This document shows, piece by piece, positions 1 through 64,000 of a stretch of DNA of 64,000 nt; the stretch's first letter is position 1; the number at the start of each line of letters is the position of its first letter. The stretch is taken from positions 806,001 through 870,000 of the forward strand of contig NZ_JAHVJQ010000001.1 in the NCBI RefSeq assembly GCF_019801145.1, given 5' to 3'. Origin of the DNA: Leisingera aquaemixtae. GTDB lineage: Bacteria > Pseudomonadota > Alphaproteobacteria > Rhodobacterales > Rhodobacteraceae. The translations under genes were made by a program, and so were the position numbers. The notes below the pieces were generated by a model. That model saw nothing but the letters and a program-made list of their open reading frames with translations. It made no database searches and was not told the origin of the DNA.

Positions 1-2854
1 CCCGGCCGATCATGTTGCGCTGGCCGTTGGCGTTGACGCCTTCACCCACCGCATAGGCGCCGTCGGGCAGCACCGAACCGTCGACCGTTTCCAGGCCAAC
101 CAGCTGCCAGCGGTCCGGATCGACCATGTGCGAACGCTGCTGCGCGCGCTTGCCCAGATAGTCTTCCTTCTTCTTGGACAGTGCCCAGTGCAGCCCCAGA
201 TCCTGCGGGATCACGGTGCCGTCGGTCTCGTCGCCGATCATGATGAAGCCCTTCTCGGCCCGCAGGATGTGCAGGGTCTCGGTGCCGTAAGGCATGACGC
301 CGAATTCCTTGCCTGCGTCCATCAGGGCATCCCAGAACGCCTGGCCTTCGGAGGCCGCAACCGCGATCTCGTAGGACAGTTCGCCCGAGAAGGAGATCCG
401 GTAAGCCCGGGCGTCAAACCCGCCGATCTTGCCGTCACGCCATTCCATGAACGGCAGCGCCTCTTTCGAGACATCCATGCCGCCGCCAGCGGCCGCGTTC
501 AGCTTTTCCAGCACCTTGCGGGCGTTGGGGCCGACAACGGCGATCTGGGCATACTGCTCAGTCACGTTGGCGACGTAGACCTTCATGTCCCACCATTCGG
601 TCTGCAGCCACTCTTCCATCCAGCCGTGGATGCGCTCGGCACCGCCGGTGGTGGTATGGCACAGGAAGGTGTCCTCGTCGATGCGGGCAACCACGCCGTC
701 GTCCATCAGGAAGCCGTTCTCGGTGCACATCAAGCCGTAGCGGCATTTGCCCGGCTTCAGCGTGGACATCATGTTGGTGTACAGCATGTCCAGGAATTTG
801 CCGGCGTCGGGACCTTTGACGATCAGCTTGCCCAGCGTCGAGGCGTCCAGCAGGCCGAGGTTCTCGCGGGTGTTCTTCACTTCGCGGTTCACCGCGGCAT
901 GACGGTCCTCGCCCGGTTTGTTGATGGAAAACGGACGGCGCCACTGGCCAACCGGTTCCCAATCCGCGCCGTTCTTGTCGAACCAGTCGTAGATCGGTGT
1001 CTTGCGCACCGGCTGGAAGATCTCGGCCCGTGCCTCGCCAGCGATCGCGCCCAGCGAGATCGGATGGTACGGCGGACGGAAGGTGGTGGTGCCCACCTGC
1101 GGGATTTCGGAGTTCAGGCTGTCGGCCAGAATGGCCAGGCCGTTGATGTTCGAGAGTTTGCCCTGGTCGGTGGCCATGCCCAGCGTGGTGTAACGCTTGG
1201 TGTGCTCGACGCTTTCGTAGCCTTCGCGCGCAGCCAGCTGCACGTCCGACACTTTCACGTCGTTCTGGTAGTCCAGCCAGGACTTCATGCGCAGCTTGAT
1301 GTCCGCCTTGGCAGGCATCAGCCACACTGCTTCCATCTGCGCTTCCGCCTCGGACTCGCCTTTGGCAGCCGCAACGGATTTCGCCGGGAAGCCGGCCGCT
1401 TCGGCTGCTTTTGCACCAGCCGCGGCTGCGTCTTCCAGCAGCGCACCCAGGCCGAACTCGCCGTTTGCGGCACCTGCCGGAACCACAAAGCCGTTGCCGT
1501 CGTGGCCCAGCGGCGGACGGGAGGCATCGGGGCGGAAATTGGCGTTCACCTCGTCCCAGATCAGCTTGCCGCCGCAGTGGGACCACAGGTGGACCACCGG
1601 CGACCAGCCGCCGGACATGGCAACCGCGTCAGCCTGCACGGTCTCGCGGGCACCGCCTTCGCCGTTCTGGGCGCAGATGGCGACCTCGGTCACACATTTG
1701 CCGTCCTTCACCTTGGCGATGGCGCGGCCCAGTTCGACCCGGATGCCCTTTTCGCGGACCGCTTCCATCAGCGCGCCGCCGCCGGTTTCGCGGGTGTCGA
1801 CCACGCGGACCACTTCGACGCCTGCGTCATGCAGCACCAGCGCGGTGCGGTAGGCATCGTCGTTGTTGGTGGCAACCACGACCTTCTGGCCCGGGTTGAT
1901 GCCCCAGTTCACCACATAGTCGCGCATCGAGGCCGCCAGCATCACGCCGGGAACATCGTTGCCTGCAAAGGACAGCGGACGCTCGATCGCACCGGTTGCG
2001 GTGACGATCTGGCTCGCACGGATCCGCCACAGACGGTGGCGCGGGCCGCCCTGGCCCGGTGCGTGGTCGGTCAGGCGCTCATAGCCCAGGGCATAGCCGT
2101 GGTCATAGACGCCGGAGCCCATGCAGCGGTCGCGGAGCGTAACGTTGTCCATGCCGCGCAGCTCTTCGAGGGTCTTTTCGATCCAGACCTCGGGCGCTTC
2201 GCCGTCGATGGTGCCGCCGTCGACCGGAGCGCGGCCGCCCCAGTGGCTGTTCTGCTCCAGCACCAGAACCTTGGCGCCGGAGGCTGCAGCTGCCTTGGCG
2301 GCCTGCAGGCCGGCAACACCGCCGCCGATGACCAGCACATCCGCGAAGAAGTAGAAGTGCTCGTAAGTGTCGGCATCCTTCAGTTCCTTGTCGGGGGCTG
2401 CGCCCAGACCTGCGGACTTCCGGATGATCGGCTCATAGACGTGTTTCCACAGCGGGCGCGGGTGGATGAACATCTTGTAGTAGAAGCCGGCGGTCAGGAA
2501 CCGGCTCAGCTTGTTGTTCACCGCCAGAACGTCGAACTCCAGGCTCGGCCAGTGGTTCTGCGACTGCGCGGTCAGGCCCGAGAACAGCTCGGTGGTGGTG
2601 GCGCGCTGGTTCGGCTCGTAACGGTCGCCCACACCCAGCTGCATCAGCGCGTTGGGCTCTTCGGAGCCGGATGCGACAACGCCGCGCGGGCGGTGGTATT
2701 TGAACGAGCGGCCCATCATCACCTGGCCGTTGGCCAGCAGTGCGGATGCGAGCGTATCACCGGCGAAACCCTTCATGGACTTGCCGTTGAAAGTGAAGGC
2801 GATCTGTTTGGAGCGGTCGATCAGCCGGCCGTGCTTGGCAAGACGCGTGCTCAT
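1..2854 (-). CDS. soxA: Sarcosine oxidase subunit alpha (C-terminus cut by window edge)
   Basis: Large subunit of heterotetrameric sarcosine oxidase, which demethylates sarcosine to glycine and, with tetrahydrofolate, makes methylene-THF and H2O2. The ATG at 2854 opens a frame of 951 codons that runs off the left edge. The family is about 1000 residues, so some 50 C-terminal residues are missing. The N-terminus has the expected FNGK...GDTLASALLANG and FKYHRPRG segments; a dinucleotide-binding stretch with VIGGGVAGLQAAK follows; the distal part lies where the GcvT-like folate domain belongs. It is third in a soxB-soxD-soxA run, 49 bases after soxD; soxG would be expected just outside. A 980-codon open frame on the opposite strand is a GC-bias artefact. 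Confidence 0.93.
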   Translation of the reverse strand, partial: MSTRLAKHGRLIDRSKQIAFTFNGKSMKGFAGDTLASALLANGQVMMGRSFKYHRPRGVVASGSEEPNALMQLGVGDRYEPNQRATTTELFSGLTAQSQNHWPSLEFDVLAVNNKLSRFLTAGFYYKMFIHPRPLWKHVYEPIIRKSAGLGAAPDKELKDADTYEHFYFFADVLVIGGGVAGLQAAKAAAASGAKVLVLEQNSHWGGRAPVDGGTIDGEAPEVWIEKTLEELRGMDNVTLRDRCMGSGVYDHGYALGYERLTDHAPGQGGPRHRLWRIRASQIVTATGAIERPLSFAGNDVPGVMLAASMRDYVVNWGINPGQKVVVATNNDDAYRTALVLHDAGVEVVRVVDTRETGGGALMEAVREKGIRVELGRAIAKVKDGKCVTEVAICAQNGEGGARETVQADAVAMSGGWSPVVHLWSHCGGKLIWDEVNANFRPDASRPPLGHDGNGFVVPAGAANGEFGLGALLEDAAAAGAKAAEAAGFPAKSVAAAKGESEAEAQMEAVWLMPAKADIKLRMKSWLDYQNDVKVSDVQLAAREGYESVEHTKRYTTLGMATDQGKLSNINGLAILADSLNSEIPQVGTTTFRPPYHPISLGAIAGEARAEIFQPVRKTPIYDWFDKNGADWEPVGQWRRPFSINKPGEDRHAAVNREVKNTRENLGLLDASTLGKLIVKGPDAGKFLDMLYTNMMSTLKPGKCRYGLMCTENGFLMDDGVVARIDEDTFLCHTTTGGAERIHGWMEEWLQTEWWDMKVYVANVTEQYAQIAVVGPNARKVLEKLNAAAGGGMDVSKEALPFMEWRDGKIGGFDARAYRISFSGELSYEIAVAASEGQAFWDALMDAGKEFGVMPYGTETLHILRAEKGFIMIGDETDGTVIPQDLGLHWALSKKKEDYLGKRAQQRSHMVDPDRWQLVGLETVDGSVLPDGAYAVGEGVNANGQRNMIGR

Positions 2855-2903
2855 GTGCGCAGACCTTTCAAGAGAAAAGCGGATGTTTCAGTCAGGCGGC
2901 GGA

Positions 2904-3245
2904 TCATTTCTGACCGTCCGAAAATTCGCGCCAGGTCCAGCCCGGGCGTTTGGCAGCGATCTTGTCCAGGATCTCCTGCGTCGGCACAGAGGTCTGTGCC
3001 GTGTAGGTGCCGAACACCTCCAGCGTCATGGTGCAGCGGGCGGCGTGGAACCACTTGCCGCAGCCGTTAGCATGGCGCCAGCGTTCGAAGTGAACGCCTT
3101 TGGGGTTTTCGCGCATGAACAGGTAGTCATGGAACTCATCATCCGAGGAGCCGGGGCCGTAGCGCTTCAGATGCGCTTCGCCGCCCGCGGCCAGTTCGGT
3201 TTCTTCGGCTTTGACGCCGCAATAGGGGCATTCAAGGATCAGCAT
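2904..3245 (-). CDS. soxD: Sarcosine oxidase subunit delta
   Basis: Small zinc-binding subunit of heterotetrameric sarcosine oxidase, 113 residues. It opens with MLILECPYCG, the first Cys pair of the zinc site. The later stretch HANGCGKWFHAARC supplies the other ligands and the family core. It sits between soxB (33 bases upstream) and soxA (49 bases downstream) on the same strand, the order usual for this operon. The C-terminus is a few residues longer than some homologues, which is not unusual. Confidence 0.95.
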   Translation of the reverse strand: MLILECPYCGVKAEETELAAGGEAHLKRYGPGSSDDEFHDYLFMRENPKGVHFERWRHANGCGKWFHAARCTMTLEVFGTYTAQTSVPTQEILDKIAAKRPGWTWREFSDGQK

Positions 3246-3278
3246 TGTGCTTGCTCCACAGTATTGAATTTTGCGGCG

Positions 3279-4523
3279 TTAGTGCGCCACACCGGCGGCG
3301 ACGCTCTCGTCGATGAACTTGCCTTCTTTGAAGCGATTGATCGAGAACTCCTCGGTCAGCGGCGAGTGGCCGGTGGCCATCAGTTCCGCCATCGCCCAGC
3401 CCGAACCCGGGATCGACTTAAAGCCGCCGGTGCCCCAGCCGCAGTTGATGAAGCAGTTCTGCACCGGGGTCTTGGAGATGATCGGCGAACGGTCGCCGGT
3501 CACATCCACGATGCCGCCCCACTGGCGCAGCATCTTCAGGCGGCTGACCATCGGGAAGGTTTCGACCAGGGCGCGGACGGTTTCCTCGATATGGTGGAAC
3601 GAACCGCGCTGGGTGTAGTTGTTGAACCCGTCGGTACCGCCGCCGATCACCATCTCGCCCTTGTCGGACTGCGACATGTAGCCGTGCACGGTGTTGGCCA
3701 TCACAACCACGTCCATGCAGGGTTTGATCGGCTCGGATACCATCGCCTGCAGCGCAACCGATTCCATCGGCAGACGGAAACCCGCCATTTCCGACAGCAC
3801 AGAGGCGTTGCCCGCAACGATCATGCCGATCTTGTCGCAGTCAATCGGACCCTTGGTGGTGTCGACGCCCACGGTGCGGCCGTTCTCGGTGCGCACGCCA
3901 GTGACTTCGCATTTCTGGATGATGTCCATGCCCATGTCGGAGCACGCGCGGGCATAGGCCCAGGCCACAGCGTCGTGGCGGGCGGTGCCGCCGCGTTCCT
4001 GCCACAGGCCGCCCAGCACCGGGTAGCGGGGGCCGTGCAGGTTGATGATCGGCACAATCTCTTTCACCCGCTCCGGGGTGATCCACTCGGTCTGAACGCC
4101 CTGCTGCTGGTTGGCATGCGCGGTGCGCTTGTAGCCGCGGATCTCATGCTCGGTCTGGGCCAGCATGATCACACCGCGCGGGCTGAACATGACGTTGTAG
4201 TTCAGGTCCTGCGACATGGTCTCATACAGGCTGCGCGCCTTTTCATAGATCGCAGCCGAGGGATCCTGCAGGTAGTTCGAGCGGATGATGGTGGTGTTCC
4301 GGCCCGTATTGCCGCCACCCAGCCAGCCTTTCTCGATAATTGCGACATTGGTAATGCCGAAGTTCTTACCCAGGTAGTAGGCAGTGGCGAGGCCATGCCC
4401 GCCCGCCCCGACGATGACGACATCGTAGTGGCGTTTGGGTTCCGGCGAGCGCCAGGCGCGCTCCCATCCGGTGTGATAGCGCAGGGCTTCCCGCGCAACA
4501 GCAAAGACTGAATAGCGTTTCAT
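3279..4523 (-). CDS. soxB: Sarcosine oxidase subunit beta
   Basis: FAD/FMN-bearing catalytic subunit, 414 residues, a full-length member of the DAO (glycine oxidase/SoxB) fold. The N-terminal Rossmann motif is VVIVGAGGHGLATAYYLGK (about residues 35-53), followed by GGGNTGRNTT, which binds the flavin. The C-terminus has GGIVDVTGDRSP and NCGWGTGGFK, typical of beta subunits. First gene of the soxBDA run, so its promoter should lie in the 198-base gap shared with the divergent ccmI. Role: last oxidative step of choline/glycine betaine breakdown to glycine. Confidence 0.95.
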   Translation of the reverse strand: MKRYSVFAVAREALRYHTGWERAWRSPEPKRHYDVVIVGAGGHGLATAYYLGKNFGITNVAIIEKGWLGGGNTGRNTTIIRSNYLQDPSAAIYEKARSLYETMSQDLNYNVMFSPRGVIMLAQTEHEIRGYKRTAHANQQQGVQTEWITPERVKEIVPIINLHGPRYPVLGGLWQERGGTARHDAVAWAYARACSDMGMDIIQKCEVTGVRTENGRTVGVDTTKGPIDCDKIGMIVAGNASVLSEMAGFRLPMESVALQAMVSEPIKPCMDVVVMANTVHGYMSQSDKGEMVIGGGTDGFNNYTQRGSFHHIEETVRALVETFPMVSRLKMLRQWGGIVDVTGDRSPIISKTPVQNCFINCGWGTGGFKSIPGSGWAMAELMATGHSPLTEEFSINRFKEGKFIDESVAAGVAH

Positions 4524-4623
4524 GAGCGAATCCGATGGTTCGTGTCTGATAGCGGGTATGCCCGAAACGCATGGCTGACCAGTGCCGTTTATCGCCCTGT
4601 TTCTGCGTTATTGCGACATATCC

Positions 4624-4636
4624 CAATGACGCATTG
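4624..4636. promoter_or_regulatory. Short inverted repeat between soxB and ccmI
   Basis: CAATG-ACG-CATTG is a perfect 5+5 inverted repeat about 100 bases upstream of the soxB start and 86 bases upstream of ccmI. It is short enough to arise by chance. It could be an operator for either divergent gene; no known regulator motif was recognised. Confidence 0.2.
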
Positions 4637-4721
4637 CAGCATCTCTCTGGATGGCGCGGCAGTTTGGCTCTTTTGTTCGCCGCTCCCCGCATATAGATGA
4701 AAACCAAACTTCGGAGACATC

Positions 4722-5960
4722 ATGGTTTTCTGGACAGTCACCGCCCTCATCGCATTTTCGGCAGCGCTGCTGCTGGCAATAATCATCATCCGCGCCCGTG
4801 AGCAAGGCGAACCAGCCGCGGCCTACGACCTGCGCGTCTACCGCCAGCAGCTGCGCGAAGTGGACAAGGATCTGGCCCGCGGCGTCATCAACGGCACCGA
4901 CGCCGAGCGTATCCGCACCGAGATCTCCCGCCGCATCCTGGCCGCCGACGCTCAGCTGCAAAAGCGCAAGTCCGGCCGCTCCCAGCCGCGCGGCCTATCG
5001 CTTGGCTTCGCTGTTGCCGCAGCAGTGCTGATTACTGGCGGCACCCTGGGCCTCTACTGGCAGCTGGGCGCCCCGGGGTACGGCGACCTTGGCCTTCAGG
5101 ACCGCATCCGCCTGGCCGGCGAGCGTGCCGAAAGCCGCCCCTCGCAGGCGGAGGCCGAAGCCGAGGTTAAGCCCATGGCGCCGCCGCAGGTCGAGGAGGG
5201 CTACACCAAGCTGGTGGATCAGCTGCGCAAGACCGCCGGCGAGCGCAAGGACGATGCCAACGGCCAGGCGCTGCTGGCGCAGCACGAGGCAAATCTCGGC
5301 AATTTCAAAGCCGCCTATGAGGCCAAGGCCAACTACATCCGCCTCGCAGAGGGCATGGTCAACGCCAACGACTTCTCCGAGCTGGCGGAACTCAAGATCA
5401 TGGCCGCCGGCGGCTATGTCTCGCCGGAGGCGCAGGCCGACCTGCAAAAGGCCCGCGCGATTGACCCCAGCCACGGCCCTGCCCGCTACTACTGGGGCCT
5501 GATGCTGGGCCAGATCGGCCGCCCGGATCTCGCTTACCGCGAATGGGCCGAAACCCTGCGCGACGGCCCCGCCGGTTCGCCCTGGGTCATCGGCATCGAG
5601 GGCCAGATCGAGGAAATGGCCTTCCGCGCCGGCGTCAAGCACCAGCCCGTCATGCCCGGCGGCGGCGCAGCCCCCGCCCTGCCCGGCCCCAGCGCCGAGG
5701 AGATGTCCTCTGCCAGCGAGCTCAGCCCGGAAGAGCAGCAGGAGATGATCCGCGGCATGGTCACCCGGCTCTCGGACCGGCTGGCAACCGAAGGCGGCTC
5801 GGCCGAGGAATGGGCCCGCCTGATCGGCGCCCTTTCGGTTCTGGGCGAAACCGAGCGCGCCCGCACGGTCTATGACGAGGCCCGCGGCGCCTTTGAGGCG
5901 GACGCCGACTCGCTGGAGCTTCTGGAAACCATCGCCGCCCAGTCCGGACTCGCCGAATGA
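4722..5960 (+). CDS. ccmI: Cytochrome c biogenesis protein CcmI (CycH)
   Basis: Apocytochrome c chaperone of the Ccm system I machinery, 412 residues. The N-terminus has a membrane span (about residues 2-22), then the diagnostic stretch AYDLRVYRQQLREVDKDLARG, and a second span around residues 93-113. The rest is a periplasmic TPR-rich domain with a Pro/Ala-rich linker near residue 320. The start is preceded by CGGAGA. The stop overlaps the ruvX start by four bases (ATGA), so the two are translationally coupled. The other ccm genes are not in this window. Confidence 0.92.
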   Translation: MVFWTVTALIAFSAALLLAIIIIRAREQGEPAAAYDLRVYRQQLREVDKDLARGVINGTDAERIRTEISRRILAADAQLQKRKSGRSQPRGLSLGFAVAAAVLITGGTLGLYWQLGAPGYGDLGLQDRIRLAGERAESRPSQAEAEAEVKPMAPPQVEEGYTKLVDQLRKTAGERKDDANGQALLAQHEANLGNFKAAYEAKANYIRLAEGMVNANDFSELAELKIMAAGGYVSPEAQADLQKARAIDPSHGPARYYWGLMLGQIGRPDLAYREWAETLRDGPAGSPWVIGIEGQIEEMAFRAGVKHQPVMPGGGAAPALPGPSAEEMSSASELSPEEQQEMIRGMVTRLSDRLATEGGSAEEWARLIGALSVLGETERARTVYDEARGAFEADADSLELLETIAAQSGLAE

Positions 5961-6430
5961 TCCACGACGCGTTCGAAGATTTCGCCGCCGCCCTGCCGCC
6001 AATGAGCGCGCTGATGGGGCTGGACCTGGGCACCAAGACGATCGGCGTTGCCGTCTCCGACCGCATCGGCGCGGTGGCGACGCCGCTGGAAACCGTAAAG
6101 CGCAAGAAGTTCTCAACAGACGCCGCGCGGCTCATGGAGATCGTCAAGCAGCGCGACATCAGCGGCATCCTTTTGGGCCTGCCGCGCAACATGGACGGCA
6201 CCGAGGGCCCGCGCTGCCAGTCCACCCGCGCCTTTGCCCGCAACCTGATGCAATTGACCGATCTCCCGATTTCATTCTGGGACGAGCGCCTCAGCACCGT
6301 GGCGGCAGAAAAAGCGCTTCTTGAAGCAGATACGACACGCAAACGCCGCGCAGAGGTTATCGACCACGTCGCGGCCTCCTATATTCTCCAAGGCGCATTG
6401 GACCGGATGCGGCATTTGAAGAACGGGTGA
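5957..6430 (+). CDS. ruvX: Holliday junction resolvase-like protein RuvX/YqgF
   Basis: RNase H-fold nuclease, 157 residues, linked to Holliday junction resolution and to pre-16S rRNA 5'-end processing. GLDLGTKTIGVAVSD holds the first catalytic Asp; GILLGLPRNMDGTEG and FWDERLSTVAAE hold the Glu and substrate loop; IDHVAASYILQ holds the C-terminal Asp. An N-terminal extension of about 17 residues precedes the core, so Met16 (MSALMGLD) is an alternative start, but the ATGA overlap with ccmI favours the upstream one. Confidence 0.93.
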   Translation: MIHDAFEDFAAALPPMSALMGLDLGTKTIGVAVSDRIGAVATPLETVKRKKFSTDAARLMEIVKQRDISGILLGLPRNMDGTEGPRCQSTRAFARNLMQLTDLPISFWDERLSTVAAEKALLEADTTRKRRAEVIDHVAASYILQGALDRMRHLKNG

Positions 6431-6667
6431 ATGATGACTGACGACGTATGGAAACGGGACGAGATCCAGTCCCCCTGCATCAAGATCTGCGTCGTCCACC
6501 CTGAGGCCCGCATCTGCACCGGCTGCTACCGCTCCATCGACGAAATCCGCGACTGGTCCAAAATGACCAACGACGAGCGCGCGGAGATCATGAACGCCCT
6601 GCCCGCCCGCGCCAGCAAACTGGTCAAGCGCCGCGGCGGCCGCGGCGCCCGGCTGAACCGGGGCTGA
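6431..6667 (+). CDS. DUF1289 domain protein
   Basis: Small Cys-containing protein, 78 residues. It has the DUF1289 signature IQSPCIKICVVHP...CTGCYRSIDEI, with four Cys likely to bind a metal or Fe-S centre, then a Trp-containing helix (DWSKMTNDERAEIM) and a basic tail. The function of the family is not established. The start codon follows the ruvX stop directly, and a second ATG is adjacent, so the exact start is uncertain by one codon. Last gene of the ccmI-ruvX run; it converges on the STAS-like gene 15 bases away. Confidence 0.88.
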   Translation: MMTDDVWKRDEIQSPCIKICVVHPEARICTGCYRSIDEIRDWSKMTNDERAEIMNALPARASKLVKRRGGRGARLNRG

Positions 6668-6682
6668 CGCCGCCCCTCGGTC

Positions 6683-7411
6683 TTAGCCCGCCGTCAGCCA
6701 GGCTTTTGCATTCTCAATCTCTTCGCTTGGGAAGAACCGGGTTTCCGCCTTCAGAATCCGGGCCGCAACCCGTTGCGCCATGTGCTGCCAAGCCTTGTCA
6801 CCAACCACGGCTGCGCGGTCCAGCAGCGGCACATGGGTCCGCGCCAGATTGAAATGCGCCGCCATGGCCGACAGGCCTTGCCAGCCGTCAAACTCCGTCA
6901 GGTCGATCAAGAGGCGGAACCCCTCCCGCTCCCGCAGCCTTGCATCCAGATCGCCCCCTGCCCGCTGGTAGGCTTCGGGGTCCACCTGCCCCATCAGCTT
7001 GATCTGCAGGCACGGCCCGCCCAGATCGATGATGTGCACCGTGCCAAGGGACTCCCGCAGCCAGCGACGGGCCGCCTCCACCTGATCAAGGCCAAAGACT
7101 TGCACCGGGCACGGCAGCAGCGGCGCCGCCACGCGGATGGCTGTTTGCACCCACCCCTGATCCGCCGCCACAGCGCAGCGGTCAAAACCGCTCCAATGCC
7201 CCAGTCCCAGCTTGGTATCGGCCCACACCGCGGACAGGTCATAGCCGCCAAAGCCCTGGTCCAGAATTGCCAGCACCCTGATCCGGTCGTGCTCCTTCAG
7301 CGCGGCCTCCACCGCGGGCACAAGCAGCTTTTCGTAATCTTCGCCTCGGATTTTTCCCGTCAGGCGCACCTCAATCAGAGAGCCGCCCATTTGAGTTTCG
7401 ACTTGGATCAT
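6683..7411 (-). CDS. Tandem SpoIIAA/STAS-like protein
   Basis: A 242-residue cytosolic protein made of two copies of a SpoIIAA-like (STAS/DUF3478-type) fold. The first copy covers about residues 1-118 (IEVRLTGKIRGEDYEKLLVPAVEAAL...WLRES) and the second about 120-242 (LQIKLMGQVDPEAYQRAGGDLDARL...AWLTAG). Both end with a repeated phrase of the type V/ETRFFP..EIENAKAWL. No catalytic residues are seen. Such single-domain proteins are linked to membranes or stress in some bacteria, but the role here is unknown. MIQVE is taken as start because GGGGTG stands seven bases upstream; a GTG six codons earlier is possible. Confidence 0.75.
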   Translation of the reverse strand: MIQVETQMGGSLIEVRLTGKIRGEDYEKLLVPAVEAALKEHDRIRVLAILDQGFGGYDLSAVWADTKLGLGHWSGFDRCAVAADQGWVQTAIRVAAPLLPCPVQVFGLDQVEAARRWLRESLGTVHIIDLGGPCLQIKLMGQVDPEAYQRAGGDLDARLREREGFRLLIDLTEFDGWQGLSAMAAHFNLARTHVPLLDRAAVVGDKAWQHMAQRVAARILKAETRFFPSEEIENAKAWLTAG

Positions 7412-7710
7412 TTCAATCACCCCGCGCACTCATTGACGGCTGAATCTTAAACCCATTTGCTGACGCCGGCCACGGAAAGGACAGCAAGGCAGCTATGCGC
7501 CCGGCTTTTCCATTCTACTTCTGTCAACCACGGCACGCTGCGGGAACCAAATGAACCCCAGGCGGACTGAATGCTGACCTATCACCTTATGGCTGCAGGC
7601 TACCTGCCTGGTCCGTATTCGCAAAACGCGGCATCAGCTTGTGCGCCATCCTACTTGAAGCGTTGGCTAAAGCCTGCCTAAGGAAAAACTTAAAAAGGCT
7701 GGTGGCGCGT
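7412..7710. other. Non-coding gap of about 300 bases
   Basis: No convincing gene, operator or terminator was seen. The STAS-like gene starts at its left edge and the PhyH gene ends at its right edge, so it should hold the promoter of the former. The run of A/T near 7682-7696 is not preceded by a good hairpin. Confidence 0.5.
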
Positions 7711-8508
7711 CTACCCTTCCGCCAGCCACCCTTTGGTCCAATCCGCCAGTTCCGGGCGGAAATAGGCGATCATGCGGCCCTCTTCCGGCGCGCTTGCCCC
7801 TTCGCCCCAGGGCGCAACCCCGTGCAGGCACAGCCGGTGCATCAGATAGGACTCGCCGGGCTTGGCGGGCACGGTGATCCGCGGGCAGGTCTCAAACACC
7901 TCGGCGCGGGCGGCGCTATAGGCATCGGTCACATCCACATCCGCCCAGCCGGCCTGCGGCACGCCCTCGAACGCGGCGGCAAAGGCGCGGCGCATGATCC
8001 GGTGGCTGCCCTCCCAGATCACCAGCGGCGAAGCATCGGGGCTGCTTTCATTCAGCGGGATGCCCAGCACCCAGGCATGCGGCTCCTCCACCTTGCGGCG
8101 GCGGTGCTCGCCGTACATCTTGACCCCGTCCACATGCGCTGCGTCGCGTTTGACGCGGTAGCGGAAGGCAGCCTCGCCCTCGCCCGGCCGCGGACGCGGG
8201 TAGCCGGGGAAGACCGAGGACACCTGCGCCCGGTGCAGATCCGGGATGGGGCCAAGATGATGCGTGATGAAATCAACCGGCGCGCCCGCCAGCGGCGGCC
8301 CTTCTGGCAAACGCCCTGAGGCATCATTCGGCAGCGCATCGACGCCGATGAACCAGGTCCGCTCGCACTGGAACCACTCGGCACAGGCCGGATCGTCCAG
8401 CGACCAGATGCCGTGGCGCAAGGCATCCGCCGCCCAGGCGGCGACCTGCGGGTCTTGGGCAAAGCGCACCCAGCCCCTGTCCTGAAACTGTTCGATCTGT
8501 TCCAGCAT
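7711..8508 (-). CDS. Phytanoyl-CoA dioxygenase (PhyH) family protein
   Basis: Fe(II)/2-oxoglutarate-dependent oxygenase, 265 residues. The metal triad is visible: H125 and D127 in AAHVDG, and the distal H229 in LCLHGVAPW. A nearby Arg in EEGRMIAYFRPE may bind 2-oxoglutarate. The substrate is unknown. It starts nine bases after the stop of the TauE/SafE-type exporter upstream and is preceded by GAGGAC, so the two are probably co-transcribed. That pairing hints at a sulfonated or carboxylated small molecule, but this is inference. Confidence 0.85.
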   Translation of the reverse strand: MLEQIEQFQDRGWVRFAQDPQVAAWAADALRHGIWSLDDPACAEWFQCERTWFIGVDALPNDASGRLPEGPPLAGAPVDFITHHLGPIPDLHRAQVSSVFPGYPRPRPGEGEAAFRYRVKRDAAHVDGVKMYGEHRRRKVEEPHAWVLGIPLNESSPDASPLVIWEGSHRIMRRAFAAAFEGVPQAGWADVDVTDAYSAARAEVFETCPRITVPAKPGESYLMHRLCLHGVAPWGEGASAPEEGRMIAYFRPELADWTKGWLAEG

Positions 8509-8517
8509 GTCGTCCTC

Positions 8518-9372
8518 TTAGTAACCGAAAGCCTTGCGCAGCATGTTCAGCGCCACCAGCACCAGGAAGGCCCCGAACACCCGTTTCAGCGGTTTCGGAT
8601 CCATCGCATGGGCCAGCCTCACGCCATAAGGCGCAGTGATCAGCGTCATGGCGATCACGATAAAGAACGCCACCAGATTGACCGCGCCGATGGTGAAGGG
8701 CGGCCTCGCAGCCGGGTCTATCTCGAGCAGCAGAAAGCCGGCCACGGAAGGAACCGCAATGATCACGCCAAACCCGGCGGCGGTCGCCACCGCCCGGTGC
8801 ACCGCCACCCCGTGCAGCGTCATCAGCGGCACCCCGAAGCTGCCGCCGCCGATGCCCATCAGCACCGACAGGAACCCGACCGCAGGCGACAGCGCCATCC
8901 GCTTGCCCCCCTTGGGCATCACCTCAGCCAGCCGCCACTCGGACCGGCCCAGCCCCAGATAACAGCCAATCACCAGCGCCAGCCCGCCAAAGACGCCTTG
9001 CAGCACGGTGGAGCGCAGGGCGGAGGCCGCCAGCACGCCGACAATGGCGCCAAGGGCAATGCCAATCCCCCAGGTGCGCAGGATCTCCCAGTCCACCGCG
9101 CCCTTCTTGTTGTGGCTCATGACAGAGCGCAGCGAGGTCACGATGATTGTCGCCAGCGAGGTCGCCAGACAGATCTGCATCAGCTGGTCGCCGCCATAGC
9201 CAAGGGTCTGGAAGGCATAGAAGAAGGCCGGCACCAGCACGATGCCGCCGCCAACCCCCAGAAGACCGGCCAGCACGCCCGCAAAAGCACCAATCACCAC
9301 CAGCAGCCCTGCCATCTGCATCAGCAGCGCAGGCTCCGCCAGCAAGGCAGCGGTCACGGCAGGATCGTTCAT
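8518..9372 (-). CDS. TauE/SafE family membrane transporter
   Basis: Inner-membrane permease, 284 residues with about eight hydrophobic spans. The family repeat is present twice: GVLAGLLGVGGGIVLVPAF near the N-terminus and GFLSVLMGIGGGSFGVPLM in the second half. Members export sulfite, sulfoacetate or related anions; the specificity here cannot be read. The start at 9372 (MNDPAV) is chosen over one 21 codons upstream because GAGGTG lies seven bases before it. Downstream partner: the PhyH oxygenase. Confidence 0.85.
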   Translation of the reverse strand: MNDPAVTAALLAEPALLMQMAGLLVVIGAFAGVLAGLLGVGGGIVLVPAFFYAFQTLGYGGDQLMQICLATSLATIIVTSLRSVMSHNKKGAVDWEILRTWGIGIALGAIVGVLAASALRSTVLQGVFGGLALVIGCYLGLGRSEWRLAEVMPKGGKRMALSPAVGFLSVLMGIGGGSFGVPLMTLHGVAVHRAVATAAGFGVIIAVPSVAGFLLLEIDPAARPPFTIGAVNLVAFFIVIAMTLITAPYGVRLAHAMDPKPLKRVFGAFLVLVALNMLRKAFGY

Positions 9373-9459
9373 CAGGGGCACCTCAGGCTTTTGCGTCCGC
9401 GGCAAAGGGTTAGCCGCGGTGCCCGGCTTGCACAAGGCACTAGCGCGTGAGGCGCCGCG

Positions 9460-10461
9460 TCACGCCGCCGCGCGGCTCTCCACCTGCGCCAGGGCTTTCA
9501 GCACCAGGTCCGGCCCGGCGCCTGCCCGGCAAGCGCCCTCGGACAGCATCCGCCGCCACTGCCGCGCCCCGGGCTTGCCCGCAAATAGACCCAGCATATG
9601 CCGGGTGATCTGGTTCAGCTTGGCCCCTTCGCTCAGACGCGCCTCGATATAGGGCAGCATCTGCCGCACCGCCTCGCCCGCATCGCTCACCGCGCCGGTG
9701 CCGTAAATCTCAGGATCGGCGGCACAGAGAACATCCGCAGGCTGGTGATAGGCCGCACGCCCCACCATCACCCCGTCCAGGCCCCGCGCCAGATGCGCCT
9801 TGGCCTCAGCCAGCGTTGCAATGCCGCCGTTGATCGAGACATGAAAGTCCGGAAACGCCGCCTTCATCCGGTGCACCAGATCGTAATCGAGCGGCGGGAT
9901 GTCCCGGTTCTCCTTGGGCGACAGCCCCTGCAGCCAGGCCTTGCGCGCGTGGATGGTGACCCGCTTGCAGCCCGCCGCGCGGATCTTCTCCAGGAAATCC
10001 GGCAGCACCTGTTGCGGCTCCTGCTCATCGACGCCGATACGGCATTTGACGGTGACTTCCACATCCACCGCTTCGCGCATGGCAGCCACACAATCGGCCA
10101 CCAGTTCCGGCGTTTGCATCAGCACCGCGCCAAAGGCACCGGATTGCACCCGGTCGCTGGGACAGCCGCAGTTGAGATTGATCTCGTCATAGCCTGCCTC
10201 GGCGCCCAGCCGCGCGGCCTCCGCCAGCTCCTGCGGATCGGAGCCGCCAAGCTGCAGCGCCACCGGGTGCTCTTGCGGATTGAACTCCAGCAAATGCAAC
10301 GCCCCGCCGCGCACCAGCGCCGGCGCCGTCACCATCTCGGTGTACAGCAGCACCTCCCGGCTCAAGAGCCGGTGCAGATAGCGGCAGTGCCGGTCGGTCC
10401 AATCTATCATCGGCGCAACGCTCAACCGCGCGGCCTGGTGCAGGGGGGAGAAATCAGTCAT
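9460..10461 (-). CDS. dusA: tRNA-dihydrouridine synthase A
   Basis: FMN- and NADPH-dependent enzyme that reduces uridine to dihydrouridine in the tRNA D-loop, 333 residues. Motifs: SVAPMIDWTDRHCR (N-terminal FMN site), EINLNCGCPSDRVQSGAFGAVLM with the catalytic Cys at about 100, TIHARKA, INGGI and VMVGRAAY (phosphate-binding loops). The lengthy DRHCRY/LLYTEM start is typical of the DusA branch. MTDFSP is used as start; a frame continuing 16 codons upstream lacks family resemblance. Confidence 0.95.
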   Translation of the reverse strand: MTDFSPLHQAARLSVAPMIDWTDRHCRYLHRLLSREVLLYTEMVTAPALVRGGALHLLEFNPQEHPVALQLGGSDPQELAEAARLGAEAGYDEINLNCGCPSDRVQSGAFGAVLMQTPELVADCVAAMREAVDVEVTVKCRIGVDEQEPQQVLPDFLEKIRAAGCKRVTIHARKAWLQGLSPKENRDIPPLDYDLVHRMKAAFPDFHVSINGGIATLAEAKAHLARGLDGVMVGRAAYHQPADVLCAADPEIYGTGAVSDAGEAVRQMLPYIEARLSEGAKLNQITRHMLGLFAGKPGARQWRRMLSEGACRAGAGPDLVLKALAQVESRAAA

Positions 10462-10521
10462 GCCGCGCCATATAGGCCACGCGCCGCCGCCTGCCAAGCC
10501 GCAGCGCACAGCTCCCCGCCG

Positions 10522-11925
10522 CTAGCCGGCCAGAGAAGGCAGGTAAAGGACGATCCCCGGGAACGCGACCAGCAACGCGATTGTCACCGCATCGGCAATG
10601 AAGAACGGCGTCACGCCGCGGAACACGTCCTGCACGCTCAGGTCAGGGCGCACGCCTGCGACGACGAAACAGTTCAGCCCGATCGGCGGGGTGATCAGGC
10701 AGAACTCGGCCATTTTCACCACCAGGATGCCAAACCAGATCGCGCACATGGTGCCGCTCATGCCAAAGGCGCTGTCCGCCGCGGCAACGCTCTCACCACC
10801 GTTCAGCGCCATCACCGCCGGGTAGACCACCGGCAGGGTCAACAGCAGCATGCCGATGGCATCCATGAACATGCCCAGCACCGCATAGGCCAAGAGGATG
10901 CAGATCAGGATCAGCATCGGGCTCATCTCCAGCGAGGTGATCCAATCCGAGAACGCCCCCGGCAGATCGGCAAAGCCGAGGAACCGCACATAGATCAGGA
11001 CACCCCAGATGATGGTGAAGATCATCACCGTCAGCTTGGCTGTTTCCAGCAGCGCCGATTTCAGCTCCGCCCATTTCATGCCCTCCTTCAACGCATAGAG
11101 GAACACGATGAAGGCGCCGATTGCACCGCCTTCGGTCGGGGTGCCCCAGGCATCGCCGCCAAAGGGGTTGTAGACAAAGCAGATGATGATCACGACCACC
11201 AGCACGATGGGCAGCGCACCCGGCAGCGCGGCGAACCGCTGCCCCCAGGTGAAACCCTTGACCGGCGGGCCGACGGTTTTGAAGACCACCGCGATGCCAA
11301 CGATCAACAGGCCATAGATCACCGCCGAAAAGGCGCCCGGGATGAAACCCGCCAGCAGCAGCTTGCCCACGTCCTGCTCAACGATAATGGCATAGATCAC
11401 CAGAATGGCCGAGGGCGGGATCAGCGACGCCAGCGTGCCGCCGGCGGCAACAACCCCGGCGGCAAAGCGCTTGTCATAGCCGATCTCCAGCATTTCCGGG
11501 ATGGCGATGCGGGCAAAGACGGCGGAGGTGGCCACGGAGGCCCCCGAAACCGCGGCAAATCCCGCGGTGGCAAAGACGGTAGACACCGCCAGCCCGCCCG
11601 GCAGCCAGGCGATCCAGCGCTTGGCGGCCACGAACAGCGCACGGGTCAGCCCTGCGTAATAGGCGAGATAGCCGATCAGGATGAAGGTCGGGATGAGGCT
11701 CAGCGCCTGGCTGGAAACCTTGGAATGCGGCACCTGCCCCGCGGTCTTGACCGCGATGGTCAGCGCCTTGCCGAACCGGGCCGGGTCATAGCCGAACTTG
11801 GCCCAGAAGATCCAGATGAGGCCCGCAAGCCCCGCAAGCCCGGCCGCAAAGGCCACCCGCATCCCCAAGACCACCATGGCCAGCAGGCCGCCCGTGACCC
11901 ACAGGCCGATTTCAATCGGTTCCAT
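10522..11925 (-). CDS. dctM: TRAP transporter large permease (DctM)
   Basis: Twelve- to fourteen-span membrane subunit of a tripartite ATP-independent periplasmic transporter, 467 residues, full length. Typical features: GLAGLIWIFWAKFGYD near the start, PSAILVIYAIIVEQDVGKLLLAGFIPG (split over a span and loop), and the C-terminal ITPPIGLNCFVVAGV loop. It couples solute uptake to the sodium gradient. It follows dctQ by five bases and dctP is further upstream, giving the order dctP-dctQ-dctM. Confidence 0.93.
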   Translation of the reverse strand: MEPIEIGLWVTGGLLAMVVLGMRVAFAAGLAGLAGLIWIFWAKFGYDPARFGKALTIAVKTAGQVPHSKVSSQALSLIPTFILIGYLAYYAGLTRALFVAAKRWIAWLPGGLAVSTVFATAGFAAVSGASVATSAVFARIAIPEMLEIGYDKRFAAGVVAAGGTLASLIPPSAILVIYAIIVEQDVGKLLLAGFIPGAFSAVIYGLLIVGIAVVFKTVGPPVKGFTWGQRFAALPGALPIVLVVVIIICFVYNPFGGDAWGTPTEGGAIGAFIVFLYALKEGMKWAELKSALLETAKLTVMIFTIIWGVLIYVRFLGFADLPGAFSDWITSLEMSPMLILICILLAYAVLGMFMDAIGMLLLTLPVVYPAVMALNGGESVAAADSAFGMSGTMCAIWFGILVVKMAEFCLITPPIGLNCFVVAGVRPDLSVQDVFRGVTPFFIADAVTIALLVAFPGIVLYLPSLAG

Positions 11926-11930
11926 CTGCC

Positions 11931-12581
11931 TTACCCCTGCCCGCTGCCATTTGTGTCATGGCCTTGCATCTGTTCCGCTTCAGCCGCCGCCTGTTCTGCC
12001 GCGCTCTGGATCAGCGGCACCGCCACCGGAGCTTCCAGCCCCAGCACCAGCGCCCGGCCGTAGCCCCAGACCTGCAGCAGCAGCCGCAGGGCGAGCACCG
12101 CAAAGGCCACCGGCGCCAGCAGCTTGGCGGGCCAGATCGGTAGGCCGATGTCGATGGAGCTGTCGCGGCTCCACAGCGGCGCGGCGAAGTCGAAGGAGCG
12201 CAGGAAATGCGACCAGCTGCCCCAGACCAGCGCCAGGATCAAAAGAAGGATCAGCACAACCGAAACCAGTTCGAACAGCCACAGCGCCCGGCCGCGCAGG
12301 GCGCCAATAAAGATATCCATGCGGATATGGCCGCCCACGCGCTGCACATAGGCAATGCCCATGAAGGCGATCAGTGGCATGATCTGTTCGATCCAGTCGA
12401 CATAGCCGGGCAAGGGCGCGTTGATCGCGTTGCGCCCGCCAACCGAGACCACCGCCAGGATCATCAGCGAGAACACCGCAATGCCGCTCAGCAGCGCCAG
12501 CAACAGCTCCGCCTTCAGCAATCCCCTGTCCAGCCTGCTGATCAGGCTGCCATCCTCCAGCACCGCCGCGCTGCCTGCCAT
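11931..12581 (-). CDS. dctQ: TRAP transporter small permease (DctQ)
   Basis: Four-span small membrane subunit, 216 residues. Spans are clear at about residues 23-47, 60-78, 101-125 and 145-170; GHIRMDIF between the second and third is the family hallmark. The Ala/Glu/Gln-rich hydrophilic tail of some 40 residues after the last span is longer than in many DctQ proteins. It ends five bases before dctM. Confidence 0.9.
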   Translation of the reverse strand: MAGSAAVLEDGSLISRLDRGLLKAELLLALLSGIAVFSLMILAVVSVGGRNAINAPLPGYVDWIEQIMPLIAFMGIAYVQRVGGHIRMDIFIGALRGRALWLFELVSVVLILLLILALVWGSWSHFLRSFDFAAPLWSRDSSIDIGLPIWPAKLLAPVAFAVLALRLLLQVWGYGRALVLGLEAPVAVPLIQSAAEQAAAEAEQMQGHDTNGSGQG

Positions 12582-12616
12582 GCCCTGCCCCCGTCATTTC
12601 CGTATCGCCAAAGACA

Positions 12617-12649
12617 GAAAGGGCCGGTGCTATCCTGCCCGACCCTTTC
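12617..12649 (-). promoter_or_regulatory. Intercistronic hairpin between dctP and dctQ
   Basis: On the minus strand GAAAGGGTCGG pairs with CCGGCCCTTTC (11 pairs, one U-G) around an 11-base loop, followed by TGTCTTT. It sits in the 82-base gap after dctP. Such a hairpin usually limits read-through or protects the upstream message, giving more binding protein than permease. Confidence 0.6.
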
Positions 12650-12663
12650 CAGTTCTATCAGCC

Positions 12664-13680
12664 TCAGCTGCCCGAGCGCACGTCGCTCAGGGTTTTCTGC
12701 ACCAGGTCATAGAGCTCCTGCGCGGGCAGGCCCTGGGCGCTCATGTCCTTGATCCACTGTTCGCGGATCGGATCGGCAGCCACCTTGCGGAATTCGGCCA
12801 GCTGGTCGTCGGAGATCATCACCTTCTCGACGCCCTTCTCTTCCAGCACACCGTCCCATTTGGTCAGCAGCGCGCCGTAGTTCTCCAGGTAATGGGCAAT
12901 CGCTTCATCCACCGAGCTGTCCAGCGCCTCGCGCTCGGCATCGCTCAGCGCGTCATAGGCATCGGTGTTGACCACCACCGGGCAGTTCACGGTGCCGGGG
13001 TTCAGGTTGGCGGTCCACCAGTCGGCCTTGTTGATGGTGCCAAAGCTGAGATGCGCGTGCTGGGCAAAAGCGACGGTGTCCACGACACCGGACTCCATCG
13101 CGTTGTAGGCTTCGGTTGCGGTTACCGAGGTCGGCACTGCGCCCACGGCAGAAAACGCCTGGCCGATGCCGCCGGTGGCGCGCACCCGCATGTCCTTGAA
13201 CTCTGCCAGCTCATCCCGCGGCTCGCCGGTGCCGACGATATTGTACTGCGGCATCGGCGAGGTCATCAGCAGCTTGGCGTTCCAGCGCGCCAGATCCGCC
13301 TGCACTGCCGGATGGCCATAGACGGCGTGGCTGACAGCGACTTCCTCCTCCAGCGTGTTCACGCCCAGGAACGGCAGTTCCAGCACGGTGATCGAGGGGT
13401 TTTTGTCGCGGTGGTAGCCGGCGCAGAACTGCGCCATCTCAAAGGCGCCGATGGAAATCCCGTCGAGGTTTTCCTTGTTCTTGCTGAGACCGCCATAGCT
13501 GATATTCAGGGTGAACTCGCCACCGGTTTTCTCGCTCACAAGCTCGGCCAGTTTCTCCACATGCTCGGTAAAGGCGCGGCGCTTGCCCCACAGGGACACG
13601 TTCCACTCGGTGGCCGCAGCCTCCCCGGCGATTGCAAAGCCAGCGGCAGCCGCCACGGCGGCAGTCAGAATTTTTTTCAT
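12664..13680 (-). CDS. dctP: TRAP transporter substrate-binding protein (DctP family)
   Basis: Periplasmic solute receptor of the TRAP system, 338 residues. The signal peptide covers about residues 1-23 with cleavage after AAA (MKKILTAAVAAAAGFAIAGE). The core has KDMRVRATGG, whose Arg normally binds the carboxylate of an organic acid, and TATEAYNAMESGVVD, a conserved DctP stretch. Which acid is carried is not readable. First gene of the TRAP operon, divergent from acsA across a 502-base gap. Confidence 0.9.
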   Translation of the reverse strand: MKKILTAAVAAAAGFAIAGEAAATEWNVSLWGKRRAFTEHVEKLAELVSEKTGGEFTLNISYGGLSKNKENLDGISIGAFEMAQFCAGYHRDKNPSITVLELPFLGVNTLEEEVAVSHAVYGHPAVQADLARWNAKLLMTSPMPQYNIVGTGEPRDELAEFKDMRVRATGGIGQAFSAVGAVPTSVTATEAYNAMESGVVDTVAFAQHAHLSFGTINKADWWTANLNPGTVNCPVVVNTDAYDALSDAEREALDSSVDEAIAHYLENYGALLTKWDGVLEEKGVEKVMISDDQLAEFRKVAADPIREQWIKDMSAQGLPAQELYDLVQKTLSDVRSGS

Positions 13681-13944
13681 GATGTAACTCTCCCGGATTG
13701 CGCCCCTTTTTGCCCCGGCATTGGACCGGAGAGGTGCGCTTGGCGGTCAGGCTAGCCGCTTGCCCGCGCCCTGCCAACCCCTGCGGCCGAAGTGTTACGC
13801 AGCGACTCGCGCCCGGCGCGCAACCGGGGCTGAAATTCGGCCCGGCCCGCAGGCTGGCACAATATGCCGCAGCGCTGCGGCAGCATGTTTTCGCCAACAG
13901 CGCCGCAGCGCCGCCCTGCAGGCTGAAACCCCCGGCAAAACCCG

Positions 13945-13960
13945 TGTAAAACCGTTTACA
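13945..13960. promoter_or_regulatory. Inverted repeat upstream of acsA (TGTAAA-N4-TTTACA)
   Basis: Perfect 6+6 arms around ACCG, about 220 bases upstream of acsA. The TTTACA half recurs at 14009 and, in the scfR/livK gap, at 45922, 45954 and 45996. Candidate operator for an acetate or short-chain acid regulator; the regulator is not identified. Confidence 0.45.
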
Positions 13961-13990
13961 GGCAAGTCCTTGTTTTTGCCTGCTCTGAAG

Positions 13991-14005
13991 ATAGGAAATT
14001 CCTAT
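13991..14005. promoter_or_regulatory. Inverted repeat upstream of acsA (ATAGGAA-A-TTCCTAT)
   Basis: Perfect 7+7 arms around a single A, about 180 bases upstream of acsA and 30 bases after the TGTAAA/TTTACA palindrome. The sequence is unlike its GC-rich surroundings and looks like a binding site for a dimeric protein. No known family motif was recognised. Confidence 0.45.
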
Positions 14006-14008
14006 ATG

Positions 14009-14087
14009 TTTACAAATTTTACAGACGACCGGAAATTCGTTCACAAGCAAATGCTTAAAAACCCGTCAGTTATTCACAAATTTTCAG
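14009..14087. repeat. Degenerate direct repeat in the acsA upstream region
   Basis: TTTACAAATTTTACAG at 14009-14024 recurs as TTCACAAATTTTCAG at 14073-14087, 64 bases on. A third relative, TTTACAGAATTTTCAAG, lies at 45954-45970 between scfR and livK. This suggests a common regulator for acetate activation and the second locus. Confidence 0.45.
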
Positions 14088-14121
14088 CCTGCAGTATTAT
14101 CAGTGCCCAGGAGGAAACGGT

Positions 14122-14163
14122 TTGACAGCCACGGCACAGCGTTGTCGTTTGTCTTGCCAATAA
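14122..14163 (+). CDS. Possible short leader frame upstream of acsA
   Basis: AGGAGG at 14109-14114 is followed after seven bases by a TTG that opens a 13-codon frame (MTATAQRCRLSCQ) ending in TAA at 14161-14163. The acsA Shine-Dalgarno (GGGAGGAAAC) comes directly after it. A leader peptide is possible, but TTG start, short length and lack of comparison make this weak; the first AGGAGG may have another reason. Confidence 0.2.
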   Translation: MTATAQRCRLSCQ

Positions 14164-14182
14164 AATTCTGGGAGGAAACTGA

Positions 14183-16144
14183 ATGAACGCGCTGCACGCA
14201 GACGCTGTCTATCCGCCGTCGGACGAAACCGTTGCCCGCGCGCATGTGAATGCCGCCAAATACCAGGAGATGTACGAGGCCTCGCTGAAGGATCCGGAAG
14301 GGTTCTGGGGCGAACAGGGCAAGCGCATCGACTGGATCAAGCCCTTCACCCAGGTGAAGGACGTGAACTACAACTTCGGCAACGTTTCGATCAATTGGTT
14401 TGCCGACGGCACCCTGAACGTTTCCGCCAACTGCATCGACCGCCATCTGGACACCCGCGGCGACCAGACCGCGATCATCTGGGAACCGGATGATCCGAAC
14501 GAGGACGCCCAGCACATCACCTACAAGGAGCTGCACCGCCGCACCTGCCGGATGGCCAACATCCTGGAGTCGATGGGCGTGCGCAAGGGCGACCGGGTGG
14601 TGATCTACCTGCCGATGATCCCCGAAGCGGCCTATGCCATGCTGGCCTGCGCCCGCATCGGCGCCATTCATTCCATCGTGTTTGCCGGCTTCTCCCCCGA
14701 CGCACTGGCGGCCCGGATCAACGGCTGCGATGCCAAGGTGATCATCACCGCGGATGAGGCCCCCCGCGGCGGCCGCAAGACCCCGCTGAAGTCGAACGCC
14801 GACGCCGCCCTGCTGCACACCAAGGACAGCGTGAAATGCCTGGTGGTCAAGCGCACCGGCGGCCAGACCACCTGGGTGGACGGCCGCGACTACGACTACA
14901 ACGAGATGGCGCTGGAAGCGGATGACTACTGTGCCCCGGCGGAAATGAACGCCGAGGATCCGCTGTTCATCCTTTACACCTCCGGTTCCACCGGCCAGCC
15001 CAAGGGCGTGGTGCACACCACCGGCGGCTACCTGACCTATGCCGCAATGACCCATGAGATCACCTTTGATTACCACGACGGCGACATCTACTGGTGCACC
15101 GCGGACGTGGGCTGGGTGACCGGCCACAGCTATATCGTCTACGGCCCGCTGGCCAATGGCGCCACCACGCTGATGTTCGAAGGCGTGCCGACCTACCCCG
15201 ATGCCTCGCGCTTCTGGCAGGTCTGCGAAAAGCATAAAGTAAACCAGTTCTACACCGCCCCCACCGCGCTGCGCGCACTGATGGGTCAGGGCGATTCCTG
15301 GGTCGAGAAATGCGATCTGAGCGATCTCAAGGTGCTGGGCACCGTGGGTGAGCCGATCAACCCGGAAGCCTGGGAGTGGTATCACAACGTGATCGGCAAA
15401 GGCACTGTGCCAATCGTCGACACCTGGTGGCAGACCGAAACCGGCGGCCATCTGATGACCCCGCTGCCGGGCGCGCACACGCTCAAACCCGGCGCCGCGA
15501 TGAAACCCTTCTTCGGCATCCAGCCGGTTGTTCTGGACCCGCAGTCCGGCGTCGAGATCGAGGGCAACGGCGTCGAAGGCGTGCTGTGCATCAAGGACAG
15601 CTGGCCGGGCCAAATGCGCACCGTCTGGGGCGACCACGAGCGCTTCGAGAAAACCTATTTCTCCGACTACAAGGGCTATTACTTCACCGGCGACGGCTGC
15701 CGCCGCGACGAGGACGGAGATTACTGGATCACCGGCCGCGTCGATGACGTGATCAACGTCTCCGGCCACCGCATGGGCACGGCCGAGGTCGAAAGCGCGC
15801 TGGTGGCCCATGCCGCCGTGGCCGAGGCCGCCGTGGTCGGCTACCCGCATGAGATCAAGGGCCAGGGCATCTATTGCTACGTGACCCTGATGAACGACCG
15901 GGAGCCGTCGGATGAGCTGCTGAAGGAGCTGCGCCAGTGGGTCCGCACCGAGATCGGACCGATTGCCTCGCCGGACGTGATCCAGTGGGCGCCGGGCCTG
16001 CCGAAAACCCGCTCCGGCAAGATCATGCGCCGCATCCTGCGCAAGATCGCCGAAAACGACTTCGGCTCCCTGGGCGACACCTCGACGCTGGCCGATCCGT
16101 CGGTGGTCGAAGACCTGATCGAAAACCGTGCGAACAAGGGGTGA
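14183..16144 (+). CDS. acsA: Acetyl-CoA synthetase
   Basis: AMP-forming acetate-CoA ligase, 653 residues, the usual full length. ATP-binding motif [19 protein letters not shown] (about 264-282), WWQTETGGH (acetate/ATP site) and the C-terminal [12 protein letters not shown], in which Lys613 is the residue normally acetylated to switch the enzyme off. GGGAGGAAAC gives a strong ribosome site. It activates scavenged acetate and is followed seven bases later by adk, which recycles the AMP it makes. The SSS symporter further downstream probably brings in the acetate. No acetyltransferase or deacetylase gene is seen nearby. Confidence 0.96.
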
Positions 16145-16151
16145 TTGAGCG

Positions 16152-16835
16152 ATGACGACGGACACAATGACCCGCCCCGCCGTTCTGATCCTGCTTGGCC
16201 CGCCCGGCGCCGGCAAGGGCACCCAGGCACGGATGCTGGAAGAGAAGTTCGGCTATGTGCAGCTCTCGACCGGCGACCTGCTGCGCGAGGCGGTTACCGC
16301 AGGCACCCCTGCAGGCCTTGCGGCCAAGGCGGTGATGGAAGCAGGCCAGCTGGTCAGCGACGAGATCGTGATCAACATCCTGCGCGACCGGCTGGCAGAG
16401 CCGGACTGCGCCAAGGGCGTGATCCTCGACGGCTTCCCCCGCACCACCGTGCAGGCCGAGGCGCTGGACGGCCTGCTGGCGGAAACCGGCCAGAAGATCA
16501 ACGCCGCGATCAGCCTCGAGGTGGACGACGCGGCGATGGTCGAGCGGATCTCCGGCCGTTACACCTGCGGAGGCTGCGGCGAGGGCTACCACGACAGCTT
16601 CAAACAGCCTGCCGAGGCAGGCAAATGCGACAAATGCGGCGGCACCGAGATGAAGCGCCGCGCCGACGATAACGCAGAAACCGTTGCCAGCCGGCTGGAG
16701 GCTTATCACGCGCAGACCGCGCCGCTGATCGCCTACTACGGCGGCAAGGGTGTGCTGCAGACCACAGATGCCATGGGCGGTATCGACGACATCGCCCGGG
16801 ATATGGCGGCCATTGTGACCAAGGCCACCAGCTAA
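16152..16835 (+). CDS. adk: Adenylate kinase with zinc-type lid
   Basis: Converts AMP plus ATP to two ADP; 227 residues. The P-loop is GPPGAGKGT (about 16-24), DGFPRT is the AMP-site motif. The lid carries a Cys4 zinc finger, CGGCGEGYH...CDKCGG, a feature of some long-form kinases. It lies seven bases after acsA, so it is probably a second, acetate-linked adk rather than the ribosomal-protein-operon copy. A stable hairpin follows the gene. Confidence 0.93.
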   Translation: MTTDTMTRPAVLILLGPPGAGKGTQARMLEEKFGYVQLSTGDLLREAVTAGTPAGLAAKAVMEAGQLVSDEIVINILRDRLAEPDCAKGVILDGFPRTTVQAEALDGLLAETGQKINAAISLEVDDAAMVERISGRYTCGGCGEGYHDSFKQPAEAGKCDKCGGTEMKRRADDNAETVASRLEAYHAQTAPLIAYYGGKGVLQTTDAMGGIDDIARDMAAIVTKATS

Positions 16836-16845
16836 CAACCAAGAA

Positions 16846-16877
16846 ACGGGGCCTGCCCTGACCCGGCAGGACCCCGT
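16846..16877 (+). promoter_or_regulatory. Strong hairpin after adk
   Basis: ACGGGGCCTGCC pairs with GGCAGG-A-CCCCGT around a 7-base loop, one base bulged. No T-run follows, so full termination is doubtful. It may separate acsA-adk from the DUF4212/symporter message or stabilise the upstream 3' end. Confidence 0.45.
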
Positions 16878-17020
16878 CCCCGGACATTGGAATGCCCATC
16901 GGACCTGCCCTGGCAGACCGGAGGAGTCATGCCTGCGCCGCACCCCCGGCAGCAGGCAAACGGAGGAGGTCTGCCATGCACCCCCGCAAGGCAGACATGG
17001 AGGAAAAAGGAGGAGCCGCG

Positions 17021-17305
17021 ATGGCGGACCATTCCACAAATGCGGCAAAAACCGCCGAAGCCGATAAGGGCTATTGGGCGGCGAACGTGCGCATCATTCT
17101 AGTCAGCCTGGTGATCTGGGCTGTTGTTTCATTCGGCTTCGGCATCCTGCTGCGCCCGCTGCTTTCGGGCATCAAGGTCGGCGGCAGCGATCTGGGCTTC
17201 TGGTTCGCCCAGCAAGGCTCGATCCTGGTGTTCCTGGGGCTGATCTTTTTCTACGCGTTCCGGATGAACAAGCTGGACCGCGAATACGGCGTGGAGGAAG
17301 AATAA
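17021..17305 (+). CDS. DUF4212 small membrane protein, symporter partner
   Basis: Small two-span protein, 94 residues. KGYWAANVRIILVSLVIWAV opens the first span (about 17-40) and LGFWFAQQGSILVFLGLIFFYA the second, with a charged MNKLDREYGVEEE tail. Members are encoded immediately before VC_2705-type sodium/solute symporters and are thought to be their accessory subunit; here the gap is one base. The ATG at 17021 has AAAGGAGGAG; an in-frame ATG at 16976 with GGAGGAGGT is nearly as good, so the N-terminus is uncertain. Confidence 0.85.
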   Translation: MADHSTNAAKTAEADKGYWAANVRIILVSLVIWAVVSFGFGILLRPLLSGIKVGGSDLGFWFAQQGSILVFLGLIFFYAFRMNKLDREYGVEEE

Positions 17306-17306
17306 G

Positions 17307-19091
17307 ATGGACCAGTTTACCATCAACCTGCTGTTTGTGGGCGCATCTTTCGCGCTGTACATCGGCATCGCGATCTGGGCCCGCGCGGGCTCCACATCTG
17401 AATTTTATGCCGCAGGCCGGGGCGTTCACCCCGTGACCAACGGCATGGCCACCGCGGCCGACTGGATGTCGGCGGCCTCCTTCATCTCGATGGCGGGCCT
17501 TATCGCCTTTACCGGCTATGACAACTCCACCTTCCTGATGGGCTGGACCGGCGGCTACGTGCTGCTGGCGCTGCTGCTGGCCCCCTACCTGCGCAAGTTC
17601 GGCAAGTTCACCGTCTCCGAGTTCATCGGCGACCGGTTCTACTCCCCGACCGCGCGCGTGGTGGCGGTGATCTGCCTGATCGTGGCGTCGACCACTTACG
17701 TGATCGGCCAGATGACCGGCGTCGGCGTGGCCTTCGGCCGCTTCCTCGAGGTCTCCAACACCGCGGGCCTGCTGATCGGCGCCTGTGTGGTGTTCGCCTA
17801 CGCCGTGTTCGGCGGCATGAAGGGCGTGACCTACACCCAGGTGGCGCAGTACTGCGTGCTGATCATGGCCTACACCATCCCGGCCATCTTCATCTCGCTG
17901 CAGCTGACCGGCAACCCGATCCCGGCCCTGGGCCTGTTCGGCGACCACGCCGCCTCCGGCGAGCCGCTGCTGGCCAAGCTGGACGCCATCGTGACCGAAC
18001 TGGGCTTCAACGAGTACACCGCGCATCACGCCGACACCTTCAACATGGTGCTGTTCACCCTGTCGCTGATGATCGGCACCGCGGGCCTGCCGCACGTGAT
18101 CATGCGCTTCTTCACCGTGCCGAAAGTGGCTGATGCCCGCTGGTCGGCCGGCTGGGCGCTGGTGTTCATCGCGCTGCTGTATCTGACCGCTCCGGCTGTT
18201 GGCGCCATGGCCCGCCTGAACATCACCGAAATGATGTGGCCGAACGGCGGCATCGAAGGCGGCGCCGTGACCGTGCAGCAGATCGAAAACGATCCGCAGT
18301 ACGACTGGATGGCGACCTGGCAGCAGACCGGCCTCCTGGGCTGGGAAGACAAGAACGGCGACGGTGCGATCCAGTACTACAACGACAAGAACGCCGATCT
18401 GCAGGCCGTGGCCGAAGCCAACGGCTGGGCCGGCAATGAGCTGACCAACTTCAACCGCGACATCCTGGTTCTGGCCAACCCGGAAATCGCCAACCTGCCG
18501 GGCTGGGTGATCGGCCTGGTGGCGGCAGGCGGCCTGGCGGCTGCCCTGTCCACCGCGGCGGGCCTGCTGCTGGCGATCTCCTCGGCTGTGTCGCACGACC
18601 TGATCAAGGGCTCGATCAACCCGAACATCTCGGAAAAAGGCGAGCTGCTGTCGGCCCGTATCGCCATGGCCGTGGCCATCGGTGTGGCAACCTACCTGGG
18701 TCTGAACCCGCCGGGCTTTGCCGCGCAGACCGTGGCGCTGGCCTTCGGCCTGGCTGCTGCCTCGATCTTCCCGGCGCTGATGATGGGCATCTTCACCAAG
18801 GTGAACAACAAAGGCGCCGTGGCCGGCATGCTGGCAGGCCTGATCGTGACCCTGGTCTACATCTTCCTGCACAAGGGCTGGCTGTTCATCCCGGGCACCA
18901 ACTCCTTCACCGATGCGGACCCGCTGCTGGGCACCATCAAATCCACCTCCTTCGGTGCGGTTGGCGCGATGGTGAACTTTGCGGTGGCCTTCCTGGTGTC
19001 GAAATCGAGCGAAGCCATCCCGGCCGAGATCGAAGAGCTGGTGGAAAGCGTCCGCATCCCGCGCGGCGCCGGAGCGGCACAGGACCACTAA
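17307..19091 (+). CDS. Sodium/solute symporter, VC_2705/ActP-like (likely acetate)
   Basis: Multi-span SSS-family carrier, 594 residues. ATAADWMSAASFISMAG, SEFIGDRFYSPTARVVAVIC and QMTGVGVAFGRFLEVS are characteristic; YAVFGGMKGVTYTQVAQY covers span 5. A hydrophilic insert of some 80 residues (about 300-385; rich in Asn, Asp, Gln) is typical of the VC_2705 subgroup. Context with acsA, DUF4212, DUF294 and exonuclease genes points to acetate or another short acid. Two terminators follow the stop. Confidence 0.88.
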   Translation: MDQFTINLLFVGASFALYIGIAIWARAGSTSEFYAAGRGVHPVTNGMATAADWMSAASFISMAGLIAFTGYDNSTFLMGWTGGYVLLALLLAPYLRKFGKFTVSEFIGDRFYSPTARVVAVICLIVASTTYVIGQMTGVGVAFGRFLEVSNTAGLLIGACVVFAYAVFGGMKGVTYTQVAQYCVLIMAYTIPAIFISLQLTGNPIPALGLFGDHAASGEPLLAKLDAIVTELGFNEYTAHHADTFNMVLFTLSLMIGTAGLPHVIMRFFTVPKVADARWSAGWALVFIALLYLTAPAVGAMARLNITEMMWPNGGIEGGAVTVQQIENDPQYDWMATWQQTGLLGWEDKNGDGAIQYYNDKNADLQAVAEANGWAGNELTNFNRDILVLANPEIANLPGWVIGLVAAGGLAAALSTAAGLLLAISSAVSHDLIKGSINPNISEKGELLSARIAMAVAIGVATYLGLNPPGFAAQTVALAFGLAAASIFPALMMGIFTKVNNKGAVAGMLAGLIVTLVYIFLHKGWLFIPGTNSFTDADPLLGTIKSTSFGAVGAMVNFAVAFLVSKSSEAIPAEIEELVESVRIPRGAGAAQDH

Positions 19092-19100
19092 CCTCCCCTG

Positions 19101-19130
19101 GGCGGGCTGCCTCCCAGCAGCCCGCCTCTT
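19101..19130 (+). terminator. Terminator after the symporter gene (first of two)
   Basis: Perfect 10-pair stem GGCGGGCTGC / GCAGCCCGCC with a 6-base loop, followed by TCTTTCC. Rho-independent terminator on the plus strand, ten bases after the symporter stop. Confidence 0.8.
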
Positions 19131-19135
19131 TCCTC

Positions 19136-19176
19136 ATGGTCCCGCACGGTGCACAATCGGCGGGACCATTTTTTTC
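19136..19176 (+). terminator. Second terminator before the DUF294 gene
   Basis: Perfect 10-pair stem ATGGTCCCGC / GCGGGACCAT with a 14-base loop and a run of seven T. It ends only 22 bases before the next start codon. Confidence 0.88.
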
Positions 19177-19197
19177 TGATTTCACCCAGGTATACCC

Positions 19198-21021
19198 ATG
19201 CCCTTATCTGACGCTGCGCTGCTCCGGTTTCTGACCTCTGTCCATCCTTACGACAGCCTTGACCCGGCGCTGCTGCAGGAGCTGGCTCCGAAGTTCCGCC
19301 TGATCGACGCAGCCGCAGGCGATCCCGTCTATGCGCTGAACGAGGAGCTGGAAGGGCTCTATCTGGTCCACACCGGCGAGGTTGAGGTAACGGACGAGAA
19401 CGGCATCCCGGTCTCCATCCTCGGCCCCCGCAATTCCTTTGGCGAGCGCGGACTGACCCGCGGCGGCCGCGCGCTGACCTCTGCCCGGGCAGTCAAGGAC
19501 ACGCTGCTGCTGCTGCTGCCCAAGGCCGAATTCCGCACCCTGATGGCAAGCCAGCCGAAGGTGGCCAAATTCTTCGACCGGCGCCGCCCCGGCAGCCAGG
19601 ACACCTCCAGCCTTGCCACCACCCGGGTGGCAACCATCATGGCGCGCGATCCCGTCACCTGCTCCAGCGGCCTCACCTGCCAGGGCGCGGCGCAGCTGAT
19701 GCGGGACCGCCGCATCTCGTCGATCTGCGTGACCGACGGAGATGCGCTGCAGGGCATTCTCACCAACCGCGACCTGACCGGCAAGATCCTCGCCGCGGGC
19801 AAACCGATCTCCACCCCGGTTGGCGCGGTGATGACCCCGGACCCGCTGACCCTGGCGCCCGCCGCCATCGGCTCCGACGTGCTGCACATGATGATGGAGC
19901 ACGGCATCGGCCACATCCCGGTGATCGAGGGCGGAAAACTGGCCGGCATCGTCACCCAGACCGACCTCACCCGCTTTCAGGCCGTCAGCTCGGGCGAGAT
20001 GGTGTCGAGCATCGCACGCGCCGGATCCGCCAAAGACATGGCCCAGGTCACCGCCGAAATTCCCCGCCTGCTGGTGCAGCTGACCGCGGGCGGCAACCGC
20101 CACGAGGTGGTCACGCGACTGATCACCGACATTGCCGACACCGCGACCCGCCGCCTGCTGGCCTTGGCCGAGGAGCAGCTGGGCGCCCCGCCCGTCCCAT
20201 ACCTGTGGCTGGCCTGCGGCTCGCAGGGGCGGCGCGAGCAGACGGGGGTGTCCGACCAGGACAACTGCCTGATCCTGTCCGACGATCTGGCCCCCGGCGA
20301 CGAGGCCTATTTCGAACAGCTCGCAAGGTTCGTCTGCGACGGGCTCAACACCTGCGGCTATGTCTATTGCCCCGGCGACATGATGGCCTCCAACCCGCGC
20401 TGGCGGCAGCCGCTGCACGTCTGGCGCGACTATTTCCGCGGCTGGATCGCCAAGCCGAACCCGGAGGCGCAGATGCTAGCCTCTGTGATGTTCGACCTGC
20501 GCCCGATCGGCGGCGACACCGCGCTGTTTGCGGACCTGCAGCAGGAGACCCTGAGTGCGGCCAGCGCCAATTCGATCTTCACCGCCCATATGATCGCCAA
20601 CTCGCTGAAGCACACGCCGCCCCTGGGCCTGTTGCGCGGGCTGGCCACCATCCGCTCTGGCGAGCACCGCAACACGCTGGACATGAAGCATAACGGCGTG
20701 GTGCCGGTGGTGGACCTGGGCCGCATCTACGCCTTGCAGGGGCAGCTGGCGGAGGTGAACACCCGCGCGCGGCTGGAAGCGGCCGAGGCCGCGGGCGTTC
20801 TCAGCCACACCGGCGCGCGGGACCTGCTGGATGCCTACGACCTGATCGCCCAGACCCGGCTGGAGCATCAGGCGGCACAGATCCGCAGCACCCAGGCGCC
20901 GGACAACTACCTGGCGCCTTCGGACCTGTCTGATTTTGAGCGAAGTCATCTGCGCGACGCATTTGTTGTGGTAAAGACGATGCAATCGGCGGTTGGCCAC
21001 GGCAAAGGCATGCTGAGCTGA
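19198..21021 (+). CDS. cNMP-binding / CBS pair / DUF294 nucleotidyltransferase-like protein
   Basis: Soluble 607-residue signalling-type protein. Domains in order: cyclic-nucleotide-binding fold (about 8-125; GEVEVTDENG...LGPRNSFGERGL), two CBS motifs (about 142-265; MARDPVTCS and MTPDPLTLAP, which usually bind adenine nucleotides), a GlnD-like nucleotidyltransferase domain (about 290-440) with G341-S-Q-G-R-R-E347 and the metal pair D353/D355, and a helical DUF294 C-terminal domain (about 460-600). The catalytic residues are intact. Target and product are unknown. Genes of this type recur beside acetate-type SSS symporters. Two terminators stand just before it, so its own promoter or read-through is needed. 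Confidence 0.85.
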   Translation: MPLSDAALLRFLTSVHPYDSLDPALLQELAPKFRLIDAAAGDPVYALNEELEGLYLVHTGEVEVTDENGIPVSILGPRNSFGERGLTRGGRALTSARAVKDTLLLLLPKAEFRTLMASQPKVAKFFDRRRPGSQDTSSLATTRVATIMARDPVTCSSGLTCQGAAQLMRDRRISSICVTDGDALQGILTNRDLTGKILAAGKPISTPVGAVMTPDPLTLAPAAIGSDVLHMMMEHGIGHIPVIEGGKLAGIVTQTDLTRFQAVSSGEMVSSIARAGSAKDMAQVTAEIPRLLVQLTAGGNRHEVVTRLITDIADTATRRLLALAEEQLGAPPVPYLWLACGSQGRREQTGVSDQDNCLILSDDLAPGDEAYFEQLARFVCDGLNTCGYVYCPGDMMASNPRWRQPLHVWRDYFRGWIAKPNPEAQMLASVMFDLRPIGGDTALFADLQQETLSAASANSIFTAHMIANSLKHTPPLGLLRGLATIRSGEHRNTLDMKHNGVVPVVDLGRIYALQGQLAEVNTRARLEAAEAAGVLSHTGARDLLDAYDLIAQTRLEHQAAQIRSTQAPDNYLAPSDLSDFERSHLRDAFVVVKTMQSAVGHGKGMLS

Positions 21022-21040
21022 CGGCTGCGCTTGCCGGGAA

Positions 21041-21080
21041 TGCGGAAGCCTCCGGCGGGAGTATTTTGAGAAAGATGAAC
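21041..21080 (+). repeat. Dispersed intergenic element, copy 1
   Basis: The stretch around GGGAGTATTTTGAGAAAGAT at 21057-21076 has a close relative on the minus strand at 30149-30187 (GGAGTATTCCGGGAAAGATG). Both follow a stop codon and a small GC hairpin. Similar short elements are common in Rhodobacterales intergenic DNA (recollection, not searched). Confidence 0.45.
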
Positions 21081-21106
21081 AGGCCGAAAGCCTGCGGGGA
21101 GAGCAT

Positions 21107-21625
21107 ATGTTTCTGGAACTGATTGCGGTGATTTTTGCGGGCATTGCCGCGGCCGGCGTGGTGATGCTGCTGAACCGGACGCTCAAGGGCCGGCTGCCAC
21201 GCTGGTTCGCGCCGGTGGCGGCCGGGCTGGCGATGATCGGTGTCACCATCGCCTCCGAGTACGGCTGGTACAGCCGCACCAAGGCCGCCCTGCCCGAGGG
21301 GCTGGTGGTTGCGGAAACCGTCGAGAACCGCAGCTTCTACCGGCCCTGGACGCAGGTTGTGCCTTATGTGGACCGTTTTGCCGCTGTTGACACCGCAACG
21401 ATGAAAAGCCACGCGGCGCATCCTCAGGTCTATCTGGCCGACATCTATTTCTTCGGCCGCTGGGCGCCGGTCAGCAAGCAGCCAGCAGTGCTGGATTGCG
21501 GCAAATGGCGCCGGGCCCTGGCGACCGGCACCGCAGCGTTTTCCGGCAGCGGCCTGCCCCAGGGATTGGACTGGGTCGCCGGTGAAGCGGACGACGCCCT
21601 CCTGACCGCAGCCTGCGAGGGGTAG
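21107..21625 (+). CDS. Small membrane protein of unknown function
   Basis: 172 residues, not recognised. Two hydrophobic stretches (about 3-22 and 36-55) anchor it at the N-terminus; the remaining 115 residues are probably periplasmic, with two Cys (about 129 and 170) that could form a disulfide. It begins after GGGGAGAGC and ends two bases before the exonuclease gene, so the two should be co-translated, which suggests a joint role with the DUF294 and exonuclease proteins. Confidence 0.75.
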   Translation: MFLELIAVIFAGIAAAGVVMLLNRTLKGRLPRWFAPVAAGLAMIGVTIASEYGWYSRTKAALPEGLVVAETVENRSFYRPWTQVVPYVDRFAAVDTATMKSHAAHPQVYLADIYFFGRWAPVSKQPAVLDCGKWRRALATGTAAFSGSGLPQGLDWVAGEADDALLTAACEG

Positions 21626-21627
21626 CC

Positions 21628-23037
21628 ATGCACACACGGCTTTCGCTGCGGCTCCGCATCTTTCTGTTCTTCTGCCTGCTGGCCCTCGGCGGCATTGCCG
21701 TCACCACCGGTGCGCTCTGGCTCGGCTACAGCCGCTCTGGCCACCCGGAACTGACGGATGCTTTCCTGTTTTCCGGCCTGCTGAGCGGGTTTGCCATGCT
21801 GGGCCTTTGCGCCGGCATCTGGCTGCTGTTTGACGAAAACGTCGCCAAGCCGATCGAGCGGCTGGCGGCAGGCATGCGCGCCCGCGCCCATGCCGGGGTG
21901 AACAAGGAACTGGACACCCACGGCGCCCGCTACCTCGGCGACCTTGCCGCGGCCGCCCAGGGGCTGGCCGGGCAGCTGGGCGCCTCGGCGCTGTCGGCGG
22001 CCGAGGCCATCGCCCGCGAGACCGAGCATCTGGAGGCGGAGAAGGCGCGGCTGGCGGCACTGCTGACCGACATCCCCATTGCAACCGTCATGGCCAGCCC
22101 CGCCCACCAGATCGTGCTTTACGACGGCCAGGCCGCCGCAGTTCTGGCCGAGGAGGCGCCGCCGCGTCTGAACGCCCCGCTGTCCGATTACCTGGACCTG
22201 ACCGGGCTGGAGGCCGCTTACGGCCGCCTGATCCGCACCGGCATGGAGGTGCAGGCTGAGGTGAAAAGCGCCAGCGGCGCCCAGGTATACGACCTGCGCC
22301 TGAAACCGCTGGGCGGCGCGCCCGGCTATATCATCCTGTTCGAGGGCAGCCACGCAGGCCTGGCCCCCGGCGACGCCCGCCCGCTGGTCTATGACTTTGC
22401 CCTGCTGCACGCAGAGCACGCCGAGCTGGAGAACCGCAATCTCGCCGGCCACAGCTATGTGGTGTTCGACACCGAGACCACCGGCCTTTTGCCGCACAAG
22501 GACGAGATCGTGCAGATCGGCGCCCTGCGGGTGGTGCGCGGCCGGATCATCGAAAGCGAGACTTTCGAAACCCTGGTCGACCCGGGATGCCCGATCCCCG
22601 CAGCCTCTACCAAGGTGCACGGGGTCAGCGATGCCATGGTGCAGGGCGCACCGCAAATTACCGAGGCCGCGCGCCACTTCCACCGCTTTGCGTCCGACGC
22701 GGTGATCGTGGCCCATAACGCGCCCTTTGACATGGCCTTCCTGCACCGCCACGCCAAACGCACCGGGGTCATCTGGGACCAGCCGGTGCTGGATACCGTG
22801 CTGCTGAGCGCGGTGCTGTTCGGCGCCTCGCAGAGCCACACGCTGGACGCCTTGTGCGAACGGCTGGATGTCACCATCCCGCCTGCGCTGCGCCATACCG
22901 CCATGGGCGACGCCCGCGCTACAGCCGAGGTGTTCTGCAAGATGCTGCCGATGCTGGAAGCGCGCGGCATTGGCACCTTTGGCGCGGTGCTGCAGGAGAC
23001 CCGCAAGCACAGCCGCCTCATTGAAGACATGAACTAG
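21628..23037 (+). CDS. Membrane-anchored DEDDh 3'-5' exonuclease (Pol III epsilon-like)
   Basis: 469 residues with an unusual layout: two membrane spans (about 9-32 and 46-68), a HAMP-like segment (DENVAKPIERLAAGMRARA), a PAS-like region (about 140-250), then a DnaQ-type exonuclease (about 275-455). The catalytic set is complete: D281 and E283 in VFDTETTG, D368 in HNAPFDMAF, H423 and D428 in HTAMGDARAT. The sensor-like front makes a signalling role more likely than replication proofreading. It follows the 172-residue membrane protein by two bases. Confidence 0.87.
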   Translation: MHTRLSLRLRIFLFFCLLALGGIAVTTGALWLGYSRSGHPELTDAFLFSGLLSGFAMLGLCAGIWLLFDENVAKPIERLAAGMRARAHAGVNKELDTHGARYLGDLAAAAQGLAGQLGASALSAAEAIARETEHLEAEKARLAALLTDIPIATVMASPAHQIVLYDGQAAAVLAEEAPPRLNAPLSDYLDLTGLEAAYGRLIRTGMEVQAEVKSASGAQVYDLRLKPLGGAPGYIILFEGSHAGLAPGDARPLVYDFALLHAEHAELENRNLAGHSYVVFDTETTGLLPHKDEIVQIGALRVVRGRIIESETFETLVDPGCPIPAASTKVHGVSDAMVQGAPQITEAARHFHRFASDAVIVAHNAPFDMAFLHRHAKRTGVIWDQPVLDTVLLSAVLFGASQSHTLDALCERLDVTIPPALRHTAMGDARATAEVFCKMLPMLEARGIGTFGAVLQETRKHSRLIEDMN

Positions 23038-23097
23038 GTAGACAATCGGGGCCATGCGTGGCAGGTCACTGCCCGGAACGAACAGAAGGCGCGCGAA

Positions 23098-23598
23098 ATG
23101 GCCGACACCAGCTTTATTCCCGGGCCGGAGACCGCCCGGGCCTACCGCGATGCGCTTGGCTGCTTTGGCACCGGGGTGACGGTTGTCACGACCGGTACGC
23201 CGCGCGGCCCGCTGGCCATTACCGTCAACAGCTTCACCTCCGTTTCTCTGGACCCGCCCCTGATGCTGTGGTGCCCGGCCAAGGCCTCGCTGCGCCATGA
23301 TGCCTTTGTTGCGGCTGAGAATTTCGCGATTCACGTGATGGCGGAAGACCAGCTGCCCCTGGCCAAGCATTTCGCCGCCTTCGGCGAGGATTTCAGCACC
23401 GCAGCCTGGCAGCCCAACGAGCTGGGCGCGCCCGCGCTGGAGGGCGTGATCGCCCGCTTCGACTGCCGCCGCTATGCCTCGCATCCGGCAGGCGACCACA
23501 CCATCGTCATCGGCGAAGTGGCCCGCGTCACCACCCGTCCGGGCAAGGGGCTGATCTTCAAGCGCGGCCAGTATGGCGGGTTTCTGGAGCAGGGCTGA
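23098..23598 (+). CDS. Flavin reductase family protein
   Basis: FMN-binding split-barrel reductase, 166 residues. It shows the family stretch FGTGVTVVTTGTPRGPLAITVNSF (split by strands) and SLDPPLMLWCPAKAS, followed by FAIHVMAEDQ and GDHTIVIGEV. Such proteins supply reduced flavin to partner monooxygenases or act on small substrates. No partner oxygenase is adjacent. Its last 41 bases overlap the 3' end of the converging 4Fe-4S gene. Confidence 0.88.
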   Translation: MADTSFIPGPETARAYRDALGCFGTGVTVVTTGTPRGPLAITVNSFTSVSLDPPLMLWCPAKASLRHDAFVAAENFAIHVMAEDQLPLAKHFAAFGEDFSTAAWQPNELGAPALEGVIARFDCRRYASHPAGDHTIVIGEVARVTTRPGKGLIFKRGQYGGFLEQG

Positions 23599-24574
23599 TG
23601 ACGGCCTCTGCAAAGGGCAACCCCGCCTCGGCATCCTGATACGGATCAGCCACGGCACCGGCATCGTCAAAACTGCCCGGTGCCGGGACGGCATTCCCGC
23701 CCTGCCCGGCCAGCAGATACGGCAGCACCGCATAAGCGGTCAGATCCATGCCGGGGGTCATGCTGAGAGCCCTTTGCGGGCAGATCGAAACGCACAGGCC
23801 GCACTGGGTGCAAAGGGATTCCACAAAGCTCAGCGCGCCGCCGTTTTCGGTCAGGCTCAGCGCATCCGACGGGCAGACCCAGACGCAGCTGCTGCAGCTG
23901 TTGCACAGGCTTTCGTCCAGGCTGACAGAGCCGTATGGCGCCTGCTCCGGCAGCGGCACCTGGCTGGTATCGGACGGCAGCAGCGCCGCCGCGCTGGCGC
24001 GTGCGGTATCCCTGCGGCTGCCCATTGCCAGCACCTCCGGCGCGACCGAGGGGAACGGCAGCAGCCGCGCTGCCAGCCGCCGGTCCAGCCCTGTTGCGCC
24101 ATCAAACAGCAGCACACGCCCCAGCCCGCCCAGGGCGCGCACCAGCTCCACCTCCTGACGCTGTTGCTCCCGCCCCTGCGGCCCGGGACTGGCCTGCAGG
24201 TAAATGACATCGAAACCGCAGGCCAGCGCATGCAGCAGGTCCGCATGGGTGATCTTCTCCAGGCTGCAGACCGAAACCGGAACAACGTCGCTGCCCGGAG
24301 CTCCCGCCCCGGCCAGCCCGGCGGGCTCGATCTCGAACAGCGTCAGGATCTGCGCCCGGCCGGTTTCAAACTTGCGCTCATGCGCTTCCCGGCACAGGGC
24401 CATCAGCGGCAGCGCGCTGCTTCTGCTGGCAACGTCCAGCAGTGCCGGCCGCCCCTTGACCGCAAACCGGGACCGGCATTCTTCGGCTTCCTGCGGAGGG
24501 CAAAGGCACAGCTGCTGCGGCTGGCTGGCTGCCAGCTGTTGCCGTTCGAGGATATGTCCGCATGCCTCTCCCAT
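23558..24574 (-). CDS. 4Fe-4S ferredoxin-type protein, shortened
   Basis: 338 residues. Two ferredoxin motifs are near the C-terminal third: CNSCSSCVWVCPSDAL and CTQCGLCVSICPQRAL, enough for two [4Fe-4S] clusters. The preceding part (VSVCSLEKITHADLLHALACGFDVIYLQASP) resembles the middle of a longer (about 650 residue) Fe-S protein common in Rhodobacterales; the front Cys-rich section and the C-terminal Cys pair of that family appear to be absent. Start is uncertain, with only a weak ribosome site. Role unknown, perhaps electron transfer. Confidence 0.7.
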   Translation of the reverse strand: MGEACGHILERQQLAASQPQQLCLCPPQEAEECRSRFAVKGRPALLDVASRSSALPLMALCREAHERKFETGRAQILTLFEIEPAGLAGAGAPGSDVVPVSVCSLEKITHADLLHALACGFDVIYLQASPGPQGREQQRQEVELVRALGGLGRVLLFDGATGLDRRLAARLLPFPSVAPEVLAMGSRRDTARASAAALLPSDTSQVPLPEQAPYGSVSLDESLCNSCSSCVWVCPSDALSLTENGGALSFVESLCTQCGLCVSICPQRALSMTPGMDLTAYAVLPYLLAGQGGNAVPAPGSFDDAGAVADPYQDAEAGLPFAEAVISPAPETRHTGRA

Positions 24575-24668
24575 GAGGTCACGTTAACACATTTTTAAAC
24601 AACTTTAGCGTGTTTGTTCTGTAGACCGTCCTTTTGTTGCAGTTTTAACCAATCCACTGAGGTTTCAC

Positions 24669-24703
24669 GCAAAAGCCCGCCGGGGCAATCACCCGGCGGG
24701 CTT
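24669..24703 (-). terminator. Terminator after the pyrimidine binding-protein gene
   Basis: Perfect 12-pair stem AAGCCCGCCGGG / CCCGGCGGGCTT with a 7-base loop; on the minus strand it is followed by TTTTGCG. It lies 28 bases after the stop at 24732. Confidence 0.88.
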
Positions 24704-24731
24704 CCAGGGGCAACCCTCGGCAGGGGCCGTC

Positions 24732-25718
24732 TTACTTCAGCGCCGCATCCGTGATGGCGTGGGTCCAGGCGCCCTCCGGCTCCTTGGTGATCACCGGATC
24801 CGAGCCGCCGCCCATCAGGGTGGACACCGTGCGCTGGTAATCCGCCGGATCCAGCGCGCCGTTGCTGCCTGCGGTCAGCTTGGCGATCTCGCCCATCATC
24901 CGCTTCTGGTGCTCTTCGGTCTGGGCACCGGAGGCATCGTTGTCCAGCACGATTTCCGCCGCCTCATCCGGGTTCTCTTCCGCGTATTTCCAGCCCTTCA
25001 TCGAGGCGCGCACAAAGCGCTGCATCTTGTCCGCGAAAGCCTCGTCGCCCAGGTTTTCCTCCAGCACGTACAGGCCGTCCTCCAGCGTCGCGACGCCCTG
25101 GTCCTCATACTTGAAGGTAACCAGCTCATCCGGGCTGACGCCCGCGTCGATGACCTGCCAGTATTCGTTGTAGGTCATGGTCGAAATGCAGTCCGCCTGC
25201 CGCTGCAGCAGCGGGTCGACGTTGAACCCCTGCTTCAGCACCTCGACACCGTTTTCGTCCTTGCCATCGGTGTCGATGCCCAACTGGCTCATCCAGCTCA
25301 TGAAGGGGAACTCGTTGCCGAAGAACCAGACCCCCAGAGTGCGGTTCTTCAGATCCTCGGGGCTCTCGATGCCGGCATCCTTCCAGCAGGTCAGCATCAT
25401 ACCGGAGGATTTGAACGGCTGCGCGATATTGACCAGCGGCAGGCCCTTCTCGCGCGCCGCCAGCGCCGCCGGCATCCATTCCACCGTCACATCGGCGCCG
25501 CCGCCTGCAATCACCTGGGTCGGCGCAATGTCGGGGCCGCCCGGCAGGATGGTGACATTCAGGTCCTCTTCCTCATAGAACCCCTTGTCCAGCGCCACGT
25601 AATAGCCCGCGAACTGCGCCTGGGTCACCCACTTCAGCTGCAGGGTCACGTCATCCGCCGCCTGCGCCGCCCCTGCGGCCCCCAGCGCCAGCGCTGCCGC
25701 CGTCATCAGTTGTTTCAT
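24732..25718 (-). CDS. ABC transporter substrate-binding protein, NMT1/THI5-like
   Basis: Periplasmic binding protein, 328 residues, with signal peptide (about 1-20, cleaved after AQA). LKWVTQAQFAGYYVALDKGFYEEE is split over the canonical NMT1 start; GGADVTVEWMPAAL and LGVWFFGNEFPFMSW follow. The family binds pyrimidine- or hydroxymethylpyrimidine-like ligands. With dihydropyrimidinase and the RutR-type box just upstream, uracil/thymine or a related base is the likely cargo. It is set apart from its permease genes by a terminator. Confidence 0.9.
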   Translation of the reverse strand: MKQLMTAAALALGAAGAAQAADDVTLQLKWVTQAQFAGYYVALDKGFYEEEDLNVTILPGGPDIAPTQVIAGGGADVTVEWMPAALAAREKGLPLVNIAQPFKSSGMMLTCWKDAGIESPEDLKNRTLGVWFFGNEFPFMSWMSQLGIDTDGKDENGVEVLKQGFNVDPLLQRQADCISTMTYNEYWQVIDAGVSPDELVTFKYEDQGVATLEDGLYVLEENLGDEAFADKMQRFVRASMKGWKYAEENPDEAAEIVLDNDASGAQTEEHQKRMMGEIAKLTAGSNGALDPADYQRTVSTLMGGGSDPVITKEPEGAWTHAITDAALK

Positions 25719-25760
25719 GTGTTATTCTCCCTGTTGATTATGATGTGAAGCTTGCCCGGG

Positions 25761-25778
25761 TTTGACCATTCGTTCAAA
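25761..25778. promoter_or_regulatory. RutR-type operator before the binding-protein gene
   Basis: TTTGACCATTCGTTCAAA, 43 bases upstream of the start at 25718. It matches the perfect box at 31553-31570 in 14 of 18 positions and fits the E. coli RutR consensus TTGACCA-N2-TGGTCAA except in the inner right arm. Confidence 0.65.
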
Positions 25779-25830
25779 GTTTTTTCTTTATGAGGCCTGC
25801 CTTTGACGGCGCCCCGCGCAAGATTTCCGC

Positions 25831-25856
25831 AAAAACCGCCCCGCATGGCGGGACGG
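25831..25856 (-). terminator. Terminator after ABC permease gene
   Basis: On the minus strand CCGTCCCGC pairs with GCGGGGCGG (one T-G pair) around a 3-base loop and is followed by TTTTT. It lies eight bases after the permease stop and ends the pydC-to-permease message. Confidence 0.8.
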
Positions 25857-25864
25857 CACAGCCC

Positions 25865-26710
25865 TCAGCCCCGCTGCGACGGATGCCAGAAGGTAAAGCT
25901 CTTCTCGATCAGCGCCACCAGCCCGTAGAAGGCCGACCCGGCCAGCGCCGCCACCACGATTTCCGCCCAGACCATATCCAGCGCCAGCTGGCCGACGCTG
26001 GTGGAAATGCGGAACCCCATGCCGACGGTGGGCGAACCAAAGAACTCCGCCACGATCGCGCCAATAAGCGCCAGGGTGGTGGAGATCTTGAGACCGTTGA
26101 ACACAAACGGCAGCGCCGCCGGCAGGCGCAGCTTGAAGAAGCTTTGCCAATAGCCCGCCGCATAGGTCTTCATCAGGTCGCGCTGCATCTGGCTGGTCTC
26201 GCGCAGGCCCGCCACAGTGTTCACCAGCATCGGAAAGAACACCATGACCACGACAACCGCGGCCTTGGACTGCCAGTCGAAGCCGAACCACATCACCAGG
26301 ATCGGTGCGGTGCCGACAATCGGCAGCGCCGCGACGAAGTTTCCCACCGGCAGCAGCCCGCGGCGCAGGAAATCGCTGCGGTCGACCAGAATCGCGGTCA
26401 GGAAGGCCGCGCCGCAGCCAATCAAATAGCCGCCAAGCGCGCCTTTCAGGATGGTCTGGGCAAAGTCCTCCCACAGGATGGGAAGGCTGGACGCAAAGCG
26501 CGCCGCGATCACCGACGGTGCCGGCAGGATCACCAGCGAAACCTCCAGCCCGCGCACCAGCAGCTCCCAGACCACCAGCACAGTGATGCCGAAGATCGCA
26601 GGCACCAGCAGCTGCACCGCGCGGGTTTTCGAGGCCGGGCTGTTCGCCAGCCGACTGTTCAGCCACCAGCCCAGACACCAGACAAGGATTGCAAGGATCA
26701 CCAGTATCAT
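25865..26710 (-). CDS. ABC transporter permease (pyrimidine-type), second
   Basis: BPD-type inner-membrane permease, 281 residues, about six spans. The EAA-loop that contacts the ATPase is TYAAGYWQSFFKLRLPAALP (about 182-201). It starts inside the stop of the preceding permease gene (ATGA overlap), so the two form a heterodimer pair. The N-terminal span and hydrophilic stretch before the core are longer than average. Confidence 0.9.
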   Translation of the reverse strand: MILVILAILVWCLGWWLNSRLANSPASKTRAVQLLVPAIFGITVLVVWELLVRGLEVSLVILPAPSVIAARFASSLPILWEDFAQTILKGALGGYLIGCGAAFLTAILVDRSDFLRRGLLPVGNFVAALPIVGTAPILVMWFGFDWQSKAAVVVVMVFFPMLVNTVAGLRETSQMQRDLMKTYAAGYWQSFFKLRLPAALPFVFNGLKISTTLALIGAIVAEFFGSPTVGMGFRISTSVGQLALDMVWAEIVVAALAGSAFYGLVALIEKSFTFWHPSQRG

Positions 26711-27624
26711 GCCCGCACCCCCATCCGGCTCAGCACCAGCTTTTCAATCAGCCCCAACAGCGCCACCAGTGCCGCCGCCAGAATGGCCGCGGCAAACAGC
26801 GCCGACCAGATCTGCACGGTCTGCCCGTAATAGCTGCCCGCCAGCAGCCGCGCACCAAGGCCCGCAACCGCACCGGTCGGCAGCTCACCGACGATGGCCC
26901 CCACCAGCGAGGCGGCGATGCCGATCTTCAGCGACGCGAACAGATAAGGCATCGAGGACGGCAGCCGCAGCTTCCAGAACCCCTGGTTCGTGTTGGCGTT
27001 GTAGGTTTTCAGCAAATCCAGCTGCATCGCATCCGGCGCCCGCAGCCCCTTCACCATGCCGACAATCACCGGGAAGAAGCTGAGGTAGGCCGAGATCACC
27101 GCCTTTGGAATGATCCCCTGAACCCCGATGGAATATAGCACCACGATGATCATCGGCGCCAGCGCAATGATCGGGATGGTCTGGCTGACAATCGCCCAGG
27201 GCATCACCGACATGTCCATGACGCGAGAATGCACAATCCCAACCGCCAGCAGAATGCCAAGCCCGGTGCCGATGGCAAACCCCAACAGCGTTGCGCTCAG
27301 CGTCACCTGACCGTGATAGATCAGGCTGCGCTTGGAGGTGATTTTCTTCTCCACCGTGGTCTCCCACAGCTCCACCGCCACCTGATGCGGCGCGGGCAAC
27401 CGCGGGCGCTCCTGCACCCAGGTCTCGCCAATGGCAAATGTGTTGTTCACCACCAGCCCGATCTCGCCCCTGTCCCGGCGTTCCTTGGCGGTGGCGGGGG
27501 TGACTTCAATGCCCGCCCGCTCTGCCTGGTCCAGCACGCCCTTGATGTTCATCGGCACGCAGGCCGCGTACCAGAAGGCGATGATGGCGGCGAGCACGGT
27601 GAGGACGGCAACAAGGCTTTTCAT
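26707..27624 (-). CDS. ABC transporter permease (pyrimidine-type), first
   Basis: BPD-type permease, 305 residues. An N-terminal anchor (MKSLVAVLTVLAAIIAFWYA) leads to a periplasmic stretch of some 70 residues, then five spans. The EAA loop is TYNANTNQGFWKLRLPSSMP. MKSLV is chosen as start; an in-frame start 16 codons earlier lies in the 11-base repeat region. The stop overlaps the next permease start by four bases. Confidence 0.88.
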   Translation of the reverse strand: MKSLVAVLTVLAAIIAFWYAACVPMNIKGVLDQAERAGIEVTPATAKERRDRGEIGLVVNNTFAIGETWVQERPRLPAPHQVAVELWETTVEKKITSKRSLIYHGQVTLSATLLGFAIGTGLGILLAVGIVHSRVMDMSVMPWAIVSQTIPIIALAPMIIVVLYSIGVQGIIPKAVISAYLSFFPVIVGMVKGLRAPDAMQLDLLKTYNANTNQGFWKLRLPSSMPYLFASLKIGIAASLVGAIVGELPTGAVAGLGARLLAGSYYGQTVQIWSALFAAAILAAALVALLGLIEKLVLSRMGVRA

Positions 27625-27654
27625 GACCGCGCCCTCCCCATTTGGCTGCCGCCC

Positions 27655-27687
27655 GGTGCACAGGCGGTGCACAAGGGGTGCACGCAG
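27655..27687. repeat. Three 11-base direct repeats between ABC ATPase and permease genes
   Basis: GGTGCAC starts at 27655, 27666 and 27677, an exact 11-base period, with a partly conserved 4-base filler (AGGC, AAGG, GCAG). It lies in the 99-base gap between the ATPase and first permease genes. One helical turn spacing suggests protein binding; simple slippage duplication is the alternative. Confidence 0.5.
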
Positions 27688-27723
27688 GACACCCCCCTGC
27701 TCCGGCGGGTCGTGCTGGCAATA

Positions 27724-28563
27724 TCAGTCATCGCCATGCCCCGCCCGCAGGCCCTCGCGCACCCGGTGAGCGATCTCGATGAACTCCGGGCTGTCGCGGA
27801 TATCCAGCGGCCGTTCTTTGGGCAAGGTGCTGTCAATCACATCGTGAATGCGGCCCGGCCGCGGCGACATCACCACGATCTTGGTGGACAGATACACCGC
27901 CTCAGGGATCGAATGGGTGACAAAGCCGATGGTCTTGTTGGTCCGCGCCCAGAGCTTCAGCAGCTGCTCGTTCAGGTGGTCGCGCACGATCTCATCCAGC
28001 GCCCCGAAGGGTTCATCCATCAAGAGGATGTCGGCATCAAACGCCAGCGCCCGCGCGATGCTGGCCCGCTGCTGCATGCCGCCGGACAGCTGCCAGGGAA
28101 ACTTACCGCCAAAGCCTGACAATTCAACAAGTTCCAAGACTTGGTTAACGCGTTTTTCCTGCTCCGCCTTGGAATATCCCATGATTTCCAGCGGCAGTTT
28201 GATGTTCTTGGAAATGGTGCGCCACGGGTACAGCCCCGCGGCCTGAAACACATAGCCATAAGCCCGGTTGCGCCGCGCCTCATCCGGGGTCATGCCGTTG
28301 ACGGACAGGCTGCCGCCGGTCGGTGTTTCCAGCGCCGCGATACAGCGCAGAAAGGTGGTCTTGCCGCAGCCTGAGGGGCCGATGAAGGAGACAAAGTCGC
28401 CCTTGTTGATCTCCAGGCTCACGTCCTTCAGCGCATGCACCGGGCCGTCGTTCGTCTGGAAGGTCAGGTCCAGGTTCCGGGCCTCGATCACGCAGTTCGC
28501 GGGGACAGGAGCGGAAGCGGCGGCCTCGGGTCGAATTGCCTGGGTGGTCGGTTCCATATTCAT
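27724..28563 (-). CDS. ABC transporter ATP-binding protein (nitrate/sulfonate/pyrimidine type)
   Basis: ATPase subunit, 279 residues. Walker A GPSGCGKTT (about 63-71), Q-loop YVFQAAGLYPW, signature LSGGMQQR, Walker B ILLMDEPFGALDE and the His switch in FVTHSIPEA are all intact. A 25-residue Ala/Pro-rich leader precedes the core. Located 60 bases after dihydropyrimidinase and upstream of its two permeases. Confidence 0.93.
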   Translation of the reverse strand: MNMEPTTQAIRPEAAASAPVPANCVIEARNLDLTFQTNDGPVHALKDVSLEINKGDFVSFIGPSGCGKTTFLRCIAALETPTGGSLSVNGMTPDEARRNRAYGYVFQAAGLYPWRTISKNIKLPLEIMGYSKAEQEKRVNQVLELVELSGFGGKFPWQLSGGMQQRASIARALAFDADILLMDEPFGALDEIVRDHLNEQLLKLWARTNKTIGFVTHSIPEAVYLSTKIVVMSPRPGRIHDVIDSTLPKERPLDIRDSPEFIEIAHRVREGLRAGHGDD

Positions 28564-28623
28564 ATCTTCGCCTTGATTTCACACAGGAAAACGGGCCGCC
28601 GATACCGGCCGCCCGCTCCTGAT

Positions 28624-30078
28624 TTACACGCCTGTTGCCGGGATGCCGGTGCGCTCCACCGGGCGCGGCGCCGTCAGTTCCTTCCAGGTCGACAGCGCCT
28701 TGTTCACCGTGGTGTTGGGCTCCCGGGCAACGAATTCGCCGTGGCCCTCCTGGCAGCGGATCTCCCCATCGTGCACCGCCACATGGCCGCGGGTCAGGGT
28801 AAAGCGCGGCAGGCCCTTCACCTCATGCCCTTCGAACACGTTGTAGTCGATCGAGGACTGCTGGCTGGCGGCGGAAATCGTCTTGCGCTTTTCCGGGTCC
28901 CAGACCACCAGGTCGGCATCGGCGCCAACCAGAACCGCGCCCTTTTTCGGGTAGCAATTCAGGATCTTGGCAATATTTGTTGACGTAACGGCCACAAACT
29001 CGTTCGGGGTCAGGCGGCCGGTTTCAACGCCGTGGGTCCACAGCATCGGCATCCGGTCCTCAAGGCCGCCGGTGCCGTTCGGGATCTTGGTGAAATCGCC
29101 GACGCCATAGCGCTTTTGCTCGGTCGTAAAGGCGCAATGGTCCGTCGCCACCACCGACAGCGACCCCGACTGCAGACCAGCCCACAAGGAGTCCTGATGC
29201 TGCTTATTGCGGAACGGCGGCGACATCACACGGCGGGCGGCGTGGTCCCAGTCCTTGTTGAAATATTCGCTCTCATCCAGGGTCAGATGCTGGATCAACG
29301 GCTCGCCCCAGACGCGCTTGCCCTGCATCCGGGCGCGGCGGATGGCCTCGTGGCTGTCCTCGCAGGAGGTATGCACAACATACAGCGGCACGCCCGCCAT
29401 GTCGGCAATCATGATCGCGCGGTTGGTCGCCTCGCCCTCCACCTGCGGCGGGCGGGAATAGGCGTGGGCTTCGGGGCCAGTGTTGCCCTCCGCCATCAGC
29501 TTGGATTGCAATTCGGCAACCACATCGCCGTTTTCTGCATGTACCAGAGCGGTGCCGCCCAGTTCGGCCAGGCGCTTGAAGGACGCATAAAGCTCGTCAT
29601 CATTCACCATCAACGCGCCCTTGTAGGCCATGAAGTGCTTGAAGGTGTTGATGCCGCGCTCCTGGATCACGGTCTTGATGTCGTCAAAGACCTGCTCGCC
29701 CCACCAGGTGACCGCCATGTGGAAGGAATAGTCACAGTTGGCGCGGGTCGACTTGTTGTCCCAGCGCTTCAGCGCGTCCAGCAGGCTCTCGCCCGGATTG
29801 GGCAGCGCAAAATCCACCACCATGGTGGTGCCGCCCGCCAGCCCCGCGCGGGTGCCGCTCTCGAAGTCGTCCGAACTGTATGTGCCCATGAAGGGCATCT
29901 CCAGATGGGTGTGCGGGTCGATCCCGCCCGGCATCACGTAGCAGCCGGTGGCGTCCAGCTCCTCGTCGCCTTTCAGATTCGGGCCGATCTGGGTGATGAC
30001 CCCGTTTTCGATCAGCACATCGGCCTTATAGGTCAGATCGGCGGTCACGATGGTGCCGTTTCTGATGACTTTACTCAT
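28624..30078 (-). CDS. hydA: Dihydropyrimidinase
   Basis: Amidohydrolase that opens dihydrouracil or dihydrothymine to the N-carbamoyl-beta-amino acid; 484 residues. H56 and H58 in GGIDPHTHLE bind zinc; FMAYK (Lys at about 153) carries the carbamate bridge; VVHTSCED and ATDHCAFT supply further ligands (His, Asp). Second step of reductive pyrimidine catabolism, between PreAT and the downstream carbamoylase. Transcribed after the carbamoylase gene and before the ABC transporter genes. Confidence 0.95.
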   Translation of the reverse strand: MSKVIRNGTIVTADLTYKADVLIENGVITQIGPNLKGDEELDATGCYVMPGGIDPHTHLEMPFMGTYSSDDFESGTRAGLAGGTTMVVDFALPNPGESLLDALKRWDNKSTRANCDYSFHMAVTWWGEQVFDDIKTVIQERGINTFKHFMAYKGALMVNDDELYASFKRLAELGGTALVHAENGDVVAELQSKLMAEGNTGPEAHAYSRPPQVEGEATNRAIMIADMAGVPLYVVHTSCEDSHEAIRRARMQGKRVWGEPLIQHLTLDESEYFNKDWDHAARRVMSPPFRNKQHQDSLWAGLQSGSLSVVATDHCAFTTEQKRYGVGDFTKIPNGTGGLEDRMPMLWTHGVETGRLTPNEFVAVTSTNIAKILNCYPKKGAVLVGADADLVVWDPEKRKTISAASQQSSIDYNVFEGHEVKGLPRFTLTRGHVAVHDGEIRCQEGHGEFVAREPNTTVNKALSTWKELTAPRPVERTGIPATGV

Positions 30079-30148
30079 GGTTACAACTCCCTGAATCGGG
30101 GCGCATTTTCACGCCTCCTTTTGTCTCGATGCTGCCTTTCGCAGCTTT

Positions 30149-30187
30149 TTCATCTTTCCCGGAATACTCCGCGGGGGCAGCGCCCCC
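30149..30187 (-). repeat. Dispersed intergenic element, copy 2
   Basis: On the minus strand a small hairpin (GGGGGC / GCCCCC) directly after the carbamoylase stop is followed by GCGGAGTATTCCGGGAAAGA, a close relative of the element at 21041-21080 after the DUF294 gene. Confidence 0.45.
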
Positions 30188-31437
30188 TATTCAACGATCT
30201 CCGCTGTTTCGACCACCGCGTGGAACAGCACATTGGCGCCGGCCTCGGCCCATTCCTTGCTGATCTCCTCGGCCTCGTTGTGGCTGAGGCCGTCAACGCA
30301 GGGGCACATCACCATCGCCGTGGGCGCCACACGGTTGATCCAGCAGGCGTCATGCCCCGCGCCGGAGATGATATCGAGATGCGAATAGCCCAGCCGGTCC
30401 GCCGCATTGCGCACTGCGCTGACGCAGCCCTCATCAAAGGCCACCGGGTCAAAGCCGCCCACCTTCTCGAACTCGATCCCCACCCCCATTGCCTCGGCAA
30501 TCTGGGTGCCCTTCTCGCGCAGGCGGTTTTCCATGTCGGTGATCACGTCGAGTTCCGGGCTGCGGAAATCGACGGTGAAGACAACCTTGCCCGGGATCAC
30601 GTTGCGCGAATTCGGATAGACATCGATATGGCCCGCGGCACCGACCGCATGGGGCGCATGGCTCCAGGCGATGCCGTCCACCTCCTCCAGGATCCGCGCC
30701 ATCGCAAGGCCCGCATTGCGGCGCATCGGCATCGGCGTGGAGCCGGTATGGGCGTCCTTGCCGGTAATGGTCACCTGGGTCCAGCTGAGGCCCTGGCCGT
30801 GGGTAACGACGCCGATGTCCTTGCCCTCGGCCTCCAGGATCGGCCCCTGCTCGATGTGCAGCTCGAAAAAGGCGTGCATCTTGCGGGCGCCGGTTTCCTC
30901 CTCGCCGCGCCAGCCGATGCGCTTCAGCTCATCGCCGAATTTCTTGCCCTCGGCGTCTTCCCGGTCGTAGGCCCAGTCTTGGGTATGCACGCCGGCAAAC
31001 ACGCCCGACGACAGCATGGCCGGCGCATAGCGGGTGCCTTCCTCGTTGGTGAAGTTGGTGGCCACGATCGGGTGCTTGGTTTTGATGTTCATGTCGTTGA
31101 GCGAGCGGATCAGCTCCAGCCCCGCAAGCACCCCCAGCACCCCGTCGTATTTGCCGCCGGTGGGCTGGGTGTCCAGATGCGAGCCGACATAGACCGGCAG
31201 CGCGTCCGGGTCGGTGCCTTCGCGCATCGCAAACATGTTGCCCATCTGATCAAGCCCCATGGTGCATCCCGCCTCCTCGCACCATTTCTGGAACAGCGCG
31301 CGGCCCTCTCCATCCTCGTCCGTCAGCGTCTGTCGGTTGTTGCCGCCCGCAACGCCGGGGCCGATCTTGGCCATCTCCATCAGGCTGTCCCACAGCCTGT
31401 CACCATCGATTTTCAGATTCTGTCCAAGCGACGTCAT
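30187..31437 (-). CDS. pydC: N-carbamoyl-beta-alanine amidohydrolase (Zn-dependent, M20 family)
   Basis: Hydrolyses N-carbamoyl-beta-alanine to beta-alanine, CO2 and ammonia, the last step of the reductive pathway; 416 residues, usual length for the hydantoinase/carbamoylase group. Metal-site motifs: VGSHLDTQPTGGKYDG, TNFTNEEGTRY (Glu-Glu pair) and ELHIEQGP; SGAGHDACWI near the C-terminus. Start at 31437 is preceded by GGAAGG; an upstream in-frame extension is not family-like. First gene of the catabolic message, 116 bases from the RutR-type box. Confidence 0.93.
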   Translation of the reverse strand: MTSLGQNLKIDGDRLWDSLMEMAKIGPGVAGGNNRQTLTDEDGEGRALFQKWCEEAGCTMGLDQMGNMFAMREGTDPDALPVYVGSHLDTQPTGGKYDGVLGVLAGLELIRSLNDMNIKTKHPIVATNFTNEEGTRYAPAMLSSGVFAGVHTQDWAYDREDAEGKKFGDELKRIGWRGEEETGARKMHAFFELHIEQGPILEAEGKDIGVVTHGQGLSWTQVTITGKDAHTGSTPMPMRRNAGLAMARILEEVDGIAWSHAPHAVGAAGHIDVYPNSRNVIPGKVVFTVDFRSPELDVITDMENRLREKGTQIAEAMGVGIEFEKVGGFDPVAFDEGCVSAVRNAADRLGYSHLDIISGAGHDACWINRVAPTAMVMCPCVDGLSHNEAEEISKEWAEAGANVLFHAVVETAEIVE

Positions 31438-31552
31438 CAACAGCTTCCTTCCCTGTGCGCCCGTCTTTGCGGGCTGTCCGGCTTGGCGCCGTGTTAGGTG
31501 GCTTTGAGTGCCGGTCTCATCAAAGCTGTGGAAATTGCGCGCCCGCCTTTGA

Positions 31553-31570
31553 TTTGACCAACTGGTCAAA
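31553..31570. promoter_or_regulatory. RutR-type operator between pydC and rutR
   Basis: TTTGACCAACTGGTCAAA: arms of eight are perfect inverted repeats around AC. It is identical in its arms to the E. coli RutR consensus (TTGACCA-N2-TGGTCAA). It can control both the leftward pydC operon (116 bases away) and the rightward regulator gene (133 bases away). Confidence 0.85.
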
Positions 31571-31703
31571 CTCACGCTATCACGGGTTCACCACCAGTCA
31601 AGAAATTGCCGCGTGGCCCTTGAAAAAATCGGTGCTTTTGCCGGAAATAGGTGAAATTCCGCGCTTTCGCTGATGCGGGGCCGCTGAGAGAGACAGGACG
31701 GAC

Positions 31704-32318
31704 ATGCCCGCAGACCGCGCGCCCACACGCATTCAGAGAAAGAATCGCGCCGCCATTCTGGAGGCCGCGCTGGATGTGTTTTCAAGCCATGGCTTCCGCG
31801 GCTCCACCGTGGACCAGATCGCCAAGGCGGCAGGGCTCAGCAAGCCGAACCTGCTCTACTACTTCCCTTCCAAGGAGGCGATTTTCAACGAGCTGATGGC
31901 CGGTCTGCTGGACACCTGGCTGGACCCGCTGCGGGCCTTGAACCCGGACGGCGAGCCGCTGGAGGAGATCCTCGCCTATGTGCAGCGCAAGCTGCAGATG
32001 AGCCGCGACTTCCCGCGCGAAAGCCGGCTGTATGCCAATGAAATCGTCCAGGGCGCACCGCGGCTGCATGACGTGATTGCCAGCGATCTGTATGTACTGG
32101 TCGAGGAAAAGGCGCAGCTTCTGCAGGGCTGGATGGATGCCGGGCGGATCAACCGCGCGCATCCAAAGCATCTGCTGTTCTCGATCTGGTCGCTGACCCA
32201 GCACTACGCCGATTTCGACGCCCAGGTGCGCACGCTGATGGGTGATGAAGATCCGTTCGACGCCGCGCCGAAATATCTGGAAACCCTTTACCGGCGGATG
32301 CTTACGCCGGAAAGCTGA
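31704..32318 (+). CDS. rutR: TetR-family regulator, RutR-like
   Basis: 204 residues. The N-terminal HTH (about 13-60) reads RAAILEAALDVFSSHGFRGS and IAKAAGLSKPNLLYYFPSKE. The C-terminal half matches the RutR type (SRLYANEIVQGAP, ISSLTQHYADF-like IWSLTQHYADFDAQV), where uracil or thymine relieves repression. It is divergent from pydC and beside preA/preT, with matching operators in three places. Naming rests on context, operator and C-terminal motifs together. Confidence 0.88.
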   Translation: MPADRAPTRIQRKNRAAILEAALDVFSSHGFRGSTVDQIAKAAGLSKPNLLYYFPSKEAIFNELMAGLLDTWLDPLRALNPDGEPLEEILAYVQRKLQMSRDFPRESRLYANEIVQGAPRLHDVIASDLYVLVEEKAQLLQGWMDAGRINRAHPKHLLFSIWSLTQHYADFDAQVRTLMGDEDPFDAAPKYLETLYRRMLTPES

Positions 32319-32378
32319 AGCTGCCTACCGAAGCCCTGAATCTCCGAAGCGCAGCGCGCCCCGTCCCAAAGCCAACTC

Positions 32379-32407
32379 AAAAAAAGCCCCGGCCAGAAAG
32401 CCGGGGC
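32379..32407 (-). terminator. Terminator after preA
   Basis: GCCCCGGC / GCCGGGGC, eight pairs with a 6-base loop; on the minus strand it is followed by seven T. It ends the preT-preA message and lies 60 bases after the convergent regulator stop. Confidence 0.88.
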
Positions 32408-32452
32408 GTAAAGTCAACGGGGAGACAGCGCGCCCTTCCAGGCGCGTTTCGG

Positions 32453-33757
32453 TTATTCCGCAGCGGTTGCCGACGGATTGTTCGGATGCGTGGTCCAGTT
32501 GGCGTATTCCCCCGAGACCACCTCGCCGGTGCGCTCGTCGACCTGGCCTGCCGGGACCTCTTCCATGGTGATGCAGCCCTCCACCGGGCAGACGTTCACA
32601 CAGAGGTTGCAGGCGACGCATTCGTCGTCCTTCACCGTGAACACCCGGTCCTCGCTCATCGCGATCGCCTGATGCGAGGTGTCCTCGCACGCCGCGTAGC
32701 AGCGGCCGCATTTGATGCAGTCATCCTGGCTGATCTTCGCCTTGGTGACATAGTTCAGGTCCAGATACTGCCAGTCGGTCACATTCGGCACCGCCATGCC
32801 GATGAAGTCCTGCGTGGAGGTATAGCCCTTCTCGTCCATCCAGTTCGACAGGCCGGAAATCATCTCCTTCACCACGTTGAAACCATAGGTCATCGCCGCG
32901 GTGCAGACCTGCACGTTACCGGCACCCAGCGCCATGAACTCCGCCGCATCGCGCCAGGTGGTGACGCCGCCGATGGCAGAGATCGGCAACCCGCGGGTCT
33001 GCGGGTCGCGGGCGATTTCCGCCACCATGTTCAGCGCAATCGGCTTCACCGCCGGCCCGCAGTAGCCGCCGTGGGTGCCCTTGCCGCCGATGGTCGGCTC
33101 CGGCGCCATATTGTCGAGGTCCACCGAGGTGATCGAGTTGATGGTGTTGATCAGGCTCACCGCATCCGCATTGCCCGCATTTGCCGCGCGGGCCGGGTTG
33201 CGGATGTCGGTGATGTTCGGGGTCAGCTTCACGATCACCGGCTTGGAGTAGTATTTCTTGCACCACTCGGTGACCATCTGGATGTATTCCGGCACCTGCC
33301 CCACGGCGGAGCCCATGCCGCGCTCCGCCATGCCGTGCGGGCAGCCGAAGTTCAGCTCAATCCCGTCCGCGCCGGTGGCCTCGACCTGCGGCAGGATGTC
33401 TTTCCAGGCCTGCTCCTCGCAGGGCACCATGATCGACACGATCACGGCACGGTCCGGGTAGTCCTTCTTGACCCGGGTGATTTCCTCCAGGTTGGTTTGC
33501 AGCGGCCGGTCGGTGATCAGCTCGATGTTGTTGAGGCCCAAGAGGCGCCGGTCGGCGCCCCAGATCGCGCCGTAGCGCGGGCCGTTCACGTTGACCACCG
33601 GCGGACCTTCGGCGCCCAGGGTCTTCCAGACCACGCCGCCCCAGCCGGCCTCAAAGGCGCGGCGGACGTTGTATTCCTTGTCGGTCGGCGGCGCAGAAGC
33701 CAGCCAGAACGGGTTGGGGGATTTGATACCCAGAAATTCTGTTGTCAGATCAGCCAT
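32453..33757 (-). CDS. preA: NAD-dependent dihydropyrimidine dehydrogenase, PreA subunit
   Basis: FMN/Fe-S subunit that reduces uracil and thymine, 434 residues. The N-terminal part is a dihydroorotate-dehydrogenase-type barrel (NPFWLASAPPTDKEYNVRRA split; ELNFGCPHGMAERGMG with the active-site Cys loop; SAIGGV, the FMN phosphate loop). The C-terminus has two 4Fe-4S motifs, CIKCGRCYAAC and CVACNLCVNVCP. It follows preT by 55 bases. Confidence 0.96.
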   Translation of the reverse strand: MADLTTEFLGIKSPNPFWLASAPPTDKEYNVRRAFEAGWGGVVWKTLGAEGPPVVNVNGPRYGAIWGADRRLLGLNNIELITDRPLQTNLEEITRVKKDYPDRAVIVSIMVPCEEQAWKDILPQVEATGADGIELNFGCPHGMAERGMGSAVGQVPEYIQMVTEWCKKYYSKPVIVKLTPNITDIRNPARAANAGNADAVSLINTINSITSVDLDNMAPEPTIGGKGTHGGYCGPAVKPIALNMVAEIARDPQTRGLPISAIGGVTTWRDAAEFMALGAGNVQVCTAAMTYGFNVVKEMISGLSNWMDEKGYTSTQDFIGMAVPNVTDWQYLDLNYVTKAKISQDDCIKCGRCYAACEDTSHQAIAMSEDRVFTVKDDECVACNLCVNVCPVEGCITMEEVPAGQVDERTGEVVSGEYANWTTHPNNPSATAAE

Positions 33758-33812
33758 TTGATCTCTCCTCTTAAGGCTAGCTTGGGGGCAGCAGAACTGC
33801 CCCCGAACTGGC

Positions 33813-35147
33813 TCAGCCCATCAGGCTGGAGTGAATGTCCATTGCAGCGTCACGGCCCTCGGCCACGGCAGTTACTGTGAGGTCCTCGCCGCCCGAGGCG
33901 CAGTCGCCCCCGGCCCAGACCCCGGCCACCGAGGTGCGGCCCGTTTCGCTGACCTTGATCTTGCGGCCCTCCAGCTCCAGCGCATCGGGCTGGCCTTCCA
34001 GCGTCTGGCCGATGGCCTTGAACACCTGATCGGCCGCCAGCCGCACGGTTTCACCGGTGCCGGAAAACTTGCCGTCCGCGACCGCAGTATACTCCAATTC
34101 GATCTCGGCGGCTGCGCCGTTGCCATGCACCGCCTTGGGCATGACGTTGAACATCAGCTTCACGCCCTTGGAGGCCGCCAGGTCCTGCTCGAACCGGCTG
34201 GCACCCATATCCTCGCGGCTGCGGCGGTAGGCGATGGTGACGTTTTCGGCGCCCAGAAGCTTGGACTGCACGGCCGCATCGACCGCGGTCATGCCGCCGC
34301 CGATCACCACCACGTTGCGGCCCACCGGCAAGGCGGTCAGGTCCTCGGCCTGGCGCAGTTCAGCAATGAAGTCCACCGCATCGCGCACGCCGTCCTTGTC
34401 CTCGCCCGGCGCACGCAGGGCGTTCACCCCGGCCAGACCGATCGACAGGAACACTGCATCATAGCTGTCCTTCAGCGCGTCCAGGGACAGCTCCGCGCCC
34501 AGCTTCTTGCCGTAGTCCATTGTAATGCCGCCGATTTGCAGCAGCCAGTCAACTTCGCGCGCAGCGAAATCATTGGTGGACTTATAGGCAGCAATGCCAA
34601 ACTCGTTGAGACCGCCGGCCTTGGACTTGGCGTCATAGACCACCACGTCGTGGCCCAGCATCGCCAGCCGGTGCGCGGCAGCCAGGCCCGCGGGTCCGGC
34701 GCCAACAACAGCAACCTTCTTGCCGGTGGCGGCAGCGCGGGTGAAGGGATGTACCCCCTTCTCCATCAGCGTGTCGGTGGCATAGCGCTGCAGGCGGCCG
34801 ATCTCGACCGGCTTGCCTTCGGCGGTTTCGCGCACGCAGGCCTCCTCGCACAGCGTCTCGGTCGGGCAGACCCGGGCGCACATGCCGCCAAGGATGTTCT
34901 GCTCCAGAATGGTCCTGGCCGCGCTTTCGGGGTGGCCCGCTTGAATCTCCCGGATGAACTGGGGGATGTCGATGGTGGTCGGACAGGCGGTCATGCAGGG
35001 CGCGTCATAGCAGAAATAGCAGCGGTCCGCCGCCACGGCTGCCTCGTGCGCGTCATAGGCTGGGTGCAGGTCCGAGAAATTCTCAGCAATGCCGGCAGCG
35101 TCAAGACGCGCTGCCTGAATGCCGGATGCCTGATGGCTGGTCGCCAT
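33813..35147 (-). CDS. preT: NAD-dependent dihydropyrimidine dehydrogenase, PreT subunit
   Basis: FAD/NAD(H) and Fe-S subunit that feeds electrons to PreA, 444 residues. N-terminal Cys clusters CYFCYDAPCMTACP and CARVCPTETLCEEAC ligate two 4Fe-4S centres; VAVVGAGPAGLAAAHRLA binds FAD; VVVIGGGMTAVDAA binds NAD; GVWAGGDCASGG is the C-terminal FAD motif. A RutR-type box lies 56 bases upstream. Confidence 0.95.
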   Translation of the reverse strand: MATSHQASGIQAARLDAAGIAENFSDLHPAYDAHEAAVAADRCYFCYDAPCMTACPTTIDIPQFIREIQAGHPESAARTILEQNILGGMCARVCPTETLCEEACVRETAEGKPVEIGRLQRYATDTLMEKGVHPFTRAAATGKKVAVVGAGPAGLAAAHRLAMLGHDVVVYDAKSKAGGLNEFGIAAYKSTNDFAAREVDWLLQIGGITMDYGKKLGAELSLDALKDSYDAVFLSIGLAGVNALRAPGEDKDGVRDAVDFIAELRQAEDLTALPVGRNVVVIGGGMTAVDAAVQSKLLGAENVTIAYRRSREDMGASRFEQDLAASKGVKLMFNVMPKAVHGNGAAAEIELEYTAVADGKFSGTGETVRLAADQVFKAIGQTLEGQPDALELEGRKIKVSETGRTSVAGVWAGGDCASGGEDLTVTAVAEGRDAAMDIHSSLMG

Positions 35148-35202
35148 TGGGTGTCTCCCTGATTTTCTGTTGTTCTTGATATCAGAGTGCCACAGTCTGA
35201 TT

Positions 35203-35220
35203 TTTTATCAACTGGTAAAA
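35203..35220. promoter_or_regulatory. RutR-type operator before preT
   Basis: TTTTATCAACTGGTAAAA, an imperfect inverted repeat sharing 15 of 18 bases with the perfect box at 31553. It lies 56 bases upstream of the preT start in an AT-rich stretch. Confidence 0.65.
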
Positions 35221-35438
35221 TTTTTAACCGGGCAAAAAATATGCCGCCCCCGGAGGAGCGGCTTGCAAAGGTCTGAAAACGCGCGGTTATGCGGGATCGC
35301 CGTTCGGCCAGTTTCAGCCTGATTATTGGGAAAATCGGGCAGAAACAGCAATTGAGCACCGTTTCAAGCGCCTTGGACATGCCGTTCCGCAGCCTGAACG
35401 GCGCGAAAAAGCGGCTTTCCGGCGCTGTTTCTGCGGTG

Positions 35439-35837
35439 TCAGGACGGCAGAACTGCGGTGGCTTCGATTTCCACCTTGGCTTCGTCCTCGACCAGGGCGG
35501 ACACCACAACCATGGTCATCGCCGGGAAGTGATAGCCCATTACCGCACGGTAGGCCCTGCCGACCTCCGCCTGATGGGCCAGGTATTCCGCCTTGTCCGT
35601 CACATACCAGGTCAGCCGGGTGATATCCTCGGCAGTGCCGCCCGCGGCCTCGACCACCTCCAGGATGTTGCGCAGCGCCTGGCTCATCTGGCCGATGAAA
35701 TCCTGCGCCTCGAACACCTGGTCCGCTGTCCAGCCGATCTGGCCGCCGACAAACAGCAGCCTGCCCTCTGCCATCATGCCGTTGGCATAGCCTTTTGCGG
35801 GCTTCCACCCTTCGGGATGCACGCTGATGGCCGGCAT
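35439..35837 (-). CDS. RidA/YjgF-family protein (RutC-like context)
   Basis: 132 residues, the chorismate-mutase-like RidA fold; such proteins form trimers and many deaminate reactive enamines. Recognisable stretches are LLFVGGQIGW, ALRNILEVVEAAGGTAEDITR (split) and VEIEATAVLP. The position of the catalytic Arg (Arg105 in Salmonella RidA) appears to be Met here (PAMTMVVV), so a classical imine deaminase activity is doubtful. It sits upstream of preT on the same strand, 291 bases away, so a role with pyrimidine breakdown is possible. Confidence 0.85.
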   Translation of the reverse strand: MPAISVHPEGWKPAKGYANGMMAEGRLLFVGGQIGWTADQVFEAQDFIGQMSQALRNILEVVEAAGGTAEDITRLTWYVTDKAEYLAHQAEVGRAYRAVMGYHFPAMTMVVVSALVEDEAKVEIEATAVLPS

Positions 35838-35929
35838 GGCGGAACTCCTTTTGCTGATACTGCCTGGGCTGACCTTAGCGCTGCCGCAGCATTTATTTCA
35901 AGCTTAAAATTTCTTGCCGCCGAAGCCCG

Positions 35930-35966
35930 AAAACAAAAACCGCGCAGGCCCGGGACCTGCGCGGTT
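35930..35966 (-). terminator. Terminator after gapR
   Basis: Perfect 11-pair stem AACCGCGCAGG / CCTGCGCGGTT with a 7-base loop; the minus strand continues TTTTGTTTTC. It lies 25 bases after the stop at 35992. Confidence 0.88.
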
Positions 35967-35991
35967 GCATAATTCAGCGCGGGGGCACGGC

Positions 35992-36255
35992 TTACATGCC
36001 GAGCGCTTCCTTGTACATTTCCAGCACCGCCTCTTCTTCGGCGATGTCGTTCTCGTCGCGTTTGCGCAGGGCGATGATCTTGCGCATCACCTTGGTGTCG
36101 TAGCCGCGGCCCTTGGCTTCGGCCATCACTTCTTTCTGCTGCTCGGCGATGGTTTTCTTTTCTTCGTCCAGCCGCTCGAACCGTTCGATGAACTGGCGCA
36201 GTTCGCCAGCGGTCACGCGGTAGTTTTCGCTTTTTTCGTCTTCGGTGATATCCAT
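35992..36255 (-). CDS. gapR: GapR family DNA-binding protein (DUF2312)
   Basis: 87 residues, two long helices. In Caulobacter, GapR clamps overtwisted DNA ahead of polymerases. Family stretches: LRQFIERFERLDEEKKTI, GRGYDTKVMRKIIALRKRD and the acidic end EEEAVLEMYKEALGM. MDITED is taken as start because CGGAG stands six bases before it; six codons upstream another ATG lacks a ribosome site. Own terminator downstream. Confidence 0.92.
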   Translation of the reverse strand: MDITEDEKSENYRVTAGELRQFIERFERLDEEKKTIAEQQKEVMAEAKGRGYDTKVMRKIIALRKRDENDIAEEEAVLEMYKEALGM

Positions 36256-36462
36256 CTGCGGCTCCGTCGGCACATGCTGTCAATTGCTGTCGGAGCAAGG
36301 GGATAGCGCCCTGCCCGCCGCGCCGCAAGAAGGGAAAGCGGCGAAGCGGCGCGGAGCGGCAAAAACCGGCGCCCCGGAAGCCCGGTCCGGGGGCGCAATG
36401 CTTGCACGCGCAGTGCGGATCGGTTAGGCGCGGCGCAACGCAACCCCCGCAGGAGCACGCTT

Positions 36463-36681
36463 ATGTTCGATCTCATCGTCTGGGCCGGAGCCGCCGTGTC
36501 CGTTGCCGGCCTCTTGGGGCTGGTCTGGTGCATCGCCAAGGTTGCCCGCGCCCGCCGCCGGAACCTCGATGACGAGGCCCTGCGCGCAGTGGTGCAATCG
36601 GTGCTGCCCTACAATCTGGGCGCCCTCCTGCTGTCGGTGCTGGGGCTGATGCTGGTGATGGTGGGCATCTTTCTGGGTTGA
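36463..36681 (+). CDS. Small two-span membrane protein, unknown
   Basis: 72 residues, not recognised. Two hydrophobic spans (about 4-25 and 49-70) flank a basic loop with ARARRRN. GGAGCAC lies before the ATG. A GC hairpin and unusual GC-rich tract (36325-36400) precede it. The codon pattern and ribosome site support a real gene. Confidence 0.65.
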   Translation: MFDLIVWAGAAVSVAGLLGLVWCIAKVARARRRNLDDEALRAVVQSVLPYNLGALLLSVLGLMLVMVGIFLG

Positions 36682-36711
36682 CGCCCGGCCCCGTCTGCCC
36701 CGGCTGACTGC

Positions 36712-36927
36712 TTAGACCGGCACGTTGTCGAACATCTCCTCGACCGCTTCCTCGCACAGCGTTGCCTCCAGGCGGCGGAGGCGGCCCGGAACCTCTGCCC
36801 CGTTCCTGCGCATGTAGTCCAAAAGCCGGATGAACTCGGGCCGCATGGCCAGACGGGCTGAACCCGTTTCCTTGCGGATCCGTGATTCCAGGTTCTCGAC
36901 AGTGTGCAGCAGATCTTCCTGAGTCAT
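36712..36927 (-). CDS. Small helical protein, unknown
   Basis: 71 residues, not recognised. Predicted all-helical and charged (LLHTVENLESRIRKETG...IRLLDYMRRNG), cytosolic, no motif. AGGGAGGACTG before the start is a strong ribosome site. It converges on the 72-residue membrane protein with a 30-base gap. Confidence 0.65.
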   Translation of the reverse strand: MTQEDLLHTVENLESRIRKETGSARLAMRPEFIRLLDYMRRNGAEVPGRLRRLEATLCEEAVEEMFDNVPV

Positions 36928-37173
36928 AAGCAGTCCTCCCTACGTCCGGCGATTATGCCAGCTTTTCGCAACAGGAATACGAAAGCCCGAAAAAAGGTGA
37001 GCGGCACGGCGATTTTTTGCGCATAATTTACACTCTCCTTCTGGTTTTGCGAATTTGTTACGCGGCCGGAGCATAGCCCGACCCGGCAGCAGCCTGCCTT
37101 GACACAAATCAGACGGCTGCGATGATTTCACGCGATGGCGGTTTCCGGACCGCTGCGCTTGAAACATATTCTC

Positions 37174-37190
37174 AAATCAATATATGATTT
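37174..37190. promoter_or_regulatory. Inverted repeat before the sulfur operon
   Basis: AAATCA-N5-TGATTT, 25-41 bases upstream of the MBL gene, in an AT-rich patch. A direct repeat TTCTCAAA flanks it (37169-37176 and 37189-37196). Operons of this type are often repressed by ArsR-family BigR/SqrR sulfide sensors; whether this is such a site is inference. Confidence 0.45.
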
Positions 37191-37214
37191 CTCAAACCCA
37201 AGGGAGAGCGAGAA

Positions 37215-38078
37215 ATGACCCCCGCCGTCAAGGCCTTCTTCGATGAAGCGACCAACACCGTCTCTTACGTGGTGCGCGAACCCGAAGGCTCAGCCTGCGC
37301 CATTATCGACTCGGTTCTGGACTATGACCAGGCTGCCGGGCGCACCTGCACCGCATCGGCAGATGCCATCATCGCCTGGGTAAAGGAAACAGGCCTTCGG
37401 GTTGAGTGGATCCTGGAAAGCCATGTCCACGCCGACCACTTGTCCGCTGCGCCCTACCTTCAGGAGCAGCTGGGCGGCAAGATCGGCATCGGCGACCAGA
37501 TCACGGTGGTTCAGGACACCTTCGGCAAGGTGTTCAACGAAGGCACCGAATTCCAGCGCGACGGCAGCCAGTTCGACCGCCTGTTCCGCGAAGGCGACAG
37601 TTTCATGATTGGCCAGATTCGCGGCGAGGTACTGCACACGCCGGGCCACACGCCCGCCTGCCTCACCTATGTGATCGGCGATGCGGCCTTTGTCGGGGAT
37701 ACCCTGTTCATGCCCGACTTCGGCACCGCCCGCTGCGATTTTCCCGGCGGCTCGTCAGCGGATCTGTACAACTCGATCCAGAAAATCCTGTCACTGCCGG
37801 ATGAAACCCGCGTGTTTGTCGGCCACGACTACAAGGCGCCGGGACGCGATGACTTCGCCTGGGAAACCACGGTGGGCGAACAGAAGGCGCTGAACGTGCA
37901 TGTCGGGTCCGGCCGCAGCATCGAGGAATTTGTCGAAATGCGCAACGCCCGTGACGCAACGCTGGGTATGCCGCGGCTGATCCTGCCTTCGCTGCAGGTC
38001 AACATGCGCGCCGGCCAGATGCCGGAGCCGGACGAGCAGGGCGACGTGTTTCTGAAAATCCCGGTCAACAAGCTCTGA
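37215..38078 (+). CDS. MBL-fold hydrolase, persulfide dioxygenase/Blh-like
   Basis: 287 residues. Metal site H70-V-H-A-D-H75 in ILESHVHADHLSA, then HTPGHTPACLTYV, GDTLFMPDFGTARCDFPGG and VGHDY. The mono-iron persulfide dioxygenase group (ETHE1, Blh) has this layout and oxidises glutathione persulfide to sulfite. The GTARCDFPGG phrase favours the Blh branch. Followed by two YeeE/YedE genes and a rhodanese-like gene, a sulfide detoxification set. Confidence 0.88.
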   Translation: MTPAVKAFFDEATNTVSYVVREPEGSACAIIDSVLDYDQAAGRTCTASADAIIAWVKETGLRVEWILESHVHADHLSAAPYLQEQLGGKIGIGDQITVVQDTFGKVFNEGTEFQRDGSQFDRLFREGDSFMIGQIRGEVLHTPGHTPACLTYVIGDAAFVGDTLFMPDFGTARCDFPGGSSADLYNSIQKILSLPDETRVFVGHDYKAPGRDDFAWETTVGEQKALNVHVGSGRSIEEFVEMRNARDATLGMPRLILPSLQVNMRAGQMPEPDEQGDVFLKIPVNKL

Positions 38079-38100
38079 GCAGACAAGGAGGCGAGCAGAA

Positions 38101-38529
38101 ATGGAAGCGGATTGGATCTGGGGGCTGGGCGGCGGCCTGCTGATTGGCCTGGGCGGCGCGGTCTACCTTTTGGGCAACGGCCGCATCATGGGGGCCAGCG
38201 GCATCCTGGGCGGTCTGCTGGATGGCAGCGGCAAGTCCACCGCGGCGGAGCGGTCTGCCTTCCTTGCCGGAGTGGTCCTGGTGCCGCTGCTGATCGGCCT
38301 GGCCACCGAGCGCACCCCGGACACGCATGTCACCGGCAACGCGGCGGTGCTGATTGCCGCGGGCCTGCTGGTGGGGATCGGCACCCGGGTGGCCAATGGC
38401 TGCACCTCCGGCCACGGGGTCTGCGGCATTTCCCGGCTGTCCCTGCGCGGAATTGCGGCCACCGCCGTCTTCATGCTGGCCGGTATTCTGACACTGGCGG
38501 TTCTGCGCCAGATCCTGGGGGTGATCTGA
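38101..38529 (+). CDS. YeeE/YedE-family transporter, first half-protein
   Basis: Membrane protein, 142 residues, four spans. The pore motif NGCTSGHGVCG (about 104-114) with its paired Cys is the mark of thiosulfate/sulfur-compound YeeE/YedE proteins. It starts after AAGGAGGCG. Its stop shares a base with the next start (TGATG). The second half is encoded by the next gene, so the pair acts together. Confidence 0.9.
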   Translation: MEADWIWGLGGGLLIGLGGAVYLLGNGRIMGASGILGGLLDGSGKSTAAERSAFLAGVVLVPLLIGLATERTPDTHVTGNAAVLIAAGLLVGIGTRVANGCTSGHGVCGISRLSLRGIAATAVFMLAGILTLAVLRQILGVI

Positions 38530-38963
38530 TGCTGCGGATGCTTTTGGCCCTTGGCGCCGGCGGGCTGTTTGGCGCAGGTCTGATGCTTTCGGGAATGACC
38601 GACACCGCCAAGGTGCAGGGATGGCTGGATATCTTTGGCAACTGGGATCCGACGCTTGCCTTCGTGATGGGCGGCGCGCTGCTGCCGATGGCGCTGGCCT
38701 GGCGGCTGACGGAGGGGCGCAGACCCGCAGCCGGCGGCAGCTTCCCGGCCCCGCCGAAGGCGGAGCTGGACCGGCGGCTGATCCTCGGGTCCGTCCTGTT
38801 CGGCGCCGGCTGGGGGCTGGCGGGGCTGTGCCCCGGTCCCGCCATCGCCTCGCTCAGCTATAACGGCTGGGAGGGGGCCTTGTTCTTTACCGCGATGGCC
38901 TGCGGCATGTTGGCCGCTCCGGCGCTCAGCCGGCATCTGGACCGGGCGGCTGCAAACGCGTAA
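38529..38963 (+). CDS. YeeE/YedE-family transporter, second half-protein
   Basis: Membrane protein, 144 residues, four spans. GLMLSGMTDTAKVQGWLDIFG (split) and FGAGWGLAGLCPGPAIASL are typical of the partner half, with a conserved Cys in LCPGP. Translationally coupled to the upstream half. Likely imports a sulfur species such as thiosulfate or sulfide-derived compounds. Confidence 0.9.
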   Translation: MLRMLLALGAGGLFGAGLMLSGMTDTAKVQGWLDIFGNWDPTLAFVMGGALLPMALAWRLTEGRRPAAGGSFPAPPKAELDRRLILGSVLFGAGWGLAGLCPGPAIASLSYNGWEGALFFTAMACGMLAAPALSRHLDRAAANA

Positions 38964-38974
38964 AGACTCGGACC

Positions 38975-39400
38975 ATGGATGCACGCGTAATCACCCCCCG
39001 CTATTCGGTCTCGCCGCAGATCTCTGCCGAGGACCTGCCCGCCATTGCCGATGCCGGCTACAAGACGGTGATCTGCAACCGCCCGGACGAGGAGGTTCCC
39101 CCCAGCCATCAGGCGGAGGCGATCCGCGCCGCCGCCGAGGCTGCGGGACTGCGGTTCGAGCTGCTGCCGCTTACCCATCAGACAATGACCCCGGACAATG
39201 TGGCGCGGCAGCGGGAGCTGTACGAGGGATGCGAAGGCCCGGTTCTGGCCTATTGCGCCTCTGGCACCCGCTGTTCGGTGGTCTGGGCGCTGAGCCAGGC
39301 CGGCGACATGGCGGCCGACGACATTCTGAAGAAAACCGAGGCTGCAGGCTATCAGCTGGACGGCCTTCGCCCTGCGCTGGAATCTTTGGCTGGTGCCTGA
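38975..39400 (+). CDS. DUF442 / TIGR01244 sulfur transferase
   Basis: 141 residues with the dual-specificity phosphatase-like fold used as a sulfurtransferase. The active-site loop CASGTR (Cys94 to Arg99) has rhodanese spacing CxxGxR; VICNRPDEE is the other family motif. In Blh proteins this domain is fused to the MBL domain; here it is a separate protein in the same operon, 11 bases after the YeeE gene. Confidence 0.9.
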   Translation: MDARVITPRYSVSPQISAEDLPAIADAGYKTVICNRPDEEVPPSHQAEAIRAAAEAAGLRFELLPLTHQTMTPDNVARQRELYEGCEGPVLAYCASGTRCSVVWALSQAGDMAADDILKKTEAAGYQLDGLRPALESLAGA

Positions 39401-39409
39401 GCGAACGAA

Positions 39410-39432
39410 GGAACCGCTGAAATGGCGGTTCC
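39410..39432 (+). terminator. Hairpin after the sulfur operon
   Basis: Perfect eight-pair stem GGAACCGC / GCGGTTCC with a 7-base loop, nine bases after the stop at 39400. No T-run follows, so it may be a weak terminator or a 3'-end stabiliser. The rest of the gap to 39674 shows no gene. Confidence 0.5.
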
Positions 39433-39674
39433 GGTCCCAGCAGCCGGGTTCAACAGACAGCGGCAGGAAGGTACTGACCACCCGAGGCTTCGCTGGCCGT
39501 CATGATCATTACCCTTGGAAGATCGTCTGCAGATTTGGCCCGCCAGCCTAAGCTGCAGCTCCTTTTTTGACGGATCTTGACCGGTATCTGGAGCGTCTGA
39601 ACCCGGTCTCCGGCCGCACATGCTGAATCCTGGCTGCCGAACCGAACGCTGCGCCCTTCATTCCCGGCAGGGGT

Positions 39675-41000
39675 TCAGGACTCCGGCAGCGCGCCCTCGA
39701 GACCGGCCAGATCCGAGAGATCAAGCGCATCTCCGGCCGGGAAATCGCCCAGATCATCCGCTGGCAGACCGGCCAGTTCAGGCAGGTCGGACAGATCGGG
39801 CATCCCGCCGCCCAGACTGTCCATGCTCATTGCATCCCCGCCTTCAAGTGCGGGCAGGCCCATGGGATCCATTCCGCCATCCAGACCCTCGCCGCCAAGC
39901 GCAGGCAGGCCGCTGTCAGCGCCCAGATCCAGGGCAGCCGCGTCCAGGCCAGGGCCGGCGTCAAGCGACGGCAGGCCCATGTCATCCATCGGGTCCTGCA
40001 GCCCTTGCGCGGCGATCCCCAAATCCAGCGGCATAGGGGTGTCTGGCAGCGCTTCCATGCCGCCGCCTTCGGAGAAGGCCATGGCATCAGCCCCAGTGCC
40101 GCCCTGCTGGCCAGACTTGGGCCCATTCAGGCGCACGGCGCGCGCGCCGTTCATCTGGCCGAGACGCCCCTGGGCAACCGGCTTGCCGCCGATGGTCAGC
40201 AGATCCGTTTCATAAAGAAACGCCGAATCCAGCGGCAGCGTGTCCCCGACCTTGAGGCCTGCAAAATCCTGCAGCGGCACCCGCATCTTGCACAGCACCG
40301 CCGTCAGCTCTGCCCGGATCGAATCAAGGTTGCCGCCCAACGACGGGCCCTGGGAACCGCCCTGGCCACCGGTCATTTCCTCAGCCGTGGGTTCCGGCAA
40401 AATCAGCTTCATCACGCCCTGCATGGCGCCGCAGGCCAGGTCGATGTTCAGCTCGATCACCCGGTAGTCATCAGCTTCCATCCCCAGCACCAGGCTGCGC
40501 ACGGTCTCGACCTGCGCGCCGTAACGGTAACCGGAGAAAAGGGCCTGGTCCGCCTGCCCGTCCAGCATCGCCACCACCTTGGCAAAGGTGCGCTCCAGGA
40601 ACTCTGCCGTCATCGCCGCGTCTGTGGGGGTGTAATGGCGTTCATCGGGCGCCTTGCCGATCACCGCGCCGATGGTCTGCTGCTGAATCAGGGCGGTGAC
40701 GGTGGCTGCATCCATGCAGGCAGCCCCCATGCGGCCCTGCGGGCAATCCAGCACCACCAGAAGATCCTTGTCCGACAACTGCCCGGCCAGATCATCCGAC
40801 AACCGGTTGGACTGGCGCGCGGCCAGCACCGCCATCGGCAGATCGCACAGGTCCGCAGCCGCGCGCGCAACCGAACGGCGCAGCGCCTTCAGCGTCAGGG
40901 AACTGGTCAGCCCCCCGGCGCCTTCCTTGGTCGCCGCCAGCTTGCGTGCAAGCACACTCTGCCTGCCGCTGCCTGCCTCTGCTGCTTCTGTTTCAGACAT
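39675..41000 (-). CDS. FliM/FliN-family flagellar switch-like protein with acidic tail
   Basis: 441 residues. Residues about 20-220 resemble the FliM middle domain (LTLKALRRSVARAAADL...RVIELNIDLACGAMQGVMKLILPE). Residues about 225-290 are a SpoA domain (LTAVLCKMRVPLQDFAGLKVGDTLPL). The last 150 residues are a low-complexity acidic tail of GLPALEGGD- and LSDLPELAG-like units. No flagellar genes are near. It may be a switch component or an unrelated scaffold; the lone position and tail argue against a textbook FliM. Confidence 0.75.
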   Translation of the reverse strand: MSETEAAEAGSGRQSVLARKLAATKEGAGGLTSSLTLKALRRSVARAAADLCDLPMAVLAARQSNRLSDDLAGQLSDKDLLVVLDCPQGRMGAACMDAATVTALIQQQTIGAVIGKAPDERHYTPTDAAMTAEFLERTFAKVVAMLDGQADQALFSGYRYGAQVETVRSLVLGMEADDYRVIELNIDLACGAMQGVMKLILPEPTAEEMTGGQGGSQGPSLGGNLDSIRAELTAVLCKMRVPLQDFAGLKVGDTLPLDSAFLYETDLLTIGGKPVAQGRLGQMNGARAVRLNGPKSGQQGGTGADAMAFSEGGGMEALPDTPMPLDLGIAAQGLQDPMDDMGLPSLDAGPGLDAAALDLGADSGLPALGGEGLDGGMDPMGLPALEGGDAMSMDSLGGGMPDLSDLPELAGLPADDLGDFPAGDALDLSDLAGLEGALPES

Positions 41001-41084
41001 AGGCTGTTTAACCTGCCCCTTGCGCGTCCCGTTTGCCCTGTTTTAGCGGAAAGGAGGTTAACAACTTCTGTATGACGGCAGGCT

Positions 41085-43763
41085 TCACGCCGCCTTTTCA
41101 CCCGCTGCCGGCAGGGAAACCCGGAACGCGCCGCCGCTGCGCCCCGGCAGGTAAAACACATCGCCGCCAAGCCGTTGCATGACCTCGCGGCAGATTGCCA
41201 GGCCCAGCCCGGCACCGCCCGCCCGTTCAGGGCTGACGCGCGCAAACTTCTCAAAAATCATCTGCTGCGAGTCTGCCGGAACGCCGCTTCCGTTGTCGGT
41301 AAAGTCGATGTGAAGCCGCCCCCCGGCCGCACTGGCCGAAATCGTCAGCTCGGGATTTTCCGCGTCGCAGTATTTCTGGGCATTGGCAATCAGGTTGATG
41401 AACACCTGGGCCAGCCGGTCGAGATCGGAGGAAATGCGGAAGTTTTCGCTTTCGGGATCGCGCCGGACCCGGAGCGGCCGCTCCGACCCCGCAAGCGCCG
41501 CGGAAACCGCGTGATCCAGAACCTCTGTCAAAGTGCCTGCAGACATGTTCAGGCTGACCTGCCCGCTTTCCAGCACGCTGAGATCCAGCAGGTCGTTCAG
41601 CAGCCGGGTCAGCCGCAGCGTTTCATCGTGAATGATGCCGGCATAGTGGCGCTGGTCCTGCGGCCCCAGCTGCCCGTCATCGCGCAGGATTTCCGAAAAC
41701 GCCCGGATCGAGGTCATCGGCGTCCGCAGTTCATGGCTGACCTGGCTGAGGAAAGCGTCTTTTTGCGCCGAAATCTGGGTGAGCTTCTCGTTTGTTTCCC
41801 GCAGCTTGCGCGCGGTTGCCGACAGCTCTGCCGATTGCGCCTCTAGGCGGCTGGAGTATTCCAGCATCTGCGCAGTCTCATCCGCAACCGCCAGCAGATC
41901 CGCCACCGACACCGACGACCCGCCGGCGATCTGGCCGATCATCGCATGCGCCGCCGCCGCCCCGATCGAGGCGCTCAACTCGCGCTCCAACCGCTCCAGG
42001 AAGGCAGGTGTCGGCTCCGGCAGCGGCCCGCGGCCGCCCTGGCGCAGCCGCTCACGCTCAAAAAACGCCTGCGCTTCCTCGGCACCCAGGATCCGCTGCG
42101 ACATGATCATCAGGTCCTCGCACTGCGCCACCGATCCGGTCCAGCCGCGCGGGCCGGCCGAATGGTCGAACACATTGACGAACTGGGCGCCCTGCAGCCG
42201 TTCCAGCGGGCTGGGAAAGGTCATCAGCGACACCAGGCAGAACACCAGCGCGTTGAGGCTCATCGACCACATCACCGCGTGGACGGTCGGGTCCATGCCC
42301 TCGATCCCGAACAGCGCCTCCGGGCGCAGCCAGCTGAGACCGAACAGGCCGTGGCGCAGGATATGCTCCGGCAGCAGCCCGCCGCCCAGGGCGGGCAGCA
42401 GCATGGTATACAGCCAGATGCCGAATCCCACCGTCAGCCCGGCCAGCGCGCCGCTGCGGGTGGCGCCGCGCCAGAACAGCCCGCCGACCAGCGCCGGCAG
42501 GATCTGCGCCACCCCGGCAAAGGAGATCAGGCCGATCACCGCGAGCGCCGCTGCGCCGCCGGAGAGGTGGTAGTAGAAATACCCCAGCGCCATGATCGCC
42601 GCGATCGACACCCGGCGAGACAGCAGCACCACGTCGCGCACATCGCCGGATACCGAGGCCTGGCGGCTTTGCAGCCGCAACCAGACCGGCATCACGATGT
42701 GGTTCGACACCATCGTCGACAGCGCCATCGCCGCCACGATCACCATCGAGGTCGCCGAGGAGAATCCGCCGAGGAAGGACAGCATCGCAAGCCCCTGCTG
42801 CCCCTGCTGCAGGGGCACCGTCAGCACGAACATGTCCGGGTTCGACCCTGCGGGCATCAGATCCAGGCCCACCGCAGCAATCGGCACCACGAACATCGAA
42901 ATCAGCAGCAGGTACAGGGGAAACGCCCAGGAGGCGATGCGCAGGTGGCGTTCGTCCTCATTCTCCACCACCATCACCTGAAACATCCGCGGCAGGCAGA
43001 CAAAGGCCGCTGCCGCCAGGAAGGTGATTGCGGCCCAGCGGCTGCCGTCGACATTCCACTGGCCGATCTGCGAAGCGTCGATCCGGGCCAGTGTTTCGCC
43101 GACCCCGCCGGCCACACCCCAGACCACAAAGACGCCGACGGCCAGCAAGGCGGCCAGCTTGACAACCGCCTCCAGCGCCACCGCGGTGACGACGCCGTGG
43201 TGGCGCTCGTTGGCGTTCAGGTTGCGGGTGCCGAACAGGATAGCGAACACCGCCAGCCCCGCGGCGACCCAGAACACCGTCGAGGTCTCGTTATAGCCGC
43301 GCAGCGGATCGGCCTCGGCAAAGATTGCAAAGGACAGCGTAACGGACTGCAGTTGCAGCGAAATATACGGGGTGACGCCGATCACGGCGAGAATGGTGAC
43401 GCCGGCCGCCAGAAGGTTCGACTTGCCGTAGCGCGACGACAGGAGGTCGGCGATGGAGGTGATCCGCTGGCTGCGCCCGATCCGCACCAGCTTGCGCAGG
43501 CCCCACCACCAGCCGATCATCACCAGCGACGGGCCGATGTAGATCGTCACGAACTCCAGCCCCGAGCGCGCCGCATATCCGACGGCGCCGTAGAACGTCC
43601 AGGCGGTGCAATAGACCGACAGTGACAAGGTGTAGATCAGCGGCGACCGCATCCAGGCGGCGCTGCGGCCGCGGGACGCCATCCGGTCGGCCCAGAAGGC
43701 AATGAAGAACAGAAAGGCCACATAGGCCAGGCAGACAAAGGCGAGCAGGTTCAGAGAGGCCAT
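41085..43763 (-). CDS. Transporter-fused sensor histidine kinase, CrbS-like
   Basis: 892 residues. Residues about 1-490 form an SSS-type transporter domain with about 12 spans (SIADLLSSRYGKSNLLAAG, IGVTPYISLQLQSV). A helical linker follows, then HisKA with phospho-acceptor H677 in SHELRTP and an HATPase domain (FINLIANAQKY, FTDNGSGVP, GAGLGLAICREVM). CrbS kinases of this layout control acetate use in Vibrio and Pseudomonas. It starts at the stop of the 110-residue membrane protein (ATGA overlap). Confidence 0.9.
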   Translation of the reverse strand: MASLNLLAFVCLAYVAFLFFIAFWADRMASRGRSAAWMRSPLIYTLSLSVYCTAWTFYGAVGYAARSGLEFVTIYIGPSLVMIGWWWGLRKLVRIGRSQRITSIADLLSSRYGKSNLLAAGVTILAVIGVTPYISLQLQSVTLSFAIFAEADPLRGYNETSTVFWVAAGLAVFAILFGTRNLNANERHHGVVTAVALEAVVKLAALLAVGVFVVWGVAGGVGETLARIDASQIGQWNVDGSRWAAITFLAAAAFVCLPRMFQVMVVENEDERHLRIASWAFPLYLLLISMFVVPIAAVGLDLMPAGSNPDMFVLTVPLQQGQQGLAMLSFLGGFSSATSMVIVAAMALSTMVSNHIVMPVWLRLQSRQASVSGDVRDVVLLSRRVSIAAIMALGYFYYHLSGGAAALAVIGLISFAGVAQILPALVGGLFWRGATRSGALAGLTVGFGIWLYTMLLPALGGGLLPEHILRHGLFGLSWLRPEALFGIEGMDPTVHAVMWSMSLNALVFCLVSLMTFPSPLERLQGAQFVNVFDHSAGPRGWTGSVAQCEDLMIMSQRILGAEEAQAFFERERLRQGGRGPLPEPTPAFLERLERELSASIGAAAAHAMIGQIAGGSSVSVADLLAVADETAQMLEYSSRLEAQSAELSATARKLRETNEKLTQISAQKDAFLSQVSHELRTPMTSIRAFSEILRDDGQLGPQDQRHYAGIIHDETLRLTRLLNDLLDLSVLESGQVSLNMSAGTLTEVLDHAVSAALAGSERPLRVRRDPESENFRISSDLDRLAQVFINLIANAQKYCDAENPELTISASAAGGRLHIDFTDNGSGVPADSQQMIFEKFARVSPERAGGAGLGLAICREVMQRLGGDVFYLPGRSGGAFRVSLPAAGEKAA

Positions 43764-44095
43764 CAGCCGTCCTCCCCGCTGTCCGGGACCGAAGCCCCGT
43801 CAGGCCCGCCGCCGGTCCAATGGTCCGCCCAACGCTGCACGGCCAGGCTGAACACGAAACAGGCGCCGATCAGGCCGGTCCAGACGGCAAAGACGTAAAT
43901 AATGGCCGCCGACATGCTGACCCCGCCGCGCCCGGCAGGATGGGACGCGGCTTCGGGCCACAACAGCGGCAGCGCCAGCAGCAGCGCCCCCAGCACCGGC
44001 AGCAGCCGGGCGATGTCCATCAGGCGGCGGCGGCGGTAGGTCTGGCGCTCTGCGCGGGTGCCGGTCTGCGCCTTGGGGCCGCCGTCGCGGGTCAT
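43763..44095 (-). CDS. Small two-span membrane protein between receiver and SSS-kinase
   Basis: 110 residues. A basic front (KAQTGTRAERQTYRRRR) precedes two spans (about 30-46 and 63-86), and the end is acidic. No named domain was recognised, but size and topology recall the DUF4212/DUF485 partners of SSS symporters. It overlaps the receiver gene by four bases upstream and the kinase start downstream, so all three are translationally coupled. Confidence 0.8.
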   Translation of the reverse strand: MTRDGGPKAQTGTRAERQTYRRRRLMDIARLLPVLGALLLALPLLWPEAASHPAGRGGVSMSAAIIYVFAVWTGLIGACFVFSLAVQRWADHWTGGGPDGASVPDSGEDG

Positions 44096-44472
44096 CCCTG
44101 CCCGGCCTGGGCGTGCAGGTCGCGCACGGCTGTCAGCACTTCGGCATTGGAGAACGGCTTGGTCATGAACCGGGTGACCCCCGCCTTCTCGGCCATTTCA
44201 CGGTCCCGCATCTGGCCGCGGGCGGTCAGCATCAGGACCGGCAGGGCCGTCATGCCCTCGCCGCCGCGCAGCTCACGCACGATTTCCAGCCCGCTTTTGC
44301 CCGGCAGCATCAAATCCAGAATCACCAGGTCGGGGTTGGCGTCCCGGATCACCTCCACCGCGGTGGCGCCATCGGTGTGCGCATCCACGCTCCAGCCGTC
44401 GCGGGTCAGAAGAAAGCGGATCGCCTCAGTGATATTCGGCTCATCCTCGATCAGAACAACATGCCTGCCCAT
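44092..44472 (-). CDS. Receiver-only response regulator
   Basis: 126 residues, CheY-like. Acidic pair in VVLIEDEP, phospho-acceptor Asp in LVILDLMLPGKSG, Thr in LMLTARG and Lys in FMTKPFS are all present. No output domain follows, unlike CrbR of gammaproteobacteria, which ends in a LuxR HTH. Probable partner of the SSS-kinase encoded in the same run. Start at 44472 has GAGGAAAT; an upstream in-frame start is less likely. Confidence 0.9.
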   Translation of the reverse strand: MGRHVVLIEDEPNITEAIRFLLTRDGWSVDAHTDGATAVEVIRDANPDLVILDLMLPGKSGLEIVRELRGGEGMTALPVLMLTARGQMRDREMAEKAGVTRFMTKPFSNAEVLTAVRDLHAQAGQG

Positions 44473-44561
44473 CAGCAGAATTTCCTCCAGGCGCGGTCCT
44501 TGGCCTCCCGCCGGGCCGCGCATTCATTTTTGCGCAGGTTAGCCGCCGGCCCGCACCAGTG

Positions 44562-45860
44562 TCAAAACTCTTCCTTCAGGATCGACGGCTCCCGGCGCGC
44601 GGTGCAGCCCCGGCGCGGGCAGATCCGGCAGCTGGCGCCCACCGGCTGCGGGTCCTGCGCGTCCTTGGCACCGGGCAGGATCAGCATCACCGCGCGGTAC
44701 AGGGGATCTTCGCCGAAATCCGGCTGATTCTGCGGCCAGGCCACGGCCAGGCAGTCAAACGCAGCCGTGTTGCGCCCCTGCTGCACCACGTTGCGCCGCA
44801 CCGGCACATGCGGATTGACCAGAGCCGTGTAAAGCGGCCACAGCGGACAGGAGGCGCCAAAGCGCGGCATTGCAAACCCGGTGACGGGCTTGCGGAACAG
44901 CAGGGTGCCTGAGGCGTCGCAGATCACCAGCCCGGCCTCATGCCCCAGAACCTCCTCCGGCAGCGCCGCCAGGCGGCGCAGCACCGCAGGCAAGCCGCAG
45001 CCGAACCGGCGCGCCAGCGCCACGGGAGAGATCACGGTGGACTGCAGTTCCCGCGCAAGCGCTTTCAGCGGCATCACCCGGGCATCGGCCCGGTACTGCT
45101 CCAGCGCAGCCCGGGCAAGGCTTCGTGCCGCCTCGCTTGCCAGCGCCGGTTCGTTCTCGAGCAGGTCCTCAGGCTCTGCTGAACCCTCCTCCAATGCCGG
45201 GAAATGGAATCCGTTGTTTTGAAAAAAAGCCTCTGCCTCTTCCTGCGGCATGCCGCGGCGGTCCTCGCCTGCGTCCCCTTCATCCAGAAAACTGACAAGG
45301 GCGCGGCTGCTTTCCGACAGCCGCAGCGAATCCTCGTTCAGGTTCTTGTGAAACCGGTCCCGCCACTCCGGCTCAAGCTCTCCGGTTTCCGCCAGGATCG
45401 AGGCGGTGGAGCGGATTGCGGCGGCTGTCGACAGCACCTCATGCACCGAGGCCGCCAGGTTGGGATCATGGGTCAGCCGGTCCGAGAGCGTCTCGACCGT
45501 GCGCTCCAGCGTGGCGATGCGGCGGTGGCCGGCCGCCAGAACCTCGGCCCAGCCCGGAAAACGGCCGGCAAATTCATCGACCCGGTCCAGTTCCGCCACC
45601 GGCACACCGCTGTCTGCCGCGGCCTCGCGCAGGGTGGAAATCAGCGCCGCCTCCGCCCCCTCGCTCAGCATCGACGGCTCCACCCCCAAAACGCCGGCTA
45701 TATCCACCAGCAGCTTGCCGCCGATTCTGCGCCGGTTGTGTTCGATCAGGTTGAGATAGGAGGCCGAGATCCCCGCCTCCCGCGCCAATTCGGCCTGGCG
45801 CAATCCAAGGATCAGCCTGCGCTCGCGGATCCGGCTGCCGGTTAGGGTGTCGCGTGCCAT
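44562..45860 (-). CDS. Short-chain fatty acid regulator, ScfR/RamB family
   Basis: 432 residues. N-terminal XRE HTH (about 8-63; GLRQAELAREAGISASYLNL, IEHNRRRIG), helical middle, DUF2083-type domain and the terminal Cys cluster CRICPRRGC. Relatives (RamB, PccR, MccR, PrpR-like) sense acyl-CoAs and control acetate, propionate or methylmalonyl-CoA routes. It is divergent from the LIV-type transporter and 89 bases upstream of the receiver gene, so it may head a four-gene regulatory operon. MARDTL is taken as start (GGGAG upstream). Confidence 0.9.
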   Translation of the reverse strand: MARDTLTGSRIRERRLILGLRQAELAREAGISASYLNLIEHNRRRIGGKLLVDIAGVLGVEPSMLSEGAEAALISTLREAAADSGVPVAELDRVDEFAGRFPGWAEVLAAGHRRIATLERTVETLSDRLTHDPNLAASVHEVLSTAAAIRSTASILAETGELEPEWRDRFHKNLNEDSLRLSESSRALVSFLDEGDAGEDRRGMPQEEAEAFFQNNGFHFPALEEGSAEPEDLLENEPALASEAARSLARAALEQYRADARVMPLKALARELQSTVISPVALARRFGCGLPAVLRRLAALPEEVLGHEAGLVICDASGTLLFRKPVTGFAMPRFGASCPLWPLYTALVNPHVPVRRNVVQQGRNTAAFDCLAVAWPQNQPDFGEDPLYRAVMLILPGAKDAQDPQPVGASCRICPRRGCTARREPSILKEEF

Positions 45861-45920
45861 GCGGACGGGTCTCCCAAAACACTTCCATTTCAAGGGCTTT
45901 CTGCAATGCAAAATAAGGTA

Positions 45921-45970
45921 ATTTACAGACGCCTTGAAAATATTGTTCAGTTATTTACAGAATTTTCAAG
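45921..45970. promoter_or_regulatory. Repeats between scfR-type gene and livK
   Basis: CTTGAAAAT (45933-45941) and ATTTTCAAG (45962-45970) form a perfect 9+9 inverted repeat 20 bases apart. ATTTACAG occurs directly repeated at 45921 and 45953. The segment from 45954 resembles the two direct repeats upstream of acsA. Likely regulator site for the divergent pair. Confidence 0.5.
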
Positions 45971-46019
45971 CGATAAAAGGGTTTTATTGCCTGAGTTTAC
46001 ATGAGGCCCTCATACTGAT

Positions 46020-46031
46020 TTTGCACGCAAA
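46020..46031. promoter_or_regulatory. Palindrome TTTGCACGCAAA before livK
   Basis: Perfect TTTGC-AC-GCAAA, about 60 bases before the livK start. ScfR/RamB relatives bind sites built on TTTGC/GCAAA halves (family knowledge), so this is a candidate site for the adjacent regulator. A partial match (TTTTGCATTGCAG) lies at 45900-45912 on the minus strand. Confidence 0.5.
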
Positions 46032-46091
46032 GTGCTGGTACCGCGCAGAAGTGAGGAGCTGCAAGGCACCAATCATATCAGGGAGGAATAC

Positions 46092-47438
46092 ATGTCCAAA
46101 TTTGACGTATCGCGCCGCAGAGTCCTTAAGTCCGGCGCAATTGCAGGCGCCGGCGTGGCGCTGCCGACCATCTTTACCGCTTCTTCTGCCGCGGCTTTTA
46201 CCAACGAGCCGACCGGCGGATCCGTCACCTTGGGTTTCAACGTGCCGCAGACCGGCCCATACGCCGACGAAGGCGCTGACGAGCTGCGCGCCTATGAGCT
46301 GGCTGTCGAGCATCTGAACGGCGGCGGCGACGGCGGCATGATGAACACCTTCAGCTCCAAGGCGCTGCAGGGCAACGGCATCCTGGGCAAGAAGGTGGAA
46401 TATGTCACCGGCGACACCCAGACCAAATCGGACGCCGCCCGCGCCTCCGCCAAGTCGATGATCGAGAAGGACGGCGCGGTGATGATCACCGGCGGCTCCT
46501 CCTCCGGTGTGGCGATTGCCGTTCAGGGCCTTTGCCAGGAGGCAGGCGTGATCTTCATGGCCGGTCTCACCCACTCCAACGACACCACCGGCAAGGACAA
46601 GAAGGCCAACGGCTTCCGCCATTTCTTCAACGGCTACATGTCGGGTGCGGCGCTGGCGCCGGTGCTAAAAAACCTCTACGGCACCGACCGCATCGCATAC
46701 CACCTGACCGCCGACTACACTTGGGGCTGGACCCAGGAAGAATCGATCGCCGCCGCCACCGAGGCGCTGGGATGGCAGACCGTGAACAAGGTCCGCACCC
46801 CGCTGGCAGCCACCGACTTCTCGTCCTATATCGCGCCGGTGCTGAACTCGGGCGCCGACGTGCTGGTTCTGAACCACTATGGCGGCAACATGGTGAACTC
46901 GCTGACCAACGCGGTCCAGTTCGGCCTGCGCGAAAAGGTCGTGAACGGCAAGAACTTCGAGATCGTCGTTCCGCTCTACTCCCGCCTGATGGCCAAGGGC
47001 GCAGGCGAGAACGTGAAGGGCATCCACGGCTCCACCAACTGGCACTGGACGCTGCAGGATGAAGGCTCCAAGGCTTTCGTGAAATCCTTCGGCACCAAAT
47101 ACGGCTTCCCGCCGAGCCAGGCCGCGCACACCTGCTATGTGCAGACCATGCTCTACGCGGATGCGGTGGAGCGGGCCGGCAGCTTCAACCCCTGCGCCGT
47201 CGTCGAAGCGCTGGAAGGGTTCGAATTCGATGGCATGGGCAACGGCCCAACCCTTTACCGCGCCGAGGACCACCAGTGCTTCAAGGATGTTCTGGTGGTG
47301 CGCGGCAAGGAAAACCCGACCTCGGAATTCGACCTTCTGGAAGTTGTCGAAGTCACCCCGCGGGCACAGGTGGAGTACGCACCGGACCACCCGATGTTCG
47401 CCGGCGGCAACCTGGGCGCCTGCAACCCGGGCGCATAA
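46092..47438 (+). CDS. LIV-type ABC transporter substrate-binding protein, Tat-exported
   Basis: Periplasmic receptor of the branched-chain amino acid type, 448 residues. The leader has a twin-arginine motif (RRRVLKSG) and a hydrophobic stretch ending in ASSAAA. The core fits LivK/type I receptors (LGFNVPQTGPYADEG; ITGGSSSGVAIAVQG). Ligand unknown; neighbours suggest a short acid or amino-acid-like compound. GGGAGGAATAC is a strong ribosome site. Two hairpins follow the gene. Confidence 0.88.
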   Translation: MSKFDVSRRRVLKSGAIAGAGVALPTIFTASSAAAFTNEPTGGSVTLGFNVPQTGPYADEGADELRAYELAVEHLNGGGDGGMMNTFSSKALQGNGILGKKVEYVTGDTQTKSDAARASAKSMIEKDGAVMITGGSSSGVAIAVQGLCQEAGVIFMAGLTHSNDTTGKDKKANGFRHFFNGYMSGAALAPVLKNLYGTDRIAYHLTADYTWGWTQEESIAAATEALGWQTVNKVRTPLAATDFSSYIAPVLNSGADVLVLNHYGGNMVNSLTNAVQFGLREKVVNGKNFEIVVPLYSRLMAKGAGENVKGIHGSTNWHWTLQDEGSKAFVKSFGTKYGFPPSQAAHTCYVQTMLYADAVERAGSFNPCAVVEALEGFEFDGMGNGPTLYRAEDHQCFKDVLVVRGKENPTSEFDLLEVVEVTPRAQVEYAPDHPMFAGGNLGACNPGA

Positions 47439-47471
47439 GCCAGCCACAGGGCACCGGCATTCTGTAAAATC

Positions 47472-47541
47472 TCCGGTCCGGATTACGGACCGGAATCCGG
47501 CTGCCTCAACCGGCCCGTCCGCCTCCCCCGCCGGGCGGGCC
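47472..47541 (+). promoter_or_regulatory. Two hairpins between binding protein and permease genes
   Basis: First stem TCCGGTCCG / CGGACCGGA (nine pairs, 5-base loop, 47472-47494). Second, 47512-47541, ten pairs with one G-T around a 10-base loop. No T-run. They probably reduce read-through or stabilise the binding-protein message. Confidence 0.6.
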
Positions 47542-47569
47542 AATCCTAACCTGACGCACGGTGGGACCC

Positions 47570-48592
47570 ATGGACGCCATTCTCCTGCAAATCCTGAACG
47601 GGCTCGACAAAGGCTCGGCCTATGCGCTGATCGCGCTGGGTTTGACACTCATCTTCGGCACGCTGGGCGTGGTGAACTTTGCCCATGGGGCGCTGTTCAT
47701 GATCGGCGCCTTCTGCGCTGTCACCCTGCAGCGCATCCTGAACCTCAGCTTTGAGCTCGTGGACGAAACCCAGAAAGATTTCCTGGGCAACCCGCTCAAG
47801 GTCAAAACCCCCTATGTGGAGGCCTGGTTCGGCCCCGATATCGGCGGCAGCATCATCGACTGGGCAGTGCCCCTGGCGATCCTGTTTGCAATCCCGATCA
47901 TGATCGGCGTCGGCTACGTGATGGAGCGCGGCCTGATCAAGCATTTCTACAAGCGCCCGCACGCCGACCAGATTCTGGTGACCTTCGGCCTCGCCATCGT
48001 GCTGCAGGAAGTGGTGAAATACTTCTACGGCGCCAACCCGATCCAGACACCGGCCCCTGACGCGCTAAACGGCGTGGTGAACCTGGGCGCGGCCATCGGC
48101 ATGGATATCGTCTATCCGGTCTGGCGCGTGGTCTATTTCTTCTTTGCCGTGCTGATCATCGGCGGCATCTTCTCCTTCCTGCAATTCACCACTTTCGGCA
48201 TGGTGGTGCGGGCCGGCATGGCCGACCGCGAGACGGTGGGCCTGCTGGGCATCAACATCGACCGCCGCTTCACCATCATGTTCGGCATTGCGGCCGCTGT
48301 CGCGGGCCTTGCGGGGGTCATGTACACGCCGATCAACTCCCCCAACTACCACATGGGCATGGACTTCCTGGTCCTCAGCTTCGTGGTGGTGGTTGTCGGC
48401 GGCATGGGTTCCCTGCCCGGCGCGGTGCTGGCAGGCTTCCTGCTGGGCGTGCTCGAAAGCTTTGCCTCGATGAACGAGATCAAGTCGCTGATTCCCGGCA
48501 TCGACCAGATCATCATCTATGTGGTCGCAATCATCATTCTGCTGACCCGTCCGCGGGGCCTGATGGGCCGCAAAGGCGTGATGGAGGACTAA
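47570..48592 (+). CDS. livH: LIV-type ABC permease (LivH-like)
   Basis: Inner-membrane permease, 340 residues. GSAYALIALGLTLIFGTLGVVNFAHGALF is the split family start; RAGMADRETVGLLGINIDR is the cytosolic coupling loop; GGMGSLPGAVLAGFLLGVLES closes the core. A hydrophilic insert (about 60-95) is longer than in E. coli LivH. ATG at 47570 is used; GTG three codons before is possible. Confidence 0.9.
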   Translation: MDAILLQILNGLDKGSAYALIALGLTLIFGTLGVVNFAHGALFMIGAFCAVTLQRILNLSFELVDETQKDFLGNPLKVKTPYVEAWFGPDIGGSIIDWAVPLAILFAIPIMIGVGYVMERGLIKHFYKRPHADQILVTFGLAIVLQEVVKYFYGANPIQTPAPDALNGVVNLGAAIGMDIVYPVWRVVYFFFAVLIIGGIFSFLQFTTFGMVVRAGMADRETVGLLGINIDRRFTIMFGIAAAVAGLAGVMYTPINSPNYHMGMDFLVLSFVVVVVGGMGSLPGAVLAGFLLGVLESFASMNEIKSLIPGIDQIIIYVVAIIILLTRPRGLMGRKGVMED

Positions 48593-48595
48593 GAC

Positions 48596-49801
48596 ATGTT
48601 CGGACTGGATAAAAAAGACACTTCTATGCTGATCATCGTCGCCATCCTGACGCTGTTCGCCCCCTTCATCCTGAACCCCTTCCCGACAGAGAGCGCCATG
48701 GCGCAGTTCAACGCGGGCTATCCGGACCTGATGCAGCGTTTCGTGATCTTCGGGATCTTCGCCATCGGCTTCAACATCCTCTTCGGCCTCACCGGCTACC
48801 TGTCCTTCGGCCATGCGGCCTTCCTGGGAGTCGGCTCCTACTCCGCGGTCTGGATGTTCAAGCTCATCGGCATGAACGTAATCCCGGCAATCATGCTGTC
48901 GGTCATTGTCGCGGGCCTGTTTGCGCTGCTCATCGGCTTCGTATCCTTGCGCCGCTCCGGCATCTACTTCTCGATCCTGACGCTGGCGTTTGCGCAGATG
49001 TCCTTCAACCTCGCCTATTCGGTGCTGACCCCGATCACCAACGGCGAGACAGGCCTGCAGCTGACGCTGGAAGACCCCCGCGTCCTGGGCGTCTCCGCCA
49101 CCGCGGACGGTTCAATCCCGGTGACCAACCTGTTCGGCCTGGAAATGCGCTCCACCTTTGAACTGGCGCTCGGCCCCTGGGCGTTCCAGTTCAACGCGGG
49201 CTACTACCTCTGCGCGCTGATCATGCTGGCCGCCTTCTACCTGGCGATCCGCATCTTCCGTTCGCCCTTCGGCATGATGCTGCGGGCGGTGAAATCGAAC
49301 CAGCAGCGGATGAACTACACCGGTCTCAACACCCGTCCCTACACCCTGGCGGCCTTCGTGATCTCCGGCATGTATGCAGGTCTTGCAGGCGGGCTGATGG
49401 CCTCGATGGACCCGCTGGCGGGCGCTGAGCGGATGCAGTGGACCGCCTCCGGCGAAGTGGTGCTGATGACCATCCTCGGCGGTGCCGGCACGCTGATCGG
49501 CCCGGTGCTGGGCGCAGGCTTCATCAAGTACTTTGAAAACATCTTCTCCAAGATCAACGACAACGTGCTGCACACCTGGTTCAGCTTCCTGCCGGACGGG
49601 ATGGAGGACGCAGTGGTCTTCATCATCCACCCCTTCATCGGCAAGGGCTGGCACCTGACCCTGGGCATCCTGTTCATGCTGGTGGTGATCTTCCTGCCCG
49701 GCGGCCTGGTTGAGGGCGGCCAGCGGATCAAGGGCTGGCTCAGCCGACGCAAGGCCAAAGACAGCGGCAAGGCTGCCGGCGAAACCAACCCCGCGGAATA
49801 A
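48596..49801 (+). CDS. livM: LIV-type ABC permease (LivM-like)
   Basis: Second permease, 401 residues, about ten spans. [25 protein letters not shown] (split) and [24 protein letters not shown] carry the family motifs; an insert around 140-180 is probably periplasmic. Starts three bases after the LivH-like stop. Pairs with LivH to form the channel. Confidence 0.9.
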
Positions 49802-49813
49802 GGAGACAGAACA

Positions 49814-50569
49814 ATGGGCATCCTTGAAGTCAAAGACGTGGGGAAACGGTTCGGCGGCCTGCAGGCGCTCTCGAACGTGAACCTCAGCGTTCAGGAAAAC
49901 TCGGTCCACGCGATCATCGGGCCGAACGGCGCAGGCAAGTCCACTCTGTTGAACTGCCTGGTGGGCAAGCTGATCCCCGACACCGGTTCCGTCATGTTCG
50001 ACGGCCAGTCGGTGCTGGGCCGCGCGCCTTACGAGATCAACCAGATGGGCATTTCCCGCGTGTTCCAGACGCCGGAAATCTTCGGCGACCTGACGGTGCT
50101 GGAGAACATGATGATCCCCTGCTTTGCCAAGAGAGACGGTGCGTTTGAATTGAACGCCCTGTCTGCAGTGCTGCGCCAGAAGGACATTCTGCAAAAGGCA
50201 GAGCACATGCTGGAAGAGATGAACATGGCGGACAAGCGGCACATGCACGCCGCCGCCATGTCCCGCGGCGACAAGCGGCGGCTGGAGATCGGCATGTGCC
50301 TGAGCCAAGAACCGCGCCTGCTGCTGCTGGACGAGCCCACCGCCGGCATGGCGCGGGCCGACACCAACAACACCATCGATCTCCTGAAGCAGATCAGCGA
50401 CGAGCGCGACATCACCATCGCCATCATCGAGCACGACATGCATGTGGTGTTCAGCCTCGCCAACCGGATCACCGTGCTGGCTCAGGGCACACCCCTGGTG
50501 GAGGACGACCCCCAGAACATCCGCGGCAACCCGAAGGTGCGCGAAGCGTACTTGGGCGAGTCGGCGTAA
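49814..50569 (+). CDS. livG: LIV-type ABC ATPase (LivG-like)
   Basis: 251 residues. Walker A GPNGAGKST, Walker B LLLLDEPTAGM, His switch IIEHDM. The signature is MSRGDKRRLEIG rather than the usual LSxGxxRxLEIA, a small departure that keeps the central Gly. Starts 12 bases after livM, preceded by AAGGAGAC. Confidence 0.92.
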   Translation: MGILEVKDVGKRFGGLQALSNVNLSVQENSVHAIIGPNGAGKSTLLNCLVGKLIPDTGSVMFDGQSVLGRAPYEINQMGISRVFQTPEIFGDLTVLENMMIPCFAKRDGAFELNALSAVLRQKDILQKAEHMLEEMNMADKRHMHAAAMSRGDKRRLEIGMCLSQEPRLLLLDEPTAGMARADTNNTIDLLKQISDERDITIAIIEHDMHVVFSLANRITVLAQGTPLVEDDPQNIRGNPKVREAYLGESA

Positions 50570-50581
50570 GGAGGAACCAAG

Positions 50582-51337
<756 letters not shown>

Positions 51338-51397
51338 ACCGCATCCAAGTCATCATCTCCGCCGTGCCGGCCGCCCGCGTGCCGGCACAGGGTCACT

Positions 51398-51432
51398 GAG
51401 GCCGGCTCTGTTCAGGGCTGGCCTCCTTTTTT
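51398..51432 (+). terminator. Terminator after livF
   Basis: GAGGCCGGC / GCTGGCCTC (nine pairs, one G-T) with a 10-base loop, followed by C and six T. A second hairpin without T-run (GTGCCGGC / GCCGGCAC, 51364-51388) stands just before it. Confidence 0.85.
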
Positions 51433-51620
51433 GGGCAACAGCTGCAGCCGCCGTCTGTAAAGATCAGTTTTCACTGCAATAAACCCTGGTTATACGCCCG
51501 CGGCTTTTGCGTCCTTTCCACCCTGGCGCCTATTCTTTTCCGCCGTTCTGTCCCCGAAATCTCTGCCACGGCCCGCGCCATTCCGGTGCGGCACCCGGCA
51601 GGACACAGAAAGGACACCCG

Positions 51621-51872
51621 ATGCGCCAAACCCTGAAACTCGCCGCCCTCGCCCTCGCACTGCCAGCCGCAGCGGCGCTTGCCTCTGACGGCACCCCCAG
51701 TGCCGAAACCCAGGCCAAAATCCGCGATCTGCTGACCGGCCAGGGCTATGAAGTGCGCAAGATCGAAACCGAAGACGGTCTTTACGAAGCCTATGCCTTG
51801 AAGGACGGCAAAAGGTACGAATTCTACCTCAACGACAAGATCGAGGTGGTGAAGATCGAAGAAGACGATTGA
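51621..51872 (+). CDS. PepSY-domain periplasmic protein
   Basis: 83 residues. Signal peptide about 1-21 (LKLAALALALPAAAALA), then a single PepSY fold: TQAKIRDLLTGQGYEVRKIE and YEAYALKDGKRYEFYLNDKIE. The acidic tail KIEEDD ends it. AAAGGACACCCG is the ribosome site. It stands before a b-type cytochrome gene; such small PepSY proteins often go with membrane cytochromes. Confidence 0.85.
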   Translation: MRQTLKLAALALALPAAAALASDGTPSAETQAKIRDLLTGQGYEVRKIETEDGLYEAYALKDGKRYEFYLNDKIEVVKIEEDD

Positions 51873-51933
51873 CCGGCACAAATCACAATTTGCCGGGCGC
51901 AATACCGTGCCCGGTCATTGCAGGAGGGCCGGC

Positions 51934-52515
51934 ATGCGCCGCACATACGTCTGGGACCCTGTGGTCCGGCTGTTTCACTGGTCGCTGGCGGCGGGATTTG
52001 CCGCCAACGCACTGATCACCGATCCGGAGGGCGATCTTCATCTCTACATCGGCTATGGGGTGGCCGCGCTGATCGCCGTCCGGGTGCTCTGGGGAATGAC
52101 CGGCAGCCGCTATGCGCGGTTTTCCAGCTTTCCGCCTGATCCAGGCGCCGCAGCCGGGCAGCTGAGCGACATCGCAACTGGCCGGGTCCAGCGGCACCTG
52201 GGGCATACGCCGCTCGGTGCGCTGATGATCTACAATCTGCTGCTGACCGTCAGCGGCATCGCCCTGACCGGCTGGCTGATGACCACGGATTTGTTCTGGG
52301 GCATCGAATGGCCGGAAGAGCTGCATGAGGCGCTGGCCGCCTGGGCAGAATTCTCGGTCGTGCTGCATGTGGCAGCGGTGCTGTTCGAAAGCCGCCGCAC
52401 CAAAGTCAATCTGGCGCGCGCAATGGTCACTGGCTACAAGGAGATGCCCGGCACCTCAGCGGAGACCCGACAATGCGCCCACACCGGCAAGACCCGGCCA
52501 GACCCTGGATCCTGA
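51934..52515 (+). CDS. Cytochrome b/b6-type membrane protein
   Basis: 193 residues, four spans, of the Ni/Fe-hydrogenase/cytochrome b561 type. Haem ligands are likely in VRLFHWSLAAG (span 1), the middle loop GHTPLGALMIYNLLL, and VVLHVAAVLF (span 4). Start has GGAGGG. Its end overlaps the next gene by 43 bases. Electron partner unknown. Confidence 0.87.
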   Translation: MRRTYVWDPVVRLFHWSLAAGFAANALITDPEGDLHLYIGYGVAALIAVRVLWGMTGSRYARFSSFPPDPGAAAGQLSDIATGRVQRHLGHTPLGALMIYNLLLTVSGIALTGWLMTTDLFWGIEWPEELHEALAAWAEFSVVLHVAAVLFESRRTKVNLARAMVTGYKEMPGTSAETRQCAHTGKTRPDPGS

Positions 52516-53021
52516 TTGCCGTCATTGCCGTGCAGGCCCTCTGCGCGGCAGTGTTTCTTGGCGACATGATTGCCGATCTCGGCGGTCTGGAAGCGGGAGA
52601 AGCCGAGCATGGCGAAGGCCCGCACGCCTATATCGAGGGGCTGGCGGCGCTGGCGCTGGCAGCGGCAATCGTGATCGAGACCCGCATCCTGCTGTGGCTG
52701 CTGCGCCGCAAGGCGCATCTGGAGGAAACTCTGAACGCCGCCCAGGCTGCGGTGCAGGACGTGATCGACGCCGAGTTTGCCAATTGGGGCCTGACGCCCG
52801 CCGAGCTGGACGTCGCGACCTTTCTGGTCAAAGGCCTCAGCACCGCCGAAATCGCCGCCATGCGCGGCAGTGCCGAAGGCACCGTCAAGGCGCAGCTAAA
52901 TGCCATCTACCGCAAATCCGGCACCGGAAACCGGGCCGAGCTGATGAGCCTGCTGATTGACACCATGATGGGGCAGCGGCAGCCGGACACGGGCGAAGGC
53001 GCGGCTTCCCGCCCGGCCTGA
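52473..53021 (+). CDS. Membrane-anchored LuxR-type HTH regulator
   Basis: 182 residues. Two spans (about 12-33 and 55-76) precede a coiled linker (RRKAHLEETLNAAQAAVQDV) and a LuxR HTH (about 100-165; LTPAELDVATFLVKGLSTAE, IAAMRGSAEGTVKAQLNAIY). A membrane-tethered LuxR regulator is uncommon. Overlap with the cytochrome gene suggests that it senses the state of that membrane module. Confidence 0.85.
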   Translation: MRPHRQDPARPWILIAVIAVQALCAAVFLGDMIADLGGLEAGEAEHGEGPHAYIEGLAALALAAAIVIETRILLWLLRRKAHLEETLNAAQAAVQDVIDAEFANWGLTPAELDVATFLVKGLSTAEIAAMRGSAEGTVKAQLNAIYRKSGTGNRAELMSLLIDTMMGQRQPDTGEGAASRPA

Positions 53022-53028
53022 TCCGCGT

Positions 53029-54525
53029 TCAGACCATCTTCCGCAGCTCTGTCTTCAGCACCTTGCCATAGTTGTTCTTGGGCAACGCTTCGATGCGGAT
53101 ATAGGCCTTGGGACGTTTGAACCGCGCAATCTGGCTGTTACACAGCTCATCCAGCTCTGCATCCGGCGCATCGCCCACGACAAAGGCCACCACTTCCTCG
53201 CCCCAGTCCGCATGGGCACGGCCCACCACGGAGACCTCGCGCACCTGCGGGTGCATCAGCAGCACTTCCTCCACCTCGCGCGGATAGACGTTGGAGCCGC
53301 CGGTGATGATCATGTCCTTGGAGCGGTCCTGCAGGGTCAGGTAGCCGTCCTCGTCCAGCACGCCCATGTCGCCGGTCATCAGCCAGCCGTTGATCAGGGT
53401 TTTCCCTGTCGCTTCCGGGTTCTCCCAGTACCCGGGCATCACCGTATCGCCGCGCACCATGATCTCGCCGTGGTGCCCCGCTGGCAGGAAATCACCCTCC
53501 GGCGTGCCGATCCGCACCTCAACCACGCTCTGCGCCCGGCCGACGCTGGCCAGCCGCTCCTTCCAGCGCGGATGCGCGCGGTCCTGCACGTCGTGGCGCG
53601 GCAGCGCGGTGATTGCCATCGGGCATTCGCCCTGCCCATAGACCTGCACAAAGACCGGGCCGAAATGCTCCACCGCCTCCATGATATCGGCGACATACAT
53701 CGGGCCGCCGGCATAGACGACCGTGCGCAGGCCCTCGCCCTTTCGGCCCAGGCGTTTCGCTTCAGCCGTCATCCGCGTGACCATTGTGGGCGCGGCAAAC
53801 ATGTGCACGCGGCCAAAATGCGCAGCCAGATCGAAAATCTCCGCCTCGTCAAAGCCGCCGGAAACCGGGCAGACATGCCGCGCGCCGGCGAGCACATGCT
53901 GTATCGCATAGATCCCTGCGCCGTGACTCATCGGCGCGGCATAAAGCGCGTGGTCCTCCGCGCTCACCTGATCGACATCCGCGAAATAGGCGATGGCCAT
54001 GTTCATCAGCATCCGGTGGGTGATCATCACCCCCTTGGGTCGCCCGGTGGTGCCGGAAGTGTAGAACAGCCAGGCCAGATCATCCGGCAGTCGCGACGCG
54101 GGCTCCGCCACCGGATCAGCCTGCAAGGCATCCGCATACTCCGGGCCGGTGATGTCCACACAGCGCACCTCGGCCTCAGTTTCCGCAACCGCCTCCGTCA
54201 GCCCCGGTGAGGTGAAGACCAGCCCGGCACCGGAATTCTGCAGGATGAACTCGGCCTCCTTGCCGTGCAGCTTGGCATTGATTGGCACAGCCGCCGCGCC
54301 GGCATACCAAATGCCGTAAAGCGCGATCAGGTAGTCCGGGCAGTTCTTCATGAAGATGCCGACACGGTCGCCGGGCATGATGCCCTGCAACTGCAGCCAG
54401 CCCGCCACCGAGGCTGCGCGCGCATGAAACCCGGCATAATCCGCAACCAGCGCCTGCCCCAGGTACAGAGCCGGCCGCGCACCCTCTGCCGCGGCCATCC
54501 GTGCCAGCCATACTGCAATGTTCAT
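53029..54525 (-). CDS. AMP-dependent acyl-CoA synthetase
   Basis: 498 residues of the ANL superfamily, making an acyl-AMP then an acyl-CoA. Motifs: LFYTSGTTGRPKGVMITHR (about 157-175), GYWENPEAT, MTGDMGVLDEDGYL and the C-terminal LPKNNYGKVLKTEL with the catalytic Lys. Substrate unknown; medium or branched acids are possible. GGGGAGGGG gives a strong ribosome site. Divergent from the PAS-LuxR gene across 95 bases. Confidence 0.9.
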   Translation of the reverse strand: MNIAVWLARMAAAEGARPALYLGQALVADYAGFHARAASVAGWLQLQGIMPGDRVGIFMKNCPDYLIALYGIWYAGAAAVPINAKLHGKEAEFILQNSGAGLVFTSPGLTEAVAETEAEVRCVDITGPEYADALQADPVAEPASRLPDDLAWLFYTSGTTGRPKGVMITHRMLMNMAIAYFADVDQVSAEDHALYAAPMSHGAGIYAIQHVLAGARHVCPVSGGFDEAEIFDLAAHFGRVHMFAAPTMVTRMTAEAKRLGRKGEGLRTVVYAGGPMYVADIMEAVEHFGPVFVQVYGQGECPMAITALPRHDVQDRAHPRWKERLASVGRAQSVVEVRIGTPEGDFLPAGHHGEIMVRGDTVMPGYWENPEATGKTLINGWLMTGDMGVLDEDGYLTLQDRSKDMIITGGSNVYPREVEEVLLMHPQVREVSVVGRAHADWGEEVVAFVVGDAPDAELDELCNSQIARFKRPKAYIRIEALPKNNYGKVLKTELRKMV

Positions 54526-54598
54526 CTGCTGCCCCTCCCCGGCTTGCTGTTGCGGCCGGAAACTGGCACGCAGGCCCAAGCCCCTTCAATTCCGCAAA

Positions 54599-54611
54599 AA
54601 TACCTGCGTAA
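54599..54611. promoter_or_regulatory. Shared 13-base motif, copy 1
   Basis: AATACCTGCGTAA stands nine bases before the PAS-LuxR start and recurs exactly at 62983-62995 before the U32-family gene. A site for a shared regulator is possible; chance is not excluded. Confidence 0.35.
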
Positions 54612-54620
54612 GAATACCAT

Positions 54621-55157
54621 ATGAGCGATCTTGCCTTTGACCATGCCCCTGTGGGCCTTGCTGTACTGGAACGCCGCGTCATCACCCGGTGCAACCTGCA
54701 ATTCGCCGCGACCTTTGGCGGCGCGCCCGGCGACTATACCGGCATGCTGATTGCAGAGCTTTATCCCAGCCAGGAGGATTTCAACCGCATTGGCGCCCTG
54801 CTGCAGCAGCCAGAGGCGCAGGGCGGCAGCTACAGCGACGAGCGCATCATGCGCCGCCGGGCGGGCGGGTTGTTCTGGTGCCGGGTGCGCGGGCGCTCGG
54901 TGACGCCGGAGGCGCCGTTTCAGACCGGCATCTGGTCCTTTGCCGATATCTCCGACGACCGCCCCGTCGTTTCCCTCACCCCCCGCGAGCGCGAGGTGGC
55001 GATCCTCACCTGCAAGGGGCTGTCCGCCAAGGAAATCGGCAAGCAGCTGGACCTGTCCTACCGCACGGTGGAAAGCCACCGGGCGCATCTGTTGCAGAAG
55101 TTCGGCGCCCGCAAGCTGCCGGAACTGGTGGCAAAACTGACCGGAATGCCGCTCTGA
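54621..55157 (+). CDS. PAS-LuxR transcription regulator
   Basis: 178 residues. An N-terminal PAS-like domain (about 1-108; DHAPVGLAVLERRVITRCN, FWCRVRGRSV) is joined to a LuxR HTH (about 112-175; LTPREREVAILTCKGLSAKE and LSYRTVESHRAHLLQKF). Lacks a receiver domain, so a ligand rather than phosphorylation probably drives it. Divergent from the acyl-CoA synthetase gene, its likely target. Confidence 0.87.
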   Translation: MSDLAFDHAPVGLAVLERRVITRCNLQFAATFGGAPGDYTGMLIAELYPSQEDFNRIGALLQQPEAQGGSYSDERIMRRRAGGLFWCRVRGRSVTPEAPFQTGIWSFADISDDRPVVSLTPREREVAILTCKGLSAKEIGKQLDLSYRTVESHRAHLLQKFGARKLPELVAKLTGMPL

Positions 55158-55314
55158 CCAGGAATTTCACGCCGGCAATTGCGAATCCGCGCCATAGACC
55201 TCATGTTACCGCGCAGTTCAGGAGTGCTTTCCTTGCGGTAATCCTTGCCCTATAAGCGCCCTAATTTCCTGCCTGCCCTAACCGGCGGGCCTGTCGGAAT
55301 TGGCTGAGGACAAT

Positions 55315-55815
55315 ATGACAAACAAAACTCACGAAGCTGACGTGGCATTCATCAAGGCGCTGGCGGAGCTGCTGCGCGAAAACGACCTGACCGAGCTGCA
55401 GGTCAAGCGCGACTACGGCGATGATGACAGCCTGAACGTGCGCGTGTCGCGCCAGACCGCGATGGCGGCTGCCCCGATGCAGGTACAGGTTCCTGCCGCT
55501 GCTGCCCCCGCGCCGGTTGCTGCCGCAGCCGCGCCTGCCGCTGCCGCCCCCGCAGCCGCAAACGACGATCCGGCCAGCCACCCCGGCGCCGTGACCTCGC
55601 CGATGGTCGGCACCGTCTACCTGCAGCCGGAGCCCGGCGCGCCCTCCTTTATCTCTGTTGGCGCACAGGTCAGCGAAGGCGACACCCTGCTGATCGTTGA
55701 GGCGATGAAGACCATGAACCACATTCCGGCGCCCAAGTCCGGCACCGTGAAGCGCATTCTGGTCGAAGACGGCGCCGCCGTGGAATTCGGAACCCCCCTG
55801 GCCATCATCGAGTAA
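55315..55815 (+). CDS. accB: Biotin carboxyl carrier protein of acetyl-CoA carboxylase
   Basis: 166 residues. The front helix region is followed by an Ala/Pro linker (about 49-84) and a biotinyl domain with Lys132 in VEAMKTMNH, the biotin attachment site. Carries CO2 between biotin carboxylase and carboxyltransferase in the first step of fatty acid synthesis. GAGGACAAT precedes the ATG at 55315. AccC follows after nine bases. Confidence 0.95.
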
Positions 55816-55824
55816 GGATCTGCA

Positions 55825-57174
55825 ATGTTTGACAAGATCCTGATTGCCAACCGCGGCGAGATTGCCCTGCGCGTGATCCGTGCCTGCCGCGAGATGGGCA
55901 TCAAGTCCGTCGCGGTGCACTCCACCGCGGATGCCGATGCGATGCACGTCCGCATGGCCGATGAATCGGTCTGCATCGGCCCGCCCTCCGGCGCCCAAAG
56001 CTACCTGTCGATTCCGGCCATCATCTCGGCCTGCGAGATTACCGGCGCGCAGGCGATCCACCCGGGCTACGGCTTTCTGTCGGAAAACGCCAATTTCGTG
56101 CAGATCATCGAAGACCACGGCCTGACCTTCATCGGCCCCTCGGCGGCGCACATCCGCATCATGGGTGACAAGATCACCGCCAAGGAAACCGCCAAGAACC
56201 TCGGCATTCCGGTTGTGCCGGGTTCCGAAGGCGGCGTGCCCGACATCGCGGCGGCCAAGAAGGCCGCCAAGGACATGGGCTATCCGGTGATCATCAAGGC
56301 CACCGCCGGCGGCGGCGGCCGCGGCATGAAGGTCGCCAAGGACGAGAAAGAGCTGGTTTCGGCCTTCTCCACGGCCCGTTCCGAGGCCAAGGCCGCGTTC
56401 GGCAATGACGAAGTCTATATGGAGAAATACCTCCAGAAGCCGCGTCATATCGAAATCCAGGTCTTTGGCGACGGCAAGGGCACCGGCGTGCACCTTGCGG
56501 AACGCGACTGCTCGCTGCAGCGCCGCCATCAGAAGGTGTTCGAGGAAGCCCCCGGCCCCTGCATCAGCCCGGAAGAGCGCGCCCGCATCGGCAAGATCTG
56601 CGCCGACGCGGTCGGCAAGATGGGCTATTCCGGCGCCGGCACCATCGAATTCCTCTACGAGGACGGCGAGTTCTACTTCATCGAGATGAACACCCGCCTG
56701 CAGGTGGAGCACCCGGTGACCGAGGCCATCTTCGGCGTTGACCTGGTACGCGAGCAGATCCGGGTGGCTGAAGGCCTGCCGATGTCCTTCACCCAGGACG
56801 ACTTGGAGATCAACGGCCACGCCATCGAGGTGCGGATCAACGCCGAGAAGCTTCCGAATTTCTCGCCCTGCCCGGGCAAGATCACCCAGTACCACGCCCC
56901 CGGCGGCCTGGGTGTGCGGATGGATTCGGCGCTATATGACGGCTACTCGATCCCGCCCTACTATGACTCGCTGATCGGCAAGCTGATCGTGCACGGCCGC
57001 GACCGGACCGAGGCGCTGGCGCGCCTGAACCGTGCCCTGGGCGAGCTGATCATCGATGGCATCGACACCACCGTGCCGCTGTTCCACGCGCTGCTGCAGG
57101 AAGAAGACATCCACACCGGCAACTACGGCATCCACTGGCTGGAACGCTGGCTGGAAGAAAACACACCGGGCTGA
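55825..57174 (+). CDS. accC: Biotin carboxylase subunit of acetyl-CoA carboxylase
   Basis: 449 residues, usual length. [20 protein letters not shown] starts the N-domain; [13 protein letters not shown] is the ATP-grasp glycine loop; [10 protein letters not shown] and [16 protein letters not shown] complete the active site. Carboxylates the AccB biotin with ATP and bicarbonate. In an accB-accC pair, followed by a terminator. Confidence 0.97.
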
Positions 57175-57180
57175 AACATT

Positions 57181-57211
57181 CGGGGCGCACCATCCGGTTG
57201 CGCCCCGTTTT
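57181..57211 (+). terminator. Terminator after accC
   Basis: Perfect nine-pair stem CGGGGCGCA / TGCGCCCCG with a 9-base loop and TTTT, six bases after the accC stop. Confidence 0.88.
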
Positions 57212-57248
57212 ACATTTCCCTGCCTTTACCCTTTATACTGGCGGCACC

Positions 57249-57881
57249 ATGAGCCTGACTGCTGATCTCTTGCTGCACGCCTATTCCGCCGGTGTTTTCC
57301 CGATGGCCGAACACCGCGACGATCCCGAAGTGTTCTGGGTCGACCCCAAGCGGCGCGGGATTCTGCCGCTTGATGGCTTCCGCATCTCCCGCTCCCTGGC
57401 CAAGCGCATCCGCAACGGCGGCTTCGAGATCACCGTGAACCGCGACTTTGCAGGCGTGGTGGACGGCTGCGCCGACCGGGCAGAGACCTGGATCAACAGC
57501 GAAATCCGCGACCGCTACCTGGATTTGCACCTGATGGGCAACGCCCACTCGCTGGAGGTCTGGCACCAGGGCGAGCTGGCCGGCGGCACCTATGGCGTCT
57601 CGCTGGGCGGCGCGTTCTTCGGCGAGAGCATGTTCTCCCGCCGACGCGACGCCTCCAAGGTGGCACTGGCCTATCTGACCGACCGGCTGGTGCAGGCGGG
57701 GTTTACCCTGTGCGACACCCAGTTCCTGACCCCGCATCTGGCTTCGCTCGGCGGAATCGAGGTCACGCGCGCGCGATACCGCGCGCTGCTGCGCGAGGCC
57801 CTGGACAAAGATGCGGATTTCTCAGTGCCAGCGGTGCCGCAGCCTCAGCTGCTTTTGCAGCGGATGACCCAGACATCATAA
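57249..57881 (+). CDS. aat: Leucyl/phenylalanyl-tRNA-protein transferase
   Basis: Adds Leu or Phe to N-terminal Lys/Arg of proteins and so marks them for ClpS/ClpAP; 210 residues. YSAGVFPMAEHR and FWVDPKRRGILPL open the family domain; GGTYGVSLGGAFFGESMFSR and FTLCDTQFLTPHLASLGG complete it. MSLTAD is used as start; a longer frame upstream runs through the accC terminator. Its last 37 bases overlap the convergent DUF2155 gene. Confidence 0.94.
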   Translation: MSLTADLLLHAYSAGVFPMAEHRDDPEVFWVDPKRRGILPLDGFRISRSLAKRIRNGGFEITVNRDFAGVVDGCADRAETWINSEIRDRYLDLHLMGNAHSLEVWHQGELAGGTYGVSLGGAFFGESMFSRRRDASKVALAYLTDRLVQAGFTLCDTQFLTPHLASLGGIEVTRARYRALLREALDKDADFSVPAVPQPQLLLQRMTQTS

Positions 57882-58207
57882 CGGTTGTGGTCCAGCGCGT
57901 TCAGCGCCGGGCTGGAAGCAATCATCCAGCCGCTGAAATGCTCGGCCCCGTCCCTTGGATCGCGCACCGAAAGATAGGCGAACGCATCGCCTGTCGGGTT
58001 CTCGGCCGGATAGCGGCACTCCGAAACGCTGACCAGCAGGCCGAACATTTCGGCGCTGGCGCCAACAGCAACCTCGGCATCCATGAAATGGCCGTTGACC
58101 TTGTCCAGCGCCCGCAGGACCGCCGCGGATCCTTGCGCGGCCTGCTCCTGCCCCCAGGCAGGCATGGCCAGAAGGGCGGCTGTCAGCGCAGCAGCAAGGC
58201 GTCTCAC
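57845..58207 (-). CDS. DUF2155 periplasmic protein
   Basis: 120 residues, signal peptide about 1-19 (cleaved after WGQ or similar). The core has AVLRALDKVNGHFMDAEVAVG and FSGWMIASSPALNALDHNRYDVWVIRC, typical of DUF2155; two Cys may pair. Function unknown; conserved in alphaproteobacteria beside MlaD- or NDUFA12-like genes. Overlaps the MlaD stop by four bases upstream and aat at its 3' end. Confidence 0.9.
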   Translation of the reverse strand: MRRLAAALTAALLAMPAWGQEQAAQGSAAVLRALDKVNGHFMDAEVAVGASAEMFGLLVSVSECRYPAENPTGDAFAYLSVRDPRDGAEHFSGWMIASSPALNALDHNRYDVWVIRCKSS

Positions 58208-58656
58208 GACTCTTCCCCGCCGCCTGCCACGAATTTGACCAGCAGCGAAATCAGGCTGACCGCGCCCTGGGTATCCTCGATCTCATCCCCTGCTTCAAAA
58301 GCAAACGCAGAACCGCCCGGCATGATCTCGACAAAATTGCCGCCCAAGAGACCTTCAGAGGAGATCACAACGGCGCTGTCATCGGGGATTTCAATTCCGT
58401 CCTTCACCGAAAACACGGTGTCGGCACGGAAGGTTTCCGGGTTCAGGTCAACGCCGGTCACGGTGCCGATCTTGACCCCAGCCAGCCGCACGTCGGTGCC
58501 GACACTAACGCCTTCCAGCGACCGGAAAGACGCGTTCAGGTCATAAGTCGCGCCGCTGCGGGACAGGCCGGCCGCCTGCCCTGCGTAGACGGCAAAACCG
58601 ATGGCTGCCGCCAGCACGACGCCGCCGGCAAGAACTTCAGTGGGATTGTGGGACAT
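58204..58656 (-). CDS. mlaD: MlaD-family lipid transport protein
   Basis: Periplasmic anchored component of the Mla phospholipid transport system, 150 residues. A single N-terminal span (about 8-24) precedes the MCE domain: YDLNASFRSLEGVSVGTDVRLAGVKIGTV, split over two strands, and GLLGGNFVEIMPGG. The other mla genes are not nearby. Start follows NDUFA12 stop by 25 bases; ends inside the DUF2155 start. Confidence 0.9.
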   Translation of the reverse strand: MSHNPTEVLAGGVVLAAAIGFAVYAGQAAGLSRSGATYDLNASFRSLEGVSVGTDVRLAGVKIGTVTGVDLNPETFRADTVFSVKDGIEIPDDSAVVISSEGLLGGNFVEIMPGGSAFAFEAGDEIEDTQGAVSLISLLVKFVAGGGEES

Positions 58657-58681
58657 GAAATCAGCCTTTTGGCAGATGTGT

Positions 58682-59068
58682 TTATTCCGGCACCCAGGCC
58701 TCGTAGTCGCGGCGCTCTTTCGGCTCGCCGCCCGCGCGGATCGACCCTGCCGGCGCATAGGCCATCATGGTGCCGGTCAGGTTTTCCTGATGCGGCTTTT
58801 CCCAGGCCTTGTGCTTCAGCGGCTTCTCGCTCGGCACCTCGTCGAAGGTGCGGTGCAGCCAGCCGTGCCAGTCGGGGCTGATGCGGGACGCTTCCACTTC
58901 GCCGTTGAACATCACCCAGCGCTTGCTGTCGTCCGCATTGCGGTAGAACACATTGCCCTGGTCATCCTCACCCACCTTGATGCCCTTGCGGGCGGTGAAG
59001 ATCCGGGTGTTCAGGGTGGAGCCGTTCCACCAGGTCACAGCGCGCAGAAGAGTGTTCAGGATTCCCAT
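58682..59068 (-). CDS. NADH:ubiquinone oxidoreductase subunit NDUFA12-like
   Basis: Accessory subunit of complex I, 128 residues; present in alphaproteobacteria and mitochondria. [19 protein letters not shown] and [24 protein letters not shown] are the family phrases. Start at 59068 has CCGGAGGCACCC. Heads a run with MlaD and DUF2155. Confidence 0.93.
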
Positions 59069-59202
59069 GGGTGCCTCCGGATTTTTCCGACTTCGATATG
59101 GCCCAATTTCCCGCCAAGGTCCAGTGGCTTGCGCCTTGGGCAGCCTGTAACTTGGCGGGATTTGGCAGTTTTGCCTCAGCGGCTGATGCGCCGCCAGCCG
59201 GA

Positions 59203-59568
59203 TCAGCCCTCCGCGGGCGCCAGCGCGGTCAGTTCGATCTCGATCCGGAACTTGGGATCGATCAGATTGCACTCCACCATGGTCGCCGCCGGCGGGTTGG
59301 CGCCAAAGGTTTCCGCCAGAACGGGCCAGCAGGACTCGAACTCCGCCGCGTCCGGCAGGTAATAGTTCACCCGCACCGCATCGGCAAAGCTGGCGCCCGC
59401 CTTTTCCAGCGCCGCCGCGATGGTGTCCAGCGCCGACCGGCACTGGGCAACAACGTCATCGCCCTGGCCGACGGTGCCCGCCACATGCACGAAACCGCCT
59501 GCAACCACGGCGCGGCTATAGCCGATCTTGGCCTCGAACTCGCCGCCCGAAGAAATCCGTTTGATCAT
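59203..59568 (-). CDS. RidA/YjgF-family protein
   Basis: 121 residues. [21 protein letters not shown] and [21 protein letters not shown] mark the fold. The catalytic Arg of RidA (before the VEVA stretch) is replaced here (PAATMVEC), so classical imine deaminase activity is unlikely. It stands between clpX and NDUFA12. A second member of this family is at 35439-35837. Confidence 0.88.
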
Positions 59569-59584
59569 GTTTCTCTCCTCAACA

Positions 59585-59613
59585 TGAAAGCGGCGCGGAA
59601 ATTACCGCGCCGC
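59585..59613 (-). terminator. Terminator after clpX
   Basis: Perfect nine-pair stem GCGGCGCGG / CCGCGCCGC with a 6-base loop; the minus strand continues TTTCATG. It lies 21 bases after the clpX stop at 59635, between clpX and the RidA start. Confidence 0.75.
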
Positions 59614-59634
59614 TCAATTAGAAATTTTCGCCTA

Positions 59635-60903
59635 TCAGCCCGCCGAGGCCGGCTCTTTCTCGGCATCCGCATGGATCATCAGCGGCTGCGCATCGGAGGT
59701 CACCGCCTCTTCGTTCACGACCACCTTGGTGACGCTGTCCATGCCCGGCAGGTCGAACATGGTATCCAATAGGATGTCCTCCATGATCGAGCGCAGGCCG
59801 CGGGCGCCGGTCTTGCGTTCGATCGCCTTCTTGGCAATCGCGCTCAGCGCTTCCTCGGTGAAGTCCAGCTCGGTGTCTTCCAGTTCGAACAGGCGCTGGT
59901 ACTGCTTGACCAGGGCGTTCTTTGGCATGGTCAGGATGGTGACCAGCGCGTCCTCGTCCAGATCCTCCAGCGTTGCCAGAACCGGCAGACGGCCGACGAA
60001 TTCCGGGATCAGGCCGAACTTCAGCAGGTCTTCCGGCTCCAGATCCTTGAAGATCTCGCCGACGCCGCGCTCGTCATTGTCGCGCACATCGGCGCCAAAG
60101 CCCATCGCCGAGCCCTTGCCGCGCTGCGCGATGATCTTGTCGAGGCCGGCAAAGGCGCCGCCGCAGATGAACAGGATGTTGGTGGTGTCCACCTGCAGGA
60201 ATTCCTGCTGCGGATGCTTGCGCCCGCCCTGCGGCGGAACCGAGGCCACGGTGCCTTCCATCAGTTTCAGCAACGCCTGCTGCACGCCCTCGCCCGACAC
60301 GTCGCGGGTGATCGAGGGGTTTTCCGACTTGCGGGTGATCTTGTCGACCTCGTCGATATAGACGATGCCGCGCTGCGCGCGCTCGACGTTGTACTCCGAC
60401 GCCTGCAGGAGCTTCAGGATGATGTTCTCGACATCCTCGCCCACATAACCGGCCTCCGTCAGGGTGGTTGCATCCGCCATGGTGAAGGGCACATCCAGGA
60501 TCCGCGCCAGCGTCTGCGCCAGCAGCGTCTTGCCGCAGCCGGTGGGGCCGATCAGCAGGATGTTGGATTTCGCCAGTTCGATGTCCGAGCCAGCCTTCTG
60601 GGCGTGGTTCAGGCGCTTGTAGTGATTGTGCACCGCAACCGACAGCACCCGCTTGGCGGTTGCTTGGCCGATCACGTAGTCATCCAGAACCTGGCAGATG
60701 TCCTTGGGCGTCGGCACGCCGTCAGTGGCCTTCAGCCCGGACGCCTTGGTCTCTTCACGGATAATATCCATGCACAGTTCAACGCATTCATCGCAAATGA
60801 AAACGGTGGGGCCTGCGATCAGCTTGCGCACTTCATGCTGGCTCTTGCCGCAGAAGCTGCAATAGAGAGTGTTCTTGCTGTCGCCGCCTGAATTCGTCGC
60901 CAT
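59635..60903 (-). CDS. clpX: ATP-dependent Clp protease ATP-binding subunit ClpX
   Basis: AAA+ unfoldase, 422 residues. Zinc finger C15-x2-C18 and C37-x2-C40, Walker A GPTGCGKT (about 119-126), Walker [10 protein letters not shown], sensor and pore loops including GYVGEDVEN. Ends in the conserved C-terminal AAA lid. Works with ClpP to degrade ssrA-tagged and regulatory proteins. The clpP gene is upstream, 150 bases away. Confidence 0.97.
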
Positions 60904-61053
60904 GGTCTACCTTTCAGTCCGCCCGGTCCGCTGCGCCCGCGCTGCGGGGCAATCCATCTTTTGGCCAGCTTAAGCCAGTGCTTAGGCCGCCACAATGTGA
61001 AAGTGCGCCCCTTCTGAAACACCGGGGCACACGGCTGTTCACAAGCTCAGGCG

Positions 61054-61686
61054 TCAGGCCTGCTCGTCATCGCCCTTGGCGCGGTTCTCGACGATCTCGT
61101 CGATCAGGCCGAATTCCTTGGCCTCTTCCGGCGACATGAAATTGTCGCGCTCCAGCGCGCCGACGATGGTGTCGTAGTCCTGGCCGGTGTGCTTGACGTA
61201 GATCTCGTTCAGGCGCTTCTTCAGCTTCAGTGTTTCCTCGGCGTGGATCATGATGTCAGTGGCCTGGCCCTGGAAGCCGCCGGAGGGCTGGTGCACCATC
61301 ACGCGGGAGTTCGGCAGCGAGAAGCGCATGCCCGGCTCACCCGCGGTCAGCAAGAGCGAGCCCATCGAGGCCGCCTGGCCGATCACCAGGGTCGAAACCT
61401 TGGGCTTGATGTACTGCATGGTGTCATAGATCGACAGGCCGGAGGTCACCACACCGCCGGGGCTGTTGATGTACATGGAGATTTCCTTGGACGGGTTTTC
61501 CGCCTCAAGGTGCAGCAGCTGCGCCACGATAAGGGAGCTCATCCCGTCGTGCACCGGGCCGTTCAGGAAGATGATCCGCTCCTTCAGCAGGCGGGAAAAG
61601 ATGTCATAGGCCCGTTCGCCCCGGCTGGTCTGCTCAACCACCATCGGGACCAGGGTGTTCATGTATGTTTCTCTGGGATCAATCAT
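61054..61686 (-). CDS. clpP: ATP-dependent Clp protease proteolytic subunit ClpP
   Basis: Serine protease forming a 14-mer, 210 residues. Triad S107 (GQAASMGS), H132 (VHQPSGG) and D181 (RDNFMSP), with the spacing seen in E. coli ClpP. INSPGGVV is the substrate-binding strand. Promoter probably in the 252-base gap up to the divergent GlxA-type gene; nothing else was seen in that gap. Confidence 0.97.
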
Positions 61687-61938
61687 TGCGACCTGCCTGC
61701 GTTGTTTATGTCCGGCACCATACCCGACAGTGTGTTACCCGAGTCTTAGTATCGCCCCTTTTGACCTGCAAGGGGCGGCGGGCATTTTCGCGATGACGCA
61801 AACCTGTATCCGGTGTCGCAATCCGCTGGAACGCTGTCGCTATTCTCCGGCTGCATCGGGCAGCGGCGCCTTAGGAAGCACAATCAAGTCCGATACCCGC
61901 CCGGTGCATAAACCCGGGCGCCGCGCTGGGGTTCCGCC

Positions 61939-62946
61939 ATGTCCGATGACAGTTTCGTTCAGAAAGGCGCCGCCGCCAATCTCGCCATTCCGTTCGAGGG
62001 CGAGCCGCAGGACTTCTATTTCCTGCTGCTGCCCAAGGCGACGATGCTGCCGGTGGCCGCCGCCATCGAACCCCTGCGCATTGCCAACCAGGTGACCGGC
62101 ACCCGGCTGTACCGCTGGTTCATCATGACAGAGGACGGCCAGCCGGTGCGCTGCTCCAACGGCATGGTGGTGACGCCGGACACCCAGCTGCAGCCGCTGC
62201 CCTCGGATTCTATGGGGTTTGTCTGCGCCGGGGTGGAACCGCACGCCGCTGCCAGCGAAATCACCCTGAACTGGCTGCGCCGCGAAAGCCGCTTTGGCCG
62301 GTCCATCGGCGGCATCTGCACCGGCGCCTTTGCGCTGGCCCAGGCCGGGCTGATCAAGAATCACAAGTTCACCCTGCACTGGGAGAACCAGCCGGGCTTT
62401 CTGGAAAGCTATCCGAACCTGGAGCCCTCGCCGAATATCTTTGAGATTTCCGGTCCGCTGATGACCTGCGGCGGCGGCAATGCCGCAACCGACATGATGC
62501 TGCACCTGATCGAGGAGCGCCACGGCAAGCAGCTGGCGATCATCGTCGCCGACATGTGCCTCCACGTGCGCTCTGGTGGCCAGGCGGCGCCGCAAAAGTC
62601 GAACTACGCTGTGGCCATCGGCAGCCGCAACCAGCGCCTTCTGAATGCGCTGCAGCTGATGCAGGAATCGATCGAGGAGCCGCTGTCGATCGGCGAGCTG
62701 TGCGACCGGCTCGACATCTCCCGCCGCCAGCTGGAGCGGCTGTTCTCGCGCTATCTGAACCAGAGCCCGATGCACGTCTATTTCGACATGCGCCTCAGCC
62801 ATGCCTTTGCGCTGATGAACGAGACCTCGATGAGCGTGACCGAAATCGCGCTGGCCTCGGGCTTCAACTCCGCCACCCACTTCTCGCGCCAGTTCAAGCG
62901 CAAGTTCGGCGCATCCCCGCATTTCTTCCGCAAGGGCTGGAGCTGA
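61939..62946 (+). CDS. GlxA-family transcriptional regulator (GATase1 + AraC)
   Basis: 335 residues. A DJ-1/PfpI-like domain (about 25-205; IGGICTGAFALAQAGL with the nucleophile-position Cys) precedes an AraC double HTH (about 230-335; SIGELCDRLDISRRQLERLF, VTEIALASGFNSATHFSRQF). Relatives GbdR, CdhR and GlxA respond to betaine, carnitine or Arg-type ligands; target unknown. A link to the sarcosine oxidase operon at the other end of the window is conceivable. Confidence 0.9.
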   Translation: MSDDSFVQKGAAANLAIPFEGEPQDFYFLLLPKATMLPVAAAIEPLRIANQVTGTRLYRWFIMTEDGQPVRCSNGMVVTPDTQLQPLPSDSMGFVCAGVEPHAAASEITLNWLRRESRFGRSIGGICTGAFALAQAGLIKNHKFTLHWENQPGFLESYPNLEPSPNIFEISGPLMTCGGGNAATDMMLHLIEERHGKQLAIIVADMCLHVRSGGQAAPQKSNYAVAIGSRNQRLLNALQLMQESIEEPLSIGELCDRLDISRRQLERLFSRYLNQSPMHVYFDMRLSHAFALMNETSMSVTEIALASGFNSATHFSRQFKRKFGASPHFFRKGWS

Positions 62947-62982
62947 ACGCCCCGGTTTGATCCAGCGCAAATCGCGGAACGG

Positions 62983-62995
62983 AATACCTGCGTAA
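62983..62995. promoter_or_regulatory. Shared 13-base motif, copy 2
   Basis: AATACCTGCGTAA, identical to 54599-54611 and about 40 bases before the U32-family start. Confidence 0.35.
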
Positions 62996-63034
62996 AGGAG
63001 CACCTCAAACACTCCTTTTCGCCAGGCCGGACCG

Positions 63035-64000
63035 ATGACTTCCAAGCGCTCTGAACTGCTGATGCCCGCGGGCAATCTGCGCAAACTGAAAATGGCAATC
63101 CTCTATGGCGCCGATGCCGTCTATCTCGGCACCCCGGACATGAGCCTGCGCACTAAGTCCGAGTTCTCGCTGGAGGAGGTGATCGAGGGGGTGGAGTTCT
63201 GCCACCGGCACGGCCGGCGCGCCTATCTCACGCTGAACCTGTTCTCGCACAACAAGGACATCCCCAAGCTGGACGAGTACATCGAGACCGTCCGCAAGGT
63301 GCAGCCGGACGGTCTGATTATCGCCGACCCGGGGGTGTTCCAGTACGTGAAGGACCGCGCGCCGGAAATCCCGCTGCATGTCTCCACCCAGGCCAACATC
63401 TGCTCCTGGCTGTCAGTGAAATTCTGGCAGGACCAGGGGGCCGATCTGGTGGTGCTGGCGCGCGAGGTCTCCTACCCGGAATTGGTGGAGATCCGGGAGA
63501 AATGCCCGGAGATCAAGCTTGAGGCCTTTGTCCACGGCGCCATGTGCATGACCTATTCGGGCCGCTGCCTGCTGTCGAACTTTATGGCAGAACGTGGCGC
63601 CAACCAGGGCAACTGCGCCAACAGTTGCCGCTGGAACTACGGCGTGCGGATGCGGCTCAAGGACGGCACCGTGCAGGAGCTGGACATCAACGAAAGCAAT
63701 GCGGGCATGTTCGAGTTTCTGCTGGAGGAAGGCTGCCGCCCCGGCGAGCTGATGCCGATCGAGGAAGACGGCCGCGGCTCCTACATCCTGAATTCCCGCG
63801 ATCTCTGCATCATGCCGAAACTTGACGAGTACCTGAAGATCGGGGTCGACAGCCTCAAGGTCGAGGGCCGCGGCAAATCGGAATATTACGCCGCCATCGT
63901 TGCCCGCGCCTACCGGATGGCGATCGACGACTATTACGCCGACCCGGAAAACTGGGACCCGAAGCCCTACATGCGCGAGCTGGAGGCCGTCGGCAACCGA
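63035..64000 (+). CDS. U32 peptidase-family protein, TrhP/YegQ-like (3' end cut)
   Basis: 322 codons, open at the right edge. The U32 signature region is intact: EAFVHGAMCMTYSGRCLLSN and QGNCANSCRWNY supply the Cys that hold a 4Fe-4S centre in the TrhP group. YegQ/TrhP takes part in 5-hydroxyuridine formation in tRNA with prephenate. SLKVEGRGKSEYYAA near the right edge is also family-like. No strong ribosome site; the ATG at 63035 fits the family start. Confidence 0.88.
   Translation, partial: MTSKRSELLMPAGNLRKLKMAILYGADAVYLGTPDMSLRTKSEFSLEEVIEGVEFCHRHGRRAYLTLNLFSHNKDIPKLDEYIETVRKVQPDGLIIADPGVFQYVKDRAPEIPLHVSTQANICSWLSVKFWQDQGADLVVLAREVSYPELVEIREKCPEIKLEAFVHGAMCMTYSGRCLLSNFMAERGANQGNCANSCRWNYGVRMRLKDGTVQELDINESNAGMFEFLLEEGCRPGELMPIEEDGRGSYILNSRDLCIMPKLDEYLKIGVDSLKVEGRGKSEYYAAIVARAYRMAIDDYYADPENWDPKPYMRELEAVGNR

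Follow-up and report, generated by a model that had tools for sequence, protein, structure and literature searches.

A co-evolving nucleotidyltransferase–exonuclease gene pair beside an acetate-type symporter: a candidate reversible nucleotidylation switch

Described systems and layout of the locus

In the CrbS/R (MxtR/ErdR) context of Pseudomonas a CBS/nucleotidyltransferase gene is followed by an RNase_T exonuclease gene, as in PP_0354-PP_0353 of P. putida, Pflu5625 of P. fluorescens and PA3232-PA3235 of P. aeruginosa, and in some strains this pair adjoins actP and yjcH (PMC9927547, PMC5715377, PMC8402216, PMC9765439). In P. putida pp_0354 and pp_0353 form an operon, and growth on pyruvate was impaired in the mutant of pp_0353 (exonuclease), not in that of pp_0354 (transferase), the actP-I (symporter) mutant being likewise impaired; fitness data of others, cited in the same paper, show actP-I and pp_0353 alike at 5 mM acetate (PMC9927547). 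With respect to growth on acetate, the published pp_0354, pp_0353 and pflu5625 mutants had no or negligible defects, as had actP mutants. Nucleotidylation has been suggested in this context for the transferase alone (PMC5715377). Our literature search found no proposal of the exonuclease as eraser of the transferase's mark, no report of a DEDDh exonuclease as hydrolytic eraser of protein nucleotidylation and no paper testing for a nucleotide mark in this system; sections 7 and 8 of PMC9927547 make no mention of a pp_0353/pp_0354 double mutant. Precedents of a writer with a separate eraser are SidM/DrrA with SidD and SelO with RNase Z, the latter a nuclease serving as deAMPylase (PMC12663964, PMC12409994). 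Both erasers belong to other families than the exonuclease considered here, and the DEDDh enzyme RNase T left the AMP on SelO substrates both in vitro and in cells (PMC12663964).

The locus analysed here lies in a 64,000-nucleotide stretch of Leisingera aquaemixtae DNA (the window). Open reading frames were taken from stop to stop, so that the lengths of intergenic gaps are approximate. The gene order proposed by a first-pass annotation, acs-adk-DUF4212-SSS followed by DUF294, a small membrane protein and an exonuclease, was recovered from the reading frames and from the Pfam and NCBIfam matches alike, all genes lying on the forward strand. The cluster comprises acs for acetate--CoA ligase, which makes AMP (14183–16144; Pfam AMP-binding, NCBIfam TIGR02188, 1022 bits), adk for adenylate kinase (16152–16835; Pfam ADK and ADK_lid), the DUF4212 small subunit of the symporter (16892–17305; Pfam DUF4212, NCBIfam TIGR03647 above cut-off), whose true start is probably further in, since residue 59 is the first one covered by the domain match, and the SSS large subunit of the VC_2705 family (17307–19091; TIGR03648, 805 bits against a cut-off of 321; Pfam SSF). 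A DUF294 gene and an RNase_T exonuclease gene near an acetate-type symporter, the combination by which we recognize the system, are thus present in the window. The Pseudomonas systems differ in having ActP/DUF485 in place of SSS/DUF4212, and in the window acs and adk belong to the cluster. Furthermore, the partner exonucleases of the sampled Pseudomonas-like loci are short reading frames (e.g. L144, L148), whereas that of the window has a membrane front half.

The gap between the SSS and DUF294 genes (19092–19197, forward strand) contains two hairpins, with a run of seven T behind the second, and folds with -50.9 kcal/mol (z -7.0). Hairpins of -17 kcal/mol or lower ahead of a T-run were found in 24 of 46 gaps versus 4 of 460 shuffled gaps. 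The structure may act as a terminator or attenuator separating the symporter genes from the dyad, and with a strong hairpin and T-run at this place the cluster need not be a single uninterrupted operon. A riboswitch candidate associated with TIGR03647 is positioned upstream of the small-subunit gene (PMC6429828); for comparison, in the window adk immediately precedes that gene, and an Rfam search over 13000–24000 gave no match up to E 1.

The transferase–exonuclease dyad

Linkage of the two genes was analysed in 199 Pseudomonadota genomes, a single even draw from one phylum, in which strong DUF294 matches (over 100 bits) occupy 107 places. Reading frames from 103 of them were examined; places G176, G105:C468, G093 and G065 were left out, and L180 was dropped as a repeat of L062. 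In 88 of the 103 the exonuclease is a same-strand neighbour of DUF294 or fused with it, including three fusions of the order RNase_T-CBS-CBS-DUF294-DUF294_C; among the remaining 15, the exonuclease is far away or on the opposite strand in nine and absent from the locus in six. The two proteins co-evolve (Mantel r 0.748, permutation maximum 0.079, N 88), and paralogues are concordant in 447 of 608 comparisons, which are not independent of each other, against 283.8 expected. Evidently, transferase and exonuclease form a real, dedicated, co-evolving dyad, whose linkage goes far beyond chance. Missing linkage or widespread loss of catalytic residues had been named beforehand as grounds for abandoning the idea of a pair; instead, linkage is widespread and nearly all examined homologues of both proteins retain their catalytic residues.

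The DUF294 protein (19198–21021, 607 residues), the proposed writer, matches Pfam cNMP, two CBS, DUF294 and DUF294_C, the last (PF10335) with 158.6 bits, and is predicted from sequence and structure model to consist of a degenerate cNMP fold, a CBS pair, a GlnE/GlnD-type nucleotidyltransferase and a helical DUF294_C domain. Its active-site residues G341, S342, R345, E347, D353 and D355 are located where the first-pass annotation had placed them. G341, S342, R345, D353 and D355 are invariant (103/103), and a third acid missing from that annotation, D433, is D in 98 and E in 5 of the 103 sequences. An alternative, a DUF294 sensor scaffold devoid of transferase activity next to an exonuclease acting independently in acetate/pyruvate metabolism, would agree with the no or negligible growth defects of the pp_0354 and pflu5625 mutants under the conditions tested; we give it only a slim chance, as the invariant active site favours catalysis and the fusions disfavour independence.

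In a Foldseek search with the structure model the catalytic half resembled GlnE (1v4a, 3k7d) and DrrA (6yx5), both protein modifiers; these were the nucleotidyltransferase folds among the best 50 matches listed, the others being CBS- or cNMP-domain proteins. The window protein thus has the sequence and predicted fold of a DUF294/GlnE-type protein nucleotidyltransferase, with putative NMP transfer. With GlnE and GlnD it shares the nucleotidyltransferase motif, the third acid and a helical substrate-binding domain, and its fold matches both halves of GlnE. GlnE and GlnD carry a second nucleotidyltransferase or HD domain; in the DUF294 protein the CBS pair and cNMP fold take its place, and eraser activity would reside in a separate DEDDh exonuclease.

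Proteins responsive to cNMP have a conserved E and R in the phosphate-binding cassette. In the DUF294 family position 83 is variable (A, L, V and Q being commonest) and no R is conserved within 78–104, so that the domain is probably no cNMP sensor; cAMP gating, which we had considered, was set aside because of this unconserved pocket. The motif GxxTxxD marks CBS modules that bind adenosyl ligands, and it is conserved in CBS1 (G186 in 93, T189 in 94 and D192 in 85 of 98 ungapped sequences) and weaker in CBS2. Gating by adenylates through the CBS pair is therefore plausible and, given the degenerate cNMP pocket, likelier than gating by cAMP.

The exonuclease (21628–23037, 469 residues; Pfam RNase_T), the proposed eraser, has two hydrophobic stretches, around residues 5 and 44, modelled as helices 7–35 and 42–89, followed by a helical linker, a mixed alpha/beta region (150–240), which in the model we read as PAS-like, and the DEDDh domain (278–436). 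D281, E283, D368, H423 and D428 were confirmed at the positions first assigned. Four of these five residues (D, E, H, D) are kept in 87 of 88 partners; the motif-II acid is D in 55 and E in 31 of the 88. The active site is lost in one partner (L084) and the motif-II acid in another (L083), the DUF294 protein being intact in both. Motifs and fold are those of DnaQ/PolC exonucleases, from which the dyad enzymes differ by the D to E exchange in motif II, by DUF294 as the usual neighbour and, in the window, by the membrane-bound, sensor-like front half.

The RNase_T membership and the PolC/epsilon-like fold would also suit an exonuclease that trims RNA, e.g. the mRNA of a transporter or enzyme, with the transferase adding nucleotides to RNA or regulating the nuclease, and mRNA decay is the role on which the authors of PMC9927547 speculated. 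For general RNA turnover, the membrane-anchored front half in the window's family and the strong tie to a single transporter class would be odd, and we consider this explanation quite improbable. The activity of such exonucleases can be assayed with the aryl ester pNP-TMP (PMC4822814, citing Hamdan et al.), which to our mind resembles tyrosine-NMP, a likeness in favour of the eraser role proposed below.

Association with acetate-type symporters

DUF4212 or DUF485 occurs in 74 of 75 genomes with strong DUF294 and in 21 of 124 without such a match. The association persists at the family level (30/31 versus 6/27; family-stratified chi2 24.1), and in the window's own family seven genomes have both DUF294 and a symporter subunit and six have neither. 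On a quick tree of DUF294, with linkage labels partly assigned by hand, linkage to the symporter changed at least 15 times. The control family DctP correlates too, less strongly (71/75 versus 57/124), which reveals lifestyle as a confounder; acs, over cut-off in 183 of 199 genomes, is uninformative as a control.

Furthermore, 40 of the 107 DUF294 places are farther than 10 kb from any symporter small subunit, and at least 9 of the 107 are, among the matches listed, near BCCT genes instead of or besides symporter genes. A diffusible signal would account more easily for dyads away from symporter genes: the transferase would synthesize a small nucleotide acting on the symporter or on its sensor kinase, and the exonuclease would break this nucleotide down. 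DEDDh enzymes are able to act on short oligonucleotides, and this explanation predicts the same genetics and gene order as a protein mark. We nevertheless regard it as unlikely, considering the protein modifiers found by Foldseek and the grouping of DUF294_C with the substrate-binding domains of GlnD and GlnE (PMC3710099).

A search for a target residue in DUF4212 and SSS gave no clear candidate. The C-terminal tails read VRxPxGAGxAxDH in the DUF4212 type, where the tail looked linked to DUF294, and VRxxTGxGAxxAxxH in ActP; the tail was rejected as target because ActP of DUF294-negative genomes has a similar one.

A candidate switch and the small membrane protein

The best explanation, unproven and in our estimate just short of an even chance, is that transferase and exonuclease are writer and eraser and together form a reversible switch on the acetate/pyruvate-type symporter system. 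Adenylates bound to the CBS pair would gate the DUF294 enzyme, which would modify some protein of the uptake system with AMP or UMP and so lower uptake; the DEDDh exonuclease, in the window type tethered to the membrane behind its sensor-like front half, would hydrolyse the phosphodiester and restore uptake. The gene pair, the fusions, the co-evolution, the intact active sites and the near-restriction to symporter-bearing genomes of the sample are observed; which nucleotide is attached to which protein, by what chemistry and with what effect on uptake, is our inference. The P. putida phenotypes of pp_0353, pp_0354 and actP-I fit writer and eraser: a pyruvate defect of the pp_0353 but not the pp_0354 mutant is expected, since without the eraser the transporter would stay off, and without the writer it would stay on. 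Against this explanation count the failure of RNase T on SelO substrates, the 15 DUF294 frames with no same-strand exonuclease neighbour, the degraded partners L084 and L083, the dyads distant from symporter subunits, the DctP correlation, the missing candidate for a target residue and the absence of more than negligible acetate defects in the mutants.

More tentatively, and with more doubt, reversible nucleotidylation by such dyads may be a widespread means of switching LeuT-fold symporters (SSS, and BCCT in some gamma-proteobacteria), with a DEDDh exonuclease as hydrolytic eraser, which in the window's family would be built like a membrane sensor kinase with a nuclease replacing the kinase. 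If true, DUF294 would gain a function, the puzzling P. putida phenotype would be explained, DEDDh exonucleases would become candidate erasers of protein marks, and a variant form of reversible protein nucleotidylation would be at hand.

The initial view of a functional pair acting on the symporter system thus gains from the fusions, the co-evolution and the published mutant phenotypes; for the small membrane protein as a member of the pair we found no support. This protein (21107–21625, 172 residues; no Pfam family at E 0.001) has one hydrophobic stretch over threshold, from residue 1, and by our reading a second at about 36–51. C131 and C170 are invariant (72/72), which suggests an oxidised periplasmic domain, and for this reason the protein was set aside as a nucleotidylation substrate. 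It tracks the symporter instead of the dyad and appears to be a symporter-associated accessory.

Gene cluster and linkage of the two enzymes

As seen from ORF reading and from Pfam and NCBIfam matches, acs, adk, DUF4212 (the symporter small subunit) and the SSS symporter gene are followed in the window by the genes for a DUF294 nucleotidyltransferase (19198–21021), a small membrane protein (21107–21625) and a DEDDh exonuclease (21628–23037). The cluster described in the first-pass annotation is thereby borne out, with all seven genes in the stated order. TRAP transporter genes (DctM, DctP; 10522–13680, minus strand) lie upstream of it and a flavin reductase-like gene (23098–23598) downstream, and its DUF294 match is the only one in the genome (4.88 Mb; window on contig C1).

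For the linkage of the two enzymes, which the first-pass annotation had named as a check, 199 Pseudomonadota genomes were sampled, yielding 107 strong DUF294 places (>100 bits); the surroundings of 103 of these were searched using profiles built on the proteins of the window. The exonuclease was adjacent on the same strand or fused for 88 of the 103 DUF294 ORFs, corroborating the linkage: it lay ≤500 bp downstream on the same strand in 78, 500–1000 bp downstream on the same strand in 6 (in the window's family, where the small protein intervenes), just upstream in 1 and fused in 3 (RNase_T-CBS-CBS-DUF294-DUF294_C by Pfam). For 9 ORFs it was far away or on the other strand, and for 6 these profiles found none in the locus. 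The partners co-evolve, with a Mantel r of 0.748 against a permutation maximum of 0.079 (N = 88), and for 17 multi-pair genomes, 447 of 608 cross-genome comparisons (283.8 expected) placed the nearest DUF294 protein and the nearest exonuclease in one and the same pair, shared ancestry being not fully removed from either value.

The closest named relatives are Rhodobacteraceae, e.g. Ruegeria and Phaeobacter. Among 80 named loci (L181–L260), 51 carry DUF294, small protein and exonuclease on one strand (50/51 among L181–L231), a further 12 carry DUF294 and exonuclease close by on one strand, 11 have the exonuclease solely on the opposite strand, and in 6, several of them short contigs, it was not found. 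At eight Burkholderiales-type loci (L239, L241, L242, L244, L245, L247, L252, L259) the exonuclease adjoins DUF294 on the opposite strand. L226, a MAG record that is actinobacterial by its title (Intrasporangiaceae) and likely misbinned, carries a DUF294 gene with 59% identity to the window's.

Active sites and structure models

Both proteins clearly belong to their enzyme families, and their catalytic residues are as claimed in the first-pass annotation. G341, S342, R345, D353, Q354 and D355 are kept in 103/103 DUF294 proteins, and position 347 holds E in 96 of them and D in the other 7. D433 is replaced by E in 5 and kept in 98, and G439, K497, R509 and R525 are invariant. Likewise, D281, E283, H423 and D428 are kept in 87 of 88 partner exonucleases; as motif-II acid, 55 have D and 31 have E. 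The partner in L084 (6229–6924) is degenerate and that in L083 (6159–7409) is without the motif-II acid, each beside an intact DUF294 gene. Conservation of the cNMP pocket was not found across the DUF294 proteins; the GxxTxxD motif of CBS1 is conserved, and because the gene adjoins AMP-making Acs and AMP-using Adk, it is reasonable that the CBS pair would sense adenylate.

For the DUF294 protein, the 50 matches listed for the AlphaFold model (pLDDT 88) comprise CBS- and cNMP-domain structures and, where the catalytic half is concerned, the two halves of GlnE (1v4a, 3k7d) and DrrA (6yx5). The substrates modified by GlnE and DrrA are proteins. In the exonuclease model (pLDDT 83), two long helices at the N-terminus are followed by a helical linker, a region of mixed alpha/beta structure (150–240) and an exonuclease domain, for which matches to PolC, DinG, epsilon, RNase T and TREX were obtained. 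We read region 150–240 as PAS-like (L201, a longer relative, matches PAS_4 below the cut-off), and from the model the protein looks like a membrane sensor with the nuclease as output domain. In four ActP-type clusters (L136, L165, L167, L174) a membrane exonuclease of ~710 aa lies between DUF294 and a ~920-aa protein with a weak SSS match; in L167, where this protein was scanned, it carries histidine kinase domains.

Association with acetate-type symporters

DUF4212 is present in 57/199 genomes and DUF485, the ActP small subunit, above cut-off in 47/199. One or the other occurs in 74 of 75 genomes with strong DUF294 versus 21 of 124 without, and in 30/31 versus 6/27 at the family level; the sole exception, G008, has the exonuclease upstream (locus L166). 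In nine mixed families no genome had DUF294 without a symporter subunit, and the window's own family has 7 genomes with both and 6 with neither. The controls DctP (71/75 versus 57/124) and BCCT (37/75 versus 27/124) show a general lifestyle correlation, so the association is partly confounded; nesting with DUF294 is nevertheless tightest for the acetate-type symporter among the families compared. Genomes with a symporter subunit and no DUF294 are common (21), and in the E. coli record examined the pair was not found beside acs-yjcH-actP; in this sample, therefore, the pair accompanies the symporter and not the reverse.

Within 10 kb, 67 of 107 DUF294 places have a symporter subunit (DUF4212 40, DUF485 27); the 40 away from one count against a role of the pair at the symporter. 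Linkage changed at least 15 times on a quick tree of the 103 DUF294 proteins, which has some long branches. At least nine places lie ≤10 kb from a BCCT gene (Pfam for three), and a branch of the pair adjoins BCCT (betaine/choline-type) transporter genes (L121, L126, L128, L130, L131, L139). BCCT transporters are a further class with the LeuT fold.

The small protein occurs at 16/57 DUF4212 loci, all in DUF294-bearing genomes (16/45 versus 0/12, p = 0.013), and stands beside the symporter in four loci without DUF294 (L081, L089, L091, L102); we assign it to the symporter. Two of its cysteines are invariant in 72/72, and it probably faces the periplasm.

The gap that separates the SSS gene from the DUF294 gene contains a GC-rich hairpin and then another with seven T behind it. 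Of 46 comparable gaps, 24 have a T-run preceded by a hairpin of −17 kcal/mol or more stable, versus 4 of 460 shuffled gaps. The pair is therefore likely to be expressed at a lower level than the symporter, or separately from it, which suits, and does not prove, catalytic amounts of a regulator.

Proposed reversible nucleotidylation and published genetics

The first-pass proposal of a nucleotide writer and eraser is partly supported and has gained strength from the linked, co-evolving pair and its tie to the symporter; the small protein goes with the symporter instead. Tentatively, and with somewhat less than even confidence, we regard reversible nucleotidylation of an acetate/pyruvate uptake-system protein as the best explanation. 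In this reading, the DUF294 protein as writer would turn uptake down and the exonuclease as eraser would turn it up. Such a switch would give the asymmetry reported for P. putida, where pp_0354 (transferase) and pp_0353 (exonuclease) form one operon: on pyruvate the pp_0353 and actP-I mutants were impaired and the pp_0354 mutant was not, the defects being delays and not a loss of growth (PMC9927547). At 20 mM acetate neither deletion affected growth, and the passages on the pair mention no double mutant; mRNA decay is the mechanism proposed by their authors, who allowed for others as well (PMC9927547). Against an exonuclease as eraser counts the report that RNase T (DEDDh) failed to deAMPylate SelO substrates both in vitro and in cells, where RNase Z succeeded (PMC12663964).

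Nucleotidylation as a control of protein activity was predicted, citing Aravind and Koonin, for the P. fluorescens homologue Pflu5625, a cAMP-binding/CBS/nucleotidyltransferase protein of the CrbS/R regulon whose deletion reportedly had a negligible effect on acetate (PMC5715377). ErdR is described as binding the pp_0354 promoter (PMC8402216). Propionate upregulates the PA3232–PA3235 cluster, including an actP homologue, and no growth defect on propionate is reported for the PA3234 deletion (PMC9765439).

It also counts against the proposal that no candidate for a mark-carrying residue or tail emerged from a residue search and a comparison of symporter C-terminal tails. Two different symporter families, the TIGR03648 type and ActP, have much the same extreme C-terminus, VR...G.GA...H (L061–L180, L261–L280), and in ActP this tail is independent of DUF294. 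In P. putida the pair is located close to glcB, and the pair of locus L144 adjoins malate synthase G; L144 therefore probably represents the P. putida arrangement.
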